Shown: positions 1 to 64,000 of the stretch, one piece after another
Numbering within the stretch: the first letter of the stretch is position 1
How the letters are laid out: every line of letters starts with the position of its first letter
Assembly: GCF_004421005.1 (NCBI RefSeq)
Contig: NZ_CP038026.1
Coordinates: 2,976,001 to 3,040,000 of the forward strand
Source of the DNA: Pseudoduganella plicata
GTDB taxonomy: Bacteria; Pseudomonadota; Gammaproteobacteria; Burkholderiales; Burkholderiaceae_D
Reading direction: 5' to 3'
Length of the DNA stretch: 64,000 nt
Notes under the pieces: generated by a model
Database searches by the model: none
What the model saw: the letters and a program-made list of their open reading frames with translations, nothing else
Told to the model about the DNA's origin: nothing
Position numbers and translations under genes: made by a program

Positions 1-112
1 TGCGCACGCTATACCAGAACTGGCCGTCCGCAGCACTGTCGCGCCGCTGCACGGCGGTCCAGCGGGCTTCGTCGGTGGCGAAGTCGTTGCTCGTTGTGGT
101 GGTGACGGTCAT
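1..112 (-). CDS. ada: Ada-type methylphosphotriester/O6-methylguanine repair protein, 5' end only
   Basis: Only the first 37 codons are inside the window; the gene runs off the left edge. The peptide starts MTVTTTTSNDF and contains ARWTAVQRRDSAADGQFWYS. That matches the start of the Ada N-terminal domain, in which a zinc-bound cysteine accepts methyl groups from DNA phosphotriesters. The cysteines lie beyond the edge, so function cannot be confirmed. It is divergent from hutC, with about 130 bp between the two starts. Ada proteins normally activate their own transcription after methylation; no Ada box was identified here. Family assignment is likely but rests on a short match. Confidence 0.6.
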   Translation of the reverse strand, partial: MTVTTTTSNDFATDEARWTAVQRRDSAADGQFWYSVR

Positions 113-186
113 CGGGTTTCCCTCGCAGATGTTCGATGCATCCATATTATGGCGCCGCCGTGACCCGGACACTCCGCCGCTTGCTT

Positions 187-214
187 TTGAATTCGTCCGG
201 GCCGATGCTAGAAT
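187..214 (+). promoter_or_regulatory. Probable sigma70 promoter of hutC
   Basis: TTGAAT (187-192), a 16-bp spacer and TAGAAT (209-214). Transcription would begin near 221. That is downstream of the ATG at 205, so the TTG at 241 is favoured as the hutC start. Confidence 0.5.
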
Positions 215-240
215 CGCCCCACCCCGCAGCGGAGACCAGT

Positions 241-987
241 TTGGACGCACAGCCAGCAATAGAGAACATCGACACCAGTATCCCCGTCTTCCAGCGCATC
301 AAGGACTTCCTGACGGCGCAGATCGCGGCCGGCCACTGGAAGGAAGGCGACGTGATCCCGTCGGAGCAGGCGCTGGTGCGGCAGTTCGGCGTGTCGCGCA
401 TGACGGTCAACCGCGCCGTGCGCGAGCTCACGGCCGAAGCCGTGCTGACCCGGCGCCAGGGCTCGGGCACCTTTGTCGCACCGCAAAAATACCAGGCCAC
501 GCTGCTGCAGATCCGCAGCATCGCCGACGAAGTGCGGTCCCGTGGCCACGTGCACCGCAGCAGCCTGCAGTTGCTGGAGCAAAGCGCCGCCAGCGAGCTG
601 CTGGCCAAGCAGTTCGAGCTGCCGGCCGGCCTGGCACTGTTCCATTCGATCATCGTCCACTACGAGAACGGCGTGCCGATCCAGGTGGAGGACCGCTGGG
701 TCAATCCGCAATGCGCACCGGCCTACATGGAGCAGGACTTCACCCGCGTCACCCCGAACGAATACCTGGTGGCGGCCGCGCCGCTGCAGGGCGCCAGCTA
801 CAGCCTGGAGGCGCTGGCGGCGCCGCGCGACATTGCCGACATGCTGGCGATGGACGCGCGCCAGCCCTGCCTCGTGCTGCGGCGCCAGACCCGCTCGGGC
901 GGCAGGGTCGCATCCATCGTGACGATGTGGCATCCCGGCCACCGCTACCAGTTTGCCGGCAGCGTCAGCACCGGCAAGGAAGCATGA
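241..987 (+). CDS. hutC: HutC-family histidine utilisation repressor (GntR/UTRA)
   Basis: A cytoplasmic transcription factor of the GntR family, HutC subfamily. In characterised relatives it represses the histidine degradation (hut) operon and is released by urocanate. A winged helix fills the N-terminal third (RIKDFL...PSEQALVRQFGVSRMTVNRAV, then RRQGSGTF). A UTRA effector domain follows, from about residue 85 to the end (HYENGVPIQVEDRWVNP is typical). The frame is open from 136 and has an ATG at 205. TTG 241 is preferred because a GGAGA lies about 6 nt upstream, the promoter -10 covers the ATG 205 region, and the resulting 248 residues fit the family. No hut catabolic genes lie in the window, so its target operon must be elsewhere or to the left. 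Confidence 0.85.
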   Translation: MDAQPAIENIDTSIPVFQRIKDFLTAQIAAGHWKEGDVIPSEQALVRQFGVSRMTVNRAVRELTAEAVLTRRQGSGTFVAPQKYQATLLQIRSIADEVRSRGHVHRSSLQLLEQSAASELLAKQFELPAGLALFHSIIVHYENGVPIQVEDRWVNPQCAPAYMEQDFTRVTPNEYLVAAAPLQGASYSLEALAAPRDIADMLAMDARQPCLVLRRQTRSGGRVASIVTMWHPGHRYQFAGSVSTGKEA

Positions 988-1086
988 CCCTTCACCGGGC
1001 TTCGATGCTATAGTTGACCCGACCCCAGTGGCCGGGTTACGGCCGGGTCCCAGCCCCGGTTGGCTGCCGGTTTGAAAGGGAAGCAC

Positions 1087-5739
<4,653 letters not shown>

Positions 5740-5740
5740 T

Positions 5741-6181
5741 ATGGATACCGCCCTCAGGATTCTGCTGCTCGACGACGATACGTTCATGCTGGAACTGCTG
5801 ACGGAAATGCTCGATGGCCTGGGTTACCGCAACGTGCGCGCCGAGAGCGACGCACGGGCCGCGCTGGTCGCGTTGCCCGAGTTCGCGCCGGACTTGCTGA
5901 TCTGCGACCTGTCGATGCCGGAAATGGACGGCATCGAATACCTGCGCGCCGCGGCCGAGGCGAAGTTCAAAGGCGGCGTTGTGTTGCTGTCCGGCATGGA
6001 CAGCGGCATCCTGCGCGCGGCCGAAACGCTGGCAATGGCCGAGGGCCTGACAATCCTTGGCGCGTGCAGCAAACCGGTCCCCCGCACGGCGCTTGCGAAG
6101 CTGCTGGAGCAGGCTGCCCGGCAGCGTCAGAGCCTGGTCGAGACAGGCGTCAGGCCGGCGGCACACGGCGACGCAAAATAG
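5741..6181 (+). CDS. Single-domain response regulator
   Basis: A 146-residue receiver protein. It has the acidic pocket LLLDDD near the N terminus, the phospho-acceptor Asp in LLICDLSMPEMDG, and the conserved Lys in CSKPV. After the receiver there are only about 20 residues, with no DNA-binding or enzymatic output domain. It probably acts as a phosphate shuttle or by protein contact. The ATG follows the kinase stop codon with a single base between them, so the two are translationally coupled and the preceding hybrid kinase is the obvious partner. ATG 5741 is preferred over the TTG at 5723 inside the kinase gene because the family start (ALRILLLDDD) falls directly after it. Confidence 0.85.
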   Translation: MDTALRILLLDDDTFMLELLTEMLDGLGYRNVRAESDARAALVALPEFAPDLLICDLSMPEMDGIEYLRAAAEAKFKGGVVLLSGMDSGILRAAETLAMAEGLTILGACSKPVPRTALAKLLEQAARQRQSLVETGVRPAAHGDAK

Positions 6182-6343
6182 GTTATTATTTGATCCATTC
6201 CCGCCTGATTCCCACTTGCAACGTGCATTGAATTAGCGTGCGCCGTCTCCATCTGCCCTGTATATCCTGGGGATGACGACGAGGTGCCGCTTCGCCGTAC
6301 GTTGCCAGGCAACCTTAATCCATCCTCCTGACGAGGCAAAAAC

Positions 6344-6670
6344 ATGAGCGACAACATCAAACACATTACCGACGCATCGTTCGAAGCGGACGTGCTGAAG
6401 TCCGACCGTCCTGTGCTGGTCGATTTCTGGGCAGAGTGGTGCGGCCCTTGCAAGAGCATCGCCCCGATCCTGGAAGAAGTGGCCAAGGAATATGACGGCA
6501 AGCTGACGATCGCCAAGCTGGACGTGGACGCCAACCAGGCCGTGCCGGGCAAGTTCGGCATCCGCGGCATCCCGACCCTGATTCTGTTCAAGAACGGTGT
6601 CCCGGCTGCACAAAAAGTCGGCGCGATGGCAAAAGGCCAACTGACCTCTTTCATCGACAGCAATATTTGA
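6344..6670 (+). CDS. trxA: Thioredoxin 1
   Basis: A 108-residue cytoplasmic thioredoxin. It reduces protein disulfides and is recycled by thioredoxin reductase with NADPH. The redox site is W32-C33-G34-P35-C36 in [11 protein letters not shown], and the cis-proline loop is [10 protein letters not shown]. Length and motif order are those of canonical TrxA, with no extra domains. It lies directly upstream of rho in the same direction, an arrangement common in proteobacteria. The 160 bp before it hold no gene; the sequence there is comparatively AT-rich around 6180-6195, but no convincing promoter hexamers were assigned. Confidence 0.97.
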
Positions 6671-6807
6671 GTAATATAGGCGGTGCTGCGCCCGCAGCGC
6701 TGCCTGCCTGGCGGGGATCGAGGCTCCAGCCCTTTCCCTTATGACAATTTAGTCCACGCAGTTCCCTCCCCTACCTTACTTTCCCGTCACGGGACACTCA
6801 AACACCT

Positions 6808-8070
6808 ATGCATCTATCTGAATTAAAGGCCCTCCACGTTTCGGCGTTGCTGGAAATGGCTATCGGTCTGGATATCGACAATGCTGCGCGCCTGCGCAAG
6901 CAGGAACTGATGTTCGCCATCCTGAAGAAGCGCGCCAAGTCCGGCGAGCAGATCTTCGGCGACGGTGCCCTGGAAGTGCTGCCGGACGGCTTCGGCTTCC
7001 TGCGCTCGCCCGATGCCAGCTACATGGCCTCCACGGACGACATCTATATCTCTCCTTCCCAGATCCGCCGCTTCAACCTGCACACGGGCGATTCGATCGA
7101 AGGCGAAGTGCGTACGCCGAAAGACGGCGAACGTTACTTTGCGCTGGTCAAGGTAGACAAGGTCAACGGCGAATCGCCGGAAGCCTCGAAGCACCGCATC
7201 CTGTTTGAGAACCTGACGCCGCTGCACCCGAACGAGCCGCTGCGCCTGGAGCGCGAGATGAACGGCGCGGAAAACATCACCGGCCGTATCGTCGACCTGA
7301 TCGCCCCGATCGGCAAGGGCCAGCGCGGCCTGCTGGTGGCGTCGCCGAAGTCCGGTAAATCCGTGATGCTGCAGCACATCGCCCACGCCATCACGGCCAA
7401 CCACCCCGACGTCACGCTGATCGTGCTGCTGATCGACGAACGTCCGGAAGAGGTGACGGAAATGCAGCGCTCGGTGCGCGGCGAAGTCGTCGCCTCGACC
7501 TTCGACGAACCGGCCACCCGCCACGTGCAGGTCGCCGAGATGGTCATGGAAAAGGCCAAGCGCCTGGTCGAGATGAAGAAGGACGTCGTGATCCTGCTGG
7601 ACTCGATCACCCGCCTGGCCCGCGCCTACAATACCGTCATCCCGGCCTCCGGCAAGGTGCTGACGGGTGGTGTGGACGCCAACGCGCTGCAGCGTCCGAA
7701 GCGTTTCTTCGGCGCCGCGCGTAACATCGAGGAAGGCGGCTCGCTGACGATCATCGCCACCGCCCTGATCGAAACGGGCTCGCGCATGGACGACGTCATC
7801 TACGAAGAATTCAAGGGTACCGGCAACATGGAGGTGCACCTGGAGCGCCGCCTGGCCGAGAAGCGCGTCTACCCGGCCATCAACCTGAACAAGTCGGGCA
7901 CCCGCCGCGAAGAACTGCTGATCAAGCCGGACCAGCTACAGAAGATCTGGATCCTGCGCAAGCTGCTGTACTCGATGGACGAGATCGAAGCGATGGAGTT
8001 CATCCTCGACAAGATGCGCGCCACGAAGACGAACACGGAGTTCTTCGACATGATGCGCAGAGGCGGCTAA
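6808..8070 (+). CDS. rho: Transcription termination factor Rho
   Basis: A 420-residue hexameric RNA helicase that terminates transcription at unstructured C-rich RNA. An N-terminal helical Rho_N segment ([17 protein letters not shown]) is followed by the cold-shock-like primary RNA-binding domain ([26 protein letters not shown]). The ATPase domain carries the Walker [11 protein letters not shown], the Walker B region [16 protein letters not shown] and the secondary-site loop [18 protein letters not shown]. It is full length, with none of the insertions seen in some actinobacterial forms. The 137-nt leader after trxA could carry Rho autoregulation; this is not shown by the sequence. The last 75 bp of the gene are duplicated about 250 bp downstream (see the repeat at 7993-8447). 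Confidence 0.98.
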
Positions 8071-8140
8071 AGCCGCAAGGCGCCAGGGAGATCGGCCTTG
8101 CAAGGCCGCTCGCTTGCGCAGGCGCGGGCCAGGGCCCGCG

Positions 8141-8197
8141 AAAAACCGGTGACAGGCTCCTATTTCCAGCGGAAATAGGAGCCTGTCACCGGTTTTT
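8141..8197. repeat. Perfect 27-bp-arm palindrome of the GGTGACAGGCTCC family
   Basis: Arms 8141-8167 and 8171-8197 are perfectly complementary around a 3-base loop (AGC). The outer ends are A- and T-runs, so transcripts from rho would form a long hairpin followed by U residues. It can serve as the rho terminator and looks like a mobile or dispersed intergenic repeat. The core recurs at 8331-8411, 32242-32273, 33693-33847 and 44785-44910. Confidence 0.9.
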
Positions 8198-8330
8198 TTC
8201 GTTCTCGCCGATGACCGCACCCGGCTTTTGCTATACGAAAGCCATGGAGTTCATCCTCGACAAGATGCGCGCCACGAAGACGAACACGGAGTTCTTCGAC
8301 ACGATGCGCAGAGGCGGGACAAGTCCCCAC

Positions 8331-8411
8331 AAAAAACCGGTGCCAGGCTCCTGATTCCGCTGGAAGCAGGAGCCTGGCACCGGTTTTTTGGAGCCTGGCA
8401 CCGGTTTTTTT
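8331..8411. repeat. Second palindromic repeat copy with an extra half unit
   Basis: Arm 8331-8358 and arm 8362-8389 pair imperfectly in the distal part. A further half unit (GGAGCCTGGCACCGG plus T-run) follows at 8390-8411. This copy has GGTGCCAGG where the first has GGTGACAGG. Confidence 0.8.
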
Positions 8412-8422
8412 CCTTCTCGCCG

Positions 8423-8450
8423 ATGACCGCACCCGTTTTTTTGCTATAAT
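8423..8450 (+). promoter_or_regulatory. Promoter of rpmE2
   Basis: ATGACC (8423-8428), a 16-bp spacer and a perfect TATAAT (8445-8450). It gives a leader of about 95 nt before the rpmE2 start. A degenerate copy of the same promoter lies at about 8211-8235. Confidence 0.6.
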
Positions 8451-8550
8451 CCCCGGCTGTTTTTAACCCCGGCAAGTGAGCGGCAATCGGGTCAAGAAGC
8501 TGTGCGACCGACGAAGTGCTGTTTGGCTACCAACCATTTGAGAGAAACAC

Positions 8551-8820
8551 ATGAAAGCCGATACCCATCCAGAATACCGCGAAGTTGTTTTCCACGACCT
8601 GTCGTGCGATTTCAAGTTCGTTACCCGTTCGACGATCCAGACCCGCGAAAAAATCACCCACGAAGGTAAAGAATACCCTCTGGTGAAGATCGAGGTTTCC
8701 TCGGAATCGCACCCGTTCTTCACGGGCCAGCACAAGATCGTCGACACCGCCGGTCGCGTCGAGAAGTTCCGCCAGAAGTTCGGCAAAGTCGGTTCGAAGA
8801 CCGCCGTCGCCGCAGGTTAA
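8551..8820 (+). CDS. rpmE2: 50S ribosomal protein L31 type B
   Basis: An 89-residue ribosomal protein ([23 protein letters not shown] ... [26 protein letters not shown]). It is the type-B paralogue: the CxxC zinc-binding pair of type-A L31 is absent and only one cysteine remains. Type-B L31 replaces the zinc form under zinc limitation in several bacteria; in betaproteobacteria it is often the only L31. No Zur box was recognised in the leader. It has its own promoter (8423-8450) and a strong terminator directly after the stop, so it is monocistronic. Confidence 0.96.
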
Positions 8821-8833
8821 TTTCCTGTTTGCG

Positions 8834-8863
8834 AAAAAAAGGCAGCTGCGGCTGCCTTTTTTT
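8834..8863 (+). terminator. Rho-independent terminator of rpmE2
   Basis: GGCAGC (8841-8846), loop TGCG, GCTGCC (8851-8856), flanked by seven A and followed by seven T. It lies 14 bp after the rpmE2 stop. Confidence 0.92.
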
Positions 8864-8912
8864 ATTGTTATCGCCGATACTCCTGTTTCCATCGGTAAGT
8901 CCCCCGTGAGTT

Positions 8913-10625
8913 ATGAAGCCTGTCCGTCTCCCCGCCTCCGCCACCCTTGCCCTGCCCCGCTGGGCCCTGTTCGCCCTGGCCCTGCTGTACATCCTGCCGG
9001 GCGTAATCGGACGGGAGCCGTGGAAGAACGACGACGCGGCCAGCTTCGGCGTCATGTGGACCATGGCGCACGGCACCTGGCAGGACTGGCTTTGGCCGAA
9101 CATCGCCGGCATGTCGATGCCCGAGGAAGGTCCGCTGATGTTCTGGCTGGGCGCGCTGTGCATCAAGCTGTTCGGCGGCCTGCTGGGCGACGTGCTGGCG
9201 GCACGCATTGCCACCATCGGTATCTTCCTGCTGAGTGCGCTGTCGCTGTGGTACACCACCTTCAATCTGGGCCGCCGCCCCGAAGCCCAGCCGCTCAAGC
9301 TGGCGTTCGGCGGCCAGCCCGAGCCCGACGACTTCGGCCGCACGCTGGCCGACGCCGCCCTGCTGATCTATCTCGGCTGCCTGGGCCTGCTGCAGCACAG
9401 CCATGAGACGACGGTCGAGCCGCTGCTGACGGCGCTGCTGGCGCTGACGCTGTACCGCTCGGTGCGCTACATGGAGCGCCCCTGCCTGCGCAACGCGTCC
9501 CTGATCGGCCTGGCGCTCGGCCTGATGACGCTCACCCGCGGCTGGGTGCCGCCCGCCGCCCTGCTGGTGGCACTGTTCATCTGCACGCGTTTCCTCGCCA
9601 TCCCCGCCCTGCGCACGCTGTCGCACCTGCTGCTGTCGCTGGGCGTCGCGGCCGCCGTCACGCTGCCGTGGGCCGTGCCCGCCTTCCTGACGCATCCTTA
9701 CGGCCAGGCCCCGCTGACGGCATGGATGGCCTGGAACGCGTCGCAGATCGGCCTGCCGAACCTGCGCGCCGTGCAGACGTTCCTGCGCGACGGCGTCTGG
9801 TTCTTCTGGCCGGCGTGGCCGTTTGCGCTGTGGGCCGCGTATGCATGGCGCCGCCAGAGCAATCTGCTGCACATCGTGGTGCCGACGACCTTCGTGACGA
9901 TCGCCTCGCTGCTGCTGCTGCTGCATCCGGCACCGGACCATGCGCAGCTGCTGATGCTGATCCCGCCGCTGGCCATCATGGCCGCGTTCGGCCTGCTGAC
10001 CGTGCAGCGCGGCGCCATCAACGCCATCGACTGGTTCTCCGTCATGGTACTGACCCTGGGCGCGGCCCTGCTGTGGATTTTCTGGTATGCCCAGCTGACC
10101 GGCTGGCCGCCGAAGCCGGCCCACAACGTGCTCAAGCTGATTCCCGGCTACGTGCCGGAGGCGAACTGGCTGGCCGCCATTGTCGCGGCAGGCGCCACCC
10201 TGGGCTGGTTCCTGCTGGTGCACTGGCGCGTGTCGCGCCGGCCTTCGGTGCTGTGGCGCGCTGTCGTGCTGTCCTCCGGGGGCGTGATCCTGATCTGGAT
10301 CCTGCTGATGACGCTGTTCCTGCCGCACACCAACTACAGCAAGAGCTACGCCACCGTCGCGCGCCAGGCCGCGGCGGCCCTCCCGGCCGATACCGATTGC
10401 GTAATGAGCAATGCCGGTCCGCCGCAGCGCGCATCGTTCGCCTACTTCGGCAAGCTGCCGTTCAGCGGCGTCGGCCAGCGCGACTGCAAGGTGCTGTTGT
10501 GGCAGGAGGCCACCCGCTCCCCGGTGCGTGCCAAACTGCCGCCCGGCAAATGGACAGTCCTGTGGGAAGGCCGCCGCGCCAGCGACCGCAGCGAACGCTT
10601 CCGCCTGTTGCGCCGCGTCCCCTGA
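8913..10625 (+). CDS. Membrane glycosyltransferase, ArnT/PMT (GT39-83) type
   Basis: A 570-residue inner-membrane protein with about ten hydrophobic helices. The first periplasmic loop carries the acidic pair typical of polyprenyl-phosphate-sugar dependent transferases (REPWKNDDAASFG), as in ArnT and protein mannosyltransferases. These enzymes move a sugar from a lipid-phosphate donor to lipid A, a glycan or a protein on the periplasmic side. A soluble tail of about 90 residues follows the last helix. The acceptor cannot be read from the sequence, and no arn genes adjoin it. It begins about 50 bp after the rpmE2 terminator with a weak ribosome-binding site and is followed by an independent promoter, so it is probably transcribed alone. 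Confidence 0.75.
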   Translation: MKPVRLPASATLALPRWALFALALLYILPGVIGREPWKNDDAASFGVMWTMAHGTWQDWLWPNIAGMSMPEEGPLMFWLGALCIKLFGGLLGDVLAARIATIGIFLLSALSLWYTTFNLGRRPEAQPLKLAFGGQPEPDDFGRTLADAALLIYLGCLGLLQHSHETTVEPLLTALLALTLYRSVRYMERPCLRNASLIGLALGLMTLTRGWVPPAALLVALFICTRFLAIPALRTLSHLLLSLGVAAAVTLPWAVPAFLTHPYGQAPLTAWMAWNASQIGLPNLRAVQTFLRDGVWFFWPAWPFALWAAYAWRRQSNLLHIVVPTTFVTIASLLLLLHPAPDHAQLLMLIPPLAIMAAFGLLTVQRGAINAIDWFSVMVLTLGAALLWIFWYAQLTGWPPKPAHNVLKLIPGYVPEANWLAAIVAAGATLGWFLLVHWRVSRRPSVLWRAVVLSSGGVILIWILLMTLFLPHTNYSKSYATVARQAAAALPADTDCVMSNAGPPQRASFAYFGKLPFSGVGQRDCKVLLWQEATRSPVRAKLPPGKWTVLWEGRRASDRSERFRLLRRVP

Positions 10626-10673
10626 CGACGCTGCATGTCCGCAACGCCTGTCAGACCTGACGGGTGCGGTGCC

Positions 10674-10702
10674 TTGCTGCCTGCAAGCCGATCCGCTATG
10701 CT
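10674..10702 (+). promoter_or_regulatory. Probable promoter of the solute-binding protein gene
   Basis: TTGCTG (10674-10679), 17-bp spacer, TATGCT (10697-10702). The start codon at 10731 lies about 20 nt after the expected transcription start. Confidence 0.5.
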
Positions 10703-10730
10703 AAGGTAGTTATTGCCTTGGTGAATGATT

Positions 10731-11525
10731 ATGTGGAAAGCGGCAGCGGCCCTCGCTGTACTGGTGGTCTCGGGCGGCGCCCTGGCGGGCGGTGCGATCG
10801 GCCCCACTGCGGAAATGCGTCCCGGCCCGTCGTTCGCCCAATGGCCCGCGCTTGTCCTGACGGGCGAGAACACGCCGCCTTCCAGCATGCTGGTCAACGG
10901 GTGGCCCACCGGCTACCAGACCGACAAGATGCATGCGCTGCTGCAGCGTGCCGGCGTCCCCTACCGCATCGATATCGTGCCGTGGAAGCGGGCTTATGTC
11001 ATGGCCCAGCGCGAGCCAAACACGTGCGTCTACTCGACCACCCGCACGCCCGAGCGGGAAAAGCAGTTCAAATGGATCGGTCCCATCAACAGCACGGACT
11101 GGATACTTCTTGGCCGCGCGGGCCAGCAGTACCGGCTACGCTCGCTCGACGATGCCCGTTCGCTGCGCATCGGCACCTATAACGGCGACGCCCGCGGCGA
11201 ATACCTGCGCGGCCGCGGCTTCATAGTCGATGCGACCCAGAACGACATGGCAAACCAGCAAAAGCTGCTGCTCAACCGGATCGACCTGTGGGCCGTGTCC
11301 GTCCGTACCGACAGCGCTATGCTGGAACGGCTGACCCTGGGCGGCAAGATCGTCCCCGTGCTGACCTTTAACAAAGTCCAGCTCTATCTCGCCTGCAATC
11401 CCTCCGTTCCCGATGCCCTCGTCGAGCGCCTGAACGCCACGTTCGAGACGCTGCGGCGCGACGGCACGCTGAGCCGGATCGACCGCGATTACAACGACCG
11501 CGAAGACCGCTCCATGCAGAAGTAA
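10731..11525 (+). CDS. Periplasmic substrate-binding protein, SBP_bac_3-like, orphan
   Basis: 264 residues. A signal peptide (MWKAAAALAVLVVSGGALAGG) is followed by a family-3 solute-binding fold of the kind seen in polar amino-acid ABC transporters and in YnzC/TcyA-like sensors. The region NGWPTGYQTDKMHALLQRAGVPY is the usual first lobe, and CVYSTTRTPEREKQFKWIGPI the hinge region. There are no ABC permease or ATPase genes beside it. It may serve a remote transporter or act alone; many Oxalobacteraceae carry such orphan proteins, and the ligand is unknown. ATG 10731 is favoured over ATG 10725 because GGTGA sits at a better distance. Confidence 0.75.
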   Translation: MWKAAAALAVLVVSGGALAGGAIGPTAEMRPGPSFAQWPALVLTGENTPPSSMLVNGWPTGYQTDKMHALLQRAGVPYRIDIVPWKRAYVMAQREPNTCVYSTTRTPEREKQFKWIGPINSTDWILLGRAGQQYRLRSLDDARSLRIGTYNGDARGEYLRGRGFIVDATQNDMANQQKLLLNRIDLWAVSVRTDSAMLERLTLGGKIVPVLTFNKVQLYLACNPSVPDALVERLNATFETLRRDGTLSRIDRDYNDREDRSMQK

Positions 11526-11859
11526 CACTTGTAAAACCGAATAGACAACTCGCAATTGCCAGAGTAAAAAGGTGTTGCAGGGCACTCTTTTTTCTTGAGG
11601 AAACTAAAGACAAAGGTTGTGGACGGCGGTATAGTCCACATATACGTTACGTTGCCGCTCGGCATTGAGGGACAAGCCCTTATCGGAACACAAGCTGCAC
11701 CCCAAGCAGCGTCCATGCACAGCGACACGACTTCCCGGCAGTGCCCTGTCAACCGCACGCCGGCATCCGAGGTCTGAGCTGAAGCGCCACGCCAACGCGC
11801 CCCGGCCCATCCTGTTGTACCGACATCCGATCTAATTGCTTGTCTATTGAGTCTGCCTA
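11526..11859. other. Intergenic region, 334 bp, no gene recognised
   Basis: Short open frames occur on both strands (for example 11595-11777) but have TTG starts, no ribosome-binding site and no recognisable similarity. The segment 11580-11650 is AT-richer than its surroundings. No terminator hairpin with a T-run was found after the solute-binding protein gene. Confidence 0.5.
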
Positions 11860-13773
11860 ATGTTCAATCTCTATAAACTTCAGCTCGCTCTCAAGAACAC
11901 CTGGGTGCGTATTGCCCTCGTGGTCCTGGCAGTCGCTGCCATTGCCTTTGCCATCCTCAGCAATGAGGCGGTCCAGGACAGCAGCCCTGTCGTGCGGTCG
12001 CAGAATATTTCCGAGATCACGGCCCTGGTGGGCCAGCGCGACAAACTCGACTATCTCCTGATTGCCCGTCCGCTGTCCGACGCGCCCCGCTACATCTACA
12101 AATACAAGGATTCCGCCCAGCTGCACGTGGTGAAAGTGCCGAGCACGTCCCACCTGTCGCTGGAACGCGAAGTGCTGCTGCGTAATGGCCTGCCCTACGC
12201 CATCGCCAAGGAAGACTATCTGGCCACGCACAAGGCGGTGCTGCAGGACGACGGCGGCACGATGGCAACGATGACGGCATTCGCCCGTCGCCACGCGTTC
12301 GACATCTTCCTCGTCACGCTGCTGCTGTTTGTCCTGAAATTCGGCATTCCCGGCATGGGCATGTCCGCCTCCGTCATCACGCCGGACAAGCTGAAGGGCT
12401 CGATGGACGACCTGATCGGCATGGAAGACATCAAGCAGGAAGTGCTGCACCTGGAAGACATGATCCGCAACCGCAGCGTGTACAAGCAGCACAATATCGA
12501 CAAGCCCTTCAACGTCATGCTGACCGGTCCGGCCGGTACGGGCAAGACCAAGCTGGCCGGCTACCTGGCCAAGCGCCTGGGCTACCCGCTGATCTCCGCT
12601 TCGGGTTCCGCGCTGGAATCGGGCTACATCGGCGGCGGTTCGAAATCGCTGAACGCGCTGTACCGCAAGGCCTGCGCCCGCGGCAATTGCATCATCTTCC
12701 TGGACGAGGCGCAGGCGCTGTTCATGCCGCGCGGCCGCGGCGAGAAGAAATGGGAAGACGACACGGCCAACACGCTGCTGGGCCTGCTGGACGGCGTCAA
12801 GAGCGATGAGGGCAAAGGCGTCATCTGGGTGGTCGCGTCGAACTTCGACGACAACAACTCGTCGATGGACGAAGCCATGCTGCGCCGCTTCTCCGTCAAG
12901 ATCAACTTCCGTCTGCCGAACAAGACGGAACGCCAGGAACTGCTGCGCTCGTTCCTGAGCCGCAAGGAAGAAGGTCTCGTCGACTGGAACGACATGGACC
13001 TGAACCAGGTTGCCGAGATCACCAACAACCTCAGCCCGGCGCTGCTGGAAACGGTGGTGGAACGCGCCTCGATGCTGTCGATTCAGGACAAGACCGTCAT
13101 CAACACGGACCTGATGTTCCGCGCCTTCGAGCGCGCCACGATCGGCCTGACGGACCGCGCCACCACGGCCGAGAAGACCCGCCAGCGCGAACGCATCGCC
13201 CTGCACGAACTGGGCCACTTCTTCATGCAGATCGATCCGTACCTGCGCGCCGGCCTGTCGCTGAACGAAGTGAAGGAAAAATCGCATCTGCTCAAGATCA
13301 GCACGGAATCCGTGTCGAAGCTGAACGCCCTGGGCTATGTGCTGTCCGCCGGTGACGACATGTCGCTGCGCACGCTGGAAGAGATGGAACGCGACGTCAT
13401 GCAGCTGTACGGCGGCGTGGCTGCGGAAGAGCTGTTCTACGGTGCCCGCGGCATTTCCGTCGGCAGCCAGAACGACATCCAGAAGGCCACGTCGATGCTG
13501 GACATGATGGTCAACCGCCTGTCGATGTACTCGCGCTCGAAGCTGGATTACAGCCAGTTCAAGAACGAAACGAGCGGCGAGCACACACTGGTGCAGGTGG
13601 AAGCCAAGGCCGACGAGCTCTACAGCGAGACCTTGAAGTCGATCGGCGACTACCGCGACGTGATGGAATCGCTCAAGGACGTGCTGATGGAACGCTACGT
13701 GCTGACCAAGGACGGCGTGTTCGAACTGCTGGAACAGCACCTGGATCCGGCTCCACTGCGCCTGGCGGCATAA
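11860..13773 (+). CDS. Divergent FtsH-like membrane AAA+ zinc metalloprotease
   Basis: 637 residues. Two membrane helices (about 15-33 and 150-166) flank a periplasmic region of about 110 residues, the FtsH topology. The AAA+ domain has Walker A GPAGTGKT (223-230), Walker B CIIFLDEAQAL and an arginine finger region (EAMLRRFSVKINF). The protease domain has HELGH (449-453), matching the zinc motif HEXXH, and the distal acidic ligand Asp539 in SQNDIQKAT. All catalytic elements are present, but sequence around them departs from housekeeping FtsH (HEAGHA, standard SRH). It is more likely a paralogue with special substrates than the essential FtsH, whose usual partner rrmJ/ftsJ is not adjacent. A terminator follows. 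Confidence 0.85.
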   Translation: MFNLYKLQLALKNTWVRIALVVLAVAAIAFAILSNEAVQDSSPVVRSQNISEITALVGQRDKLDYLLIARPLSDAPRYIYKYKDSAQLHVVKVPSTSHLSLEREVLLRNGLPYAIAKEDYLATHKAVLQDDGGTMATMTAFARRHAFDIFLVTLLLFVLKFGIPGMGMSASVITPDKLKGSMDDLIGMEDIKQEVLHLEDMIRNRSVYKQHNIDKPFNVMLTGPAGTGKTKLAGYLAKRLGYPLISASGSALESGYIGGGSKSLNALYRKACARGNCIIFLDEAQALFMPRGRGEKKWEDDTANTLLGLLDGVKSDEGKGVIWVVASNFDDNNSSMDEAMLRRFSVKINFRLPNKTERQELLRSFLSRKEEGLVDWNDMDLNQVAEITNNLSPALLETVVERASMLSIQDKTVINTDLMFRAFERATIGLTDRATTAEKTRQRERIALHELGHFFMQIDPYLRAGLSLNEVKEKSHLLKISTESVSKLNALGYVLSAGDDMSLRTLEEMERDVMQLYGGVAAEELFYGARGISVGSQNDIQKATSMLDMMVNRLSMYSRSKLDYSQFKNETSGEHTLVQVEAKADELYSETLKSIGDYRDVMESLKDVLMERYVLTKDGVFELLEQHLDPAPLRLAA

Positions 13774-13794
13774 GCCGTCCCGGCATCAATGACC

Positions 13795-13823
13795 AAGGCC
13801 CGCATCCGCGGGCCTTTTCTTTT
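13795..13823 (+). terminator. Terminator after the FtsH-like gene
   Basis: GGCCCGC (13797-13803), loop ATCC, GCGGGCC (13808-13814), then TTTTCTTTT. It lies between two convergent genes. Confidence 0.88.
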
Positions 13824-13831
13824 GGCGACAT

Positions 13832-14287
13832 TCAGCGCCATGCCAGCATCGGCTTGCCGACATCGGCCTTTGCCACCCTGGCGGCCGGCAGCCGTTCGAA
13901 GTTGCCGATCGTAACCATGTCGCCGTCATTGGCGAAGCTCAGTTCGACGCCGCTGCGCGTGACAAACTTGCCGGGCGCGACGGGCTCCAGCTGGACCGGC
14001 GTGCGACGCGTCGATTGCAGCGCCAGCGTGGTCTGTCCCGCACCGTGGTTGCGCACCACCACGTAATAGCGGTTGTTCTGTTCCGTGAACTCGGCCACCT
14101 GGCCGTTGCTGAGGCGATAGCTGGATGCATAATCGTTGAACTCGTTCGAACGCAGCTCGTACTTGCCGGCGGCATGGGCAGGTGCGGGCACGGGAATGGT
14201 CGGTTGGGTTTCCTGTGCGGCGGCGGGCACGAGGCCGGCAACGACAATGCAGAATACGGCGGCCACGCCGGTAAGCTTGTTGTTCAT
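13832..14287 (-). CDS. Secreted protein of unknown function
   Basis: 151 residues with a clear signal peptide (MNNKLTGVAAVFCIVVAGLVPAAAQ). The mature part is rich in short polar stretches (YELRSNEFNDYASSYRLSNGQVAEF, NNRYYVVVRN, VTRSGVELSFANDGDMVTIGNF), suggesting a beta-rich periplasmic or secreted domain. No known family or catalytic motif was recognised and there are no cysteines in the mature region. ATG 14287 is chosen over the adjacent ATG 14290 because CGGAGAA then lies at a normal distance. It is convergent with the FtsH-like gene. The 281 bp upstream, shared with the divergent EthD-like gene, presumably hold both promoters. Confidence 0.65.
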   Translation of the reverse strand: MNNKLTGVAAVFCIVVAGLVPAAAQETQPTIPVPAPAHAAGKYELRSNEFNDYASSYRLSNGQVAEFTEQNNRYYVVVRNHGAGQTTLALQSTRRTPVQLEPVAPGKFVTRSGVELSFANDGDMVTIGNFERLPAARVAKADVGKPMLAWR

Positions 14288-14568
14288 CATTTTCTCCGTA
14301 GGGGTTTGGCAGGGTCGTTGCGGCATCTGGATAATGTGCTGCAACGGTGGACAAGGTAACAAACGGATCGCGTGACGGGGAGCGGGAAGCGACGAAGCGC
14401 AGGATTTCGAGGACAGGATGCGGGCGTCCCCGCATGAACGGCATTATGGATGGGGTATGGGCCGCACACCGGCTGGGCTGACGTCCCGACCGCTGGTCAG
14501 GCAGGCGCGCGCCGCGTAAACGCCACTGCGCCGATGCTGTCCGCTTTGCACAGCCAGAGGAGAAACCC

Positions 14569-15582
14569 ATGACAGACCGCTTCGACCGCAGCGACAACCA
14601 GCATCGTCCCCCGATGGGCCCGACAACGGCCGCGACCTCTCAACCGCTGATCGTGACGCCCACCTTTGTCAGCCGCGTGGACGACACGCCGCGCCGCGCG
14701 CGCCCGCAGGACCCGGGCGCGTCGAAAGACCGCGCCGGGCATACCGTGCGCAACCCCGACCTGCATCCGGCGGCGCTGGCCCTGGAAAGCGATCCGAACC
14801 TCGCGTTCGAGCACTGGGACGAATACTGGCGCAAGGTGCACGGCCCGAAATTCGCCTGGGATGAACCGGGCAGCTCGTCCGCGCTGGTGCTGCGCTATGA
14901 CCAGGTGCACCGGCTCGCTTCCGGCCCGTCGTCGCTGTTTGCGCCGCCATATCGCGCCATGATCGACGGGCAGGGGCGGCTTCCTGCCGATCCGGCAGCG
15001 CGGGTGCCGCCGCTGCGCCGGCCGCGCTGGGATGGCTTCGCCTACATCGCCTACGCGCAGGAAACCGATATCGAGGCCACGCTGAAGCAGCAGAAGTTCG
15101 CCGAACGCATCGTCGCCGACGAGCAGGTGGCCTTTCGCATGGTGACGCGCGAGATCACGCGCGAGTACATCCTGATCCCCAGCGAACGGCATCGGGATCC
15201 GGTCAGCCTTGTCAGGATTCACGTGCGTGCGCCCGAATGGTCGCGCGAAGCGTTCCAGCACCGGCTGCTGCACGACCATGCGCAGCTGGTGCTGGCGCAG
15301 CCGGCAACGCGCGAACTGGTGCGCCGCTATGCGCAGCTGCACAATATCGGCTCGACGCAATACGATCCAGAAGGCGGCAAGATCGATGCCGTCTCGGTGC
15401 TGTCGTTCGCGTCGCTCAACGACGTCGAGGACTATCTTGTCAGCGACGACCATCGCCTGATCGAACAGTCCGAGAACGCGCTGGCCGGGCCGGGCTCCGA
15501 GTGGTGGACGGCGGTCAACTACAGCGTCATCAACCGGCTGATGCCGGAACGCGCCACGATCCTTCCCGCGTGCGACGATTGA
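14569..15582 (+). CDS. EthD-like (dimeric alpha/beta barrel) protein, two repeats
   Basis: 337 residues. After a disordered N-terminal 60 residues rich in Thr, Arg and Pro, two segments resemble EthD/dimeric alpha-beta-barrel halves. The first contains FEHWDEYWRKVHGPKFAW. The second, about 215-325, contains REAFQHRLLHDHAQLVLAQP, then AVSVLSFASLNDVEDYLV. EthD-type proteins are small and accompany oxidative catabolic enzymes; one chain carrying two copies plus an extension is less usual. The reaction, if any, is unknown. GAGGAG precedes the ATG by 7 nt. It converges with rarD with 2 bp between the stop codons. Confidence 0.6.
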   Translation: MTDRFDRSDNQHRPPMGPTTAATSQPLIVTPTFVSRVDDTPRRARPQDPGASKDRAGHTVRNPDLHPAALALESDPNLAFEHWDEYWRKVHGPKFAWDEPGSSSALVLRYDQVHRLASGPSSLFAPPYRAMIDGQGRLPADPAARVPPLRRPRWDGFAYIAYAQETDIEATLKQQKFAERIVADEQVAFRMVTREITREYILIPSERHRDPVSLVRIHVRAPEWSREAFQHRLLHDHAQLVLAQPATRELVRRYAQLHNIGSTQYDPEGGKIDAVSVLSFASLNDVEDYLVSDDHRLIEQSENALAGPGSEWWTAVNYSVINRLMPERATILPACDD

Positions 15583-15584
15583 GT

Positions 15585-16490
15585 TCAGGCCGTTTGATCC
15601 GCTGCGGCCCGGGCGCGCCGCAGCAGCGGTTCGGCAACCAGCACGCCCAGCGCGCTCCAGATCAGGCCGAAGCACAGCAGCGTATTGAGCGACACGGCCT
15701 GGCGGTAAAACACCAGCGCGACGAACAGCTGCGTGGTGGGCAGCACGAACTGGAAGAATCCCATCACCGATAGCTGCAGACGCGCCGCCGCCAGGGAAAA
15801 CAGCCACAACGGCAAGACGGACACGACGCCGCACAGCGCCAGCGCGACGAGTACGCCGTCCGGCAGCGCCGGCGGCAGGTGCATGGACGTCGCCGATGTG
15901 GCCAGCGACAAACCCAGCAGCACGCTCAGCACCACCGTCTCGCACAGCAGGCCGCTGAACGCATCCAGCGTGGTGAGCTTCTTCAGGCAGGCATAAGCGC
16001 CCCACGTGGCGCCGATCACCAGGTAGACCCAATGGTTCAGCTCACCGCTGCGCTGGACCATGGCCAACACAGCCGCCACGATGACGGCCAATGCACTTTT
16101 ACGCACCCAGCTCATCCGGTCACCAAGCGCCACCGCCCCCACCGCGATCGCCACGAATGGGGCAATCAGGTAGCCGAGGCCGCTCTCGACAACGTGGCCG
16201 TGGATGGACGCCCAGATAAATGTGCCCCAGTTGACGACGACGAGCAGCGCAGCGATGGCATGGATGACCAGGATGCGCACGCCCAGCCGCGTCCGCAATC
16301 CGCGAAAGCGCCCCAGCATCGCCATGACGACGGCCAGCGTGCCCAGCGACAGCAGGATCCGATAGCCCAGCAATGTGGTCGGCGCAATCGCTGCCAGCAT
16401 CTTCCAGAAGAGGGAGGACAAGCCAAGGAACAGGTTGGCGGCAATGCCCGCGAGGATGGCCAGCAAGTGATCGGCACGCTTGGCAGACAT
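15585..16490 (-). CDS. rarD: RarD-type EamA permease
   Basis: 301 residues with ten hydrophobic helices in two EamA halves. Typical RarD landmarks are LGLSSLFWKML near the N terminus, NWGTFIWA in the fourth helix region and LPLWLFSLAAARLQLSVMGFFQ in the second half. The family lies in the drug/metabolite transporter superfamily. The E. coli name comes from a chloramphenicol-sensitivity phenotype and the true substrate is not established. ATG 16490 is used because a GGGA lies upstream; a GTG at 16517 would add nine residues. It is divergent from the damaged thiolase gene. Confidence 0.85.
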   Translation of the reverse strand: MSAKRADHLLAILAGIAANLFLGLSSLFWKMLAAIAPTTLLGYRILLSLGTLAVVMAMLGRFRGLRTRLGVRILVIHAIAALLVVVNWGTFIWASIHGHVVESGLGYLIAPFVAIAVGAVALGDRMSWVRKSALAVIVAAVLAMVQRSGELNHWVYLVIGATWGAYACLKKLTTLDAFSGLLCETVVLSVLLGLSLATSATSMHLPPALPDGVLVALALCGVVSVLPLWLFSLAAARLQLSVMGFFQFVLPTTQLFVALVFYRQAVSLNTLLCFGLIWSALGVLVAEPLLRRARAAADQTA

Positions 16491-16554
16491 CGTTGTCCCG
16501 ACCCTTTCCGTTGCCACGTCGCCGCTTCGCCGCGCGTGAATGGTTCATCTGCAC

Positions 16555-17759
16555 ATGCCCACGATCATCGTAGCATCGTTGCGCCTGCCCAAAACTCACC
16601 AAAACTATCGATCCCACGGCGCTGGCACGCAGCGCCGTTTTTGAAAGACGTCCCCGCTGTCGAGCTCGGGGCGACGGCGCTGCGCGCCGCCATCGAGCGC
16701 GCCGGCGTCGGCCCCGACAAGATCGACGCAGTCCTGATGGGTAACGTGGTCCAGGCCGGCAACGGCATGAATCCGGCCCGGCAGGCGGCCATCCACGCCG
16801 GGCTGCCCGTCGAGGTACCGGCCATGACGCTGAACCGTGTGTGCGGCTCGGGCGCGCAGGCCGTCGCCTCGGCGGCATTTGAAATCCTGGCAGGCGAATC
16901 GCAGGTCGTGCTGGCCGGCGGCATGGAAAACATGGACCAGGCACCGTACCTGATACCGCAAGGCCGGCACGGCGTGCGAATGGGCGATGCGCAGATCCGC
17001 GACAGCCTGTTGCGCGACGGCCTTGTCGACGCATTCTCGTCGCAGCACTCGGGCTGGCATACGGAAGACCTGGCGACGGCGCTGGACATCAGTCGCCAGG
17101 CGCAGGACCGCTGGGCCGCCCGGTCGCAGCACCGCTTCACCGCGGCGCAGGCGGCCGGCGCGTTCCGCGAGGAGATCGTCAGCGTGGACATCCCGGGCAA
17201 GCACGGCACCCGTGCTTTCGATACCGACGAAGCGAACCGGCCCGACACGACACCGGACACGCTGGGCCGCCTGAAGCCGGCGTTCCGCCCCGACGGCACC
17301 ATCACGGCCGGCAATGCGCCGGGCCTGAACAGCGGCGCGGCCGCGCTGATTGTCGCGGACCGCGCCGCCGCCGAGCGCCTTGGCCTGCAACCGCTCGCCC
17401 GGCTGGTCGCCTCCGGCGTGGCGGGCGTCGAACCGTGGCAGTTCGGATTGGGTCCGGTACCCGCCGTGCGCAAGGCACTCGAGCGCGCCGGCTGGAAACT
17501 GGCCGACGTCGACCGCTACGAAATCAACGAAGCCTTCGCGGCCGTGCCACTGGCGGTGGCGCGGCGGCTATCGCTGCCGGAAGACGTCATCAACATGGAA
17601 GGCGGCGCCGTCGCCCACGGCCACCCCATCGGCGCCACCGGCGCGATCCTGACCGTTCGGCTGCTGCACGCAATGCGCCGCGGCCTGGCGCGGCGCGGCG
17701 TGGTGACGCTGTGCATCGGCGGGGGCCAGGGGATTGCGCTGGCGATCGAGAAGATCTGA
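16555..17759 (+). pseudogene. Acetyl-CoA acetyltransferase (thiolase) with disrupted 5' end
   Basis: From about 16641 the frame encodes a thiolase through its normal C terminus: CGSG with the acyl-accepting Cys (LNRVCGSGAQA), GHPIGATGA with the catalytic His, and the second Cys in LCIGGGQG. It lacks the usual first strand and RTxxGxFGGS turn. A peptide MPTIIVASLR that fits that first strand begins at ATG 16555, but in a different frame, and its frame stops soon after. The 56 bp between the two pieces encode nothing thiolase-like in any frame. The likeliest reading is a small insertion or frameshift that inactivated the gene. A remnant protein of 372 residues from TTG 16641 is possible but would lack core structure. 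Alternative: a sequencing error. Confidence 0.65.
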
Positions 17760-17787
17760 CGAAGCCGGCGTGTGCGATACGCGCTTC

Positions 17788-19749
17788 TTACACCTTCATC
17801 GGCAGAATCACCATCTGCAAGCCCTCCAGATGCAGCCGCCGCTGCACGGCCAGCGAAGCCTGGTTGTGCAGCATGCGCACGAGCCAGTTGTCGCTGGAGA
17901 AAATCAGCTTGCTGGTGAAGTAGATCGCGTGCGGGAACTCGCGGCTGATTTCCTCGCACAGGCGCGTCACTTCCTCGACGGCATCCGTGCCGAAGCCCAG
18001 ATATGACGACGCGGCCATGCCGTGGCTGTGGCAGAAGTCGACGAAGTATTCCAGCGTTTCGGACGCTTCCTCGCGCATCTTGTCCATCGCGCCTTCGCCG
18101 CCGTAGGCGTGCGAGTCAACGGTGCGCGCGTTCACGAACAGGAAGTTCTTGAAATGGCCCGGAAACATGCGCTGCACCCACAAGAGCGCATGCAGGCCGC
18201 CGCCGCGGGACGTACCGACGATGAAGACGGCCGTCTGGTCGTCCGGATTCGGCTCGACGGGCTCGCGGTTCGGGCCGAAGGGCTGCGTGGCAAACACCTC
18301 GTCGACGGAGTGAATCGCCTGCTTCGTCTCGCGGTAGTGCTTGCGGATGAAGATGCACAGCGTGGCGATGGCGCCGATGATCAGCGCCGTGGCCCAGCCG
18401 CCCTGCGCGAAGCGCTCGACCAGCAGGATGACGAGAATGCCGGCGCAGATGACGAAGCCCAGCGCCGACAGCAGCAGCCGGCGCAGCCAGTGCGTGCCCT
18501 TCCTGCGGTTGCGCGCCCAATACAGGCACAGGCCGAACAGCGAAATGGCGAAGGTCAGGAACACCGAAATCGAGTACAGCACGACCAGCAACGTCACGCT
18601 GCCGCCCGTCCAGAACAGGATCGCCAGCGCGGCGATGCCCATCACGAGAATGCCGTTCTGCGTGACGAGCCGCGTGGAGAGGTAGCGGAATTTGTGCGGC
18701 ACCCACGAATCGGCCGCCATGTTCGACAGCACGGACGGCCCGCCCAGGAAGCCCGTGTTGGCCGCGACGAACAGCAGTCCCGCCTCGAACGCCAGCACCA
18801 CGGCCAGCATGATCTGGTTGGCGACCTCGCCGCCCGGATTGGCGTTCTCGATGATGCTGCGGAACGTGGTCGCATTCAGCGTCTCGCCGTGAATGGGCGA
18901 CGCATCCCACAGCAGGTACAGAAGAATGATGCCGCCGGCGGTGACGGCCAGCGACAGCGCCATGTACAGCATCGTGATCTTACCGGTGCGCACGCGCGGC
19001 TCGGCCAGCAGGTTGACGTTGTTCGACACGGCCTCCAGCCCGGTGTATGTACCGCCGCCCTGCGAATACGCCAGCAGCAGCATCGCTGCCACGCCGCTCC
19101 AGCCGATGGAGCCGGCCAGCGTGTGCGTTTCTTCCAGCGTGCCGGGCACGAGATCGGGCAGGTAGGACGCATGCGCGGCGATGCCGTAGACGATCAGCAC
19201 GAGGTGCGTCAGCACGAAGCCGACAAAGATCGGCAGCAGGATCTGGATCGCCTCCTTCAGGCCGCGCAGGTTCATGACGATCAGCATGGCGATGAAGAAC
19301 GCCTCCGCCCATAATTTATAAGGCTGGAAGCCGATAGGCAGGAACGACGCCAGCGCATCGACGCCGGACGCAATGGAGATGGCAATCGTCAGCACATAAT
19401 CGAGGATCAGCGCACAGCCGGAGATGAGCCCGAGGTACGGACCCACCAGCTTCGTCGCGACGCGATAGCCGCCACCGCCGGTGGGGAACAGCTCGATGAC
19501 CTGGTTGTACGCGAGGGCGATGATGAAGACGGTGATCGCCGTCGCAATGGCCATGTACAGGCCCAGATGGGTATGTCCACCCAGCGCCTTGAAGGTTTCC
19601 TCCGGACCGTAAGCGGACGACGACAAGCCGTCCGCCCCCAACCCCACCCACGCCAGGAAGGCCACGAGCGCCATCGAATGGCGCGTCTCGCTGGCCATCG
19701 GATCGAGCGCCTTGCCCAGGATGATTTCGCGGATTTTCTTGTTTTTCAT
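17788..19749 (-). CDS. APC-superfamily permease with C-terminal soluble domain, KimA-like
   Basis: 653 residues. About twelve membrane helices occupy residues 25-480. The unwound first helix motif is SSSAYGPEETFKALG, followed by the loop PTGGGGYRVATKLVGPYLG. A cytoplasmic domain of about 150 residues follows (TAVFIVGTSRGGGLHALLWVQ ... GFGTDAVEEVTRLCEEISREFPHAIYF). This layout matches KimA/YdaO-type transporters, where potassium/proton symport is established for Bacillus KimA; annotation pipelines usually call relatives amino-acid permeases. The substrate here is therefore uncertain. It lies convergent with the thiolase remnant, and its start is about 140 bp from the tRNA-Leu gene on the other strand. 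Confidence 0.8.
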   Translation of the reverse strand: MKNKKIREIILGKALDPMASETRHSMALVAFLAWVGLGADGLSSSAYGPEETFKALGGHTHLGLYMAIATAITVFIIALAYNQVIELFPTGGGGYRVATKLVGPYLGLISGCALILDYVLTIAISIASGVDALASFLPIGFQPYKLWAEAFFIAMLIVMNLRGLKEAIQILLPIFVGFVLTHLVLIVYGIAAHASYLPDLVPGTLEETHTLAGSIGWSGVAAMLLLAYSQGGGTYTGLEAVSNNVNLLAEPRVRTGKITMLYMALSLAVTAGGIILLYLLWDASPIHGETLNATTFRSIIENANPGGEVANQIMLAVVLAFEAGLLFVAANTGFLGGPSVLSNMAADSWVPHKFRYLSTRLVTQNGILVMGIAALAILFWTGGSVTLLVVLYSISVFLTFAISLFGLCLYWARNRRKGTHWLRRLLLSALGFVICAGILVILLVERFAQGGWATALIIGAIATLCIFIRKHYRETKQAIHSVDEVFATQPFGPNREPVEPNPDDQTAVFIVGTSRGGGLHALLWVQRMFPGHFKNFLFVNARTVDSHAYGGEGAMDKMREEASETLEYFVDFCHSHGMAASSYLGFGTDAVEEVTRLCEEISREFPHAIYFTSKLIFSSDNWLVRMLHNQASLAVQRRLHLEGLQMVILPMKV

Positions 19750-19845
19750 GCGTGCTGGCCGCTGCCGGCCCGTTACGTGCCAGCCGAGATGATACGCGAT
19801 CTGCCAATCGGCTCCGTTGCCAGGCCGATAACGACCGGTGCAGGG

Positions 19846-19874
19846 TTGCCCCAGCTGATCAAATCAGTGATAAT
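19846..19874 (+). promoter_or_regulatory. Promoter of tRNA-Leu
   Basis: TTGCCC (19846-19851), 17-bp spacer, GATAAT (19869-19874); the tRNA begins 13 bp later. Confidence 0.6.
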
Positions 19875-19886
19875 GCACGGCGCGTC

Positions 19887-19971
19887 GCCGGGATGGCGGA
19901 ATAGGTAGACGCACGGGACTCAAAATCCCGCGCCGCAAGGCGTACCGGTTCGATTCCGGTTCCCGGCACCA
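19887..19971 (+). tRNA. tRNA-Leu (anticodon CAA)
   Basis: 85 nt including the encoded CCA. The acceptor stem GCCGGGA/TCCCGGC closes exactly. The D-arm has AATAGGTAGAC, and the anticodon stem CGGGA/TCCCG encloses the loop CTCAAAA with anticodon CAA (codon UUG). A long variable arm (CGCCGCAAGGCG) marks a class II tRNA, and the T-loop is GGTTCGATTCC. Its last 19 bases before the terminal A are repeated at 21474-21492. Confidence 0.97.
19952..19970. repeat. att-like direct repeat, tRNA-internal copy
   Basis: The 19-bp 3' part of tRNA-Leu (GATTCCGGTTCCCGGCACC) recurs exactly at 21474-21492 in the same orientation. This is the signature of tyrosine-recombinase integration into a tRNA 3' end. Confidence 0.8.
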
Positions 19972-19995
19972 CGCACCCTGCATCACCAAAGCTCA

Positions 19996-20030
19996 AAACC
20001 CGCATGTTCTCAAGACATGGCGGGTTTTTT
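19996..20030 (+). terminator. Terminator after tRNA-Leu
   Basis: AAACCCGC (19996-20003) pairs with GCGGG-TTT (20020-20027) through a long stem that also contains ATGT/ACAT. Six T follow. Confidence 0.75.
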
Positions 20031-20033
20031 GTT

Positions 20034-20709
20034 GCTTCGGCCGTGCCGAAGCAAGTTGCTGAAAGCATCGCGGATGCCCTTCGGACCTATTCGGCGATGC
20101 GTCGAGTTTGCACCCGTTATGACAACCGATTCCGGTGGGGAGATAGGATGGCCGAACAGTGGCGGCGGCAATGATGTCGGCGAGCAGCTGGATCGGCACA
20201 TCCCGAGCGCATCGTTAAACCCAAGCTTCAGCCGCCCCCTTTGTGTTCAGATACGACCTCAGGATGATTCGAATCCCGCTCGAGCTGTGGCAAGACGCGG
20301 CTGCCTACTTCCCCGTACGTCGACGTGGGCGGTGCCATCCAGGCGTACCATAACGCGGCATCGTAAGCGAAGCGAGTTCGCACACCGTTACCCGGCGGGG
20401 GGCAAACCCCGGGAGCCGGTGACCCCAGCTTTCCCGAGGGCTTTACAGGCCAATATCGACAACGCAGCCTGAAAACATAGGCGACGTCCGCGCTAGTCGG
20501 TCAACAGGGCCAGTAGCAAAGGAGCTAAGCCAGCTCTCAGCGCGCTGGAGTCGGATGTGTTCTGCTCGGTCCGGCCGGGAACAGCATCGCAATCAAGTAG
20601 TCAAGCTATTCCGGCGTGAGTGCATGACTCGGCCTCCACCAAAGTCGATGCGATCGATTCAATCGGCGATGGTGGCTAACCAGGTATTACGGCAGTGTGG
20701 AAGCAGTGA
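20034..20709. other. Gene-free stretch inside the island remnant, 676 bp
   Basis: Open frames are present in several frames (20034-20472 plus; to 20199 minus), but none has a ribosome-binding site, coherent codon use or recognisable motif. The composition looks like decayed coding DNA. Nothing else was identified. Confidence 0.5.
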
Positions 20710-21222
20710 TCAGACCTTTGCTTCCAGGCCCGGCGTTGCGGAACGCACGAGGAAAGCCTGCGTCAGTTGCGGCAGGTGGTCCAGCAGCCAGGCGGCCATC
20801 GCCTTTTCCTGCACGATGATCTGCTCGCAGGCCGCCTTCGTGGTGGCGTCGCCGGCCTGCTCTGCCGCGGCGATCAGCGCCGTGTAGCTGGCGATTTCCA
20901 GGTTCTCGAACACATAGCCGGCCATCGCGCCCTTGACCACTTCATCGCTCACCGTCATGCCGCCAACGGCCTGGCCGAATGCCATCAGCTTGCCGCCCAG
21001 GTCCTTGATAATCGAGTTGCTGACGCCCCGGCGCGCCATGGCCTCGTCGAGCAGGCCTTGCTGGCCGCGGGTTTCCTCGATGTGCTGGATGATACGGGCC
21101 TTCAGTTCGGGATAGTGCTCCAGGCGTTCGGCCTGCGCCGTCAGCATTTTTTCCGCCTGCTGTTCCATCGCGTGCGCATCACGCAGCCAGTCGTTAAGGT
21201 TTTCGTTCACATCTGTACTCAT
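20710..21222 (-). CDS. DUF892 (YciE/YciF) ferritin-like protein
   Basis: A 170-residue, mostly helical protein. It begins MSTDVNENLNDWLRDAHAMEQQAEKML and continues with YPELKARIIQHIEETRGQQ and YVFENLEIASYTALIAAAEQAGD. The regularly spaced Glu and His residues on these helices fit the ferritin-like fold of DUF892, whose E. coli members YciE and YciF are stress-linked. The biochemical role is unproven. GGAGGAAA sits just before ATG 21222, an excellent ribosome-binding site. It is the only intact gene in the island remnant next to tRNA-Leu, so it may be horizontally acquired cargo. Confidence 0.85.
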   Translation of the reverse strand: MSTDVNENLNDWLRDAHAMEQQAEKMLTAQAERLEHYPELKARIIQHIEETRGQQGLLDEAMARRGVSNSIIKDLGGKLMAFGQAVGGMTVSDEVVKGAMAGYVFENLEIASYTALIAAAEQAGDATTKAACEQIIVQEKAMAAWLLDHLPQLTQAFLVRSATPGLEAKV

Positions 21223-21635
21223 GGTTTCCTCCATTGGTGGTTGGTCGGGGGGAAACCGCATGGTAGCCGTACCCGTTTGGCTGATCTGTAAGGGCATGGC
21301 GCCGGGCCATGTAGGACCATGGCGCATCGAGTGTCCAGGGCGAACAAGGCTGGTTGAGCCCAACCTGAAGTTGGTCGGAAGTCGGGTAGCGTCAGAATTT
21401 GTTGGTAGATTTGTTGGTAGTTTTCGAAGTGATCCGAGACCCCTGCAAGAATGCGGCGCTCAACGCAAAAGATGATTCCGGTTCCCGGCACCTCGTTTGC
21501 CAGCGTCACACTGACCAACGTGCGATTTGCAAGTTGTCGTGCCACGGATACAGATGCTGTGCCATATTAGCCTGTTATCGATTTAATACCGAATCATGCT
21601 AAACTATATTTCCTTATTTACAACAAAGAATCGGC
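21223..21635. other. Intergenic region, 413 bp, with tandem 12-mers and att copy
   Basis: It contains the upstream region of the DUF892 gene, the direct repeats ATTTGTTGGTAG at 21397-21408 and 21409-21420, and the distal 19-bp att-like copy at 21474-21492. From about 21540 the DNA is AT-rich and probably carries the promoter of the following PEP-CTERM gene. No further gene was seen. Confidence 0.6.
21474..21492. repeat. att-like direct repeat, distal copy
   Basis: Exact 19-bp copy of the tRNA-Leu 3' end; flanking bases differ on both sides. It marks the far boundary of the remnant. Confidence 0.8.
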
Positions 21636-22370
21636 ATGAAACTTTTTGCAATGACTGGGTTGGCGTTGGCTATTTTTTCCGGAACCGCATTTGCCGCAGG
21701 CGGGACTGCACAGGCCGCATTAACTGTTTATCGCTACGAACTGATCGACCTCGATCCGAACGACAATATCACGCCATCTGTAAAATTTGAATATTCCGAT
21801 ATATGGGCAGAGGCCACCATATCGGGGCAGAGTGATATTGAATACATAGGCGAGGGGGTCGCATCCGCGTCATTGAGCGTGGCCGATGGGAGCGGCGCGG
21901 CCACCTCCTCTGACGATACGCATAGCGCCAGCATGCGTCTCGGCAGCGAGGGGGAGATTCGTGCAATCGGCAAGAGGGATAGCGAGTTCTATCTTAGCGC
22001 TAAAACCAGGATGGTCATTTGGGGCCGGGCTACCGTCGAGCTCGATGTAGGCACCCTTGCGCCTGACCAGTACGCCAGAGCGGTTGCGTACGCCCATGTC
22101 CATTCATTTGGTTCCAATGCGACCGACGACTATGGCCTCTCCCTTTTCAGCCCTACGGATGGTGGCACTGCAAGCCTGGATCAGACATTCGCCTTGGAGA
22201 TGGTCAACGAGGGCGACTACGACATGTACGCCTACCTGGAACACGGAGCCTACACTGAAGGCCATATCACCTCTCCGGTTCCCGAGCCCTCCACCTGGCT
22301 AATGCTGGGCGCTGGCCTCGCATTGACGGGCGCGATCGCTCGGCGCCGCCGCACCGCTGTAGAAAGCTGA
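21636..22370 (+). CDS. PEP-CTERM sorting-domain protein
   Basis: 244 residues. A signal peptide (MKLFAMTGLALAIFSGTAFA) is followed by a low-complexity, Ser/Ala/Asp-rich beta-type mature region, then the tripartite sorting signal PVPEPSTWLMLGAGLALTG and an Arg cluster (ARRRR). Such proteins are recognised by the EpsH/exosortase system, cleaved at the PEP motif and exported to the surface, commonly in exopolysaccharide-producing biofilm bacteria. No exosortase gene is in the window. The function of the mature part is unknown; the absence of cysteines fits the family. It lies just outside the island remnant. Confidence 0.9.
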   Translation: MKLFAMTGLALAIFSGTAFAAGGTAQAALTVYRYELIDLDPNDNITPSVKFEYSDIWAEATISGQSDIEYIGEGVASASLSVADGSGAATSSDDTHSASMRLGSEGEIRAIGKRDSEFYLSAKTRMVIWGRATVELDVGTLAPDQYARAVAYAHVHSFGSNATDDYGLSLFSPTDGGTASLDQTFALEMVNEGDYDMYAYLEHGAYTEGHITSPVPEPSTWLMLGAGLALTGAIARRRRTAVES

Positions 22371-22755
22371 GCAGCTCGCAATGGTCATTGTGCGTGCGCA
22401 TGGTGTGACGGACAGAACGTCCAGTTACACCAACGTCCCTGACGCTCGCTGGCAGTGCTTGGCGCATGGCCTGCCTTTAACTCGTCCGCAGACAGACGGC
22501 TTCCTTGACGAGCCCACCAGCTAGAACACGCCATCCCTGGTGCCGCTTTGCGATAACGCGGCACTTCATCGGCAGCTCTCCCATCTCCGCTATGCGCAGT
22601 GTTTCGTCATATCGACGCAGTCTCATGCACAACCTGCGATCCTACGACTCCGCACTGTTAAAGCGTGCCGCATAGTCGCTCCGCCTCCCCCGACGTCGAC
22701 AAGAAAAAAGCCGCAGGAACGCGGCTTTTACTTTTGAGAGCGCTGCCTCGGCCTA
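22371..22755. other. Intergenic region, 385 bp, between convergent PEP-CTERM genes
   Basis: No convincing gene. One bidirectional hairpin (22704-22735) lies near the right end. The remaining 330 bp show nothing recognisable. Confidence 0.5.
22704..22735. terminator. Bidirectional terminator
   Basis: AAAGCCGC (22707-22714), loop AGGAAC, GCGGCTTT (22721-22728), with A-run on one side and T-rich tail on the other; it serves either convergent gene. Confidence 0.75.
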
Positions 22756-23370
22756 TCAGACTGCCGCCTTACGCCGGCGTGCCACGGCCCCTGCCACCGC
22801 GAGACCGCCCAGGAGCATCGTCCAAGTCTGCGGTTCGGGCACTACTGCAACGGAAACATGGACCCAAGCGGGGGTGAAGTCGAAAAAATTACCATCTCCC
22901 GAGTAGCGTTTGCCATAGGAGCTGATGGCGTACACAGGTGATGCGATTACAAGGTCGAGAGGCTCTGCCCACAACACGTACGGTACATCGCCCGTCGGTT
23001 GCCATTCTGCATAAAGGCTGAATTCAGTCTGCATACCGACTTCCCTCAGGGTCATGCCTAACGACAACTCTCTGTTTCCGCCGTCTGCAAACCGTGCTAT
23101 AGCGTATGCGTCGCCGACTCCGACAGCAGAATCCCGGTAGGTGCCCACGCTGATGTCGAAGTTATAATTGCTTTCGGTGATAAAGTCCAGGCCGGTTTCC
23201 GTATCGTAGTGGGTCACCCAGTTCAGTTTTACCGGCGCGCCTGCTGCCTGGCTGCCCCAGGCGTCCGTCAGTACCCCTTCTGACTGGATCGTCAGCGTAG
23301 CAGGGGCCGCCAGCGCGGCTGTAGAGGATAAGGCGAGTGCAAAGGCCAATGGCAAGCATTTTATGCGCAT
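22756..23370 (-). CDS. PEP-CTERM sorting-domain protein
   Basis: 204 residues. Signal peptide (MRIKCLPLAFALALSSTAALA), then a beta-rich mature region (VTHYDTETGLDFITESNYNF, YSGDGNFFDFTPAWVHVSV), then the exosortase sorting signal VPEPQTWTMLLGGLAVAG and ARRRK. Expected to be exported and processed by an exosortase encoded elsewhere. ATG 23370 is preferred over the adjacent ATG 23373 because AAGGGA then has normal spacing. It is convergent with the other PEP-CTERM gene 21636-22370, but the mature parts show no obvious similarity, so it is not a simple duplicate. Confidence 0.9.
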   Translation of the reverse strand: MRIKCLPLAFALALSSTAALAAPATLTIQSEGVLTDAWGSQAAGAPVKLNWVTHYDTETGLDFITESNYNFDISVGTYRDSAVGVGDAYAIARFADGGNRELSLGMTLREVGMQTEFSLYAEWQPTGDVPYVLWAEPLDLVIASPVYAISSYGKRYSGDGNFFDFTPAWVHVSVAVVPEPQTWTMLLGGLAVAGAVARRRKAAV

Positions 23371-23486
23371 CATAATCCCTTCATAAGTTTTGGTTGTTAG
23401 TGATTGAGCGGACTATAGCGCATAGATAATAAAAATTCTTCAATTTAATGCAACTTATGCATAACGATGCTCGAGCTGACTTGCCA

Positions 23487-24272
23487 ATGACCGACCTGTT
23501 CCCCCGCTTCGCCACCGCTATCCGCACGGCCGACCTCGCCGCCATCGACCGCCACACGCTGATACCCGCCGCGTTCCTGCTCGAGCAGGACGGACCCTAT
23601 GCCGTCAACTACATCCCGTTCGAAGCCGTGAATCGCACTGCGCGGGTCGTCGTGGTCGGATTGACGCCGGGATTCATCCAATGGCGCAACGGTGTTGCGG
23701 AGGCGCAGCGCCAGTTGCTGGCCGGTGCCACGCAGGAGGACGCGCTGCTGGCAGCCAAGCGTTTTGGTGCGTTCAGCGGTCCGCTGCGTCCTAACCTGGT
23801 CGCGCTGCTCGATGCCATTGGCCTGCAAGAGTGGCTGGACGTGCCCAGCTGCGCCGTCCTGTTCGATACGCGGCCGGATCTATTGCACAGCACTTCGCTG
23901 TTGCGCCATCCCGTCAGCCGGCATGGCGTCAACTACAGCGGCACGCCGGCGCCGGTCTCCCAGCCGTTCCTGCGCCGGCAGATCGGGCAGTACTTCGCGC
24001 ACGAGGCGGCGGCGCTTGGCCATGCCATCTTCGTTCCCCTCGGGCCGGCGGTGGCCGAGGGACTGCGCTGGCTCGCCGATCAGGGCGCGCTGTCGCAGGA
24101 GCAGATTTTTGACGGCTTGCCGCATCCTTCCGGTGCCAATGCCGAACGGATCGCCTATTTCCTGGGCCGCAAGGAGCGCGGGACACTGTCCTCGCGAACC
24201 GATCCCGTGCGCCTCGACCTTGCCCGCGAAGAGCTGATCCGCAAGGTCGAACTGCTGCGTAGTCAAGGCTGA
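23487..24272 (+). CDS. Uracil-DNA-glycosylase-superfamily-like protein
   Basis: 261 residues. Two motifs recall the UDG superfamily: VVVVGLTPGFIQW after the first strand (position of the water-activating loop GxxPG) and GLPHPSGANAERIAYFLG near the C terminus (the HPSxxN leucine-loop region). Strands such as SCAVLFDTRP and HAIFVPLGPAVAEGL fit the alpha/beta fold. If the assignment holds it could excise a damaged base, but the catalytic residue is not certain and no repair partner adjoins. ATG 23487 is chosen because homologous content begins there; ATG 23448 and 23457 are possible earlier starts. The next gene overlaps its stop (TGATG). Confidence 0.55.
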   Translation: MTDLFPRFATAIRTADLAAIDRHTLIPAAFLLEQDGPYAVNYIPFEAVNRTARVVVVGLTPGFIQWRNGVAEAQRQLLAGATQEDALLAAKRFGAFSGPLRPNLVALLDAIGLQEWLDVPSCAVLFDTRPDLLHSTSLLRHPVSRHGVNYSGTPAPVSQPFLRRQIGQYFAHEAAALGHAIFVPLGPAVAEGLRWLADQGALSQEQIFDGLPHPSGANAERIAYFLGRKERGTLSSRTDPVRLDLAREELIRKVELLRSQG

Positions 24273-24490
24273 TGAACACTTTTCTGTATGCTGCTCTCGG
24301 ATTTACCCTCGCCACCGTGGTTGCATGGGGTGGGTTGCTCGTGTGGGCATTTATATTCCTGGACCGTCACGACAGCTATTGGGATCATGCGCCCGGCGCG
24401 GCCGAGACCTTCTTTGTTTGCTGGCTGCTGTCCGGGATCGTCGCTGCGTTCATCGCGGCCTGGATGAGCCGGACCAGGCGCTCGTCTTGA
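24272..24490 (+). CDS. Small two-helix membrane protein
   Basis: 72 residues with two clear hydrophobic helices (LYAALGFTLATVVAWGGLLVWAFIF and FFVCWLLSGIVAAFIAAWM) joined by a short charged loop (LDRHDSYWDHAPGAAE). It ends in a basic tail. No family was recognised. Its ATG overlaps the TGA of the glycosylase-like gene by one base, so it is translated from the same message, but a functional link is unproven. Confidence 0.65.
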   Translation: MNTFLYAALGFTLATVVAWGGLLVWAFIFLDRHDSYWDHAPGAAETFFVCWLLSGIVAAFIAAWMSRTRRSS

Positions 24491-24542
24491 CCACGCGGCG
24501 CTGCCACAGCTGGTCTTCAGGTCGCTGAACAGCCCAGCCGCT

Positions 24543-25076
24543 TCAATCAACCGCATCCGCCTCGGGCGGGTAGCCGATACGCAAACCCTCCACATGCGCA
24601 AACGACGTCAGCACGTGCGGCCGCGTGTTGCCCCGGTTGATGATGTGTTCCACGGGGATGCCACGCACGGTCAGCGCATCCGCCACCATCGAGCGGTGGC
24701 AGCGCCACGGCACGGCTTCCGCACACATCAATGCGCAGCGGCGATCAGTGGCCCGGACGATGACTTCGTCGACGCCGGCAAGGAACTCATCGGACTGCAT
24801 GTGGTCGGCATACCCCCGAAACGACTTGTTGCGCCAGCCGCTGTTGGGCGAATCCTTGCGCGCGTGGCGCAGGCCGCCCAGGGCACCGATGTATTCGTAA
24901 CCGATGCCCGCATCGGCCAGCGCAGGCGGCAGCAGGTCCTGCCCGAACTGGGGATTGTGGCGCGACTTCGGTACGGTGCGGATGTCGATCAGCAGCTCGA
25001 TGCGGTGCTCCGATAACAGACTGAGGAACTCCTCGATCGGCCGGTTCGAGTGGCCAATGGTGAATACGGTGGACAT
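24543..25076 (-). CDS. DUF488 family protein
   Basis: A 177-residue cytoplasmic protein of the DUF488 family. Landmarks are the N-terminal FTIGHSNRPIEEFLSLL, the strand LLIDIRTVPKSRHNPQFG, and CAEAVPWRCHRSMVADAL with the conserved Cys-Arg-His cluster. The family is widespread and structurally related to nuclease- or glycosylase-like folds, but no activity is established. It is convergent with the small membrane protein gene and ends about 50 bp from it. Confidence 0.85.
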   Translation of the reverse strand: MSTVFTIGHSNRPIEEFLSLLSEHRIELLIDIRTVPKSRHNPQFGQDLLPPALADAGIGYEYIGALGGLRHARKDSPNSGWRNKSFRGYADHMQSDEFLAGVDEVIVRATDRRCALMCAEAVPWRCHRSMVADALTVRGIPVEHIINRGNTRPHVLTSFAHVEGLRIGYPPEADAVD

Positions 25077-25218
25077 GACGCGTGGACGTGGTTGTCGGTG
25101 GCATTTATTCTCGCCTGGCTGTGGAAACGGTGGCGCCGCCTACTACGGTGAGAATGTACGCATTTTCGGACAAGATTTTCTGATAGCGTCTTCATTTCCA
25201 TCTGGAGGACCTGTGGCC

Positions 25219-25590
25219 ATGATCCCATGTGTGTTCCGTTACGCCCCCATCATCGCACTCGCGTGCGTCCATCCGATCGCTTCGTGTGCGACGAACGCGC
25301 CCGTGACCACCGTGACGCGGCTTGGCACGTCCATCATGGACGTCAGCTGCACGGTCGCTGCAGGTGGCAGATGTCACTATCTTTTCGTGACGTCGCTCTG
25401 CCAGGAAAAACTACTGCGCGACGGCACCAAGGAGCGGACGTGCCGCTATGACCAGGCGGTACCGCCGTTTCAGCTTCGTTCAGGCGAAAGGAAAACCGTA
25501 GGCGGTCTTCCCGCCGATTTCCTCTACACGATGAAGTTCGGTGCCGCGCCCACCATGGACGAGTGCATCCGCGCGCCGATCCCACACTAG
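25219..25590 (+). CDS. Small predicted lipoprotein, unknown function
   Basis: 123 residues. The N terminus MIPCVFRYAPIIALACVHP is hydrophobic and followed by a lipobox-like IASC, so lipidation at that Cys is likely. The mature part carries several cysteines (DVSCTVAAGGRCHYLF, TSLCQEKL, ERTCRYDQ, MDECIRAP) that could form disulfides in the periplasm. No family was recognised. GGAGG precedes ATG 25219 by 10 nt (GTG 25213 is an alternative start). Its stop codon lies in a CTAG that is also the stop of the convergent gene. Confidence 0.6.
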   Translation: MIPCVFRYAPIIALACVHPIASCATNAPVTTVTRLGTSIMDVSCTVAAGGRCHYLFVTSLCQEKLLRDGTKERTCRYDQAVPPFQLRSGERKTVGGLPADFLYTMKFGAAPTMDECIRAPIPH

Positions 25591-26024
25591 TCGGGCGGCG
25601 GTGGGTGTTCGCCGCCCCCCTCCTCCCGATGCGCCTTCAGCAGCGTATAGCCCGTCTCCCGATCCGGCAGCACACCCGCATGCACCAGCCGCGCGACAAT
25701 GCTGCCGTCCGTCCTTCCCAGCTGCACGGCGATCTGGCCGAGTGGCGTGCCCGCTTCGAACTGCCGCAGCAGCGTATCGACGTCGTCGCCCGACCACTTC
25801 TTGCCGACATTGGGCAACTCGACGCCGTTGCGCACGAACGGCGTCTTGCGTGGCCTCGCGGCGGACACCGCGGGTGGCGGCAACAAGGCATTGCGGGCGA
25901 GGAACAGCGCGCGGATGATTTCCGGTGCCGTGCAGATGTCCCCTTCGCCCAGCACTTCGCCGGTGCGCGGATCGACGCCAAGCGCCAGGTGTTCGATGAT
26001 CTGCGCGGCCTGCTGTGGTGTCAT
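25587..26024 (-). CDS. Unknown cytoplasmic protein with HTH-like segment
   Basis: 145 residues, no signal peptide or membrane segment. The first half (MTPQQAAQIIEHLALGVDPRTGEVL, APEIIRALFLARNALL) and a second-half segment (LLRQFEAGTPLGQIAVQLGRTDGSIVARLVHAG) suggest a helix-turn-helix of the resolvase/sigma4 kind, which would allow DNA binding. The tail is Pro/Gly-rich. No named family was recognised. GGAGG lies at the correct distance from ATG 26024. It is convergent with the lipoprotein gene, sharing the four bases CTAG as overlapping stop codons, and divergent from the riboswitch-controlled receptor gene. Confidence 0.6.
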   Translation of the reverse strand: MTPQQAAQIIEHLALGVDPRTGEVLGEGDICTAPEIIRALFLARNALLPPPAVSAARPRKTPFVRNGVELPNVGKKWSGDDVDTLLRQFEAGTPLGQIAVQLGRTDGSIVARLVHAGVLPDRETGYTLLKAHREEGGGEHPPPPD

Positions 26025-26199
26025 GGGATCCTCCATCTTGAAACGGTCTGCCGTCCAACATAGCAGCGACTCATGCGCCTGCGACAGCAATCTGCGCAGG
26101 CGATGGTCCGGCTCAAGGCCTGTGGAAATCGGTTGAACCATTTCCTGCGGCTGCGAGAGCACGGGCTGGCAACTGCCCGACTTGTACGGGTAAAATGCC

Positions 26200-26402
26200 G
26201 CCACTACGTGAATGGTGCCCTTCCGCCTGTCGGCGGCGGGGTGAAACGGGAAGCCGGTGACGCGGGGGATTGCATCTCCCGCCAGTCCGGCGCAGCCCCC
26301 GCTGCTGTAGGCCTGACGACGTTGACCGAACGCCACTGTGCATTGCATGGGAAGGCAGGGTCAGGGAAGGATGACGGCAAGCCAGAAGACCGGCCAGTCA
26401 CG
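26200..26402 (+). ncRNA. Cobalamin riboswitch
   Basis: It shows the conserved blocks in order: GGTGCCC near the 5' end; GTGAAACGGGAAGCCGGTG; CCGGCGCAGCCCCCGCTG (the B12 box region); CACTG, GGGAAGGC and finally GATGACGGCAAGCCAGAAGA with CCGGCC closing. This is the classical adenosylcobalamin aptamer. It lies about 130 nt before a TonB-dependent receptor, whose translation it should repress when the cofactor is plentiful. Confidence 0.93.
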
Positions 26403-26531
26403 ATTGCCTGTGCAGGACCCGGGGTGCGGTCTTGTCTGTTGGCTGCCGATTTTCTTCCTTTGCCGATAGCGCATTGCGTGACCACGCGCGCCGGAGGAAC
26501 ACGGCCGCCTGTGCCCACATGCTCTTAACGG

Positions 26532-28628
26532 TTGACTCAATTGCGTACCTACCCGAACCACCTTCGCGGCACCGCCGCCATTGCACTCCTGTGCGCCTCC
26601 CATGCCTCGGCCCAGCAGGCCGAGTTTCTTCCCACCGTCACCATCCAGGGCGCTGTCACGCAGGACGGCCTGGGCCTGGCGCGCCAGACCGGCACCGCCA
26701 GCCGCCTGAACCTGGGCGCGCAGGACGTTCCCGCCAGCGTGGAGTCGCTCAGCGCCGCCACGATGCAGGCGCGCGGCGACCTGCAGGTCAAGGATGCCAT
26801 CACCCGCGGCACGGGCCTGACCGATACGAGTTCGCCGGGCAACGGCATCGCCTACTCGGCGCGCGGCTTTGCCGGCAACGACGCCATCGCCATGCTGGAA
26901 AACGGCCAGCGGCTGCTGGTGGCTTCCGGCACCGCCACGTATCCGTCCGACCCGTGGGGCTATGACTATATTGAGGTGCTGCGCGGGCCCGGCTCGGTGG
27001 TGTACGGCAGCGGCAGCACGGGCGCGGCCATCAACGCGGTGCGCAAGGCGCCGCGGCCCGTCGCGTCGTTCGAGGCCATGGCCGGTATCGGCGGTGGCCG
27101 GTCAGTGCGAGCCGGTGTCGGCGGCACTGGCGCCATCGGCGACAAGGGCGCTTTCCGCATCGACGCCTATGCCGACCGGAGCGACGGCTTTGTCGATCGC
27201 GGCGAATCCCGTCACGGCAAACTGCTCACCAGCATGACGTATGCGCTGACGTCCGACATCGACCTGGACCTGCAGCTCGATCACGCCGAACAGAAGCCGC
27301 GCCGTTACTTCGGCACGCCGCTGGTGAACGGCAGGCTGGCCGGGCACCTGCGCGACGAAAACTACAACGTGGCCGATGCCGACATCGAACTCGTCGACGA
27401 CAAGGCGGTCGCGCGGCTGTCCTGGCGCCTGTCTCCCGCGCTGACCGTCGGCAACGAACTCGCTTACATGAAGGCGCGCCGCCATTGGCGCGACGTGGAA
27501 ACCTATGCCTACGATGCGGATGCGGACGTGGTACGGCGCAGCGACTACATCGCCATCGGCCACCGCCAGGAGCAGACCGCCAATCGCCTCGAAGTGCGCT
27601 GGAACGCCGGCGGCAACCGGCTGGTGGCCGGCTGGGAGGCGGCCACGGTCAACTTTGAACACAGCAATAATTCGCCGTACGGCGGCAGTTCCACCGTCAC
27701 GCCGACCGATGTCGATCCCGGCAGGTTCGACAGCCCGGACCCGCTGCGGCCGAACTTCGCCACCGACACGACCACGCACGCGTTCTATATCGAGGATGCA
27801 TACGATCTGAGCGAACGGCTGCTGCTGTTGGTAGGCGCGCGCCATGACCGCTACAAGGTCGATCGGGTCAGCCTGCAGGGTGCGCCCGGCTTTGCGGCCA
27901 CGCTGCGATCGAATGCCGTGCGCATCGGCCTGACGTGGAAACTGGCGCCGCAGGCGTCGCTGTACGGGCAAGTCAGCTCGGGCAGCGATCCGCTGACGAG
28001 CCTGTTGTCGCTGAACCTGGCCAATGCCCGCTACAAGCTGACGCGGTCGCGCCAGATCGAGGGCGGCTTCAAACAATCGCTGAACAATGGCAAGGCCGAA
28101 TGGACGGCGGCGCTGTACCGGATCCGCAAGGACGACATCGTCACCCGCGATCCGTCCAACCCGGCGCTGTCGATCCAGGGTGGATCGCAGTCGTCGCGCG
28201 GTGCCGAGATCAGCGCCAGCACTGCCCTGGCGCGGGCCTGGCGCCTCGATGCCAATGCGGCCTGGACCGATGCGCAATTCGATACGCTGCTCGAAAGCGG
28301 CAACGTGTCGCGCGCCGGCAACCGGCCGGCTGACGTGCCGCGTCTCTCGGCCAACCTCTGGCTCAGCTACAGGAGCGCCGACTGGCGCGCGGGGGTGGGC
28401 GCACGCCATGTGGGCGAGCGGTTTATCGACAACGGCAACACGCAGGCGCTGCCAGCCTACACGGTGTTCGACGCCACGCTGGGCTGGCAGGTCAACCGCA
28501 ACACGCTCTTGCAGCTGAATCTGCGCAACCTCACTGACAAGCTGTACGCCAGCACGTCCTATGGCAGCACGCAGTACCTGCTGGGGGACCGGCGACATGC
28601 CGAACTGACCGTGCAGTGGCGTTACTAG
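26532..28628 (+). CDS. TonB-dependent outer-membrane receptor under cobalamin control
   Basis: 698 residues. A signal peptide (to about residue 28) is followed by an N-terminal plug (SLSAATMQARGDLQVKDAI, ending in YDYIEVLRGPGSVVYGSGSTGAAINAV). A 22-strand barrel-type region ends in the aromatic TVQWRY. The architecture is that of siderophore receptors, but the cobalamin riboswitch upstream indicates uptake of a corrinoid or of a metal needed for it (for example cobalt). No btuCD or cobalamin biosynthesis genes adjoin. The start is TTG 26532, the first start codon after an in-frame stop; TTG 26541 is possible. Convergent with the MFS gene. Confidence 0.85.
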   Translation: MTQLRTYPNHLRGTAAIALLCASHASAQQAEFLPTVTIQGAVTQDGLGLARQTGTASRLNLGAQDVPASVESLSAATMQARGDLQVKDAITRGTGLTDTSSPGNGIAYSARGFAGNDAIAMLENGQRLLVASGTATYPSDPWGYDYIEVLRGPGSVVYGSGSTGAAINAVRKAPRPVASFEAMAGIGGGRSVRAGVGGTGAIGDKGAFRIDAYADRSDGFVDRGESRHGKLLTSMTYALTSDIDLDLQLDHAEQKPRRYFGTPLVNGRLAGHLRDENYNVADADIELVDDKAVARLSWRLSPALTVGNELAYMKARRHWRDVETYAYDADADVVRRSDYIAIGHRQEQTANRLEVRWNAGGNRLVAGWEAATVNFEHSNNSPYGGSSTVTPTDVDPGRFDSPDPLRPNFATDTTTHAFYIEDAYDLSERLLLLVGARHDRYKVDRVSLQGAPGFAATLRSNAVRIGLTWKLAPQASLYGQVSSGSDPLTSLLSLNLANARYKLTRSRQIEGGFKQSLNNGKAEWTAALYRIRKDDIVTRDPSNPALSIQGGSQSSRGAEISASTALARAWRLDANAAWTDAQFDTLLESGNVSRAGNRPADVPRLSANLWLSYRSADWRAGVGARHVGERFIDNGNTQALPAYTVFDATLGWQVNRNTLLQLNLRNLTDKLYASTSYGSTQYLLGDRRHAELTVQWRY

Positions 28629-28635
28629 AACGGGC

Positions 28636-29787
28636 TCAGCGCGCGCTGCCGTGCGCGCGCACGACGCCGGCGTTGAACGCAATCACGACGCCGGCCAACG
28701 ACAATATGCCCAGCGCCACCGCGATATTGGTCTGCGCGGCGATCCAGCCGATCACCGGCGGGCCCAGCAGCAGGCCCGTATAGCCGACCGTGGCCGCCGT
28801 CGCCACGCCCACCCCCGGCGCCGTGCCGGGGATGTTGGCGGCCGCGGCGAAAATCAGCGGCACAACGTTGGCCGCGCCCAGCCCGACCAGCGCGAAGCCG
28901 ACGGCGGACAAGGCGTAGTGCGTGCTTATCACGGCGATCAACAGCCCCAGCAGGATCGAGATGCCGCCGGCGATCATCAACGTCGGCGAGCCGAACTTTA
29001 CCGTCAGGCGGTCGCCGGCGAAACGGCAGGCGGCCATGGCGATGGAGAAAGCGGAATAGCCCAGCGCCGCCGAGCCTGGCGTGGCACCCGTGCGTTCCGT
29101 CATCAAGAGCGCGCTCCAGTCGACCAGCGCGCCTTCGACGGCCATGCACAGCAGCGCCAGCAGGCCGAGGAACAGCGCGGGTCCACGGGGCAGCGCGAAG
29201 TGGCTTCCGCCAGTGCCGTGCGGGGGCGTGTTCAGTACGCGGCGTGCCGTCAGCAACACGGCGGCAATCGCCACGACGCTGAACGCCAGCGCGCCGCGGC
29301 CGTCGCCAAAGCCGTGCTCGACGATCAGGCCGCCGCCCGCCGCCCCGATCAGTCCTCCCAGGCTGAAGAAGGCGTGGAACGACGACATTGTCGGGGTGCC
29401 GCGCGCGATCTCCACTTCGCTGGCGTTGGCGTTCATCGAGACGTCCAGCGCGCCGTTGGCCGCACCGAACGCGAACGCGGCCACGAACAGGCCGGCCACG
29501 TGCGACGTGCCAATCAACAAGGTTGTCGTCAGCGCGAACAGGAAGGCCGCCCGCAATGTGGTGCGGCGCGTGCCCCAGTGTGCCGTCAGCCAGCCCGCGA
29601 TCGGCATGGCCGCCATCGCGCCCGCGGCGATCGTCAACAGCAACATGCCCAGCACGCCGGTGTCGAGCCCTGCCCTTGCCTGCACGACCGGCACGTGCGC
29701 TGCCCACAGGCCGATGCCGGCACCGTTCAGCAGGAAGATCGTGGAGATGGCCCAGCGCGCTGGGCCGATGGCAGGTGTGGTCCTCAT
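28636..29787 (-). CDS. MFS transporter, putative exporter
   Basis: 383 residues with about twelve hydrophobic helices. The loop between helices 2 and 3 carries the degenerate MFS motif GWLTAHWGTRRTT. The segment NGALDVSMNANASEVEIARGTPTMSSFHAFFSLGGLIGA is typical of YbjJ/fucose-permease-like members. The substrate is unknown. The start codon overlaps the stop codon of the DeoR-type regulator by four bases (ATGA), so the two form an operon and the regulator probably controls this transporter. Confidence 0.85.
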   Translation of the reverse strand: MRTTPAIGPARWAISTIFLLNGAGIGLWAAHVPVVQARAGLDTGVLGMLLLTIAAGAMAAMPIAGWLTAHWGTRRTTLRAAFLFALTTTLLIGTSHVAGLFVAAFAFGAANGALDVSMNANASEVEIARGTPTMSSFHAFFSLGGLIGAAGGGLIVEHGFGDGRGALAFSVVAIAAVLLTARRVLNTPPHGTGGSHFALPRGPALFLGLLALLCMAVEGALVDWSALLMTERTGATPGSAALGYSAFSIAMAACRFAGDRLTVKFGSPTLMIAGGISILLGLLIAVISTHYALSAVGFALVGLGAANVVPLIFAAAANIPGTAPGVGVATAATVGYTGLLLGPPVIGWIAAQTNIAVALGILSLAGVVIAFNAGVVRAHGSAR

Positions 29788-30554
29788 GGTTTCTCCGCAA
29801 AAATCAGCTCGGGGCCGCCGGCCAAGTCACGCAATGCCGCCACCTGGTCGGCAGGAACGTCCGCCTCCAGTACCAGATGGTCCAGTTCGGCGGGGGTGCC
29901 CAGGAGGAACGGCGCCGGAGCACCGAAGCGGCCGTTGACGACCACGGCGGCGCGGCGGGCGCTGACGGTCAGCATCGCGCGTTTCAGTATTGCTTCCTCA
30001 CCGTCGGAGGCGCCCAGGCGCTGGCTGTCGAGACCGCACAGGCCGACGATGCACAAATCCGGCCGCAGCTGCTCGATATCGGCCAGGGTTCGGGCGCCCA
30101 GCACGGCGCCGCACTGCGCGGAGTAGGTGCCACCCAGCAGAATGACACGCGTCCGGCGGAACTCGCCCAGCGCCAGCGCGATATGGGGGCTGTTGGTGAC
30201 GATCGTCGCCGCGCAGCCGTCGTCGAGCTGGCGGGCCAGCGCCAGGTTGGTCGATCCTGCGTCGATCAGTACGGTGTCGCCCGCCCGCAACAGCGCGCGA
30301 GCGGCGTGCGCCAGCAATGCCTTGCGCGGCAGATCCGTGCTTTCGCGCTGGTCGAACGCCGCCTCGCCGCCGGCACGCCGGATGGCGCCGCCATGCACGC
30401 GACGCAGTTTTCCCGCCAGGTCGAGGTCGCGCAGGTCGCGCCGGATGGTGTCCTCGGACGTCTGGAAGCGCTGCGCCAGCTCGGCTGCCAGCACCTTTCC
30501 GTCGCTATCGACCGCCGCGACGATCAGTCGCCGCCGCTCTTCCGCCAATTGCAT
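29784..30554 (-). CDS. DeoR/GlpR family transcriptional regulator
   Basis: 256 residues. A DeoR-type HTH lies at the N terminus (EERRRLIVAAVDSDGKVLAAELAQRFQTSEDTIRRDLRDL) with the signature LRRVHGGA. A DeoRC sugar-phosphate-binding domain follows (AGDTVLIDAGSTNLALARQL, IVTNSPHIALAL, VVVNGRFG). The family senses phosphorylated sugars and usually represses adjacent transport or catabolic genes. Here the only downstream partner is the MFS transporter, translationally coupled by a 4-bp overlap. The start ATG 30554 follows GGAGC; a longer frame from 30617 has no family content. Confidence 0.88.
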   Translation of the reverse strand: MQLAEERRRLIVAAVDSDGKVLAAELAQRFQTSEDTIRRDLRDLDLAGKLRRVHGGAIRRAGGEAAFDQRESTDLPRKALLAHAARALLRAGDTVLIDAGSTNLALARQLDDGCAATIVTNSPHIALALGEFRRTRVILLGGTYSAQCGAVLGARTLADIEQLRPDLCIVGLCGLDSQRLGASDGEEAILKRAMLTVSARRAAVVVNGRFGAPAPFLLGTPAELDHLVLEADVPADQVAALRDLAGGPELIFAEKP

Positions 30555-30626
30555 AAGCTTGCTCCATCTTGTGTGATGGTGCAAGCATACACGAACAAAC
30601 ATGCAAAGAAAACGCAAAGACGGGCA

Positions 30627-30995
30627 TCAACGATCTTTGTAGGGTGCCGCTCGTAGCGTGTCCCGGGGTGGATCGGGTGGCGGACTGAAGTCGATCTCGC
30701 AGAGCCAGGACTGCGCGTACTCAACGATTTCGCCGTTGCGGTTGCGGATGCGCTCGAAGCCCGTCAGCGTAAACCTGCCATCGCCGCACCACAGGATGCG
30801 CGGCTCCAGCAGCGTTTCGCGTATGACGGGCGAGCCGTGTTCCATCAGCCGGGCCAGCTTGACGGGGCGACGCAGGCCCTGGTCGTCCGTGTCCAGGATA
30901 CGCAGTTCGCCGAACCGTGGCGCGGCGCGGTCGCCGAGGACACGGCTGGGCAGCGAGATGCCGCCCATGCGCAGTTTGACCATTTTGATTCTCAT
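30627..30995 (-). CDS. Unknown protein, probably LexA-regulated
   Basis: 122 residues, cytoplasmic, with no recognised domain. The sequence reads like a compact beta-rich fold (RFGELRILDTDDQGLRRPVKLARLMEH, PRILWCGDGRFTLTGFERIRNRNGEIVEYAQSWLCEIDF) and ends in a Pro-rich tail. A perfect CTGT-N8-ACAG LexA box (31016-31031) lies 20 bp before the start, directly followed by a -10-like TATTAT on the same strand, so SOS control is likely. ATG 30983 (MVKLRMGG) is an alternative start with a better GAGAA at 6 nt and a more reasonable leader. No repair gene adjoins. Confidence 0.6.
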   Translation of the reverse strand: MRIKMVKLRMGGISLPSRVLGDRAAPRFGELRILDTDDQGLRRPVKLARLMEHGSPVIRETLLEPRILWCGDGRFTLTGFERIRNRNGEIVEYAQSWLCEIDFSPPPDPPRDTLRAAPYKDR

Positions 30996-31015
30996 GATGC
31001 CGACCAGAAATAATA

Positions 31016-31031
31016 CTGTATGTTTATACAG
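31016..31031. promoter_or_regulatory. LexA box (SOS operator)
   Basis: CTGTATGTTTATACAG, a full match to CTGT-N8-ACAG with an AT-rich centre. On the minus strand TATTAT (31015-31010) abuts it, so bound LexA would cover the promoter of the gene ending at 30627. Confidence 0.75.
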
Positions 31032-31062
31032 TATAGCAGCCCGGAGCGGGCTGGCGCGTTTT

Positions 31063-31290
31063 CTAGCGGACGCCGATTCGCCCTGGCGGCAGCGTCCCCA
31101 GGGTGCACTCGGCGCTATCGCGCGACAGGATCAAACGGCTGCCGCCCCTGTCGGAGGCCTTGCGGGCAATATAGCTGCCGGTTGGCGTGCAGCTTTCGCC
31201 GGCAAGCAGGGAGCGTGGGTTTGCGGATCGTCCGCAGCGCAGGCGGACAACGCAATTGCCACCGGCCATGGCAAGGCAGCGGTTGCACAT
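31063..31290 (-). CDS. Small Cys-containing protein, unknown
   Basis: 75 residues. It starts MCNRCLAMAGGNCVVRLRCGR, so four cysteines fall within the first 20 residues, with a CxxC pair; two more occur later (GESCTPTG, SAECTLGTLPPGR). The spacing might bind a metal. GGAAGAGA lies 6-8 nt before the ATG, supporting translation. No family was recognised. It lies just upstream of the LexA box, which belongs to the next gene on the same strand. Other frames are also open here, so the call is cautious. Confidence 0.45.
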   Translation of the reverse strand: MCNRCLAMAGGNCVVRLRCGRSANPRSLLAGESCTPTGSYIARKASDRGGSRLILSRDSAECTLGTLPPGRIGVR

Positions 31291-31421
31291 GATGTCTCTT
31301 CCATCCCTATGGTCCTGATATCAAGCGTAGCAACGGCATTCGCGGGGGTGTGCCGGCCAAAGGCCATTGACGACAAATTCCCGACAAATGCGTGACACTT
31401 GCGAGCTCATCGCTACACGAA

Positions 31422-31465
31422 GTCATCGTACAACCGGGCCAGCGCTGGGTCCCTGCTGTTATAAT
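31422..31465 (+). promoter_or_regulatory. Putative promoter and half operator of the GntR-type regulator
   Basis: A perfect TATAAT (31460-31465) lies 30 bp before the start ATG. A 13-bp block GTCATCGTACAAC (31422-31434) matches one half plus centre of the 20-bp palindromes at 33871-33890 and 40126-40145. The -35 is poor. Confidence 0.5.
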
Positions 31466-31495
31466 CGGCACTTACCCATCCGCACCGAATGCTCC

Positions 31496-32227
31496 ATGTC
31501 CGCACTGACCGCTACCGTTACACCGCCGAAAAAGCGCCACCGCAACCTTGCCCAGGGCGTGGTGGAAAGCATCGGCGCCAGCATCCGCGAAGGCGTGCTC
31601 AAGCCTGGCGAGAAGCTGCCGACGGAGTCCGTCATCATGGAGTTGCACGGCGTCAGCCGCACCGTCGTGCGCGAGGCCATTTCGCATCTGCAGGCGGCCG
31701 GGTTGGTGGAAACCCGGCACGGTATCGGCACCTTTGTGCTTGAGCCGCCGGCCCCGCCATTGCTGATTTCGGCGGATACGATCCGCACCATCGGGGACGT
31801 GCTGGCCATCCTCGAGCTGCGCATCAGCCTGGAGACGGAAGCGGCGTGGCTGGCGGCGGCGCGCCGCACCGACGTGCAGGTGCGCGAAATGGGCGAAGCG
31901 CTGCAGCGCATCATCCAGGGCGGCTCCGTCGAGGCGGACGTGCAATTCCACCTGCTGATCGCGCAGGCCACGGGCAACCGTTACTTCGTCGATATCCTGA
32001 CGCATCTGGGCACGACGATCATTCCCCGCGCCCGTGTCAATTCGGCCCAGTTGGCGCATGACGATCCGGCTGTCTACCTGGAGCGCGTCAACCGCGAGCA
32101 CGAAGACATCTACAACGCCATCCTGCGCCAGGACGCCGAGGGCGCCCGCACCGCGATGCGCACCCACCTCTCCAACAGCCGCGAGCGCCTGCGCAAGGCA
32201 CAGGAAGAAACGGCGACATCGGCCTGA
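31496..32227 (+). CDS. FadR-subfamily GntR regulator of the hexuronate/aldarate locus
   Basis: 243 residues. The winged helix (IGASIREGVLKPGEKLPTESVIMELHGVSRTVVREAISHLQAAGLVETRHGIGTFV) is followed by an all-helical FCD effector domain (LAILELRISLETEAAWLAAARR ... VQFHLLIAQATGNRYFVDIL ... REHEDIYNAILRQDAEGARTAMRTHL). The His and Asp positions in that domain commonly bind a metal and a carboxylate sugar. It precedes kdgD and the ExuT-like transporter, and its presumed operator occurs in all three promoter regions. It is therefore the likely repressor of the cluster, released by a uronate or aldarate intermediate. ATG 31496 is chosen; the longer frame from 31367 would include the promoter. Confidence 0.85.
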   Translation: MSALTATVTPPKKRHRNLAQGVVESIGASIREGVLKPGEKLPTESVIMELHGVSRTVVREAISHLQAAGLVETRHGIGTFVLEPPAPPLLISADTIRTIGDVLAILELRISLETEAAWLAAARRTDVQVREMGEALQRIIQGGSVEADVQFHLLIAQATGNRYFVDILTHLGTTIIPRARVNSAQLAHDDPAVYLERVNREHEDIYNAILRQDAEGARTAMRTHLSNSRERLRKAQEETATSA

Positions 32228-32241
32228 CCGCAGCTGTCAGA

Positions 32242-32273
32242 AAGACCGGAGCCAAAAAACCGGAGCCTGTCAC
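32242..32273. repeat. Fragment of the GGCTCC palindromic repeat, cut by the IS
   Basis: Two partial units (GACCGGAGCC and AACCGGAGCCTGTCAC) lie between the regulator stop codon and the left end of the IS. The last 12 bases, GGAGCCTGTCAC (32262-32273), form the left target duplication. Confidence 0.75.
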
Positions 32274-32291
32274 TAATGCCGTTCAGTTAAG
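32274..32291 (+). repeat. IS left inverted repeat with subterminal hairpin
   Basis: TAATGCCGTTCAGTTAAG. The inner 12 bases pair with ACTGAACGGCAT (32292-32303) to form a 12-bp hairpin with a TAAG loop, possibly insulating the transposase gene from outside transcripts. Confidence 0.9.
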
Positions 32292-32353
32292 ACTGAACGG
32301 CATTTCTATTTTGCGGTTGTAAACGCCCCGCATCACTGTTAACCTTCGTCGCC

Positions 32354-33679
32354 ATGTTCGACGACACCCTGCATTTCCTAGCGAATCATCTCGAGTCTCC
32401 TGATTGGGCGAGGCTGGGAGAGCATTTGCCGTATGAATGGGTCGAGCAGGCGGTGTTGAGCACGGAGGCGGCCAGTATCCGACATCGGCGTCTACCCGCT
32501 GAGCAGGTCGTGTGGCTGATGGTCGCGCTGGCTTTGTATAGGCACAAATCCATCAGCGAAGTGCTCGATGATCTTGGTTTGGCGGTACCGGATTCACAGA
32601 CGCCATTCGTCAGCAAGAGTGCTGCGGCACAAGCCCGCCAACGCGTCGGACAAGCACCTTTGAAATGGCTATTCGAGCGTTCGGCCAGGCACTGGGTTGC
32701 GCAGGACAAGAAGGCCTATCTGTTCAAGGGGTTGCAGTTGTTCGCCATGGACGGAACAACCTTGCGTACGCACGACACGGTGGAAAATCGCGAGCATTTC
32801 GGGGCGCAAAGCTACGCGAGCGATACGGTCGCAAGCTATCCTCAGGTGCGAGGTGTCACCGTGACATCGCTCCCTACGCACTTGGTACACAGCGCCGTGT
32901 TTGGGCCGTACTCGACCAATGAAATGCTGTATGCAAAGCAGCTGCTTGGCACCATTCCGAATGAATCACTGACGGTTTTCGATCGAGGTTTTCTGTCAGC
33001 CGAGATCTTATGTGGCCTGACAGGCAGCGGCGCTGAACGGCACTTCATCATCCCGTCCAAATCGAATACCAAGTGGGAAGCAATCGAGGGCGAAAGCGAA
33101 GATATGCTGGTGCGCATGCGCGTCTCGCCCCAAGCCAGGGCCAAGTGCCCAGAGTTGCCCGAGTTCTGGGAAGCGCGGGCAATCACCGTCGTTGACGCCC
33201 AAGCACGCAAGCGCATCTTGCTGACGTCGCTACGCGACCGCCGTCGCTACAAGCCAAGTGATATCGCCCTCTGCTACGACAAGCGCTGGGGAATTGAGAC
33301 GAGTTACCGGGAGCTCAAGCAGACCATGCTCGGCACAGCGCTGACGCTGCGCTCGAAAACCGTGGACGGGGTATATCAGGAAATCTGGGGCACTCTTATT
33401 GCTTACAACCTAATCCGGCTCGAAATCGCCAAAGCCGCACTGGCCGTCAAGTGTGAACCGACCGAGGTAAGCTTCATCCGCGCTTTTCACCTAATCCAGT
33501 TTGAACTGCACTGGGCAGGGGTCACCAGGTCGTACGGAAAACTGCCTGCATCAATGAAGCACCTACGAGAAAGGTTGGTTAGCCTCCTGAACGACGAACG
33601 GCCCGGCCGCAAATGCGACCGGGCCGTCAAGGCAACGCCGAAGCGTTACGCCGTCCGGAAGGTCAAGAAGCTACCTTAA
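32354..33679 (+). CDS. IS4-family DDE transposase
   Basis: 441 residues. An IS4 N-terminal domain (PYEWVEQAVLSTEAASIRHRRLPAEQVVWLMVALALYRHKSI) is followed by the DDE catalytic core: first Asp in LFAMDGTTLR, second in TVFDRGFLSAEI, and the glutamate in the Y-(2)-R-(3)-E-(6)-K signature YDKRWGIETSYRELK. Closely similar in layout to the IS4 transposase itself. It is full length with no internal stop, so it is probably active. Its stop codon lies inside the right inverted repeat. The promoter is presumably in the 60 bp between the left hairpin and the ATG. Confidence 0.95.
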   Translation: MFDDTLHFLANHLESPDWARLGEHLPYEWVEQAVLSTEAASIRHRRLPAEQVVWLMVALALYRHKSISEVLDDLGLAVPDSQTPFVSKSAAAQARQRVGQAPLKWLFERSARHWVAQDKKAYLFKGLQLFAMDGTTLRTHDTVENREHFGAQSYASDTVASYPQVRGVTVTSLPTHLVHSAVFGPYSTNEMLYAKQLLGTIPNESLTVFDRGFLSAEILCGLTGSGAERHFIIPSKSNTKWEAIEGESEDMLVRMRVSPQARAKCPELPEFWEARAITVVDAQARKRILLTSLRDRRRYKPSDIALCYDKRWGIETSYRELKQTMLGTALTLRSKTVDGVYQEIWGTLIAYNLIRLEIAKAALAVKCEPTEVSFIRAFHLIQFELHWAGVTRSYGKLPASMKHLRERLVSLLNDERPGRKCDRAVKATPKRYAVRKVKKLP

Positions 33680-33692
33680 CTGAACGGCATTA
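33675..33692 (-). repeat. IS right inverted repeat
   Basis: Exact reverse complement of 32274-32291. It includes the transposase stop codon (33677-33679). Confidence 0.92.
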
Positions 33693-33847
33693 GGAGCCTG
33701 TCACCGGTTTTTGAAAACCGGTGACAGGCTCCGGTTTCTGCCCGCCGACGCCGGGGCTACAAGTCGCGGGGAGGCAGAGTGTCGCATTTTGCCCTTTCCT
33801 GACAGAACATTGCAGGAAAACCGGAGCCTGTCACCGGTTTTTTCAAA
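33693..33847. repeat. Palindromic repeat pair interrupted by the IS insertion
   Basis: After the right target duplication the sequence continues CGGTTTTTG, then an AAAACCGGTGACAGGCTCC unit (33715-33733). About 80 bp later the inverted unit GGAGCCTGTCACCGGTTTT follows (33824-33842). Before the IS inserted, the locus carried at least three units, two of them in near-perfect inverted contact. Confidence 0.8.
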
Positions 33848-33851
33848 ACGC

Positions 33852-33890
33852 TTGCCCCGCCTTCGTTTAGGTTGTACGATGTCATACAAC
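33852..33890 (+). promoter_or_regulatory. kdgD promoter with overlapping 20-bp operator
   Basis: TTGCCC (33852-33857), 17-bp spacer, TACGAT (33875-33880). The palindrome GTTGTACGATGTCATACAAC (33871-33890) covers the -10. It differs at one position from the site before the ExuT-like gene. Confidence 0.75.
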
Positions 33891-33938
33891 GATGGGCAGC
33901 AGCCCTCACTATCCACTTGTTAAAAAGCGAGAAGACAC

Positions 33939-34850
33939 ATGCAACCTAAAGAACTCCAAACCGTCCTGTCCCACGGCCTGCTGTCGTTCCCGGTCACCGA
34001 CTTCGACGCCAACGGCGACTTCCGTGCCGATACCTATGCCAAGCGCCTGGAATGGCTGGCACCGTACGGCGCCTCGGCCCTGTTCGCCGCCGGCGGCACG
34101 GGTGAGTTCTTCTCGCTGACCCCGAACGAATACTCGGACATCATCAAGACCGCCGTCGACACCTGCCGCGGCAAGGTGCCGATCCTGGCCGGTGCCGGCG
34201 GCCCGACCCGCGCCGCCATCGCCTACGCACAGGAAGCGGAAAAGATCGGCGCGCAGGGCATCCTACTGCTGCCGCACTACCTGACCGAAGCAAGCCAGGA
34301 TGGCCTGATCCGTCACGTCGAGGAAGTTTGCAAATCGGTGGACTTCGGCGTGGTCGTGTACAACCGCGGAGCGTGCCGCCTGACCGCCGACTCGCTGGAG
34401 ATCCTGGCCGACCGCAACCCGAACCTGATCGGCTTCAAGGACGGCATCGGCGACATCGAACTGATGGTTTCCATCTGGCGCCGCATGGGCGACCGCTTCA
34501 GCTACCTGGGCGGCCTGCCAACCGCGGAAGTTTACGCGGCCGCGTACAAAGCTTTGGGTACGCCTGTATACTCGTCGGCGGTATTCAACTTCATGCCGAA
34601 GCTGGCCATGGACTTCTACCACGCCGTGGCGAACGACGACCGCGAAACGCAGAACCGCCTGCTGGACGAGTTTTTCCTGCCGTACCTGGCCATCCGCAAC
34701 CGCAAGGCCGGTTATGCCGTGTCGATCGTCAAGGCGGGCGCGAAGATCGCAGGCTACGACGCAGGCCCGGTCCGCGCACCGCTGACCGACCTGACGGAAG
34801 AAGAATACGCGATGCTGGAAAAACTGATGCGTGCCCAGGGCCCGCAATAA
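33939..34850 (+). CDS. kdgD: 5-dehydro-4-deoxyglucarate dehydratase
   Basis: 303 residues of the DHDPS/NAL aldolase superfamily. The enzyme dehydrates and decarboxylates 5-keto-4-deoxyglucarate to alpha-ketoglutarate semialdehyde and CO2. The Schiff-base lysine is Lys167 ([10 protein letters not shown]), the tyrosine loop is [11 protein letters not shown], and the substrate loop is [14 protein letters not shown]. The KdgD signature [15 protein letters not shown] lies near the C terminus. It is the first gene of a unit continuing into the semialdehyde dehydrogenase and the lactonase, that is, consecutive steps of the oxidative hexuronate/aldarate route. The palindromic operator 49 bp upstream suggests repression by the FadR-type regulator. 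The glucarate dehydratase expected before it is not in the window. Confidence 0.95.
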
Positions 34851-34877
34851 CAGCGTTACGCAACATGAAGTAAAACG

Positions 34878-34897
34878 ATGCGGGCCGTGGCCCGCAT
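34878..34897 (+). terminator. Intercistronic stem-loop between kdgD and the dehydrogenase gene
   Basis: ATGCGGGCC (34878-34886), loop GT, GGCCCGCAT (34889-34897), followed by a pyrimidine-rich but not T-run tail. More likely an mRNA-processing or partial termination element than a full stop. Confidence 0.45.
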
Positions 34898-34959
34898 TCC
34901 TCATTTCTGCTGGCCGGAATAACCGATGCGCGCCGGGTGCGCGCACTAAAGGAGAGCAT

Positions 34960-36534
34960 ATGCAAATCAAAGGTGAAATGATCATTGGCCGCGCGGCCGT
35001 GCTGGGCAAGGAAGGTACTGTCAAGGCCATCGACCCGTCGCGCAACGAGCAGATCGAGCCGGCCTTCGGCCTGGCCTCGAGCGCCGAGCTGGAAAAAGCC
35101 TGCACGCTGGCCTGGCAGGCGTTCGACCGCTACCGCGAAACGACGCCCGAGCAGCGCGCCAGGTTCCTCGAGACGATCGCCGACCGCATCATGGACCTGG
35201 GCCCAAGCCTGGTCGAACGCGCGATGCAGGAATCCGGTCTGCCGCAAGGCCGCCTGGAAGGCGAACGTGGCCGCACCTGCAACCAGCTGCGCCTGTTTGC
35301 AAAAGTCGTGCGCGACGGCCGCTACCTGTCCGCCACGCTCGATTCCGCCCTGCCCGACCGCGCGCCGGCGCCACGTCCCGACCTGCGCCTGCGCAAGATC
35401 GGCCTGGGTCCGGTCGCCGTGTTCGGCGCATCGAACTTCCCACTGGCCTTCTCCGTTGCCGGCGGCGATACCGCTTCCGCACTGGCAGCCGGCTGCCCGG
35501 TCGTCGTGAAAGCCCACTCGGCCCACCTGGGCACGTCCGAACTGGTGGCGAAAGCCGTGCAGCAGGCAGCGATCGACTGCGACATGCCCGAAGGCGTGTT
35601 CTCGATGCTGATCGGCGCCGGCCAGACCATCGGCCAGAACCTCGTCAGCCATCCGCACATCAAGGCGGTCGGCTTCACCGGCTCGCGCGCCGGCGGCATC
35701 GCGCTGATGAAGACGGCGGCCGCCCGTCCGGAACCGATTCCGGTCTACGCGGAGATGAGCAGCATCAATCCCGTGTTCCTGCTCGAAGGCGCGCTAGCCG
35801 GCGAAAAACTGCCGCAGCAGTTTGCCGACTCGCTGACGCTGGGCGCCGGCCAGTTCTGCACCAATCCTGGCCTCCTGATCGCCATCGATTCGCCGGCACT
35901 GGACAAGTTCGTGCAGAACGCCGTCACCGCGCTGCAGGCCAAGGGCGCGGCAACGATGCTGACCCCGGGCATCCACCAGGCCTACAACTCGGGCGTGGCC
36001 AAGCTGGGCGCCGTCGAAGGCGTCACGCTGCTGGCCCAGGGCCAGACGACCGACAACCCATGCAGCGCCGTCGCCGCGCTGTACAGCACGGACGCCGCCA
36101 CGTTCCTCGCCAAGCCTGAGCTGGAAGACGAAATCTTCGGCCCGTGCTCGCTGCTGATCCGCTGCCACAGCGAAGCGCAGCTGATCGACGTGGCCGAACA
36201 CGTGGAAGGCCAGCTGACCGCTGCCGTCCACGCGACGGGCGCGGACATCGGCATCGCGAAAAAGCTGCTGCCGACCCTGGAACGCAAGGCCGGCCGCATC
36301 CTGTTCAACGGCTTCGGCACCGGCGTGGAAGTGGCGCATGCGATGGTGCACGGCGGCCCGTTCCCGTCCACGTCGGACAGCCGTTCCACGTCGGTGGGCG
36401 CGTCGGCGATCGACCGCTTCCTGCGTCCGGTCTCGTACCAGGACGTGCCGGCAGAACTCCTGCCGGCCGCATTGGCAAGCGACAATCCGCTGGCCATCCC
36501 GCGCGTCGTGGACGGCGAACTGGTGCTGAAGTAA
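34960..36534 (+). CDS. Alpha-ketoglutarate semialdehyde dehydrogenase (2,5-dioxovalerate dehydrogenase)
   Basis: 524 residues of the aldehyde dehydrogenase superfamily, KGSADH subtype. It oxidises 2,5-dioxovalerate, the KdgD product, to alpha-ketoglutarate with NAD(P)+. Features seen: [22 protein letters not shown] (cofactor-site start), [10 protein letters not shown], the general base Glu in [13 protein letters not shown], and catalytic Cys300 in [10 protein letters not shown]. The conserved C-terminal region [19 protein letters not shown] is typical of this subtype. GGAGAG precedes ATG 34960. Its stop overlaps the start of the next gene (TAATG). Position and subtype place it as the last oxidation step feeding the TCA cycle. 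Confidence 0.92.
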
Positions 36535-37418
36535 TGACGGCTGTGTCGATCGAACGTGTCGCGGGCGTGCATTGCGCGACGGGTGAAAGCCCGGCGTGGG
36601 ATGCCACCGCCCGCGCATGGTACTGGGTCGACATTCCCGCGAAGCGCATCTGGCGGCTCGATGCCGCCGGCCGCACGCGCTCGTGGGAAGCTCCCGAGAT
36701 GGTTGCCTGCGTCGCTCCGCGCGCACGTGGTGGCCTGATCGGGGGCATGGAGACGGGCATGTTCGACATTGACTTGTTCGACAACGGCAGCGTGGCCGTC
36801 ACCCTGCTGGGCAAACCGGCGGAGCTGGGCGCGGGCATGCGCTTCAACGACGGCCGTACGGACCGGCAGGGCCGCTTCTGGAGCGGCACAATGTTCATGG
36901 ACATGAGTGCCGGGAAGGATGTGGGACGGCTGTACCGCTACGATGCCAACGGCCTGTCCGCTGCTGTCGTCGATGGCCTGTTCACGCAGAACGGTCTGTC
37001 CTGGTCGCCCGATGGCCGCACGATGTACCTGTCCGATTCGCATCCGAAGAGCCGCCTCGTGTGGGCCTTCGATTACGACGTCGCGACGGGCGTGCCATCG
37101 AACCGCCGTGTTTTTGCCGACTTGAACCAGCACGTGGGCCGTCCCGACGGCGCCGTCGTCGATGCGGACGGCTGCTACTGGAGCTGCGCCAACGATGCCG
37201 GCTGCGTGCTGCGCTTCACGCCGCAGGGCAAGCTGGATCGCAGGATCGACCTGCCGTTCGCCAAGCCGTCGATGTGCACGTTCGGCGGCGAGGACCTGAA
37301 AACGCTGATCGTCACGTCGATCGTGTCGGGCAAGCCGGAAGATGCCGAATGGGGCGGCGCCGTGGTGCTGCTGCGTCCCGGCGTGCAGGGCCTGGCCGAC
37401 GCGCCCTGCGCCTTTTAG
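36534..37418 (+). CDS. SMP-30/gluconolactonase/LRE family lactonase
   Basis: 294 residues forming a six-bladed propeller of the regucalcin family. The metal-site residues appear in order: Glu in TGESPAWD, Asn in MRFNDGRTDRQGRFW, Asn in TQNGLSWSPDG, Asp in MYLSDSHPKS. In uronate oxidation the dehydrogenase product is an aldaro-lactone; an enzyme of this family can hydrolyse it to the open aldarate. That role is inferred from the neighbours, since the family also acts on glucono- and arabinono-lactones. Its ATG overlaps the dehydrogenase stop by one base. Followed by a palindromic repeat, not a classical terminator. Confidence 0.85.
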   Translation: MTAVSIERVAGVHCATGESPAWDATARAWYWVDIPAKRIWRLDAAGRTRSWEAPEMVACVAPRARGGLIGGMETGMFDIDLFDNGSVAVTLLGKPAELGAGMRFNDGRTDRQGRFWSGTMFMDMSAGKDVGRLYRYDANGLSAAVVDGLFTQNGLSWSPDGRTMYLSDSHPKSRLVWAFDYDVATGVPSNRRVFADLNQHVGRPDGAVVDADGCYWSCANDAGCVLRFTPQGKLDRRIDLPFAKPSMCTFGGEDLKTLIVTSIVSGKPEDAEWGGAVVLLRPGVQGLADAPCAF

Positions 37419-37428
37419 TCATAAGTTC

Positions 37429-37503
37429 AATAGGGACGGACGGGGTCGCCCGGACCTCATTTTTTCGGGCGATATTGCCTGAAAAATGGGAGCTGTCCCT
37501 ATT
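37429..37503. repeat. Nested palindromic intergenic repeat of a second family
   Basis: Outer arms AATAGGGAC (37429-37437) and GTCCCTATT (37495-37503). Inner arms include CATTTTTTCGGGC and GCCTGAAAAATG. A further arm GCC-TGAAAAA recurs just after. Lies between convergent genes and could terminate both. Distinct in sequence from the GGCTCC family but similar in design. Confidence 0.7.
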
Positions 37504-37524
37504 TTTCAGGCAATGACCGGTGCA

Positions 37525-38643
37525 TCAGCGTTTGGTCGAGAACCTGAAACTCGTCACCGACCGGAACACCTCGCCCGGCCGCAATACCGTGGTCGGAAAC
37601 GCCGGCTGGTTCGGGCTGTCCGGCAAATGCTGCGTCTCGAACGCAAAGCCGTCGTAGCGCTGGTATGCCGTGCCGCTCGTCCCCACCTCTTTGCCGTCAA
37701 AGGCATTTGCCGTATAGAACTGTGCCGACGGTTCCGTCGTGGCGATCTCCATCCGCCTGCCACTGGCCGTGTCATCGACGACGGCGACGACCGCCAGCTT
37801 GCCGGCGGGTTTTGCAAACACCAAACTGTGGTCGAAGCCGGGCGGATCGCCCAGCAGCGGTGAAGGCGTTTTCAGGCGCGCAGCGGCGCTGGCTGGTTGG
37901 CGGAAGTCGAGGGGCGTGCCGCGTACGTCCGCCAGCTCGCCCGTCGGCACGCGGTTGTCGTCCGTGACGGCGTAGCGGTCCGCGGCGATGCGGAAGCGGT
38001 GCGTGCCGATGCCGCGGCTGCCGGCGCCGGCCAGGTTGAAGTAGGCGTGGTTGGTTGGATTCAGAACGGTGGGCGCATCCGTGACGGCTTCATATTCGAT
38101 GCGGAACTCGTCGCTGCCGCGCAGCAGGCGATAGGTCACGCGCAGCGTCAGCTTGCCCGGAAATGCCTGGTCGCCGTCCGGGCTGACCAGCGTGTAGACG
38201 GCACCAAGCGACGTGCGGTCCGCGAAATCGCGGCGCTGCCAGACACGGTGCTCGTAGCCGGGCGGGCCGCCGTGGATCGTCAGGCCGCGCGCGTTGGGCT
38301 GCAGCGCCACCGTCTTGCCGTCGAGGGTATAACGGGCGCCGCCGATGCGGCCGGCGTAGCGGCCGATGATGGCGCCCCACTTGCGTGTGCTGCGCTGGTA
38401 AGCCGGGAGATCCGGCAGGTCGAGGACGACGTTGCGGCGCTGCCCGTTGCGATCGGCCACGGTGGCGGAGATCAGCGTCGCACCGTAGTCGATGAACCCC
38501 AGCGTCATGCCGCGGTCGTTGGTCAGCGTGACCTTCTCGACGGCCGCGCCGGCGGTAGTGCTGCCGTAGGGCTGTACCGCGATGCCGGTGCTGCCGGCGT
38601 GCCCCGCCGTCACCAGCAGGGTCACAGCGAGCAGGGCCCGCAT
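37525..38643 (-). CDS. galM: Secreted aldose 1-epimerase (galactose mutarotase)
   Basis: 372 residues. A signal peptide (MRALLAVTLLVTAGHAG) places it in the periplasm, unlike the cytoplasmic E. coli GalM. Mutarotase landmarks are NVVLDLPDLPAYQ, the loop GAIIGRYAGRIGGARYTLDG, the catalytic His in TVLNPTNHAYFNLAG, and the glutamate region YDGFAFETQHLPDSPNQPAFPTTVLRPGE. It interconverts alpha and beta anomers; next to a hexuronate transporter it may equilibrate incoming uronic acids or sugars. ATG 38643 overlaps the transporter stop codon by one base (a GTG one codon earlier is also possible), so it is the second gene of that operon. Confidence 0.9.
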   Translation of the reverse strand: MRALLAVTLLVTAGHAGSTGIAVQPYGSTTAGAAVEKVTLTNDRGMTLGFIDYGATLISATVADRNGQRRNVVLDLPDLPAYQRSTRKWGAIIGRYAGRIGGARYTLDGKTVALQPNARGLTIHGGPPGYEHRVWQRRDFADRTSLGAVYTLVSPDGDQAFPGKLTLRVTYRLLRGSDEFRIEYEAVTDAPTVLNPTNHAYFNLAGAGSRGIGTHRFRIAADRYAVTDDNRVPTGELADVRGTPLDFRQPASAAARLKTPSPLLGDPPGFDHSLVFAKPAGKLAVVAVVDDTASGRRMEIATTEPSAQFYTANAFDGKEVGTSGTAYQRYDGFAFETQHLPDSPNQPAFPTTVLRPGEVFRSVTSFRFSTKR

Positions 38644-40082
38644 CACAGGTCGGTGATTTCTTTATAGCGCGGCACCAGCGTCTTCATGACGCCCCACGCC
38701 AGCAGGTAGGCCAGCGCGCAGAAGGCGAACATGATCATGTAGCCGGTGCTGAGCTGCCCCATCGCGCCGTAGTAGTCGAACAGCCAGCCGCCCACTTTCG
38801 ACACCGCCACGCCACCCAGGCCGCCGGCCATGCCGCCGATGCCGATGATCGATGCCACGCTCTTTTGCGGGAACATGTCGGACACCGTCGTGAACAGGTT
38901 GGCCGACCAGGCCTGGTGGGCCGATGCGCCGATACCGATCAGCAGCACCGGCACCCAGTAGCTGATGTAGCCGTATGGCTGCGCCAGCAGCACGACCAGC
39001 GGGAAGCACGCGATCACCAGCATCGCCTTCATGCGGCCGTCGTAGGGCGTCTCGCCCTTGTCCATGAAGTAGGCGGGGAAGTAGCCGCCGCCGATACTGC
39101 CGATCATCGTCAGGCTGTACAGCACCGCCAGCGGGATGATGATGTCGCCCGGGCCCATGCCATAGGTAGAGGCCAGGTATTTGGGGAGCCAGAACAGGAA
39201 GAACCACCAGACGCCGTCCGTCATGAATTTACCGAAGGCGAAGGCCCAGGTCTGGCGGTAGCCCAGCAAACGGAACCACGACACCTTGGCGCCGGCCGGT
39301 GCCGTCGAGGTGGACGTCGCGGCGACGTCGCTGCGGATGTAGGCCAGTTCCGCTTTCGACAGGCGCTTCTGCTTTTCCGGCGTGTCGAACAGCATGTGCC
39401 ATGCGATCATCCAGACAAAACCGATGGCGCCGATGACGATGAACGCGGCCTGCCAGCCCCAGTGGATGGCGATCCACGGGACCGTCAGCGGTGCCAGGAT
39501 GGCGCCGATATTGGCGCCCGAGTTGAAGATGCCGGTCGCGAACGAGCGCTCGCGTTTCGGGAAGTATTCGGCCGTCGCCTTGATGGCAGCCGGGAAGTTG
39601 CCTGCCTCGCCGACGGCCAGCACGGCGCGCGACAGCATGAAGCCGATGATCGACGCGGGCGCCGCCACCATGCCCAGCGCGCCCATCGCCGCCCCCACGG
39701 CCTGCCCCATCGGCACGGAGTAGGCGTGCATCACGGCGCCGCCGGACCAGACGGCGATTGCCCACAGGTAGGCGCGCTTGGTGCCGATGCGGTCGACGAT
39801 CGGACCGGCAAACACCATCGACAGCGCATAGACGAACTGGAACGCGGCCGTGATATTGGCGTAATCCGTATTCGACCAGTTGAATTCCTTCGACAGCTGC
39901 GGCGCCAGCAGGCTCAGGACCTGCCGGTCCAGGTAGTTGACGGTGGTGGCGAAGAACAGCAGCGCACAGATCGTCCAGCGGTATTTGCCCACGGCAGTGG
40001 CACCGCGCTGCCCAGCAGGGTGCTGGCTTACAGGCTCGTTCAGCTTCATAGGATCACTTATGTTGGTTATCGTCGATCTCAT
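38643..40082 (-). CDS. exuT: ExuT-like MFS hexuronate transporter (ACS family)
   Basis: 479 residues, twelve helices, anion:cation symporter family of the MFS. Characteristic segments: TICALLFFATTVNYLDRQVLSLLAPQL (helix 1), AGPIVDRIGTKRAYLWAIAVWS (motif A), SRAVLAVGEAGNFPAAIKATAEYFPKRERSFATGIFNSGANIGAI, and in the second half GIGASAHQAWSANLFTTVSDMFP. The SAHQAWSANLFT region is typical of hexuronate (galacturonate/glucuronate) carriers. Start: ATG 40082 after GGAGACCGAG is used; ATG 40049 is an alternative. The promoter is covered by a 20-bp operator shared with kdgD, so uptake and breakdown are co-regulated. Confidence 0.88.
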   Translation of the reverse strand: MRSTITNISDPMKLNEPVSQHPAGQRGATAVGKYRWTICALLFFATTVNYLDRQVLSLLAPQLSKEFNWSNTDYANITAAFQFVYALSMVFAGPIVDRIGTKRAYLWAIAVWSGGAVMHAYSVPMGQAVGAAMGALGMVAAPASIIGFMLSRAVLAVGEAGNFPAAIKATAEYFPKRERSFATGIFNSGANIGAILAPLTVPWIAIHWGWQAAFIVIGAIGFVWMIAWHMLFDTPEKQKRLSKAELAYIRSDVAATSTSTAPAGAKVSWFRLLGYRQTWAFAFGKFMTDGVWWFFLFWLPKYLASTYGMGPGDIIIPLAVLYSLTMIGSIGGGYFPAYFMDKGETPYDGRMKAMLVIACFPLVVLLAQPYGYISYWVPVLLIGIGASAHQAWSANLFTTVSDMFPQKSVASIIGIGGMAGGLGGVAVSKVGGWLFDYYGAMGQLSTGYMIMFAFCALAYLLAWGVMKTLVPRYKEITDL

Positions 40083-40125
40083 CTCTCGGTCTCCGGCGAG
40101 ATCAGCCGTGGCGTGGCGCCACATG

Positions 40126-40164
40126 GTTGTATGTCATCGTACAACCTAACAACACGTTAAGCAA
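40126..40164 (-). promoter_or_regulatory. exuT-like promoter with overlapping 20-bp operator
   Basis: On the minus strand: TTGCTT (40164-40159), 17-bp spacer, TACGAT (40141-40136). The palindrome 40126-40145 reads GTTGTACGATGACATACAAC on that strand, 19 of 20 identical to the kdgD site and in the same position relative to the -10. Confidence 0.75.
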
Positions 40165-40373
40165 GAAGTAAAACCGGGCGCAGACCCTGGACTTGAAACC
40201 CCATTCACACATCGTAACGGCCCAGACAGAGCCGGTGCCAGCCTTCATTTCCATGACGCCGCCGGAGTCGCCGGCACAACTCTGTCGCGACTGCACAACG
40301 TGTACTGCGCCCGTCCGACGCTCCCCGGATTTCACAGGAATGTCCTAATGAAATAAATTTCTGCTGGGAAAAT

Positions 40374-43300
40374 ATGATACGGTGGAGGCCGTCCAAAATT
40401 TCCCTCACTCACGTGCTGACAGACCTGTTTACGCCGCCGGCCGACCCGTCGCTGCTTCAGTTCGGGCACTACGACCCGAAGCTGGTCGTGCTGTCGCTGC
40501 TGGTGGCCACATTTGCCTCGCTGATGGGTTTGCAGATGGCAGGCCACTCGCGCGCTGCCAACAGTCCCGTATCGCGTACGGGCTCGCTGCTGGCAGGTTC
40601 GCTGGCGCTGGGCTCTGGCATCTGGGCCATGCACTTTATTGGCATGCTGGCGTTCGACCTGTGCACGCACACGACCTACGATCCTGCCGCGACGTTGCTG
40701 TCGCTGCTGCCAGGTCTGGCCGCCGCCACCGTGGCGCTGACGATCTTGCGCCGCCCGACGCTCTCCAGCGGCACACTGCTGACGGGCGGTGTGCTGGTCG
40801 GTGCCGGCATCGGTGCGATGCATTACAGCGGCATGGCCGCCATGCGCACCGGATTGGAATTGCGCTACGACCCGTGGATGTTCGCGCTGTCGATCGTCGT
40901 TGCCGTCGTGCTGGCGACGGTGGCGCTGGGGATCCGCTTCGGCCTGCGCGGGCTGCGCGGCACACTCAGTCCGCGCCGGCGGCTGGCCATCAGCGCGCTT
41001 GTGATGGGCTGCGCCATCGCCGGCATGCACTACACCGGCATGGCCGCAGCCCGGTTCGTCGGCACGCCGCCACCCGGCGCCATCGCCGGCAATACCGATT
41101 TCGTCGCGCTGGCCGTGTCAGCGATGACCGTGCTGTTCACGCTCGTCGTCATGGGCGCCAGCGGGCTGCTGCGCTATCGCGAAATGTACCGCCAATTGCA
41201 CCGCAGCGAGAGCTGGATGCGCGCACTGCTGACGACGACCGTGGACGGCGTCGTCACCGTCGACCGCCACGGCATCATCCACGAGTTCAACCTGTCGGCC
41301 GAGCGCATTTTCGGCTGGTCGCGCGACAATATCGTGGGCCGGCATATCAGCATCCTGATGGCCGACACAGGCAGCTCCGAGCAGAACGGCTTCCTGTACT
41401 TCCTGAAAACGGGCGACGACGAGCTGACGCGCGCAGGCAGCGAGGTGCTGGGCCGGCGCAAGGATGGCAGCCAGGTGCCGATCCGCCGCGCCGTGGGCCA
41501 TGCGCGCCTGACGGGCTCCGACCTGTTCGTGCTGTTCATCACCGACATCAGCGAACGGCGCGCCATCATGGCGGCGCTGCGCGACAGCGAACGGCAGTTT
41601 CGCTCCCTGATCGGCAATATCCCCGGCATTTCGTTCCGCTGCCATGCTGACGCGGTCTATTCGATCGAGTTCCTCAGCGACGGGGTCGAGATGGTAACGG
41701 GCTATCCCGCCGCCGATTTCGTCGGCCCCGCCCCCGTGCGCACGCTGATCGAACTGATTGCCCCGGGCGACCTGCCCGGTGTGCTGGCCGTCTGCAATGA
41801 CGCGGTGGCGACGGGCACTCCCTACACCGTCGAATACCGGCTGCGGCATGCGGACGGCGGCTGGCGCTGGGTCTGGGAACACGGCGCCGTCGTCACCGGC
41901 GACGACGGCCAGCCGCGCTGGGTGGACGGCGTCATCCTCGACATGACGGAGCGGCGCCAGATGGAAGAGGACCTGCGCCAGGCCAAGGAAAAAGCCGAAC
42001 AGGCTGCGGCCGCGCGGGCGTCGTTTGTCGCCAACATGAGCCATGAAATCCGCACGCCGATGAACGCCATCCTGGGCTTCACGGACGTGCTGCTCGATGG
42101 CGAACTGCAGCCGCGCCAGCGCGCTCACCTGGACACGGTGCGCAATGCCGGCCGCGCGCTGATGCGCCTCCTGAACGAAATCCTCGACACGGCCAAGCTG
42201 GAAAAAGGCGCCGTGGAACTGGAACTGAACGACTACAGCCTGCTCGCGCTGATCGACGAGCTGTCGTCCACCTATAACACTAACGCGCACAGCAAGGGAC
42301 TGACGCTGAACGTCGACTTCTGCCCGCGCCTGTCGCCCTGGCTGCATGGCGACGAGCTGCGCATGCGCCAGGTGCTGACCAACCTGCTCGACAACGCCAT
42401 CAAGTTCACGGCCGCCGGCAGCGTGACCGTCAGCGTGGCGGCGCAGGACGGCCAATTGCGCATCGCCGTTGCCGACACGGGCATCGGCATCGCGCCGGAC
42501 CGGCTGGCGGCCATCTTCGAACCGTTCACGCAGGCCGACGCGTCGATGACGCGCCGCTTCGGCGGCACCGGTCTGGGCACGACGATCAGCAGGCAGCTGG
42601 TGGAACTGATGAAGGGAAAAATCTGGGCCGAGAGCACGCCGGGCCAGGGCACGACGTTCCACGTGGTGCTGCCATTGTGTCCGGCGCTGGAACCGGAGCG
42701 CATGCACCAGCCGCGCCAGCGCCAGCGCATCGCCTTCGAACTGCCGCCGCTGCGCGTGCTGGCCGCGGACGATGTGGCGCAGAACCTGGAGCTGCTGTCC
42801 CTCCTGATGACGAAGCGCGGCCATACGCTGACCATGGCCCACGACGGCGCCCACGCCGCCGAGCTGGCGGCACGGCACGATTTCGACGTCATCCTGATGG
42901 ACGTGCATATGCCGCACCTGGATGGCCTGGCGGCCACCCGCATCATCCGCGCCCAAGCCCAGTGCAACGGCCGGCCGCGCGTGCCTGTCGTGGCGATGAC
43001 GGCCAGCGTGCTGGAAGCGCACCGCAAGGCCAGCACGGACGTCGGCATGGACGGTTTCGCGTCGAAACCCGTCGACTGGTATGCGTTGTCGCACGAAATC
43101 GCCCGCGTACTGGGCCTCGAGACGGCCGGTGCCGTCACGGTGCCGAAACCGGCCGGGCCGCAGGTCCTCGACCGCAAGGGCTCGCTACTGCGCTGGGGCA
43201 GCGACAGCGCGCTGCAGCAGGCGTTGTCGCGCTTCCGGCACGAGCATGGCGCTTGCGCCGGCGTGCTGGCGGGGCTGGCCGCCCAGCAGGATTACGCGGC

Positions 43301-43769
43301 CCTGCAGATGCAGGCGCACCGCGTGCGCGGCGTTGCCGCCAACCTGGGCTTCGAACAGCTTGCAGCGTTGCTGGCCGAGATCGAACAGGCAGCGGCCGAC
43401 GGCGGCACCGGGTCGGCATCGGCACTGGCCCCGGCTCTGGCACGACTCGGCCCGCAGCTGGGACTGGCGCTGGAAGCCGCCGGGGACTACCCTGAAATAC
43501 TGGCGCAGGTGCCGGCGGGTGCTCCGGTGGCAGGATTCGATGGCGCGGCGGTCCGCAATGCTGCCGCGGCGCTGCAACGTTCGCTGGCACGCGGGGCGCT
43601 GGACGACGACGCGCTGGCGCGGCTGTCGCTGGCGCTGCAGGGTCACGTGACGCCGGCCACGATGGCATCGCTGCACATGGCGCTGGGCGACTTCGACTTC
43701 ACGCTGGCCGAGACGCGGCTGAACGACATCCTCGGCACGGTCTTCAACCCGAGTACGGAATCCATTTGA
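40374..43769 (+). CDS. MHYT-domain hybrid sensor kinase with REC and Hpt domains
   Basis: 1131 residues. The N-terminal membrane sensor (about 25-250) has the MHYT repeats MHFIGMLAF, MHYSGMAAM and MHYTGMAAAR, a module proposed to sense O2, CO or NO through bound copper. Two PAS domains follow (about 265-390 and 400-535). Next come HisKA with His557 (NMSHEIRTP), HATPase_c (NAIKFTAAG, GTGLGTTISRQL), a receiver with Asp843 (LMDVHMP) and an Hpt-like helical domain with His982 (AHRVRGVAANLG). Another helical 90 residues end the chain. The gene is divergent from exuT and is followed after 33 bp by an HD-GYP response regulator, the probable output partner. GGGAA precedes the ATG. Confidence 0.92.
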   Translation: MIRWRPSKISLTHVLTDLFTPPADPSLLQFGHYDPKLVVLSLLVATFASLMGLQMAGHSRAANSPVSRTGSLLAGSLALGSGIWAMHFIGMLAFDLCTHTTYDPAATLLSLLPGLAAATVALTILRRPTLSSGTLLTGGVLVGAGIGAMHYSGMAAMRTGLELRYDPWMFALSIVVAVVLATVALGIRFGLRGLRGTLSPRRRLAISALVMGCAIAGMHYTGMAAARFVGTPPPGAIAGNTDFVALAVSAMTVLFTLVVMGASGLLRYREMYRQLHRSESWMRALLTTTVDGVVTVDRHGIIHEFNLSAERIFGWSRDNIVGRHISILMADTGSSEQNGFLYFLKTGDDELTRAGSEVLGRRKDGSQVPIRRAVGHARLTGSDLFVLFITDISERRAIMAALRDSERQFRSLIGNIPGISFRCHADAVYSIEFLSDGVEMVTGYPAADFVGPAPVRTLIELIAPGDLPGVLAVCNDAVATGTPYTVEYRLRHADGGWRWVWEHGAVVTGDDGQPRWVDGVILDMTERRQMEEDLRQAKEKAEQAAAARASFVANMSHEIRTPMNAILGFTDVLLDGELQPRQRAHLDTVRNAGRALMRLLNEILDTAKLEKGAVELELNDYSLLALIDELSSTYNTNAHSKGLTLNVDFCPRLSPWLHGDELRMRQVLTNLLDNAIKFTAAGSVTVSVAAQDGQLRIAVADTGIGIAPDRLAAIFEPFTQADASMTRRFGGTGLGTTISRQLVELMKGKIWAESTPGQGTTFHVVLPLCPALEPERMHQPRQRQRIAFELPPLRVLAADDVAQNLELLSLLMTKRGHTLTMAHDGAHAAELAARHDFDVILMDVHMPHLDGLAATRIIRAQAQCNGRPRVPVVAMTASVLEAHRKASTDVGMDGFASKPVDWYALSHEIARVLGLETAGAVTVPKPAGPQVLDRKGSLLRWGSDSALQQALSRFRHEHGACAGVLAGLAAQQDYAALQMQAHRVRGVAANLGFEQLAALLAEIEQAAADGGTGSASALAPALARLGPQLGLALEAAGDYPEILAQVPAGAPVAGFDGAAVRNAAAALQRSLARGALDDDALARLSLALQGHVTPATMASLHMALGDFDFTLAETRLNDILGTVFNPSTESI

Positions 43770-43802
43770 GCTTATGAGTGAGCAGATCCCCCCCACCAAA
43801 CC

Positions 43803-44786
43803 ATGCCGCAACAGCCGCTGATCCTGGCCGTGGACGACGAGGCATCGAACCTGCAACTGCTGCGGCAGATCCTGCAGGACCATTACCGCCTGCTGTTCGC
43901 CAAGGACGGCGCTCGCGCGCTGGAGCTGGCGCGGCGCGAAGGCCCGGCGCTGATCCTGCTCGACGTGATGATGCCGGGGATGAGCGGTCACGAAGCCTGC
44001 CGGCAGCTGAAGGCCGATTCCGCCACCGCAGGCATCCCCGTGATTTTCGTGAGCGCGCTGTCCGACCCTGAGGACGAGGTGCAAGGCTTCGATGCCGGCG
44101 CCGTCGACTACATCACGAAACCCGTCAGCGCGCCCATCGTGCGCGCCCGCGTGCGCACGCACCTGTCACTGGTGCGGATGGAGGAGCTGAAAGAGACGCG
44201 CCTGCAGATCGTCCAGCGGCTCGGCCTGGCCGCCGAGTACAAGGACAACGAAACCGGCATGCACGTGATCCGCATGAGCCACTATGCGCGCCTGCTGGGC
44301 GTGGCCGCCGGCATGGACGAGGCGCAGGCGGACGACCTGCTGCACGCGGCGCCGATGCACGACGTGGGCAAGATCGGCATCCCCGACCGCATCCTGCAGA
44401 AGCCCGCCGCGCTGGACAAGGAAGAGTGGGCGATCATGCAGTCGCACGCGACGATCGGGGGCGACATTATCGGCGAGCACACGCAAGGCATGCTGCAACT
44501 GGCCCGCAACATCGCGCTGACGCATCACGAGAAATGGAACGGCAGCGGCTATCCGCTGGGACTGGCCGGCACGGAGATTCCGCTGGAAGGGCGCATCGTC
44601 GCCATCGCCGACGTGTTCGACGCGCTGACGTCGGCACGGCCGTACAAGGCAGCGTGGCCCGTCGAGGAAGCGGTCGGTTACCTGAAGCAGCAGCGTGGCC
44701 AGCACTTCGACCCGGCGCTGGTCGACCTGTTCCTGCAGCAGTTGCCGGCGATTTGCGCGATCAAGGAGAAGTGGGCGGAGACGTAA
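43803..44786 (+). CDS. Response regulator with HD-GYP c-di-GMP phosphodiesterase domain
   Basis: 327 residues. The receiver (about 5-125; phospho-acceptor in LILLDVMMPGMSG, conserved Lys in DYITKPVSAP) is joined to an HD-GYP domain (about 150-320) with the metal-binding HD in AAPMHDVGKIGIPDRIL, HHEKWNGSGYPLGL carrying the GYP motif, and IADVFDALTSARPYK. All hydrolysis motifs look intact, so it should linearise c-di-GMP when phosphorylated. It lies 33 bp downstream of the MHYT hybrid kinase, whose Hpt domain is the obvious phosphate donor. The stop codon runs straight into a cluster of GGCTCC-type repeats. Confidence 0.93.
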   Translation: MPQQPLILAVDDEASNLQLLRQILQDHYRLLFAKDGARALELARREGPALILLDVMMPGMSGHEACRQLKADSATAGIPVIFVSALSDPEDEVQGFDAGAVDYITKPVSAPIVRARVRTHLSLVRMEELKETRLQIVQRLGLAAEYKDNETGMHVIRMSHYARLLGVAAGMDEAQADDLLHAAPMHDVGKIGIPDRILQKPAALDKEEWAIMQSHATIGGDIIGEHTQGMLQLARNIALTHHEKWNGSGYPLGLAGTEIPLEGRIVAIADVFDALTSARPYKAAWPVEEAVGYLKQQRGQHFDPALVDLFLQQLPAICAIKEKWAET

Positions 44787-44910
44787 AACCGGTGACAGGC
44801 TCCATTTCGAAAACCGGAGCCAGGCTCCCTTTTCAACGCCTTTCACCGACGTTCAACCTGTCTAAAACCGGAGCCAGGCACCGTTTTAAAACCGGAGCCA
44901 GGCACCGTTT
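44785..44910. repeat. Cluster of four GGCTCC/GGCACC repeat units in direct orientation
   Basis: 19-bp units start at 44785 (AAAACCGGTGACAGGCTCC), 44810 (AAAACCGGAGCCAGGCTCC), 44864 and 44888 (both AAAACCGGAGCCAGGCACC). Here the units stand as direct repeats, not as one long palindrome. The last unit pairs with GGCGCCTGGC just after it. Confidence 0.85.
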
Positions 44911-45086
44911 TCGGCGCCTGGCTTCGACGTTCAAGCTGTTCGGTTGCTCCCACCGCACCACGTCGTTGCGCTGCACTCCGGGATTTGCAGACCGTGGCGA
45001 CAGCGGGAAGCCATGGCCATCGTAGCGTTACTTCATTGCTGAAGTTTTGATTTGACGCAAACTTTGCGCAATCAGCCTTGAACTTC
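44911..45086. other. Remainder of the intergenic region before the glycosyltransferase
   Basis: No gene. With the repeat cluster it makes a 300-bp gap between convergent genes. The direct words GACGTTCAA occur twice (about 44849 and 44926), which suggests the surrounding block is itself a diverged duplicate. No terminator with a T-run was identified. Confidence 0.4.
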
Positions 45087-46196
45087 TCAGCCGGTGAGTT
45101 TCTGGTACAGCGCTAGATAGTCGCGCGCCATCTTGTCGGCCGTAAATAATTTCCAGTAACGCTCTTCGGCGCGCCGGCCCATGTCGGCCGCCAGTGCGGG
45201 GTTTTCCCACAGCTGGACCATGGCCGCGCCAAACGCGTCGGGATCGCTGGGCGGCACCACCAGGCCCGTTTCGCCGTGGCTGTTGATGTACGTGGTGCCC
45301 GTGCCGATCTCGCTGGAGATCATCGGCTTGCCGTACATCGCGCCTTCCAGCAGCGAGATGCCGAATGCCTCCGAGCGCAGGTGCGACGGGAACGCCATCG
45401 CGTAGCACAGCGTCAGCAGCGCTACCTTGTCATCCTCGTCGACGGCGCCGACGAACTGCACGTGGGTCAGGCCAAGGCGCGCGGCGTGTTCCTTCAGCTC
45501 CTGCTCGATGGGACCGGCGCCGACGATAACGACCGGGTAGTCGAGCCGCGCCATGGCGTCCAGCAGGATGTGCAGGCCCTTGTAGTAGCGCAGCACGCCG
45601 ACGAACAGGAAGAAGCGCTCGCCCGCGCGGGCGCGCCATTTTTCCAGCAGCTCCGGCTTCGGTTGCGGATAGGTCGCCTTGTCGAGGCCAAACGGAATCG
45701 TCAGCACCTTGCCGTTGTAGCGCTTGAGCACTTCAGACGAAGCAAAGTAATTCGGCGACGTGGCGACGATCGCATCGACGTCCGACAGGAAGCGGCGCTT
45801 GAGAGGCGCATAGAACTTCAGCAGCGCCTTTTGCCGCACGATGTCCGAGTGATACGTGACGACGCTGGGCTTTTTTACCCGCGCCATGAAGTGCGCCAGG
45901 TCCATGAACGGCCACGGGAAGTGGTAGTGGATCACATCCGCTTCGCGCGCCAGTTCGGCCAGTTTGCCGATGACGCCCAGCGACACGGAATTGGACGCGA
46001 TCTCGAACGCCTGGGGCACGCGGTGCACGCGGTGCCCATCGATGTCGAAGCTGTCGGCCGCACCGCCACGGGTCAGCGTCAGCACCTCGTTCGTCACGCC
46101 CAGCCGGCTCGTGCCGACACACAGCTGGCGGATCACCTGCTCGACGCCGCCCCACGATTCGGGAAAATAAGTCTTGTAGAAATGGAGGACGCGCAT
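45087..46196 (-). CDS. Family 4 glycosyltransferase
   Basis: 369 residues, GT-B fold, retaining GT4 type. N-terminal loop KTYFPESWGGVEQVIRQLC; the C-terminal donor domain has FFLFVGVLRYYKGLHILLDAM and the E-x7-E region SHLRSEAFGISLLEGAMYGKPMISSEIGTGTTYIN. No membrane helix, so it acts on the cytoplasmic face on a lipid-linked glycan. It is the last gene of a minus-strand run with a second GT4 enzyme, rmd and gmd, so GDP-D-rhamnose (or GDP-mannose) is the likely donor. The start lies 9 bp after the previous gene's stop. Confidence 0.88.
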   Translation of the reverse strand: MRVLHFYKTYFPESWGGVEQVIRQLCVGTSRLGVTNEVLTLTRGGAADSFDIDGHRVHRVPQAFEIASNSVSLGVIGKLAELAREADVIHYHFPWPFMDLAHFMARVKKPSVVTYHSDIVRQKALLKFYAPLKRRFLSDVDAIVATSPNYFASSEVLKRYNGKVLTIPFGLDKATYPQPKPELLEKWRARAGERFFLFVGVLRYYKGLHILLDAMARLDYPVVIVGAGPIEQELKEHAARLGLTHVQFVGAVDEDDKVALLTLCYAMAFPSHLRSEAFGISLLEGAMYGKPMISSEIGTGTTYINSHGETGLVVPPSDPDAFGAAMVQLWENPALAADMGRRAEERYWKLFTADKMARDYLALYQKLTG

Positions 46197-46205
46197 GGCT
46201 TTCGA

Positions 46206-47330
46206 TTACTTGAGGAGCGCGCGGTACACGGCCGCCGTCTTGCGGGCCGTTTCGCGCCAGGTCAGTTGCAATGCCCGCACCGTGCCTGCCGCCATACAGC
46301 GGCGCCGCAGCGCATCGTCGCGCGCCAGTTCCAGCATGGCGCTGCCGATGGCCGACACCGACAGCGGGTCGACGTCGACCGCGGCGCCCGCCGTCACTTC
46401 CGGCACGGACGTGGCGTTCGAAGCGATCACCGGCACGCCGGCGCCGAACGCCTCGACAACCGGGATGCCGAAGCCTTCGTACAGCGACGGGAAGACAAAC
46501 ACGCCGGCGCCGGCATACACGTGGCGCAGCTGGTCGAAGCTGGTCAGGTGGCTCAGCCAGACAACGTTCTCGCCGCGCTGCTGCGCGGCGCGGATCCGGT
46601 TGACGACATCGTCGCTGCGCGCGCCGGGCGCGCCGACGATGACGAGCTGGCGTTGTGCTCGGACGTTCGCCGGCAGGCCCAGATACGCTTCCAGCAGGCG
46701 GGCAAAATTCTTGCGCGGCTGGATCGTGCCGACGGTGAGGAAGTAGCCTGCCCGCAGGCCGAGGGAGCGCAGCGTCTCGGCCACCCGGGACTCTGGCGCC
46801 GGTTCCAGCCAGGCTTCATCCACCCCGTTGGGCACGACGCTGATGCGGCGCTCGTCCACGCCAAAGCACTGGACCAGTTCCGCGATGGCGAATTGGCTGA
46901 CGGCGATCACGTGGTCGGCCTTGCGCGCCGCGTTCACCTGCGCCCAGTTCTTCAGGCCGCGCAAACGGGGATTGCACCATTCGGGATGGGCGATGGGCAG
47001 CGCGTCGTGCAAGGTGGCGACGACGGGGCAGTCCATCCGCACGATGCGGTAATCGGTGGCGTGAAAAACGTCCACGTCCATGTGCTGGCGCGTGCCCGGC
47101 AGGAGCAGGTCCGACACCGTCGCCAGCGCCAGGGAGCGCGGCATCGGCCGGCCAACGGACAGGCTCGCCGTGGGACCGAACGAATACGGTATCACCGCGC
47201 AGCCGGCCTGCGGCAGCTCGCGCAGCAGCGCGTGGCTGTACACGCCGATGCCATCGAGGCGGCCGCCCGTCAGGCCGGGTTCAGTCGTCGTCGTGGAAAG
47301 GCCAATGCGGAGCTGCCGCGGGGCCGACAT
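46206..47330 (-). CDS. Family 4 glycosyltransferase
   Basis: 374 residues, GT4. The N terminus (GLSTTTTEPGLTGGRLDGIGVYSHALL) and the donor-side motifs (GYFLTVGTIQPRKNFARLLEAYL, FPSLYEGFGIPVVEAFGAGVPVIASNATSVPEV) are those of mannosyl- or rhamnosyl-transferases such as WbpY/WbpZ-like enzymes. Cytoplasmic, no membrane segment. Its ATG overlaps the rmd stop (TGATG), so translation is coupled. With the neighbouring GT it would add D-rhamnose or mannose units from the GDP-sugar made by gmd/rmd. Linkage and acceptor cannot be inferred. Confidence 0.88.
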   Translation of the reverse strand: MSAPRQLRIGLSTTTTEPGLTGGRLDGIGVYSHALLRELPQAGCAVIPYSFGPTASLSVGRPMPRSLALATVSDLLLPGTRQHMDVDVFHATDYRIVRMDCPVVATLHDALPIAHPEWCNPRLRGLKNWAQVNAARKADHVIAVSQFAIAELVQCFGVDERRISVVPNGVDEAWLEPAPESRVAETLRSLGLRAGYFLTVGTIQPRKNFARLLEAYLGLPANVRAQRQLVIVGAPGARSDDVVNRIRAAQQRGENVVWLSHLTSFDQLRHVYAGAGVFVFPSLYEGFGIPVVEAFGAGVPVIASNATSVPEVTAGAAVDVDPLSVSAIGSAMLELARDDALRRRCMAAGTVRALQLTWRETARKTAAVYRALLK

Positions 47331-48280
47331 CACGCCTCGTACATCCAGCGCAGGGTGTCCGCCAGCGGCGGCGGTTCGATGGTGCCGACGACTGCCTGCA
47401 GGCGGCGGTTGTCGCCCGTCAGGCGCTCGACTTCGTTGGCGCGCACAAAAGCGGGATTGACATGGACGTCGATGCGGTAGCCCGCGATGTCGGCCATCAT
47501 GTCCAGCACTTCGCCCAGCGAATACGCCTTGCCGGAGCTGACGTTGAAGATGCGCCGCGCCGCGTCGCCGGCCGGCGCTGCGGCCAGCAGGCGGCGATAG
47601 GCGGCGGCAACCAGGCGCACGTCGGAAAAGTCGCGCCAGACGTGCAGGTTGCCCAGCTCGATACGCGCTTCCTTGCGGCGGAAATGCGAGACGATTTTGG
47701 GCAGCAGGAAGTTGTCGGCCTGACCCACGCCCGTGTAGTTGAACGGGCGGGCCAGCACGATGGGCAGCTTGTCCATCCACAGCCGCGCCATGTATTCCAT
47801 CGCCAGCTTGCTGACGGCGTAATCGTTGGCGGGAGCGGCCGGCACGTCCTCGTGGATGACGGGAACATCGGTGTTGCCGTAGATGTTGGCGCTCGACGCG
47901 ACCAGCACGGCGGACGGCTTTTTCGGCGTCCCCGCCAGCGCTTCCAGCAGGTTGCGCGTGCCGACGACATTGACCCGATAAATCTGCTCGACGTCGGAAT
48001 GGGCGACAAAGGCGATCGCGGCCAGGTGCACGACGACATCCGGCATCACTTCCCGTACGGCGGCGGCCAGGCCGTCGCGGTCCAGCAGGTCCACGCCGAT
48101 GACGCCAGGTGCGCTGGCGCTGCCCGGCGTGGCGGTGCCGAAGACTTCATAGCCGGCCAGCGCCAGCTCCTCTGCCACGTAGCGGCCCGTGAACCCGGCG
48201 ATGCCGGTCACGAGCGCCCGCTTGCCCGCGCCTTCGCGCGCGCCGGACAGTAACGTCAACGGTGGCAGCACGGCGCTCAT
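47330..48280 (-). CDS. rmd: GDP-6-deoxy-D-lyxo-4-hexulose (GDP-4-keto-6-deoxymannose) reductase
   Basis: 316 residues, extended short-chain dehydrogenase. The NAD(P) motif TGIAGFTGRYVAEEL lies near residue 25, the catalytic Ser region is VLVASSANIYG, and the active-site pair is YAVSK. With Gmd it converts GDP-4-keto-6-deoxymannose to GDP-D-rhamnose. It is distinguished from fucose synthase (Fcl) by lacking the epimerase features and by its similarity in layout to Rmd. It starts 1 bp after the gmd stop and overlaps the following GT gene. N-terminal residues 1-18 are an extension before the Rossmann fold. Confidence 0.85.
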   Translation of the reverse strand: MSAVLPPLTLLSGAREGAGKRALVTGIAGFTGRYVAEELALAGYEVFGTATPGSASAPGVIGVDLLDRDGLAAAVREVMPDVVVHLAAIAFVAHSDVEQIYRVNVVGTRNLLEALAGTPKKPSAVLVASSANIYGNTDVPVIHEDVPAAPANDYAVSKLAMEYMARLWMDKLPIVLARPFNYTGVGQADNFLLPKIVSHFRRKEARIELGNLHVWRDFSDVRLVAAAYRRLLAAAPAGDAARRIFNVSSGKAYSLGEVLDMMADIAGYRIDVHVNPAFVRANEVERLTGDNRRLQAVVGTIEPPPLADTLRWMYEA

Positions 48281-48281
48281 G

Positions 48282-49412
<1,131 letters not shown>

Positions 49413-49431
49413 TTACATTAATTACAGCTTG

Positions 49432-50037
49432 TTACGCGTCGATTTTACGCTGACGGCGGCGGGCCGCGACGAGAACCGCGAGGCCTGCCGGCAGCAGCAG
49501 CGCGGTCGACGGTTCGGGGACTGGCGGTGGAGAAATCGTGAAGGTGGTCTGGTTGGTCCAGTTGTACCAGTTGGTCCATGACGTACCCGTGCTGGAGTTT
49601 CCGCCTTCCGACCCGAAATGGCTGCCGGACACGATGCTGCCGCTCCATGAGCTGCTGGCTTCGTCGTTTCCAAAGTGGTGGATTGAAAATTCGAGCTGGC
49701 CCGTGGTCTTGTAGCTGAAGCTGTCGATCTGGCACTTCAGGAAAGGCGCCCACGTGCGCGCGCAGCCGCCCGGGTTCATATGCGCATGCGGATCTTCCGG
49801 GAACGGCTCGAGCAAGACAAAGGATTGCACCTGCAAGTATGTCAGCTCGTCTGCCAGAAGAACGCCGTCGGCATTGGCATCTTCGCCCCTGAAGGATCCC
49901 GTCAACTGGTAATTGAACGGGGCGCCCGTCTCGGCATTGATGAATCCTGTATAGCCGAAATTCCACGTCGTCTCCGCCGCATGGACGCAAGCGGTTCCCG
50001 CCGCCAGCAAGGCGGCGCACAGCAGTTTTTTGACCAT
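49432..50037 (-). CDS. PEP-CTERM sorting-domain protein
   Basis: 201 residues. Signal peptide MVKKLLCAALLAAGTACVHA. The mature region is rich in Trp, Ser, Thr and Gly (SGTSWTNWYNWTNQTTFTI-like stretch near the C terminus). It ends in the exosortase signal PPVPEPSTALLLPAGLAVLV and ARRRQ. Expected to be cleaved and exported by an exosortase system linked to polysaccharide export. Its place beside the gmd-rmd-GT cassette is suggestive but there is no shared operon (107 bp gap, own ribosome-binding site AGGAAAA). Function of the mature domain unknown. Confidence 0.9.
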   Translation of the reverse strand: MVKKLLCAALLAAGTACVHAAETTWNFGYTGFINAETGAPFNYQLTGSFRGEDANADGVLLADELTYLQVQSFVLLEPFPEDPHAHMNPGGCARTWAPFLKCQIDSFSYKTTGQLEFSIHHFGNDEASSSWSGSIVSGSHFGSEGGNSSTGTSWTNWYNWTNQTTFTISPPPVPEPSTALLLPAGLAVLVAARRRQRKIDA

Positions 50038-50187
50038 TGTGTTTTTCCTGGTGAAGTGACAAGGATTGCCGGCCTCTCCGGCCGATCAATCTTGCAATAA
50101 AGCACCACGAAGGCAATGTATGGCTGACGAATTTTCAAAATAAATCTTAGAAATCAGTGACTTGCAGATAGCAAGCCAGTGCCGTCG

Positions 50188-50640
50188 TCAATACGCAACG
50201 CCACGCGCCATCAGCGCCGCGGCAATCGGAATCAATGCGAAAACATGGATTTCGGCCAGCATTGTACGGCGCACCGCCGTCAGCTCGGCGGCAGGCGGCG
50301 TGAAGGCCGGATCGGCCTTGAGCGCCTTCTGCCACGCGACGATGCGCAAGGTTGGCCTGATGGACAGCAGGCCGACGACGGCAAACGCGCCGACCTTTGC
50401 CCAGAACGCGTGGTTGTGCAGGTAGAAGTCCGCCCCCCTGGCGCCGAACCAGACGCGGGAAAAGCCGACCACCAGGATGGCGACGGCCAGCGCACCGTAA
50501 GCGGCGTCGAACCGCCCGAGCAGCCGCACGGTGTGAGGCGACATGGCGGCGGGCCGCATCAGCGCCAGTCCGGCCGCCAGCACGGCCGCGATGCCGAATA
50601 CGATCAGGTGGTGGACGATGGCGAGGATGAGGTCGGTCAT
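50188..50640 (-). CDS. DUF2214 family membrane protein
   Basis: 150 residues with four hydrophobic helices (LILAIVHHLIVFGIAAVLAAGLAL, AAYGALAVAILVVGFSRVWFGA, WAKVGAFAVVGLLSIRPTLRI, VFALIPIAAALMARGVAY). The residues FGARGADFYLHNHAFWAKV between helices 2 and 3 are the most conserved part of DUF2214. Predicted inner-membrane protein of unknown role. ATG 50640 is used; the longer frame upstream has a basic, non-family sequence. Confidence 0.85.
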   Translation of the reverse strand: MTDLILAIVHHLIVFGIAAVLAAGLALMRPAAMSPHTVRLLGRFDAAYGALAVAILVVGFSRVWFGARGADFYLHNHAFWAKVGAFAVVGLLSIRPTLRIVAWQKALKADPAFTPPAAELTAVRRTMLAEIHVFALIPIAAALMARGVAY

Positions 50641-50768
50641 GGTGGGCACAATGTAGCGCTGTCTGCCGGGCATGTCAAAAAGTACATGTGGCGCACTTTT
50701 GACACGCCGGCGCCAGCGCGTTCCCCGGGCAGCAGCCAGAAAACGCACTTGTCCGAAAAACCTGACGC

Positions 50769-51755
50769 CTACGTCTGCTTTCCGCCTGCGCCGGCGGCGA
50801 GCGCCCGGCCTGACTCAGTCGATTGCGCGGCGGGCGCGCGCGTAACGAGCCAGATGCCGGCACAGACCAGCACCAACCCCGCCAGATTCTTCCATTCAAG
50901 GATGCTCTCGCCCAGGAACAGCGCCGACAACGCAGCACCGAACACGGGAATCAGGAACGCGAACATGCTGACCGTGCCGACCGGATTGTGCTTCAGCAGC
51001 AGACTCCACAGCGTGAAGGCCACGGCCGACAGCAGCGCCAGGTAGACCAGCAGAACCGCCGGCACAGCCGTCATGGCACCTGCCGTGCCGCCAGCCGCAT
51101 AGCCGCCCGCCAGCAGCGCGGCACCGCCGATGGCGAGCTGCCAGCCCGTCATGACCATCGCGTCCATCCCGCCCGACACCTGCTTGCCGTAGATCGATGC
51201 CGCCGACAGCACCAACGCGGCAATGACGATAAAGCCTTCGCCATGCAGGGTGACCGGGATGGCGGCGCCACCGGCGCCAACGTTCACCGCCACCACACCG
51301 GCGAACCCGAGCAGGCAACCGGCCGCCTTGCGCGGCGACAGGCGGTCATTGCGATAGATGAAGTGCGCCAGCAGCACGCTGAAGAAGGTCGTGGTGGCGT
51401 TCAGGATCGACGCGCGCACGCCTGTCGTGTAAGCCAGTCCGATGTAGAAGAACAGGTACTGGAGTCCGGTCTGCGCGAGGCCCAGCACGGTCAACTGGCG
51501 CAGCTGGCGCGCCGTCAGCCGCAAGGCCGGCTTGCGCATGGCGACGGCCAGCACCAGCAGCAAGGCGCCGGCCAGCAGGAAGCGCCATCCGGCGAACACC
51601 AGCTTCGAGGGCACGTCGTGCCGGGCGATCCCCAGCAGCTCATAGCCGGTCTTGATGGAAGGGTACGAGCTGCCCCACAGCAGGCAGCACAGCGTTGCCA
51701 GGATGAGGACTGTTTGCGGTCGGGCGAAAAAAGGCGGCGTGGCTTGCTGGGTCAT
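50769..51755 (-). CDS. EamA/DMT family transporter
   Basis: 328 residues, ten helices in two EamA repeats (first: TLCCLLWGSSYPSIKTGYELLG; second: VLSAASIYGKQVSGGMDAMVMTGWQ). Drug/metabolite transporter superfamily; members export amino acids, nucleosides or other metabolites and the substrate here is not readable. The C-terminal tail (about 20 residues) is Ala/Gly-rich. ATG 51755 or ATG 51773 could be the start; neither has a strong ribosome-binding site. It lies on the same strand as maeB, 150 bp downstream of it and behind the maeB terminator, so it is independent. Confidence 0.85.
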   Translation of the reverse strand: MTQQATPPFFARPQTVLILATLCCLLWGSSYPSIKTGYELLGIARHDVPSKLVFAGWRFLLAGALLLVLAVAMRKPALRLTARQLRQLTVLGLAQTGLQYLFFYIGLAYTTGVRASILNATTTFFSVLLAHFIYRNDRLSPRKAAGCLLGFAGVVAVNVGAGGAAIPVTLHGEGFIVIAALVLSAASIYGKQVSGGMDAMVMTGWQLAIGGAALLAGGYAAGGTAGAMTAVPAVLLVYLALLSAVAFTLWSLLLKHNPVGTVSMFAFLIPVFGAALSALFLGESILEWKNLAGLVLVCAGIWLVTRAPAAQSTESGRALAAGAGGKQT

Positions 51756-51848
51756 CGGTCTGAACGGTTGCATCAAACCCGCGATGATACGAGAGTTGGC
51801 GCAGCTGCGTGCTTCGGTCGACATTTCAGGCGGCGCGATGACAGCATC

Positions 51849-51874
51849 AAAAAAAAGGCCGCCTCGCGGCGGCC
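51849..51874 (-). terminator. Terminator of maeB
   Basis: On the minus strand GGCCGCC, loop GCGA, GGCGGCC (51874-51857), followed by eight T (51856-51849). Lies 33 bp after the maeB stop. Confidence 0.9.
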
Positions 51875-51906
51875 TCCCTCTCACGGCACTCAGGTTCAAC
51901 CCTTGT

Positions 51907-54225
51907 TCAGCCCTTGCGCTGCGCAACCACGTCGACCACGCACAGCGCCGTCATGTTGACGATGCGGCGCACGGTGGCCGACGGCGTCAGGATGTGCACC
52001 GGCGCGGCGCAGCCCAGCAGGATCGGGCCGATGGCGATGCCGTTGCCGGCTGCCGTCTTGACCAGGTTGTAGGCGATGTTGGCGGACTCGATGTTCGGTG
52101 CCACCAGCAGGTTCGCATCGCGCTCGAGGCGCGAGTTCGGCATCAGCTTCTTGCGCAGCTTCGAATCGAGTGCGGTATCGCCGTGCATCTCGCCGTCGAT
52201 CTCCAGGTCCGGCGCGCGTTCCTGCACCAGCTTGAGCGTGGTGCGCATCTTCTGCGCCGATTCGCTGTTGGAGGAACCGAAGTTCGAGTGCGACAGCAGC
52301 GCCACCGATGGCGACAGGCCAAAGCGGCGCATCTCCTCGGCCGCCATCAGCGTGATCTCGGCCAGCTGTTCGGCGGTCGGATTCTCGTTGACGTGCGTAT
52401 CGACCATGACCAGCTGACGCTCCGGCAGGACCAGCACGTTCATCGCCGCATACACGTTGGCGCCGGCGCGCTTGCCCAGCACCTGGTCGATGTAGTGCAG
52501 GTGCAGCTGGGTGGTGCCGAAGGTGCCGCAGATCATGCCGTCCGCATCGCCCTTCCTGATCATCATCGCGCCGATCAGGCTGTGGCGGCGGCGCATTTCC
52601 AGCTTCGCGTATTCCTCCGTCACGCCCTTGCGGTTGGTGAGTTCGTAGTACGACGTCCAGTAGTCGCGGTAGCGGTCATCGTAGTCCGGGTTGATGACGT
52701 CGAAATCGACACCCAGCTTCAGGCGCAGGCCGAACTTCTCGATGCGCTGCTCCAGCACGGCCGGACGGCCGACCAGGATCGGGCGCGCCAGGCGCTCGTC
52801 CACGACGACCTGCACGGCGCGCAGCACGCGCTCTTCTTCGCCTTCGGCGTAGACGATGCGCTTCAGTTCGGGGTGCGTGCCCTTGGCAACCGAGAACAGC
52901 GGCTTCATGAAGGTGCCGCTGCGGTAGACGAATTCCTGCAGGCTGTCGGCGTACGCTTCGAGGTTCTTGATCGGACGCGTGGCGACGCCCGAATCCTCGG
53001 CCGCCTTGGCCACGGCCGGCGCAATCTTGATCAAGAGGCGCGGATCGAACGGCATCGGGATCAGGTATTCCGGGCCGAACGACAGGTTGGTGAAGCCGTA
53101 GGTTGTCGCCACGACGTCGGACTGCTCGGCGTGCGCCAGCTCGGCGATCGCGTGTACGACGGCGATTTCCATTTCGCGCGTGATGGTGCTGGCGCCGCAA
53201 TCGAGCGCGCCGCGGAAGATGTACGGGAAACAGAGCACGTTGTTGACCTGGTTCGGGTAGTCCGAACGGCCCGTGCAGATGACGGCGTCGTCGCGCACGG
53301 CCTTGACGTCTTCCGGCAGGATCTCCGGATTCGGGTTGGCCAGTGCCAGGATGATTGGACGCGGGGCCATCTGGCGCACCATGTCCTGCTTCAGCACGCC
53401 GCCGGCGGACAGGCCCAGGAAGATGTCGGCGTCGGCGATCACTTCACCCAGGGTACGGGCGGAGGTCTCGCGCGCGAAGCGTTCCTTGTCCGGGTCCATC
53501 AGCTCGGTGCGGCCCTTGTAGACGACGCCGGCCAGGTCGGTGACGAAAATATTCTCGATCGGGAAGCCCAGGTCGACGATCAGGTCCAGGCAGGCCAGCG
53601 CCGCGGCGCCCGCGCCCGACACGACCAGCTTGCATTCCTTGATGTTCTTGCCGACCAGGGAAATGCCGTTCAGGATGGCGGCACCGACGATGATGGCGGT
53701 ACCATGCTGGTCGTCGTGGAAGACGGGAATCTTCATCCGCTTGCGCAGTTCGCGCTCGATGTAGAAGCACTCGGGCGCCTTGATGTCTTCCAGGTTGACG
53801 CCGCCGAACGTGGGTTCCAGCGCGGCGATGATGTCGATCAGCTTGTCCGGATCCTGCTCGTTGATTTCAATGTCGAAGACGTCGATGCCGGCAAACTTCT
53901 TGAACAGGACGCCCTTGCCTTCCATGACCGGCTTGGACGCCAGTGCACCGATATTGCCCAGGCCGAGCACGGCGGTACCGTTGGAAATTACGGCGACGAG
54001 GTTGCCGCGGGCCGTGTACTTATAGGCCGCGGCCGGGTCCACGACGATTTCTTCGCAGGGAGCGGCAACACCGGGCGAGTACGCCAATGCCAGGTCGCGC
54101 TGGTTGGTCAGTTGCTTGGTCGGGGTGACGCTGATCTTACCCGGCCGTGGGCATTCATGGTATTCCAGCGCCGCGGCACGCAGTTGCTGGCGCAGTTCCT
54201 CTTTCTTGTCAGATGACGAATCCAT
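51907..54225 (-). CDS. maeB: NADP-dependent malic enzyme, MaeB type
   Basis: 772 residues. N-terminal malic enzyme (about 1-430): substrate tyrosine in [17 protein letters not shown], lysine region [27 protein letters not shown], metal-site [16 protein letters not shown], cofactor motif [16 protein letters not shown]. The C-terminal phosphotransacetylase-like domain (about 440-765) lacks acetyltransferase activity in characterised MaeB enzymes and serves regulation, for example by acetyl-CoA. It decarboxylates malate to pyruvate giving NADPH and so links the TCA cycle, which the hexuronate pathway feeds, to biosynthesis. Strong terminator downstream. Confidence 0.95.
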
Positions 54226-54294
54226 TGCTGTACTGCCTTCCCTAGGTGCTCTGAAAAATCCTTTGATTTTAGCAGACGCCCCGAAGCGGCAAAG

Positions 54295-54323
54295 TAGGTA
54301 TTTTCACCAAGCCATTATGTCAA
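54295..54323 (-). promoter_or_regulatory. Possible maeB promoter
   Basis: On the minus strand a perfect TTGACA (54323-54318), 17-bp spacer and a weak TACCTA (54300-54295). The region is AT-rich compared with its surroundings. Confidence 0.35.
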
Positions 54324-54440
54324 TAGGTAAATTGACATTGATTCCTCTAATTCTGCGATAGTTTTGCTATCGCTTACCCGTGGCGCCTCATCCACCGCAG
54401 GCGTAATACACTTTCAGCACCGATCTTCAAGGAGGGCGCC

Positions 54441-54605
54441 GTGGCGAAACGATTTGTCGTGCTGGCGGCCGTGCTGCTGATTCTGGGCGCGGTCGGATAT
54501 TTTTTCGGGGCGGGACAGGCACTCGCCTGCGGCGTCGCCGCGGTCGCGGTGTACGTCTACGCGATGTACAAGCGTTACAAGGGGGCGGCGCCGCCAGGGC
54601 GGTGA
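54441..54605 (+). CDS. Short membrane peptide, 54 residues
   Basis: GTG start at 54441 with GGAGGG 4 nt before it. The peptide reads MAKRFVVLAAVLLILGAVG, then YFFGAGQALACGVAAVAVYVY, then a basic tail AMYKRYKGAAPPGR. Two adjacent hydrophobic segments could span the membrane as a hairpin. It is too short for family recognition. The stop is 69 bp before the thiL start, so the two could share a transcript. Support comes from the ribosome-binding site and the coherent hydrophobic pattern. Confidence 0.5.
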   Translation: MAKRFVVLAAVLLILGAVGYFFGAGQALACGVAAVAVYVYAMYKRYKGAAPPGR

Positions 54606-54673
54606 GCAGGATGGCGACATGCCCCGCCTGCGGTCATGTCAGGCCGTTGGCGGCCGACATCGTAAAATACCGC

Positions 54674-55645
54674 ATGCTCTCCGAATTCGACCTGATCAAA
54701 CAATACTTCGTCCGTCCGGCCGGCAGCGGCCAGCCCCGCTCCGTGCTGGGCATCGGCGACGACTGCGCCCTGCTGGCGCCCGCCCCCGGCATGCAGCTGG
54801 CCATTTCCTCCGACATGCTGGTCGAGGGCCGGCATTTCTTCGAGGGCGAGGATGCGCGCCGGCTTGGCCATAAAAGCCTTGCCGTCAACCTCTCCGACCT
54901 GGCCGCAATGGGTGCGCGGCCGGTGGCGTTCACGCTGGCGCTGGCATTGCCTGCCGCCCAACCCGACTGGCTGCAGGGCTTTTCAAGCGGCCTGTTCGCG
55001 CTGGCCGATGCGCACGGCTGTGAACTGATCGGCGGCGATACGACCCGGGGACCGCTCACTATCTGCATCACCGTATTCGGCGAAGTCGCACCGGGCAAAT
55101 CGCTGCGCCGCGACGCAGCCCGGCCGGGTGACGACATCTGGGTGTCCGGTACGCTGGGCGATGCCCGGCTGGCGCTGGCCGGCTTCAGGCTGGAGCATTC
55201 GCTGGGCGCGGAGCTGCAGCACGCGGCGGCGCAGCGGATGCACCTGCCGACGCCGCGCGTGGCGCTGGGCGTGGCGCTGGCCGATGGAGGCCTGGCGCGC
55301 GCCGCCATCGATATCTCCGATGGCCTCGGGGGCGACCTGCGTCACATCCTCGACCGTTCGGGCGTGGGGGCGACACTCGATGTCGACGCGCTGCCGCCCG
55401 GCCCCGTGCTGGCGCAGCAGGCACAGTCGCTGCGGCGGGCGTTCACGGTGGCCGGCGGCGACGATTACGAGCTCTGTTTTACTGCCGATCCCGCACAGCG
55501 CGACGCCATCGCGGCCGCAGCCGCGCGGTGCGGCACGCCGGTGACACGGGTCGGGCGGATCGACGGCGACGCCGGCTTGCGCCTTGTCGATGCCAATGGC
55601 ATGCCGCTCGATCTCGTACTGGCCGGCTTCGATCACTTCAAATAG
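54674..55645 (+). CDS. thiL: Thiamine-monophosphate kinase
   Basis: 323 residues of the PurM/ThiL superfamily. Phosphorylates thiamine monophosphate to the active diphosphate with ATP. Seen: N-terminal LSEFDLIKQYFVR, GIGDDCALLAPAPG, MLVEGRHF, the Mg-binding KSLAVNLSDLAAMGARPVAFTLAL, ELIGGDTTRGP, and ISDGLGGDLRHIL plus AGGDDYELCFT in the second half. ATG 54674 matches the usual family start; an upstream in-frame ATG at 54611 would add a short CPACG-containing leader with no known counterpart. In betaproteobacteria thiL is often followed by pgpA; here the next gene is convergent. Confidence 0.94.
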   Translation: MLSEFDLIKQYFVRPAGSGQPRSVLGIGDDCALLAPAPGMQLAISSDMLVEGRHFFEGEDARRLGHKSLAVNLSDLAAMGARPVAFTLALALPAAQPDWLQGFSSGLFALADAHGCELIGGDTTRGPLTICITVFGEVAPGKSLRRDAARPGDDIWVSGTLGDARLALAGFRLEHSLGAELQHAAAQRMHLPTPRVALGVALADGGLARAAIDISDGLGGDLRHILDRSGVGATLDVDALPPGPVLAQQAQSLRRAFTVAGGDDYELCFTADPAQRDAIAAAAARCGTPVTRVGRIDGDAGLRLVDANGMPLDLVLAGFDHFK

Positions 55646-55675
55646 CTACCGCAAGAGGCGCAGCGCGTCCAGACA

Positions 55676-58276
55676 CTACGCCAGCGCTGTGTGGTCCTCT
55701 CCCGGCTTGCCGGCCTGCCTGCCGCTGCCGTGCATCAGCCAGTAGTGGTGGAACGCCAGCCGGATATTGTCGCGCAGCTGGATGTCGTCCCACGGTTTCG
55801 TGTAGAAACGGTAGATGGCGCCACGGTTGATCGAATCGAGCATCGCTTCCAGGCCCGTGTAGCCGGACAGGATGATGCGGATCGTGTCCGGGTACATGTC
55901 CTTCACCTTGCTGAGAAACTCCGTGCCGCTCATGATCGGCATGCGCTGGTCGCAGACGATCACCTGCACCGGATACAGCGCCAGCAGGTCGAAGCCTTCC
56001 GATGGCGACGCGGCCGTCAGGATGCGGTAGCCGTCGCGCCGGAACAGGCGGTGCAGCGACGACAGCACGTTGACGTCGTCGTCGACGATCAACAGCGTCT
56101 GCGGCGGCTCGGCCGACTGGTTCGGATCCGGCGGCAGCGCCTTGCCGGCGAGGACGAGCTGGCCGATATCCTGCGCGGACAGCGGGCGGCTGAAATAGAA
56201 GCCCTGCACCTCGTCGCAGCGGTTGCGGCGCAGGTATTCCAGCTGCGGGCGGCTCTCGACGCCTTCGGCCACCACGCGCAGTTTCAGGCTGTGCGCCATG
56301 CTGATGATGGCCAGCGCGATGGCCGCGTCGTTCGGATTGGTCGTGATGTTGCGCACGAACGCGATATCGATCTTCAGCTTGTCGATGGGGAAGCGCTGCA
56401 GGTAGGCCAGCGACGAATAGCCCGTGCCGAAATCGTCGATCGCCACCTTGATGCCCAGCGCGCGCAGCTTCGTCAGCACTTCGATCGTGCGCTCCGCGTT
56501 CGACATCAACGCCGTTTCCGTCAGCTCCAGCTCCAGCAGGTCGGGCGGCACCTTGTGCCGCGCCAGCGCCTCGCTGACGTCCTGTTCCAGGTCGCCTTCG
56601 ACGAACTGGCGCGACGCCACGTTGACGGCAATGTGCATCGGCCCGATCGGGCTCTCCAGCCATTCGGCGATCTGGCGGCAGGCGGCGTCGATAATCCAGC
56701 CGCCCGCACGCACGATCAGGCCCGTTTCCTCCAGCACGCTGACGAATTCGGCCGGGTACACCATGCCGTGCCCCGGACGGTTCCAGCGCAGCAGCGCCTC
56801 GGCACCGCTGACGCGGCCCGTGTGCAGGTTGACCTTGGGCTGGTAGTGCAGTTCCAGCTCGTCCTCGTCCAGCGCGCGGCGCAGCGCCATTTCCAGGTCC
56901 AGGCGCGCCAGTACCTGTGCGTTCATCCCGGCCGTGAAGAAGCGGTAGGCGTCGCTGCCTGCATCCTTTGCCTGCGTCATGGCCGTGTTGGCGTACTTGA
57001 CGAGCGTTTCCGGATCGCCCGCATCGTCCGGGTAGACAGCGATGCCGATGGACGCCGTCAGCGTGGCGCGGTGCTCGCCCAGTTCGAACGGCGAACGCAG
57101 CGCGTCGCGCACTTCGTTTGCCACCAGCACCGCGTCGTGCTGGTCGCGCGTCATCGTCAGGATCAGGCCGAATTCGTCGCCGCCCAGCCGGCCCACCGTG
57201 TCGCGGATGCGCACGCACTGCACCAGGCGGTTGGAGAACTGGCGCAGCAGGATATCGCCCATGGCAGCACCCAGCGAATCGTTGACGTTCTTAAAACGAT
57301 CCAGGCCGATGAACAGCACGACGATGCGCCACTCCTTGTCGCGCGCCAGCTCGATCGCTTCCATCAGCGTGCGGTAGAACAGCGTACGGTTCGGCAGCCC
57401 CGTCAGGCTGTCGTAATGCGCCATGTGCCGCAGACGTTCCTCGGCGACGCGGCGCTCGCTGATGTCGCGTGCCACGCAGATCAGCGTGCGCTGGCGCGTC
57501 TCGACGGCGTCTTCGCCGCCGTGCTGCAACTGCCAGTACACCTCGACCGGCACGGTCGCATGGTCCTGGCGCAGCAGCTCGGTTTCCGTCAATGTCGGCG
57601 AGCGCAGGTCCGCATGGGCCAGCGCGGCTTCGGCCTGGTATTGCAGAGCCTCACGCGTGCCCAGGCCGATGCGGGCCGGCGGCAACGCCAGCAACTGCTG
57701 GCGCGCGTAGCCCAGCATGCGGCAGGCGCCGTCGTTGACGTCCACCAGCTCCATCGTCGCTGAATCGATCAGGAAGATGGCATCCGCCGTGGCGTCCATC
57801 GCGCTGCGAAAGCGCTGCAGATCGGCCGTGCGTTCGCGCACCGTCTGCTCGAGCACCGTGTTGTGGCGGCGCGCCTCGCGCTGCATCAGCCGCACTTCGA
57901 TCTGGTTGCGGATGCGCGTCAGCACCTCGACCGGGTCGAACGGCTTGCTGACGAAGTCGCGCGCGCCCGCATCCAGCGCGGCCTGCTTCTTGTCCGGCTC
58001 GGCCGTCACCACCAGCACGGGCAGGTAGCCGTCCGGCTCCAGCGGACGCAGGGCATGCATGACGTCGAAACCGTCCATGCCCGGCATCTGCAGGTCCAGG
58101 ATGATGATGTCGTAATTGTGCTGCCGATGCCATGGCACCACCACACTCGGATCGAGCGTGGACGTGACGTGGGTATAGCCCGTCGACTGCAGGAGATACT
58201 CCAGCAGCTGCACGTTGACGGGCTGGTCATCCACGACGAGTATGCTGGCGTTCAGGATGTCTGCCCGGCTGATCAT
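55676..58276 (-). CDS. REC-PAS-GGDEF-EAL-REC c-di-GMP signalling protein
   Basis: 866 residues. N-terminal receiver (about 10-130; IIILDLQMPGMDG), PAS (about 160-290), GGDEF (about 300-455; RLGGDEFGLIL intact), EAL (about 465-715; GAEALLRWNRPG, ELTETALM, IDDFGTGYSSLAYL, EGVES) and a C-terminal receiver (about 735-850; VIVCDQRMPIMSG). Both the cyclase and phosphodiesterase signature loops look intact, so either activity is possible. Two receivers on one output enzyme allow two phosphate inputs. Start ATG 58276 lies inside the preceding hybrid kinase gene (50-bp overlap) and has GGGGGA about 5 nt upstream, so the kinase is the likely partner. Confidence 0.92.
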   Translation of the reverse strand: MISRADILNASILVVDDQPVNVQLLEYLLQSTGYTHVTSTLDPSVVVPWHRQHNYDIIILDLQMPGMDGFDVMHALRPLEPDGYLPVLVVTAEPDKKQAALDAGARDFVSKPFDPVEVLTRIRNQIEVRLMQREARRHNTVLEQTVRERTADLQRFRSAMDATADAIFLIDSATMELVDVNDGACRMLGYARQQLLALPPARIGLGTREALQYQAEAALAHADLRSPTLTETELLRQDHATVPVEVYWQLQHGGEDAVETRQRTLICVARDISERRVAEERLRHMAHYDSLTGLPNRTLFYRTLMEAIELARDKEWRIVVLFIGLDRFKNVNDSLGAAMGDILLRQFSNRLVQCVRIRDTVGRLGGDEFGLILTMTRDQHDAVLVANEVRDALRSPFELGEHRATLTASIGIAVYPDDAGDPETLVKYANTAMTQAKDAGSDAYRFFTAGMNAQVLARLDLEMALRRALDEDELELHYQPKVNLHTGRVSGAEALLRWNRPGHGMVYPAEFVSVLEETGLIVRAGGWIIDAACRQIAEWLESPIGPMHIAVNVASRQFVEGDLEQDVSEALARHKVPPDLLELELTETALMSNAERTIEVLTKLRALGIKVAIDDFGTGYSSLAYLQRFPIDKLKIDIAFVRNITTNPNDAAIALAIISMAHSLKLRVVAEGVESRPQLEYLRRNRCDEVQGFYFSRPLSAQDIGQLVLAGKALPPDPNQSAEPPQTLLIVDDDVNVLSSLHRLFRRDGYRILTAASPSEGFDLLALYPVQVIVCDQRMPIMSGTEFLSKVKDMYPDTIRIILSGYTGLEAMLDSINRGAIYRFYTKPWDDIQLRDNIRLAFHHYWLMHGSGRQAGKPGEDHTALA

Positions 58277-60302
58277 TTATTCCCCCTTGCTGCCCGCCAT
58301 CCACGGGTTGCGCACGTTCCGCCAGCCAGGTAATCGTGCTGTTGATGGCTTCGGTAAATTCTTCGATATTGATCGGCTTGATCAGATACCGGAAGAATCC
58401 TGCCGCAATTCCCCGTTCCACGTCGCGCGGCATGGCGTTCGCCGTCAGCGCGATGACGGGAATGTGCGCCGTGCGCGGATCGGCCCGCAGCAGCCGCAGC
58501 GCTTCCATGCCGCCGATGCCGGGCAGGTTGATGTCCATCAGGATCAGGTCCGGCAGGTGACTGCGCGCCAGCGCCAGTCCCAGCTGGCCGTCCGGTGCCG
58601 TCAGCAGGCGCAGCTCGGGGCGGAAGCTGATGATCTCCTGTACCAGCTTCAGGTTGGCGGGGTTGTCCTCGACATACAGCACCGTGATGTTGTCGCGCAT
58701 GCGGTATGGCAGCTCCGGCAGCGGCGGCAGGCCCTCCGCCGGCGACGGCACCGGCAGCGTGGTGTTCAGGTCGATCCAGAACACGCTGCCCACGCCGGGA
58801 CTGCTGGACACGCCGATGCTGCCGCCCATCAGTTCCACCAGCCGTTTGGTGACGACCAGGCCGATGCCTGTGCCCTCTTCCGCGCCGGATTCCTGGCCCA
58901 GCCGGTTGAAGGGCTGGAACAGCATGCGCACCTGCTCGGCGGTCAGCCCCATGCCCGTATCCTGGACGGACAGTCGCAGCGTGCCCGCCGTGCCGGCCGT
59001 GCAGTCGACCACGACGGCGCCGCCGTCGCGGTTGTACTTGATCGCGTTCGACAGCAGGTTCAGCAGCACCTGCTTCAGGCGTGTGCGGTCGGCCGTCACG
59101 TTGACGGTTACGCCGGCCGGGAACAGCAGGCGGGTGCCGCGCTGGCCCGCCAGCGGCGCCATCATGGTTTCGCATTCCTGCAAGATGTCGGCCAGCGCCA
59201 CCGGTTCCATCGACAGCGCCACGGCGCCCGATTCGATCTTGGCCAGATCGAGGATCTCGTTGATCAGCGCCAGCAGGTGGCGGCCCGATTTGAGGATGTG
59301 GTTGGCGAATTCCTTTTTCTGCGCCAGCGTGGAGGGCAGTTTGTCCGACGTGAGGATCTGCGCGAAGCCGAGAATGGCGTTGAGCGGCGTGCGCAGTTCG
59401 TGGCTCATCGAGGACAGGAACGCCGACTTGGCCTGGTTGGCGCTTTTCGCCTCCTGCATCGCCATCGCCAGTTCGCTGTTGGCCAGCTCCAGCTGGATCG
59501 TGCGCTCGTGCACGCGCTGCTCCAGTTCGGCGTTCAGGCGCATCACCTCCTGCTGCGCGAAGGAGCGCTGTTCCGCTTCGCGGGCGATCTCCCGGTTCGA
59601 GTTCTCCAGCTCACGCTTGCGGCTCTCGATATCGGACAGCATCTTGTTGAACGATTCGGCCAGCTCGGCCACCTCGTCGTCGCCGAAGCGCTCGGCGCGG
59701 CGCGAGACGTCGCCCGTCGCCACCACTTCGCGCGCCACGTGCGCCACATTCAGGATGGGCCGCGTGATCACCTCGTTGAGCCGGCGCCCCACCAGCCACG
59801 CGCTCAGCATGGCCAGCAGCGCGGCCAGCACGCCGATCATCATGTAGTCGATGAAGCGGTCCATCATCTCGTAATCGGCGCGCAGATAGACAGTACCGAT
59901 CAGCTCGCCGTTATCGTAGATGGGCTGGAACAGCAGCATCTTGCCTTCCTGGAACTGGAATCCGGGCTGGCCCGCGCTGGACGGGATGACGGGCTTCTGG
60001 TCGGGCGCGGCGTAACGGGCGAACAGCGCGCCGCGGGCGTTGTACAGCGCCCCCGCGTTGACCTTGGGGCGCAGGCGCAGCAGGCTGAGGTTTTCCTGCG
60101 CCAGGCGCTGGTCGTCGAAGGTCAGCGCCGGGGCGCACATATGGCCCAGCAGCTCGGCCTGGGTGCGCATATCGTCGCGCAGCGTCTGCTGGTAGACGTG
60201 CAGGTCATAGGCGACGACGGTGCCGATCGATACCAGCATGGCCGGCAGCATGACCATGGCGATCACGCCGAGCAGCTTGTGGCGCAGCGATTGCCGGATC
60301 AT
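58227..60302 (-). CDS. Hybrid sensor histidine kinase with HAMP and receiver domains
   Basis: 691 residues. Helix 1 (LLGVIAMVMLPAMLVSIGTVVAY), a periplasmic sensor of about 115 residues of CHASE8-like appearance (HVYQQTLRDDMRTQAELLGHMCAPALTFDD), helix 2 (YMMIGVLAALLAMLSAWLV), HAMP (RPILNVAHVAREVVATGD), a coiled coil, HisKA (SSMSHELRTPLNAILGF), HATPase_c (LLSNAIKYN, GTGIGLVVTKRLVELMGG) and a receiver (LILMDINLPGIGG). No Hpt domain, so phosphate must pass to a separate partner or directly. The 3' end overlaps the REC-PAS-GGDEF-EAL-REC gene by 50 bp in another frame. ATG 60302 follows AAGGCGG. Confidence 0.9.
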   Translation of the reverse strand: MIRQSLRHKLLGVIAMVMLPAMLVSIGTVVAYDLHVYQQTLRDDMRTQAELLGHMCAPALTFDDQRLAQENLSLLRLRPKVNAGALYNARGALFARYAAPDQKPVIPSSAGQPGFQFQEGKMLLFQPIYDNGELIGTVYLRADYEMMDRFIDYMMIGVLAALLAMLSAWLVGRRLNEVITRPILNVAHVAREVVATGDVSRRAERFGDDEVAELAESFNKMLSDIESRKRELENSNREIAREAEQRSFAQQEVMRLNAELEQRVHERTIQLELANSELAMAMQEAKSANQAKSAFLSSMSHELRTPLNAILGFAQILTSDKLPSTLAQKKEFANHILKSGRHLLALINEILDLAKIESGAVALSMEPVALADILQECETMMAPLAGQRGTRLLFPAGVTVNVTADRTRLKQVLLNLLSNAIKYNRDGGAVVVDCTAGTAGTLRLSVQDTGMGLTAEQVRMLFQPFNRLGQESGAEEGTGIGLVVTKRLVELMGGSIGVSSSPGVGSVFWIDLNTTLPVPSPAEGLPPLPELPYRMRDNITVLYVEDNPANLKLVQEIISFRPELRLLTAPDGQLGLALARSHLPDLILMDINLPGIGGMEALRLLRADPRTAHIPVIALTANAMPRDVERGIAAGFFRYLIKPINIEEFTEAINSTITWLAERAQPVDGGQQGGINDQPGRHPERQHTRRG

Positions 60303-60642
60303 GAGCCGCCTTTCGCCCGCGCCGGGCCGAACGGGACCGTGATCGCGATGACCTGCCGGCGCCAATCCCGGAACCCTTGTGATTGCATCACGTTACCTCG
60401 CCCTCGTATGGAAGGCGCAGGCCCGCCCGGCTCCGCCTTTCCGGTTCTATTCTATCGTTCAGTTCCGCAATGGTGCGCGTGATTATGCGGACAAGACTTT
60501 TGCAACTGGCAAATATTTCGCCCCGTGCGTGGCCGTGCGCGGGGAGGGCGCGCTAGAATGGGGCCGTCAGCCAGATACAGCCAAATACAGCCAAATACAG
60601 CCAGAGGCAGGCAGGATACTGGCACCAGCCAAGGAGCGACAC
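60303..60642. other. Intergenic region, 340 bp, between divergent genes
   Basis: No gene. It contains a TAGAAT (60554-60559) that could be the -10 of the cinA gene, and four 10-bp direct repeats (60568-60607). A shallow AT-rich patch lies at 60450-60520. Confidence 0.5.
60568..60607 (+). repeat. Four tandem 10-bp repeats in the cinA leader
   Basis: CAGCCAGATA, CAGCCAAATA, CAGCCAAATA, CAGCCAGAGG in succession, between the TAGAAT box and the ribosome-binding site. Such arrays can change length by slippage. Confidence 0.8.
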
Positions 60643-61125
60643 GTGAGCACGGACATCAATGAACTGGCCGCCCAGGTAGGGCGTGCATTGCAGGAAAAAG
60701 GATTGCTGCTGGTTACCGCCGAATCGTGCACCGGTGGCGGCGTGGCACAGGCGGTCACGGAAGTCGCCGGCTCGACGGGCTGGTTCGACTGTGGCTTCAT
60801 CACCTATTCCAACGCCTCCAAGACGGAACTGCTGGAAGTGCCGGCCGCCATGGTGGCGCAGTTCGGCAGCGTCAGCGAAGAGGTGGCCGCGTCGATGGCG
60901 CAAGGCGCGCTCGGCAACAGCAACGCCCACGTGGCCGTCTCGACGACCGGCATTGCCGGCCCGACCGGCGCCGTGCCGGGCAAACCGGTCGGCACCGTCT
61001 GCTTCGGCTGGGCCAATGGCGACACCGTGCACACCGAGCGCCTCGTCTTCGGCGGCGACCGCCGCGCCGTGCGCGAGCAGACGGTCGTGCACGCGCTGCA
61101 GGGCCTGCTCCGCTTCATCGATTAA
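60643..61125 (+). CDS. pncC: CinA C-terminal family nicotinamide-nucleotide amidohydrolase
   Basis: 160 residues, the stand-alone PncC form (CinA C-terminal domain). It deamidates nicotinamide mononucleotide to nicotinate mononucleotide in pyridine-nucleotide salvage. The catalytic Ser lies in LLVTAESCTGGGVAQAVTEV, followed by GWFDCGFITYSNASKTELL and STTGIAGPTGAVPGKPVGTVCFG, all diagnostic. The start is GTG 60643 with AAGGAG 6 nt upstream; the frame is open further but without family content. In related genomes pncC often follows pgpA and thiL; here thiL is 5 kb away. Confidence 0.9.
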   Translation: MSTDINELAAQVGRALQEKGLLLVTAESCTGGGVAQAVTEVAGSTGWFDCGFITYSNASKTELLEVPAAMVAQFGSVSEEVAASMAQGALGNSNAHVAVSTTGIAGPTGAVPGKPVGTVCFGWANGDTVHTERLVFGGDRRAVREQTVVHALQGLLRFID

Positions 61126-61128
61126 GGC

Positions 61129-62034
61129 TTGCGCGTCGTTCCGATCCTTGCGGGCATCGGCCTGACGGCGGCAGCCGGCGCCTGTGCCGCCGCGCCGCCC
61201 GTGACGGTGTTCGCGGCCGGCGATATCGCCGACTGCCGCTGGAGCCGGCCCGCCAGTTCCGGCGCCGCCGGCACGGCCGCGCTGATCGCCGAACGCTTGC
61301 CGGCAACGCCGGACGCCATCGTGCTGACGCTGGGCGACACCACCTATCCGGTCGGCCTGCCCGCCGAGTACCGCGATTGCTACGAGCCCACCTGGGGCGC
61401 GTTCCGCGACCGTACCCGGCCCACGCCGGGCAACCACGAATACTACAACGGCAGCCCGGCCCCCTACTTCGACTATTTCGGTGCCGCGGCGGGCGCGCGC
61501 GGGCTGGGTTACTACAGTTTCGAGGCGGGGCCATGGCACGTCGTCTCGCTCAACAGCCATCTGTCTCCCGCGGACCATGCTCGCCAGCTGGCATGGCTGC
61601 GCGAGGACCTGGCGCGGCATCCGGCCCGCTGCACGCTCGCCTACTGGCATGTGCCGCTGTATAGTTCGGGCGGACACCCGCCGGCGACCAATCTGCGCAT
61701 GCAGGACGCCTGGCGGGTCCTGCTGGCCGCGGGCGCGGAACTGGTGCTGTCCGGCCACGATCACGACTACGAACGCTTCGCGCCGATGGATGCCGAGGGG
61801 CGGCCGGACGCGCGCGGCATCCGCCAGTTCGTTGTCGGCACGGGCGGCGCTTTCCTGACGCCGTTCCGGCTCGGCGCGCGCGGTGGCGAGGCGCGCCAGG
61901 CAACGGACCACGGCGTCCTGAAACTCGTGCTGCGCGACGACGGCTACGACTGGGAATTCCTGGGCGTGCCGCGATCCTGGTCCGAGTATCCCGCGCCGGA
62001 CGTGAACGACCGGGGCAGCGCAACCTGCCACTGA
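61129..62034 (+). CDS. Secreted metallophosphoesterase (purple acid phosphatase-like)
   Basis: 301 residues. A hydrophobic N terminus (VVPILAGIGLTAAAGACAAAP) looks like a signal peptide. The calcineurin-type metal motifs appear in order: FAAGDIADC, LTLGDTTYP, TPGNHEYYNG, LAYWHVPLYS and SGHDHDYERF. Together these bind two metals and hydrolyse phosphate esters. The substrate is unknown. The frame is the same as that of pncC, separated only by its TAA. The only usable start is TTG 61129, three bases after that stop, with a poor ribosome-binding site, so translation probably depends on termination of pncC. Confidence 0.85.
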   Translation: MRVVPILAGIGLTAAAGACAAAPPVTVFAAGDIADCRWSRPASSGAAGTAALIAERLPATPDAIVLTLGDTTYPVGLPAEYRDCYEPTWGAFRDRTRPTPGNHEYYNGSPAPYFDYFGAAAGARGLGYYSFEAGPWHVVSLNSHLSPADHARQLAWLREDLARHPARCTLAYWHVPLYSSGGHPPATNLRMQDAWRVLLAAGAELVLSGHDHDYERFAPMDAEGRPDARGIRQFVVGTGGAFLTPFRLGARGGEARQATDHGVLKLVLRDDGYDWEFLGVPRSWSEYPAPDVNDRGSATCH

Positions 62035-62086
62035 AGCGAAGTTAGAATGACAGCGCGCACGGTGCGCGCGATCCGGAGAACAATCG

Positions 62087-62824
62087 ATGCAAAACACGGT
62101 TCATTTCATCCTGCAGGGTAAAGGCGGCATCGGCAAGACCCTGGTGTCCACGATCCTGGCGCAGTGGCTCAAGTCGAAAGACGACGCCCCTTTGCGCTGC
62201 TACGACACCGACCAGGAAAACACCACGTTCTCGCGCTACAAGGCGCTGGACGTGAAGCACATTCCCGTCATGACGGCGGCGCGCACCATCGATCCGAAGC
62301 GCTTCGACGCGCTGATGATCGACATCCTGGAAAACGACGGCAATTGCGTCATCGACAACGGCGCCAACACGTTCTCGCCGCTATTGGCCTACCTGCTGGA
62401 AAACCACTGCTTCGCGCTGCTGGAGGACTCGGGCCGCAAGGTGTACATCCACACCATCGTTGGCGGCGGCGATACGCTGCACGACACGGCGATGGGCTTC
62501 GTTTCCACGGCGAAATCGGCCGACGTGCCACTGGTGCTGTGGGAGAACGAGCACTTCGGACCGCTGCAGTCGGCGTCCGGCAAGGCCTTCATCGAATCGC
62601 AGACCTATGCGGAACACTCGGCCCGCGTGAAGGGCCGCGTCGTGCTGGCGCAGCGCAATGCCGACACGTTCGGCGCGGACATCAAGAAGATGAACACGGC
62701 GCGCATGACGGTGGACGAAGTGAAGGCCAGCGACAAGTTCAACGTGATGGAAAAGCAGCGCATCAAGGTGGTGTTCCGGGACCTGTTCGAGCAGCTCGAC
62801 AAGGTCGAGTGGAACGGCGGGTAA
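62087..62824 (+). CDS. TraL-like ParA-family ATPase
   Basis: 245 residues. It carries the deviant Walker A KGGIGKT (ILQGKGGIGKTLVSTILAQWL), then CYDTDQENTTFSRYKALDV, the NGANTF region in CVIDNGANTFSPLLAYLLE, and VYIHTIVGGGDTLHDTAMGF. This order and length match TraL of IncP-type conjugation systems, a ParA/MinD-like ATPase whose exact job in transfer is poorly known. The following gene resembles TraM, its usual partner. No relaxase, type IV secretion or plasmid genes are near, so the pair appears chromosomal and on its own. Ribosome-binding site GGAG at 62075 region before the ATG. Confidence 0.7.
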   Translation: MQNTVHFILQGKGGIGKTLVSTILAQWLKSKDDAPLRCYDTDQENTTFSRYKALDVKHIPVMTAARTIDPKRFDALMIDILENDGNCVIDNGANTFSPLLAYLLENHCFALLEDSGRKVYIHTIVGGGDTLHDTAMGFVSTAKSADVPLVLWENEHFGPLQSASGKAFIESQTYAEHSARVKGRVVLAQRNADTFGADIKKMNTARMTVDEVKASDKFNVMEKQRIKVVFRDLFEQLDKVEWNGG

Positions 62825-62828
62825 GGCC

Positions 62829-63293
62829 ATGGACCAGCACAAGCTGCGCAGCCTCGTGTTCGAGAAGACCGGCGTCAAGGTGGACGTCGACGATCCCATT
62901 TTCGCGCTGGTCGCGCTCAATGAGGCGGTGCTGGCCGAAGCGGTGGAACGGCATGTGGAGCGGATCGATGCGGCTTCCGCGGCACTGGTGCGGCAGGCTG
63001 GCGCTCCGGCGTTCGAGCCTGGCGCCGCGCCGGCACCGACGCGGGCCCCCCCAAGGTCCGACACGCGCCTGCTCGCCGTTGCCCTCGGCGCCGCGGCGTT
63101 TGGCGCGCTGCTGGTACTCATCGGGCAGGCGCTGTTCTTCCGTCCCGCGCCCGTAGCTCCGGTGACCGTGCCGGCGCCCCTGACTTCGGAGCAGATCGCC
63201 GCCATCGCCACCGGCGAGAAACTGCAGCGCGCCCTGCCGAAGCTGGATGCGAAAACGCGCACTGCCGTGCTGGCGGAGATGTCGAAGCCGTAA
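62829..63293 (+). CDS. TraM-like small membrane protein
   Basis: 154 residues. The N-terminal half is soluble and helical (KLRSLVFEKTGVKVDVDDPIFALVALNEAVLAEAVERHVERI). One membrane helix (RLLAVALGAAAFGALLVLIGQALFF) and a Pro-rich then helical C terminus follow. The pattern 'vDvDDPIFaLVaLNEavL' plus single helix is that of TraM proteins found next to TraL in IncP-like conjugation regions. It begins 4 bp after the traL-like stop and is certainly cotranscribed with it. Whether it still serves DNA transfer is doubtful in this context. Confidence 0.65.
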   Translation: MDQHKLRSLVFEKTGVKVDVDDPIFALVALNEAVLAEAVERHVERIDAASAALVRQAGAPAFEPGAAPAPTRAPPRSDTRLLAVALGAAAFGALLVLIGQALFFRPAPVAPVTVPAPLTSEQIAAIATGEKLQRALPKLDAKTRTAVLAEMSKP

Positions 63294-63329
63294 TCCATCG
63301 CGTCCTTGCATCCCGCCGCGATTGCGACT

Positions 63330-63355
63330 AACATTTGAATATCTATTCAATTGTT
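63330..63355. promoter_or_regulatory. ArsR/SmtB-type 12-2-12 operator
   Basis: Inverted repeat AACATTTGAATA / TATTCAATTGTT around a 2-bp centre (one mismatch between arms). The right arm overlaps the probable -10 of the arsR-family gene and ends 5 bp before its start codon. Typical of zinc- and nickel-responsive ArsR family repressors. Confidence 0.85.
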
Positions 63356-63360
63356 AACTA

Positions 63361-63687
63361 ATGAGCACTCTCGACAACGAAGAATCGGTCGCCCAGCTGG
63401 CCGACCTGTTTCACCTGCTGGGCGATCCCACCCGCCTGCGCATCGTGCTGGCCTGCGTGGCCGCGCCGATCGCCGTCAGCGACATCGCCGCGTCGCTGGC
63501 GCTGAGCAGTTCGCTGGTCAGCCACCATCTGCGCCTGCTGCGGGCGGCCCGCATCGTCAAGGCCGAGCGCCAGGGCAAGCAGGTCTTTTATTCCACCGCC
63601 GATGCGCACATCAGCGACGTGCTGCACGATATGCTGGAACACATCGCCGAACCATCGGCACCGAACGAAGCGGGAGCGGAAGCATGA
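63361..63687 (+). CDS. ArsR/SmtB-family metal-responsive repressor, zinc type
   Basis: 108 residues. A winged helix (LLGDPTRLRIVLAC, DIAASLALSSSLVSHHLRLLRAARIVKAERQGKQVFY) is followed by a C-terminal helix with the exact pattern D-x-H-x10-H-x2-E: Asp81, His83, His94, Glu97. This is the alpha-5 interface site of zinc sensors such as CzrA and SmtB; the alpha-3 CxC arsenic/lead site is absent. Zinc (or cobalt) binding should release it from the 12-2-12 palindrome just upstream. Its stop overlaps the start of a cation efflux gene by four bases (ATGA), so sensor and pump form one operon. Confidence 0.92.
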   Translation: MSTLDNEESVAQLADLFHLLGDPTRLRIVLACVAAPIAVSDIAASLALSSSLVSHHLRLLRAARIVKAERQGKQVFYSTADAHISDVLHDMLEHIAEPSAPNEAGAEA

Positions 63688-64000
63688 GCGGACATCACCA
63701 CCACGGCCACGGTCACGACCATGGCCACAGCCACGGCCATCACCATCACGGCGATCCCGTCAATCACGGGCGCGCGTTTGCGATCGCCATTGCGCTCAAT
63801 GCCATTTTCGTGGCCGTGGAATTCGGCTACGGCTTCATTGCCAACTCCACGGCACTGATGGCTGACGCCGGCCATAACCTCTCCGACGTGCTGGGCCTGA
63901 TGCTGGCCTGGGGCGCCGCCATCCTGGCCAAGCGTACGCCGACGCGCCGCTTCACATACGGCCTGCGCAGCAGTTCAATGCTGGCGGCACTGTTCAACGG
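63684..64000 (+). CDS. CDF-family cation efflux transporter, 5' part
   Basis: The first 105 residues are present; the gene runs off the right end. A strongly His-rich N terminus (HHHHGHGHDHGHSHGHHHHGD) is followed by helix 1 (AFAIAIALNAIFVAVEFGYGFIA), then the transport-site motif in helix 2 LMADAGHNLSDVLGLMLAW. This is the CzcD/ZitB type, exchanging Zn2+ (also Co2+ or Cd2+) for protons across the inner membrane. Cotranscribed with the zinc-type ArsR repressor through an ATGA overlap. Confidence 0.93.
   Translation, partial: MSGHHHHGHGHDHGHSHGHHHHGDPVNHGRAFAIAIALNAIFVAVEFGYGFIANSTALMADAGHNLSDVLGLMLAWGAAILAKRTPTRRFTYGLRSSSMLAALFN

Follow-up and report, generated by a model that had tools for sequence, protein, structure and literature searches.

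The 1.5-kb stretch that follows tRNA-Leu(CAA) in the window (the whole 64,000-nucleotide stretch of DNA analyzed here) is very probably the decayed remnant of a tyrosine-integrase element of the P4/IntSXT kind that integrated at the 3′ end of this tRNA gene. As a scar it is of an ordinary kind, a decayed member of the known P4/IntSXT islands, and it is unusually well documented by its relatives. It retains att cores and capsid-gene debris, a full-size relative occupies the same tRNA gene in another genome of the genus, arm-like pairs recur at conserved distances, and the empty sites of two islands are found at this locus. In the history that we favor, an element encoding an integrase with an N-terminal Arm-DNA-bind_3 domain would have entered the 3′ end of tRNA-Leu(CAA) by site-specific recombination. 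The tRNA would have stayed intact, with a second copy of its tail left downstream as attR. Large deletions, in an order that we can only propose, would later have eliminated the integrase together with the left arm sites and the bulk of the cargo, so that the remainder would consist of a left end, two capsid shreds, an intact DUF892 gene, the right arm pair, and the attR core. In all likelihood the scar can no longer move. The features are as follows.

19887-19971, + strand: tRNA-Leu(CAA), the integration target, intact (ARAGORN; a matching tRNA at the equivalent place in 71 genus loci)
19952-19970, + strand: proximal att core on the attL side, within the 3′ end of the tRNA; exact 19-bp repeat, 2 genome copies
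19971-20038, + strand: left end carrying a terminator-like hairpin at 19990-20036; resembles the left end of the G014 island (88% identity over 65 bp), the hairpin being supported by folding
20039-20315, + strand: piece of a major capsid gene interrupted by frameshifts; 72% identical in DNA to the G014 island
20316-20426, + strand: end of the capsid gene and bases beyond; 86% DNA identity to the G014 island, with about 540 bp of the gene missing ahead of it
20427-20709, no strand: DNA without assignment; no match among the loci compared
20710-21222, − strand: DUF892 gene, intact, 170 aa (PF05974, E = 1.7e-46; dN 0.037 and dS 0.47 against G003)
21397-21420, + strand: tandem 12-mers ATTTGTTGGTAG, right-hand putative arm sites; like the pair before the G014 distal core, with end co-variation and fixed distances
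21474-21492, + strand: attR core, the displaced copy of the tRNA tail; exact repeat, with 21394-21495 matching the G014 island's right end at 73%
21493-25586, no strand: variable interval past the scar with two PEP-CTERM proteins (PF07589 in both) and other genes

The Repeated Core and a Full-Size Relative

The sole tRNA detected within the window is tRNA-Leu(CAA) at 19887-19971. The sequence-only reading had noticed that a 19-mer from the 3′ end of this gene recurs about 1.5 kb downstream in the same orientation, and this was confirmed. Copies of GATTCCGGTTCCCGGCACC lie at 19952-19970 and 21474-21492 on the same strand, 1,522 bp apart from start to start, and these two known sites are the only matches in the window when up to 3 mismatches are allowed. 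Shuffled windows searched at the same threshold gave a mean of 0.05 matches, and none of 100 reached two. The 19-mer is not found in many unrelated places, its count in the 5,887,622-bp genome being exactly two. An exact copy is present in 12 of the 74 genus genomes and occurs twice only in the window's own.

Taking these copies for att cores is supported by a larger island that lies between matching repeats at tRNA-Leu(CAA) in another genus genome (G014). A DNA search of the genus with 20036-25600, in which 4 candidate places were scored per genome, matched G014 in three pieces (20039-20315 at 72%, 20316-20426 at 86%, and 21394-21495 at 73%), all of which lie downstream of tRNA-Leu(CAA) in the order and orientation of the window. 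The G014 island measures 16.8 kb from the tRNA to the distal core. Its tyrosine integrase starts 165 bp past the tRNA, contains the domains PF13356 (Arm-DNA-bind_3), PF22022, and PF00589, and shows sequence relatedness to arm domains of solved structure (3ju0 and 3jtz/3rmp). Farther along are an AAA_25 ATPase with PHROG matches of the primase/helicase type and a capsid gene (L033:9856-10800; PF05065, E = 4.1e-49), and the right end consists of a TGTTGGTA arm pair followed by the core GATTCCGGTTCCCGCACCA. This island thus supplies what the sequence-only reading had proposed to look for, a tyrosine recombinase at tRNA-Leu with the tandem 12-mers near its att sites, and it bears out the idea of a minimal scar left by something larger. 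Since the identity is only 72-86%, the G014 island appears to be a relative of the window's former element and not that same element. Measured against it, the window lacks the whole segment that starts 67 bp after the tRNA and runs as far as the capsid gene, so that left arm sites and integrase are both gone. Two further losses are about 540 bp of capsid sequence and about 8.9 kb ahead of the right end, in place of which the window has 20427-21393.

The G014 island has several features of its own. One of its proteins (L033:1573-3012) matches ApeA_NTD1 (PF18862, E = 2e-24) and the PADLOC candidate PDC-S58 (E = 3.4e-9), so that this intact relative seems to carry a defense gene with an ApeA N-terminal domain. 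A 266-aa protein, which gave no match in Pfam or PHROGs, contains what we take to be a relaxase-like motif. Among the island frames that were searched (10 proteins against Pfam and 9 against PHROGs, a part of the total), the capsid is the sole head or packaging match. Homologues of this capsid with 42-47% identity occur in eight genus genomes. A lone capsid gene might mark a satellite. Seven neighborhoods of these homologues were retrieved and three checked (G047, G058, and G024), and in these three the homologues look like prophage genes because a gene for the terminase large subunit lies nearby; the G014 island itself may or may not be a satellite.

Content of the Remnant

The sequence-only reading had placed only a DUF892 gene and decayed DNA between the repeats. 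The DUF892 frame stands, and the featureless decay does not, since 20039-20426 is capsid-gene debris and 19990-20036 forms a hairpin. The debris at 20039-20315 corresponds to capsid residues 26-118 spread across three frames (E = 3.8e-23), and element genes are therefore present between the repeats as capsid fragments homologous to the G014 island. For 20427-20712 and 21254-21396, no match was found in the genus loci compared.

The hairpin at 19990-20036 was missed by a simple terminator scan and picked up by folding, with a z score of −3.96 and 1 of 200 shuffles equally good. In G014 a hairpin likewise follows the tRNA (z = −2.70), and another follows the distal core (z = −5.97). The window has no terminator-like fold after the attR core at 21492 (z = −0.21), which counts against reading the stretch as a scar. 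Hairpins resembling the one at 19990-20036 also trail the tRNA in genus genomes without an island, and the left end (19971-20038) could therefore be native. Given the missing fold after 21492 and these hairpins in island-free genomes, either the window's second terminator was lost by deletion or the terminator behind the tRNA is native. In the history proposed above, the left-hand terminator would have arrived with the element.

The DUF892 frame is open, with its ATG at 21222. The comparison with the G003 homologue (dN 0.037 against dS 0.47) points to purifying selection on this gene, and it may now serve the host. A DUF892 match is present in 11 of the 74 genus genomes, the window's included. 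The close homologues in G003 and G069 lie at another place, in chromosomal surroundings common to both, and the homology between G003 and the window breaks off about 31 bp upstream of the start codon on one side and where the gene ends on the other. DUF892 may be cargo of the element or a later arrival.

Putative Arm Sites

The tandem 12-mers ATTTGTTGGTAG reported earlier at 21397-21420 are indeed there, with a TGTTGGTA pair inside them at 21400-21419. Their resemblance to recombinase arm sites, already suggested in the sequence-only reading, is now supported by the pair in G014, by co-variation between the two ends of elements, and by fixed distances to tRNA and core. The integrase would bind this pair. 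The pair alone is modest evidence because 9 of 100 shuffles also yield one match to TGTTGGTA-N4-TGTTGGTA at up to 3 mismatches, as the window does. In the genome, TGTTGGTANNTNTGTTGGTA has 2 matches at up to 2 mismatches and is exact only in the window. The right-hand pair is present in the window and the left-hand sites are absent; in G014 an arm-like site abuts the start codon of the integrase.

The co-variation was seen in 8 two-ended elements. The left and right ends of their own element have 52 8-mers in common, a number that 47 of 40,320 re-pairings equaled or exceeded, and in a version with 7-mers 29 of 40,320 re-pairings were as good. The exception is G013, where the arm sequences of the two ends differ, against a simple rule of one element with one arm sequence. 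The spacing of the repeats was also scored. A loose direct-repeat test (7 of 8 bases, spacing 9-15, within 110 bp before the core) proved useless, with 873 of 2,220 background segments passing. A test for the exact 12-bp spacing in a 34-nt segment gave 8/8 at 6 of the 10 distal sites, 7/8 at G064, and 6/8 at G046 and G024; the background reached 8/8 in 15 of 7,400 segments and at least 7/8 in 178 of 7,400. G035 scored 2/8, its variant pair lying partly outside the 34-nt segment.

Beyond the genus, the motif TGTTGGTANNTTTGTTGGTA was used to scan genome contigs (at least 117 loci) and viral contigs (63 loci). Among the 124 sites listed for genome contigs, 33 have an integrase start no more than 300 bp away (3 for random positions) and 33 have a tRNA no more than 350 bp away (6 for random positions). 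For viral contigs, 19 of 77 sites are near an integrase start (random, 2) and 8 of 77 near a tRNA (random, 0). The majority of the sites beyond the genus have neither an integrase start nor a tRNA nearby, and these could belong to distal ends or to other elements, or match by chance. Orientation was tabulated for 38 of the 41 tRNA-near sites listed (33 plus 8, within 350 bp), the other three being outside the distance range. It is identical in all 38, and 26 of the 38, again among the matches listed, have their first base 112-114 nt past the 3′ end of the tRNA. As tRNA-Arg(CCT) accounts for 14 of the 38, these sites are not all independent. Among the listed sites without a nearby tRNA, 12 of 159 have a core resembling a tRNA tail within 110 bp, 10 of them at an offset of 58-59, against 1 of 159 in the control. 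Counted by hand, the offset from pair to core is 58 in G014 and 55 in the window. Two viral contigs (L339 and L346) contain an arm pair, a core like that of tRNA-Leu(CAA), a terminator-like hairpin (seen by eye), and an integrase consecutively. This row is what would be expected for an excised or tandem element, representing either the attP of related elements or a tandem junction. A simple rule for terminators in the interval from tRNA to arm pair picked out 10 of 39 sites beyond the genus and 32 of 780 mononucleotide shuffles, and on this comparison element-borne terminators are not shown to be a general feature.

On balance we incline to the view that TGTTGGTA-N4-TGTTGGTA is the arm-site code of one clade of tRNA-targeting integrases that is widespread in Proteobacteria. 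The code would be read with a ruler of about 113 nt past the tRNA and about 58 nt before the core, whichever tRNA is used, with a replacement tRNA terminator in some elements, and the code alone would locate scars that have no integrase. No description of the motif or the ruler was found in literature on the arm motif and the spacing of arms in tRNA islands, which is weak evidence of their absence from print. The scar by itself is ordinary genome decay. That arm sites remain recognizable after the integrase is lost offers a simple route to finding and counting lost islands, and it could serve to predict the arm sites of integrases for which no binding sites are known.

Recurrent Integration at tRNA-Leu(CAA)

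The locus was examined in 73 of the 74 genus genomes (the window, 71 other loci, and G043), G044 being left out because its locus is tRNA-Leu(UAA); loci L092, L093, L105, L112, L133, and L141 end at contig ends soon after the tRNA. An integrase or a fragment of one lies beside tRNA-Leu(CAA) at 12 of the 73 loci (G014, G046, G035, G006, G004, G009, G020, G013, G049, G025, G023, and G064). A distal core is present at no fewer than ten, at least in the window, G049, G064, G014, G035, G046, G006, G013, G024, and G020. The search for distal cores allowed up to 3 substitutions in 71 loci, and indels as well in 19 of these plus 3 more sequences; it extended mostly over about 18 kb, and a 4-edit match in G027 was left uncounted. 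The ten cores are a lower bound because the indel-tolerant search covered part of the loci and mostly about 18 kb of each. These observations show that tRNA-Leu(CAA) is a recurrent integration site in the genus.

Seven of the ten distal cores (G014, G035, G046, G006, G013, G020, and G024) lack one G of their own tRNA tail; the core is full in the window, G049, and G064. The distal core of G024, besides the one-G deletion, has C where the host tRNA has T. Together, the seven deletions and this C/T difference suggest that the displaced core is derived from the element and that the crossover falls near the very end of the tRNA. G024 has its distal core without an adjacent integrase, and G063 retains a left end with degenerate arm sites, also without an integrase, so the window is not the sole scar in the genus.

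Comparison of related genomes had been proposed as the way to find either a larger island or an empty site. The larger island turned up in G014, and the islands of G046 and G013 each have an empty counterpart in other genomes; no exact empty site matching the window itself was found. For the G046 island the empty site is in G072, where the DNA found 76 bp past the distal core continues from 57 bp after the tRNA (86% over 2.9 kb). For the G013 island it is in G026 and G029, where the DNA found 288 bp past the distal core continues from 9 bp after the tRNA (about 89-93%). The G013 locus (L096) probably contains tandem elements. The arm sequences of its two ends differ, and the DNA past its distal core resembles the left ends of other elements.

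Such reuse bears on a reading that we consider unlikely but worth weighing, in which the attR end on one side and the capsid debris or left end on the other come from separate elements that entered the same tRNA in tandem or successively before deletions joined them. Integrase sequence at 12 of 73 loci and the mixed ends of G013 fit this reading, as does an attR in the window that lacks the one-G deletion of the G014 distal core. Against it, all three matched pieces of the window occur in one G014 island with their order and orientation kept.

Mobility and Other Readings

A single decayed element remains our preferred reading, and the search for an integrase bears on whether its remnant could still move. 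There is no integrase gene downstream of the tRNA in the window, and a search for integrases of the P4/IntSXT kind gave 0 matches in the window's genome (G000), whereas 6 of 6 control genomes matched. The sequence-only reading had offered, as its second option, a small element mobilized in trans with a ferritin-like protein as cargo. We regard as very improbable such a nonautonomous element with working att sites, moved by a foreign integrase with DUF892 aboard. The two identical 19-bp cores, the intact right arm pair, and an intact and conserved DUF892 gene would all suit it. However, the left arm sites of the G014 island are missing from the window, no helper integrase was detected in the genome by a search that was positive in all six controls, and the close DUF892 homologues sit elsewhere. 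There is also no second copy of the unit, the core being present only twice in the genome and never twice in another of the 74 genus genomes examined.

Recombination between short repeats could, without any integrase, have copied the tRNA tail downstream, and PMC5426353 reports a RecA-independent event of this sort in a small E. coli island with short direct repeats. It would leave unexplained the arm pair, the conserved distances, and why the right end is homologous to that of an island with an integrase, and we give it hardly any weight. A chance repeat beside unrelated decayed DNA has only the shortness of the repeat in its favor and was rejected as next to impossible, given two copies in 5.9 Mb, no shuffle of 100 with two matches, the capsid debris, and the homologous right end.

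Relation to Known Systems

The integrase domain PF13356 is the former DUF4102. PMC8138268 assigns integrases with an N-terminal DUF4102 to the IntSXT subgroup, and the P4 cluster of this subgroup inserts downstream of tRNA genes. The islands of this cluster resemble our case in insertion at a tRNA 3′ end, in the domain make-up of the relatives' integrases, and in an arm domain related to 3ju0 and 3jtz/3rmp, and they differ in that the window, having neither integrase nor left arm sites, holds only a scar. For the KplE1 prophage, with intS at argW, PMC2951348 reports integrase promoters that overlap attL and the arm sites. Its arm-type sites are located ahead of the integrase start, on the side of the tRNA, as in G014, but the motif shared by the KplE1 arm sites is TAAA according to that paper and TGTTGGTA or a variant here. 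The islands in tRNA genes called by Islander (PMC4383910) are likewise marked at their ends by a whole tRNA and a displaced tDNA fragment; those calls rest on an integrase-bearing island, whereas the scar has no integrase. The small recombinase-less island of E. coli in PMC5426353 shares with the window a unit bounded by short direct repeats without a recombinase. Mobility is reported there, and nothing in the window suggests it.

The Right Flank

In the genus search, with 4 candidate places scored per genome, the DNA from just after 21492 to about 21726 had no match, and among the relatives' loci examined none has the window's right flank beside a tRNA, which counts against the scar reading. 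The gene at 25587 is common to relatives. In G018 its matched part begins 119 bp past the tRNA, but in G008 and G011 the distance is 9.9 and 12.5 kb, respectively. Within the variable interval, 24543-25076 encodes a 177-aa protein, presumably a DUF488 protein, that matches the PADLOC candidates PDC-M45B (E = 6.9e-35) and PDC-M19A (E = 3.3e-19). Homologues of this protein are found in the equivalent interval of G008 and G011.
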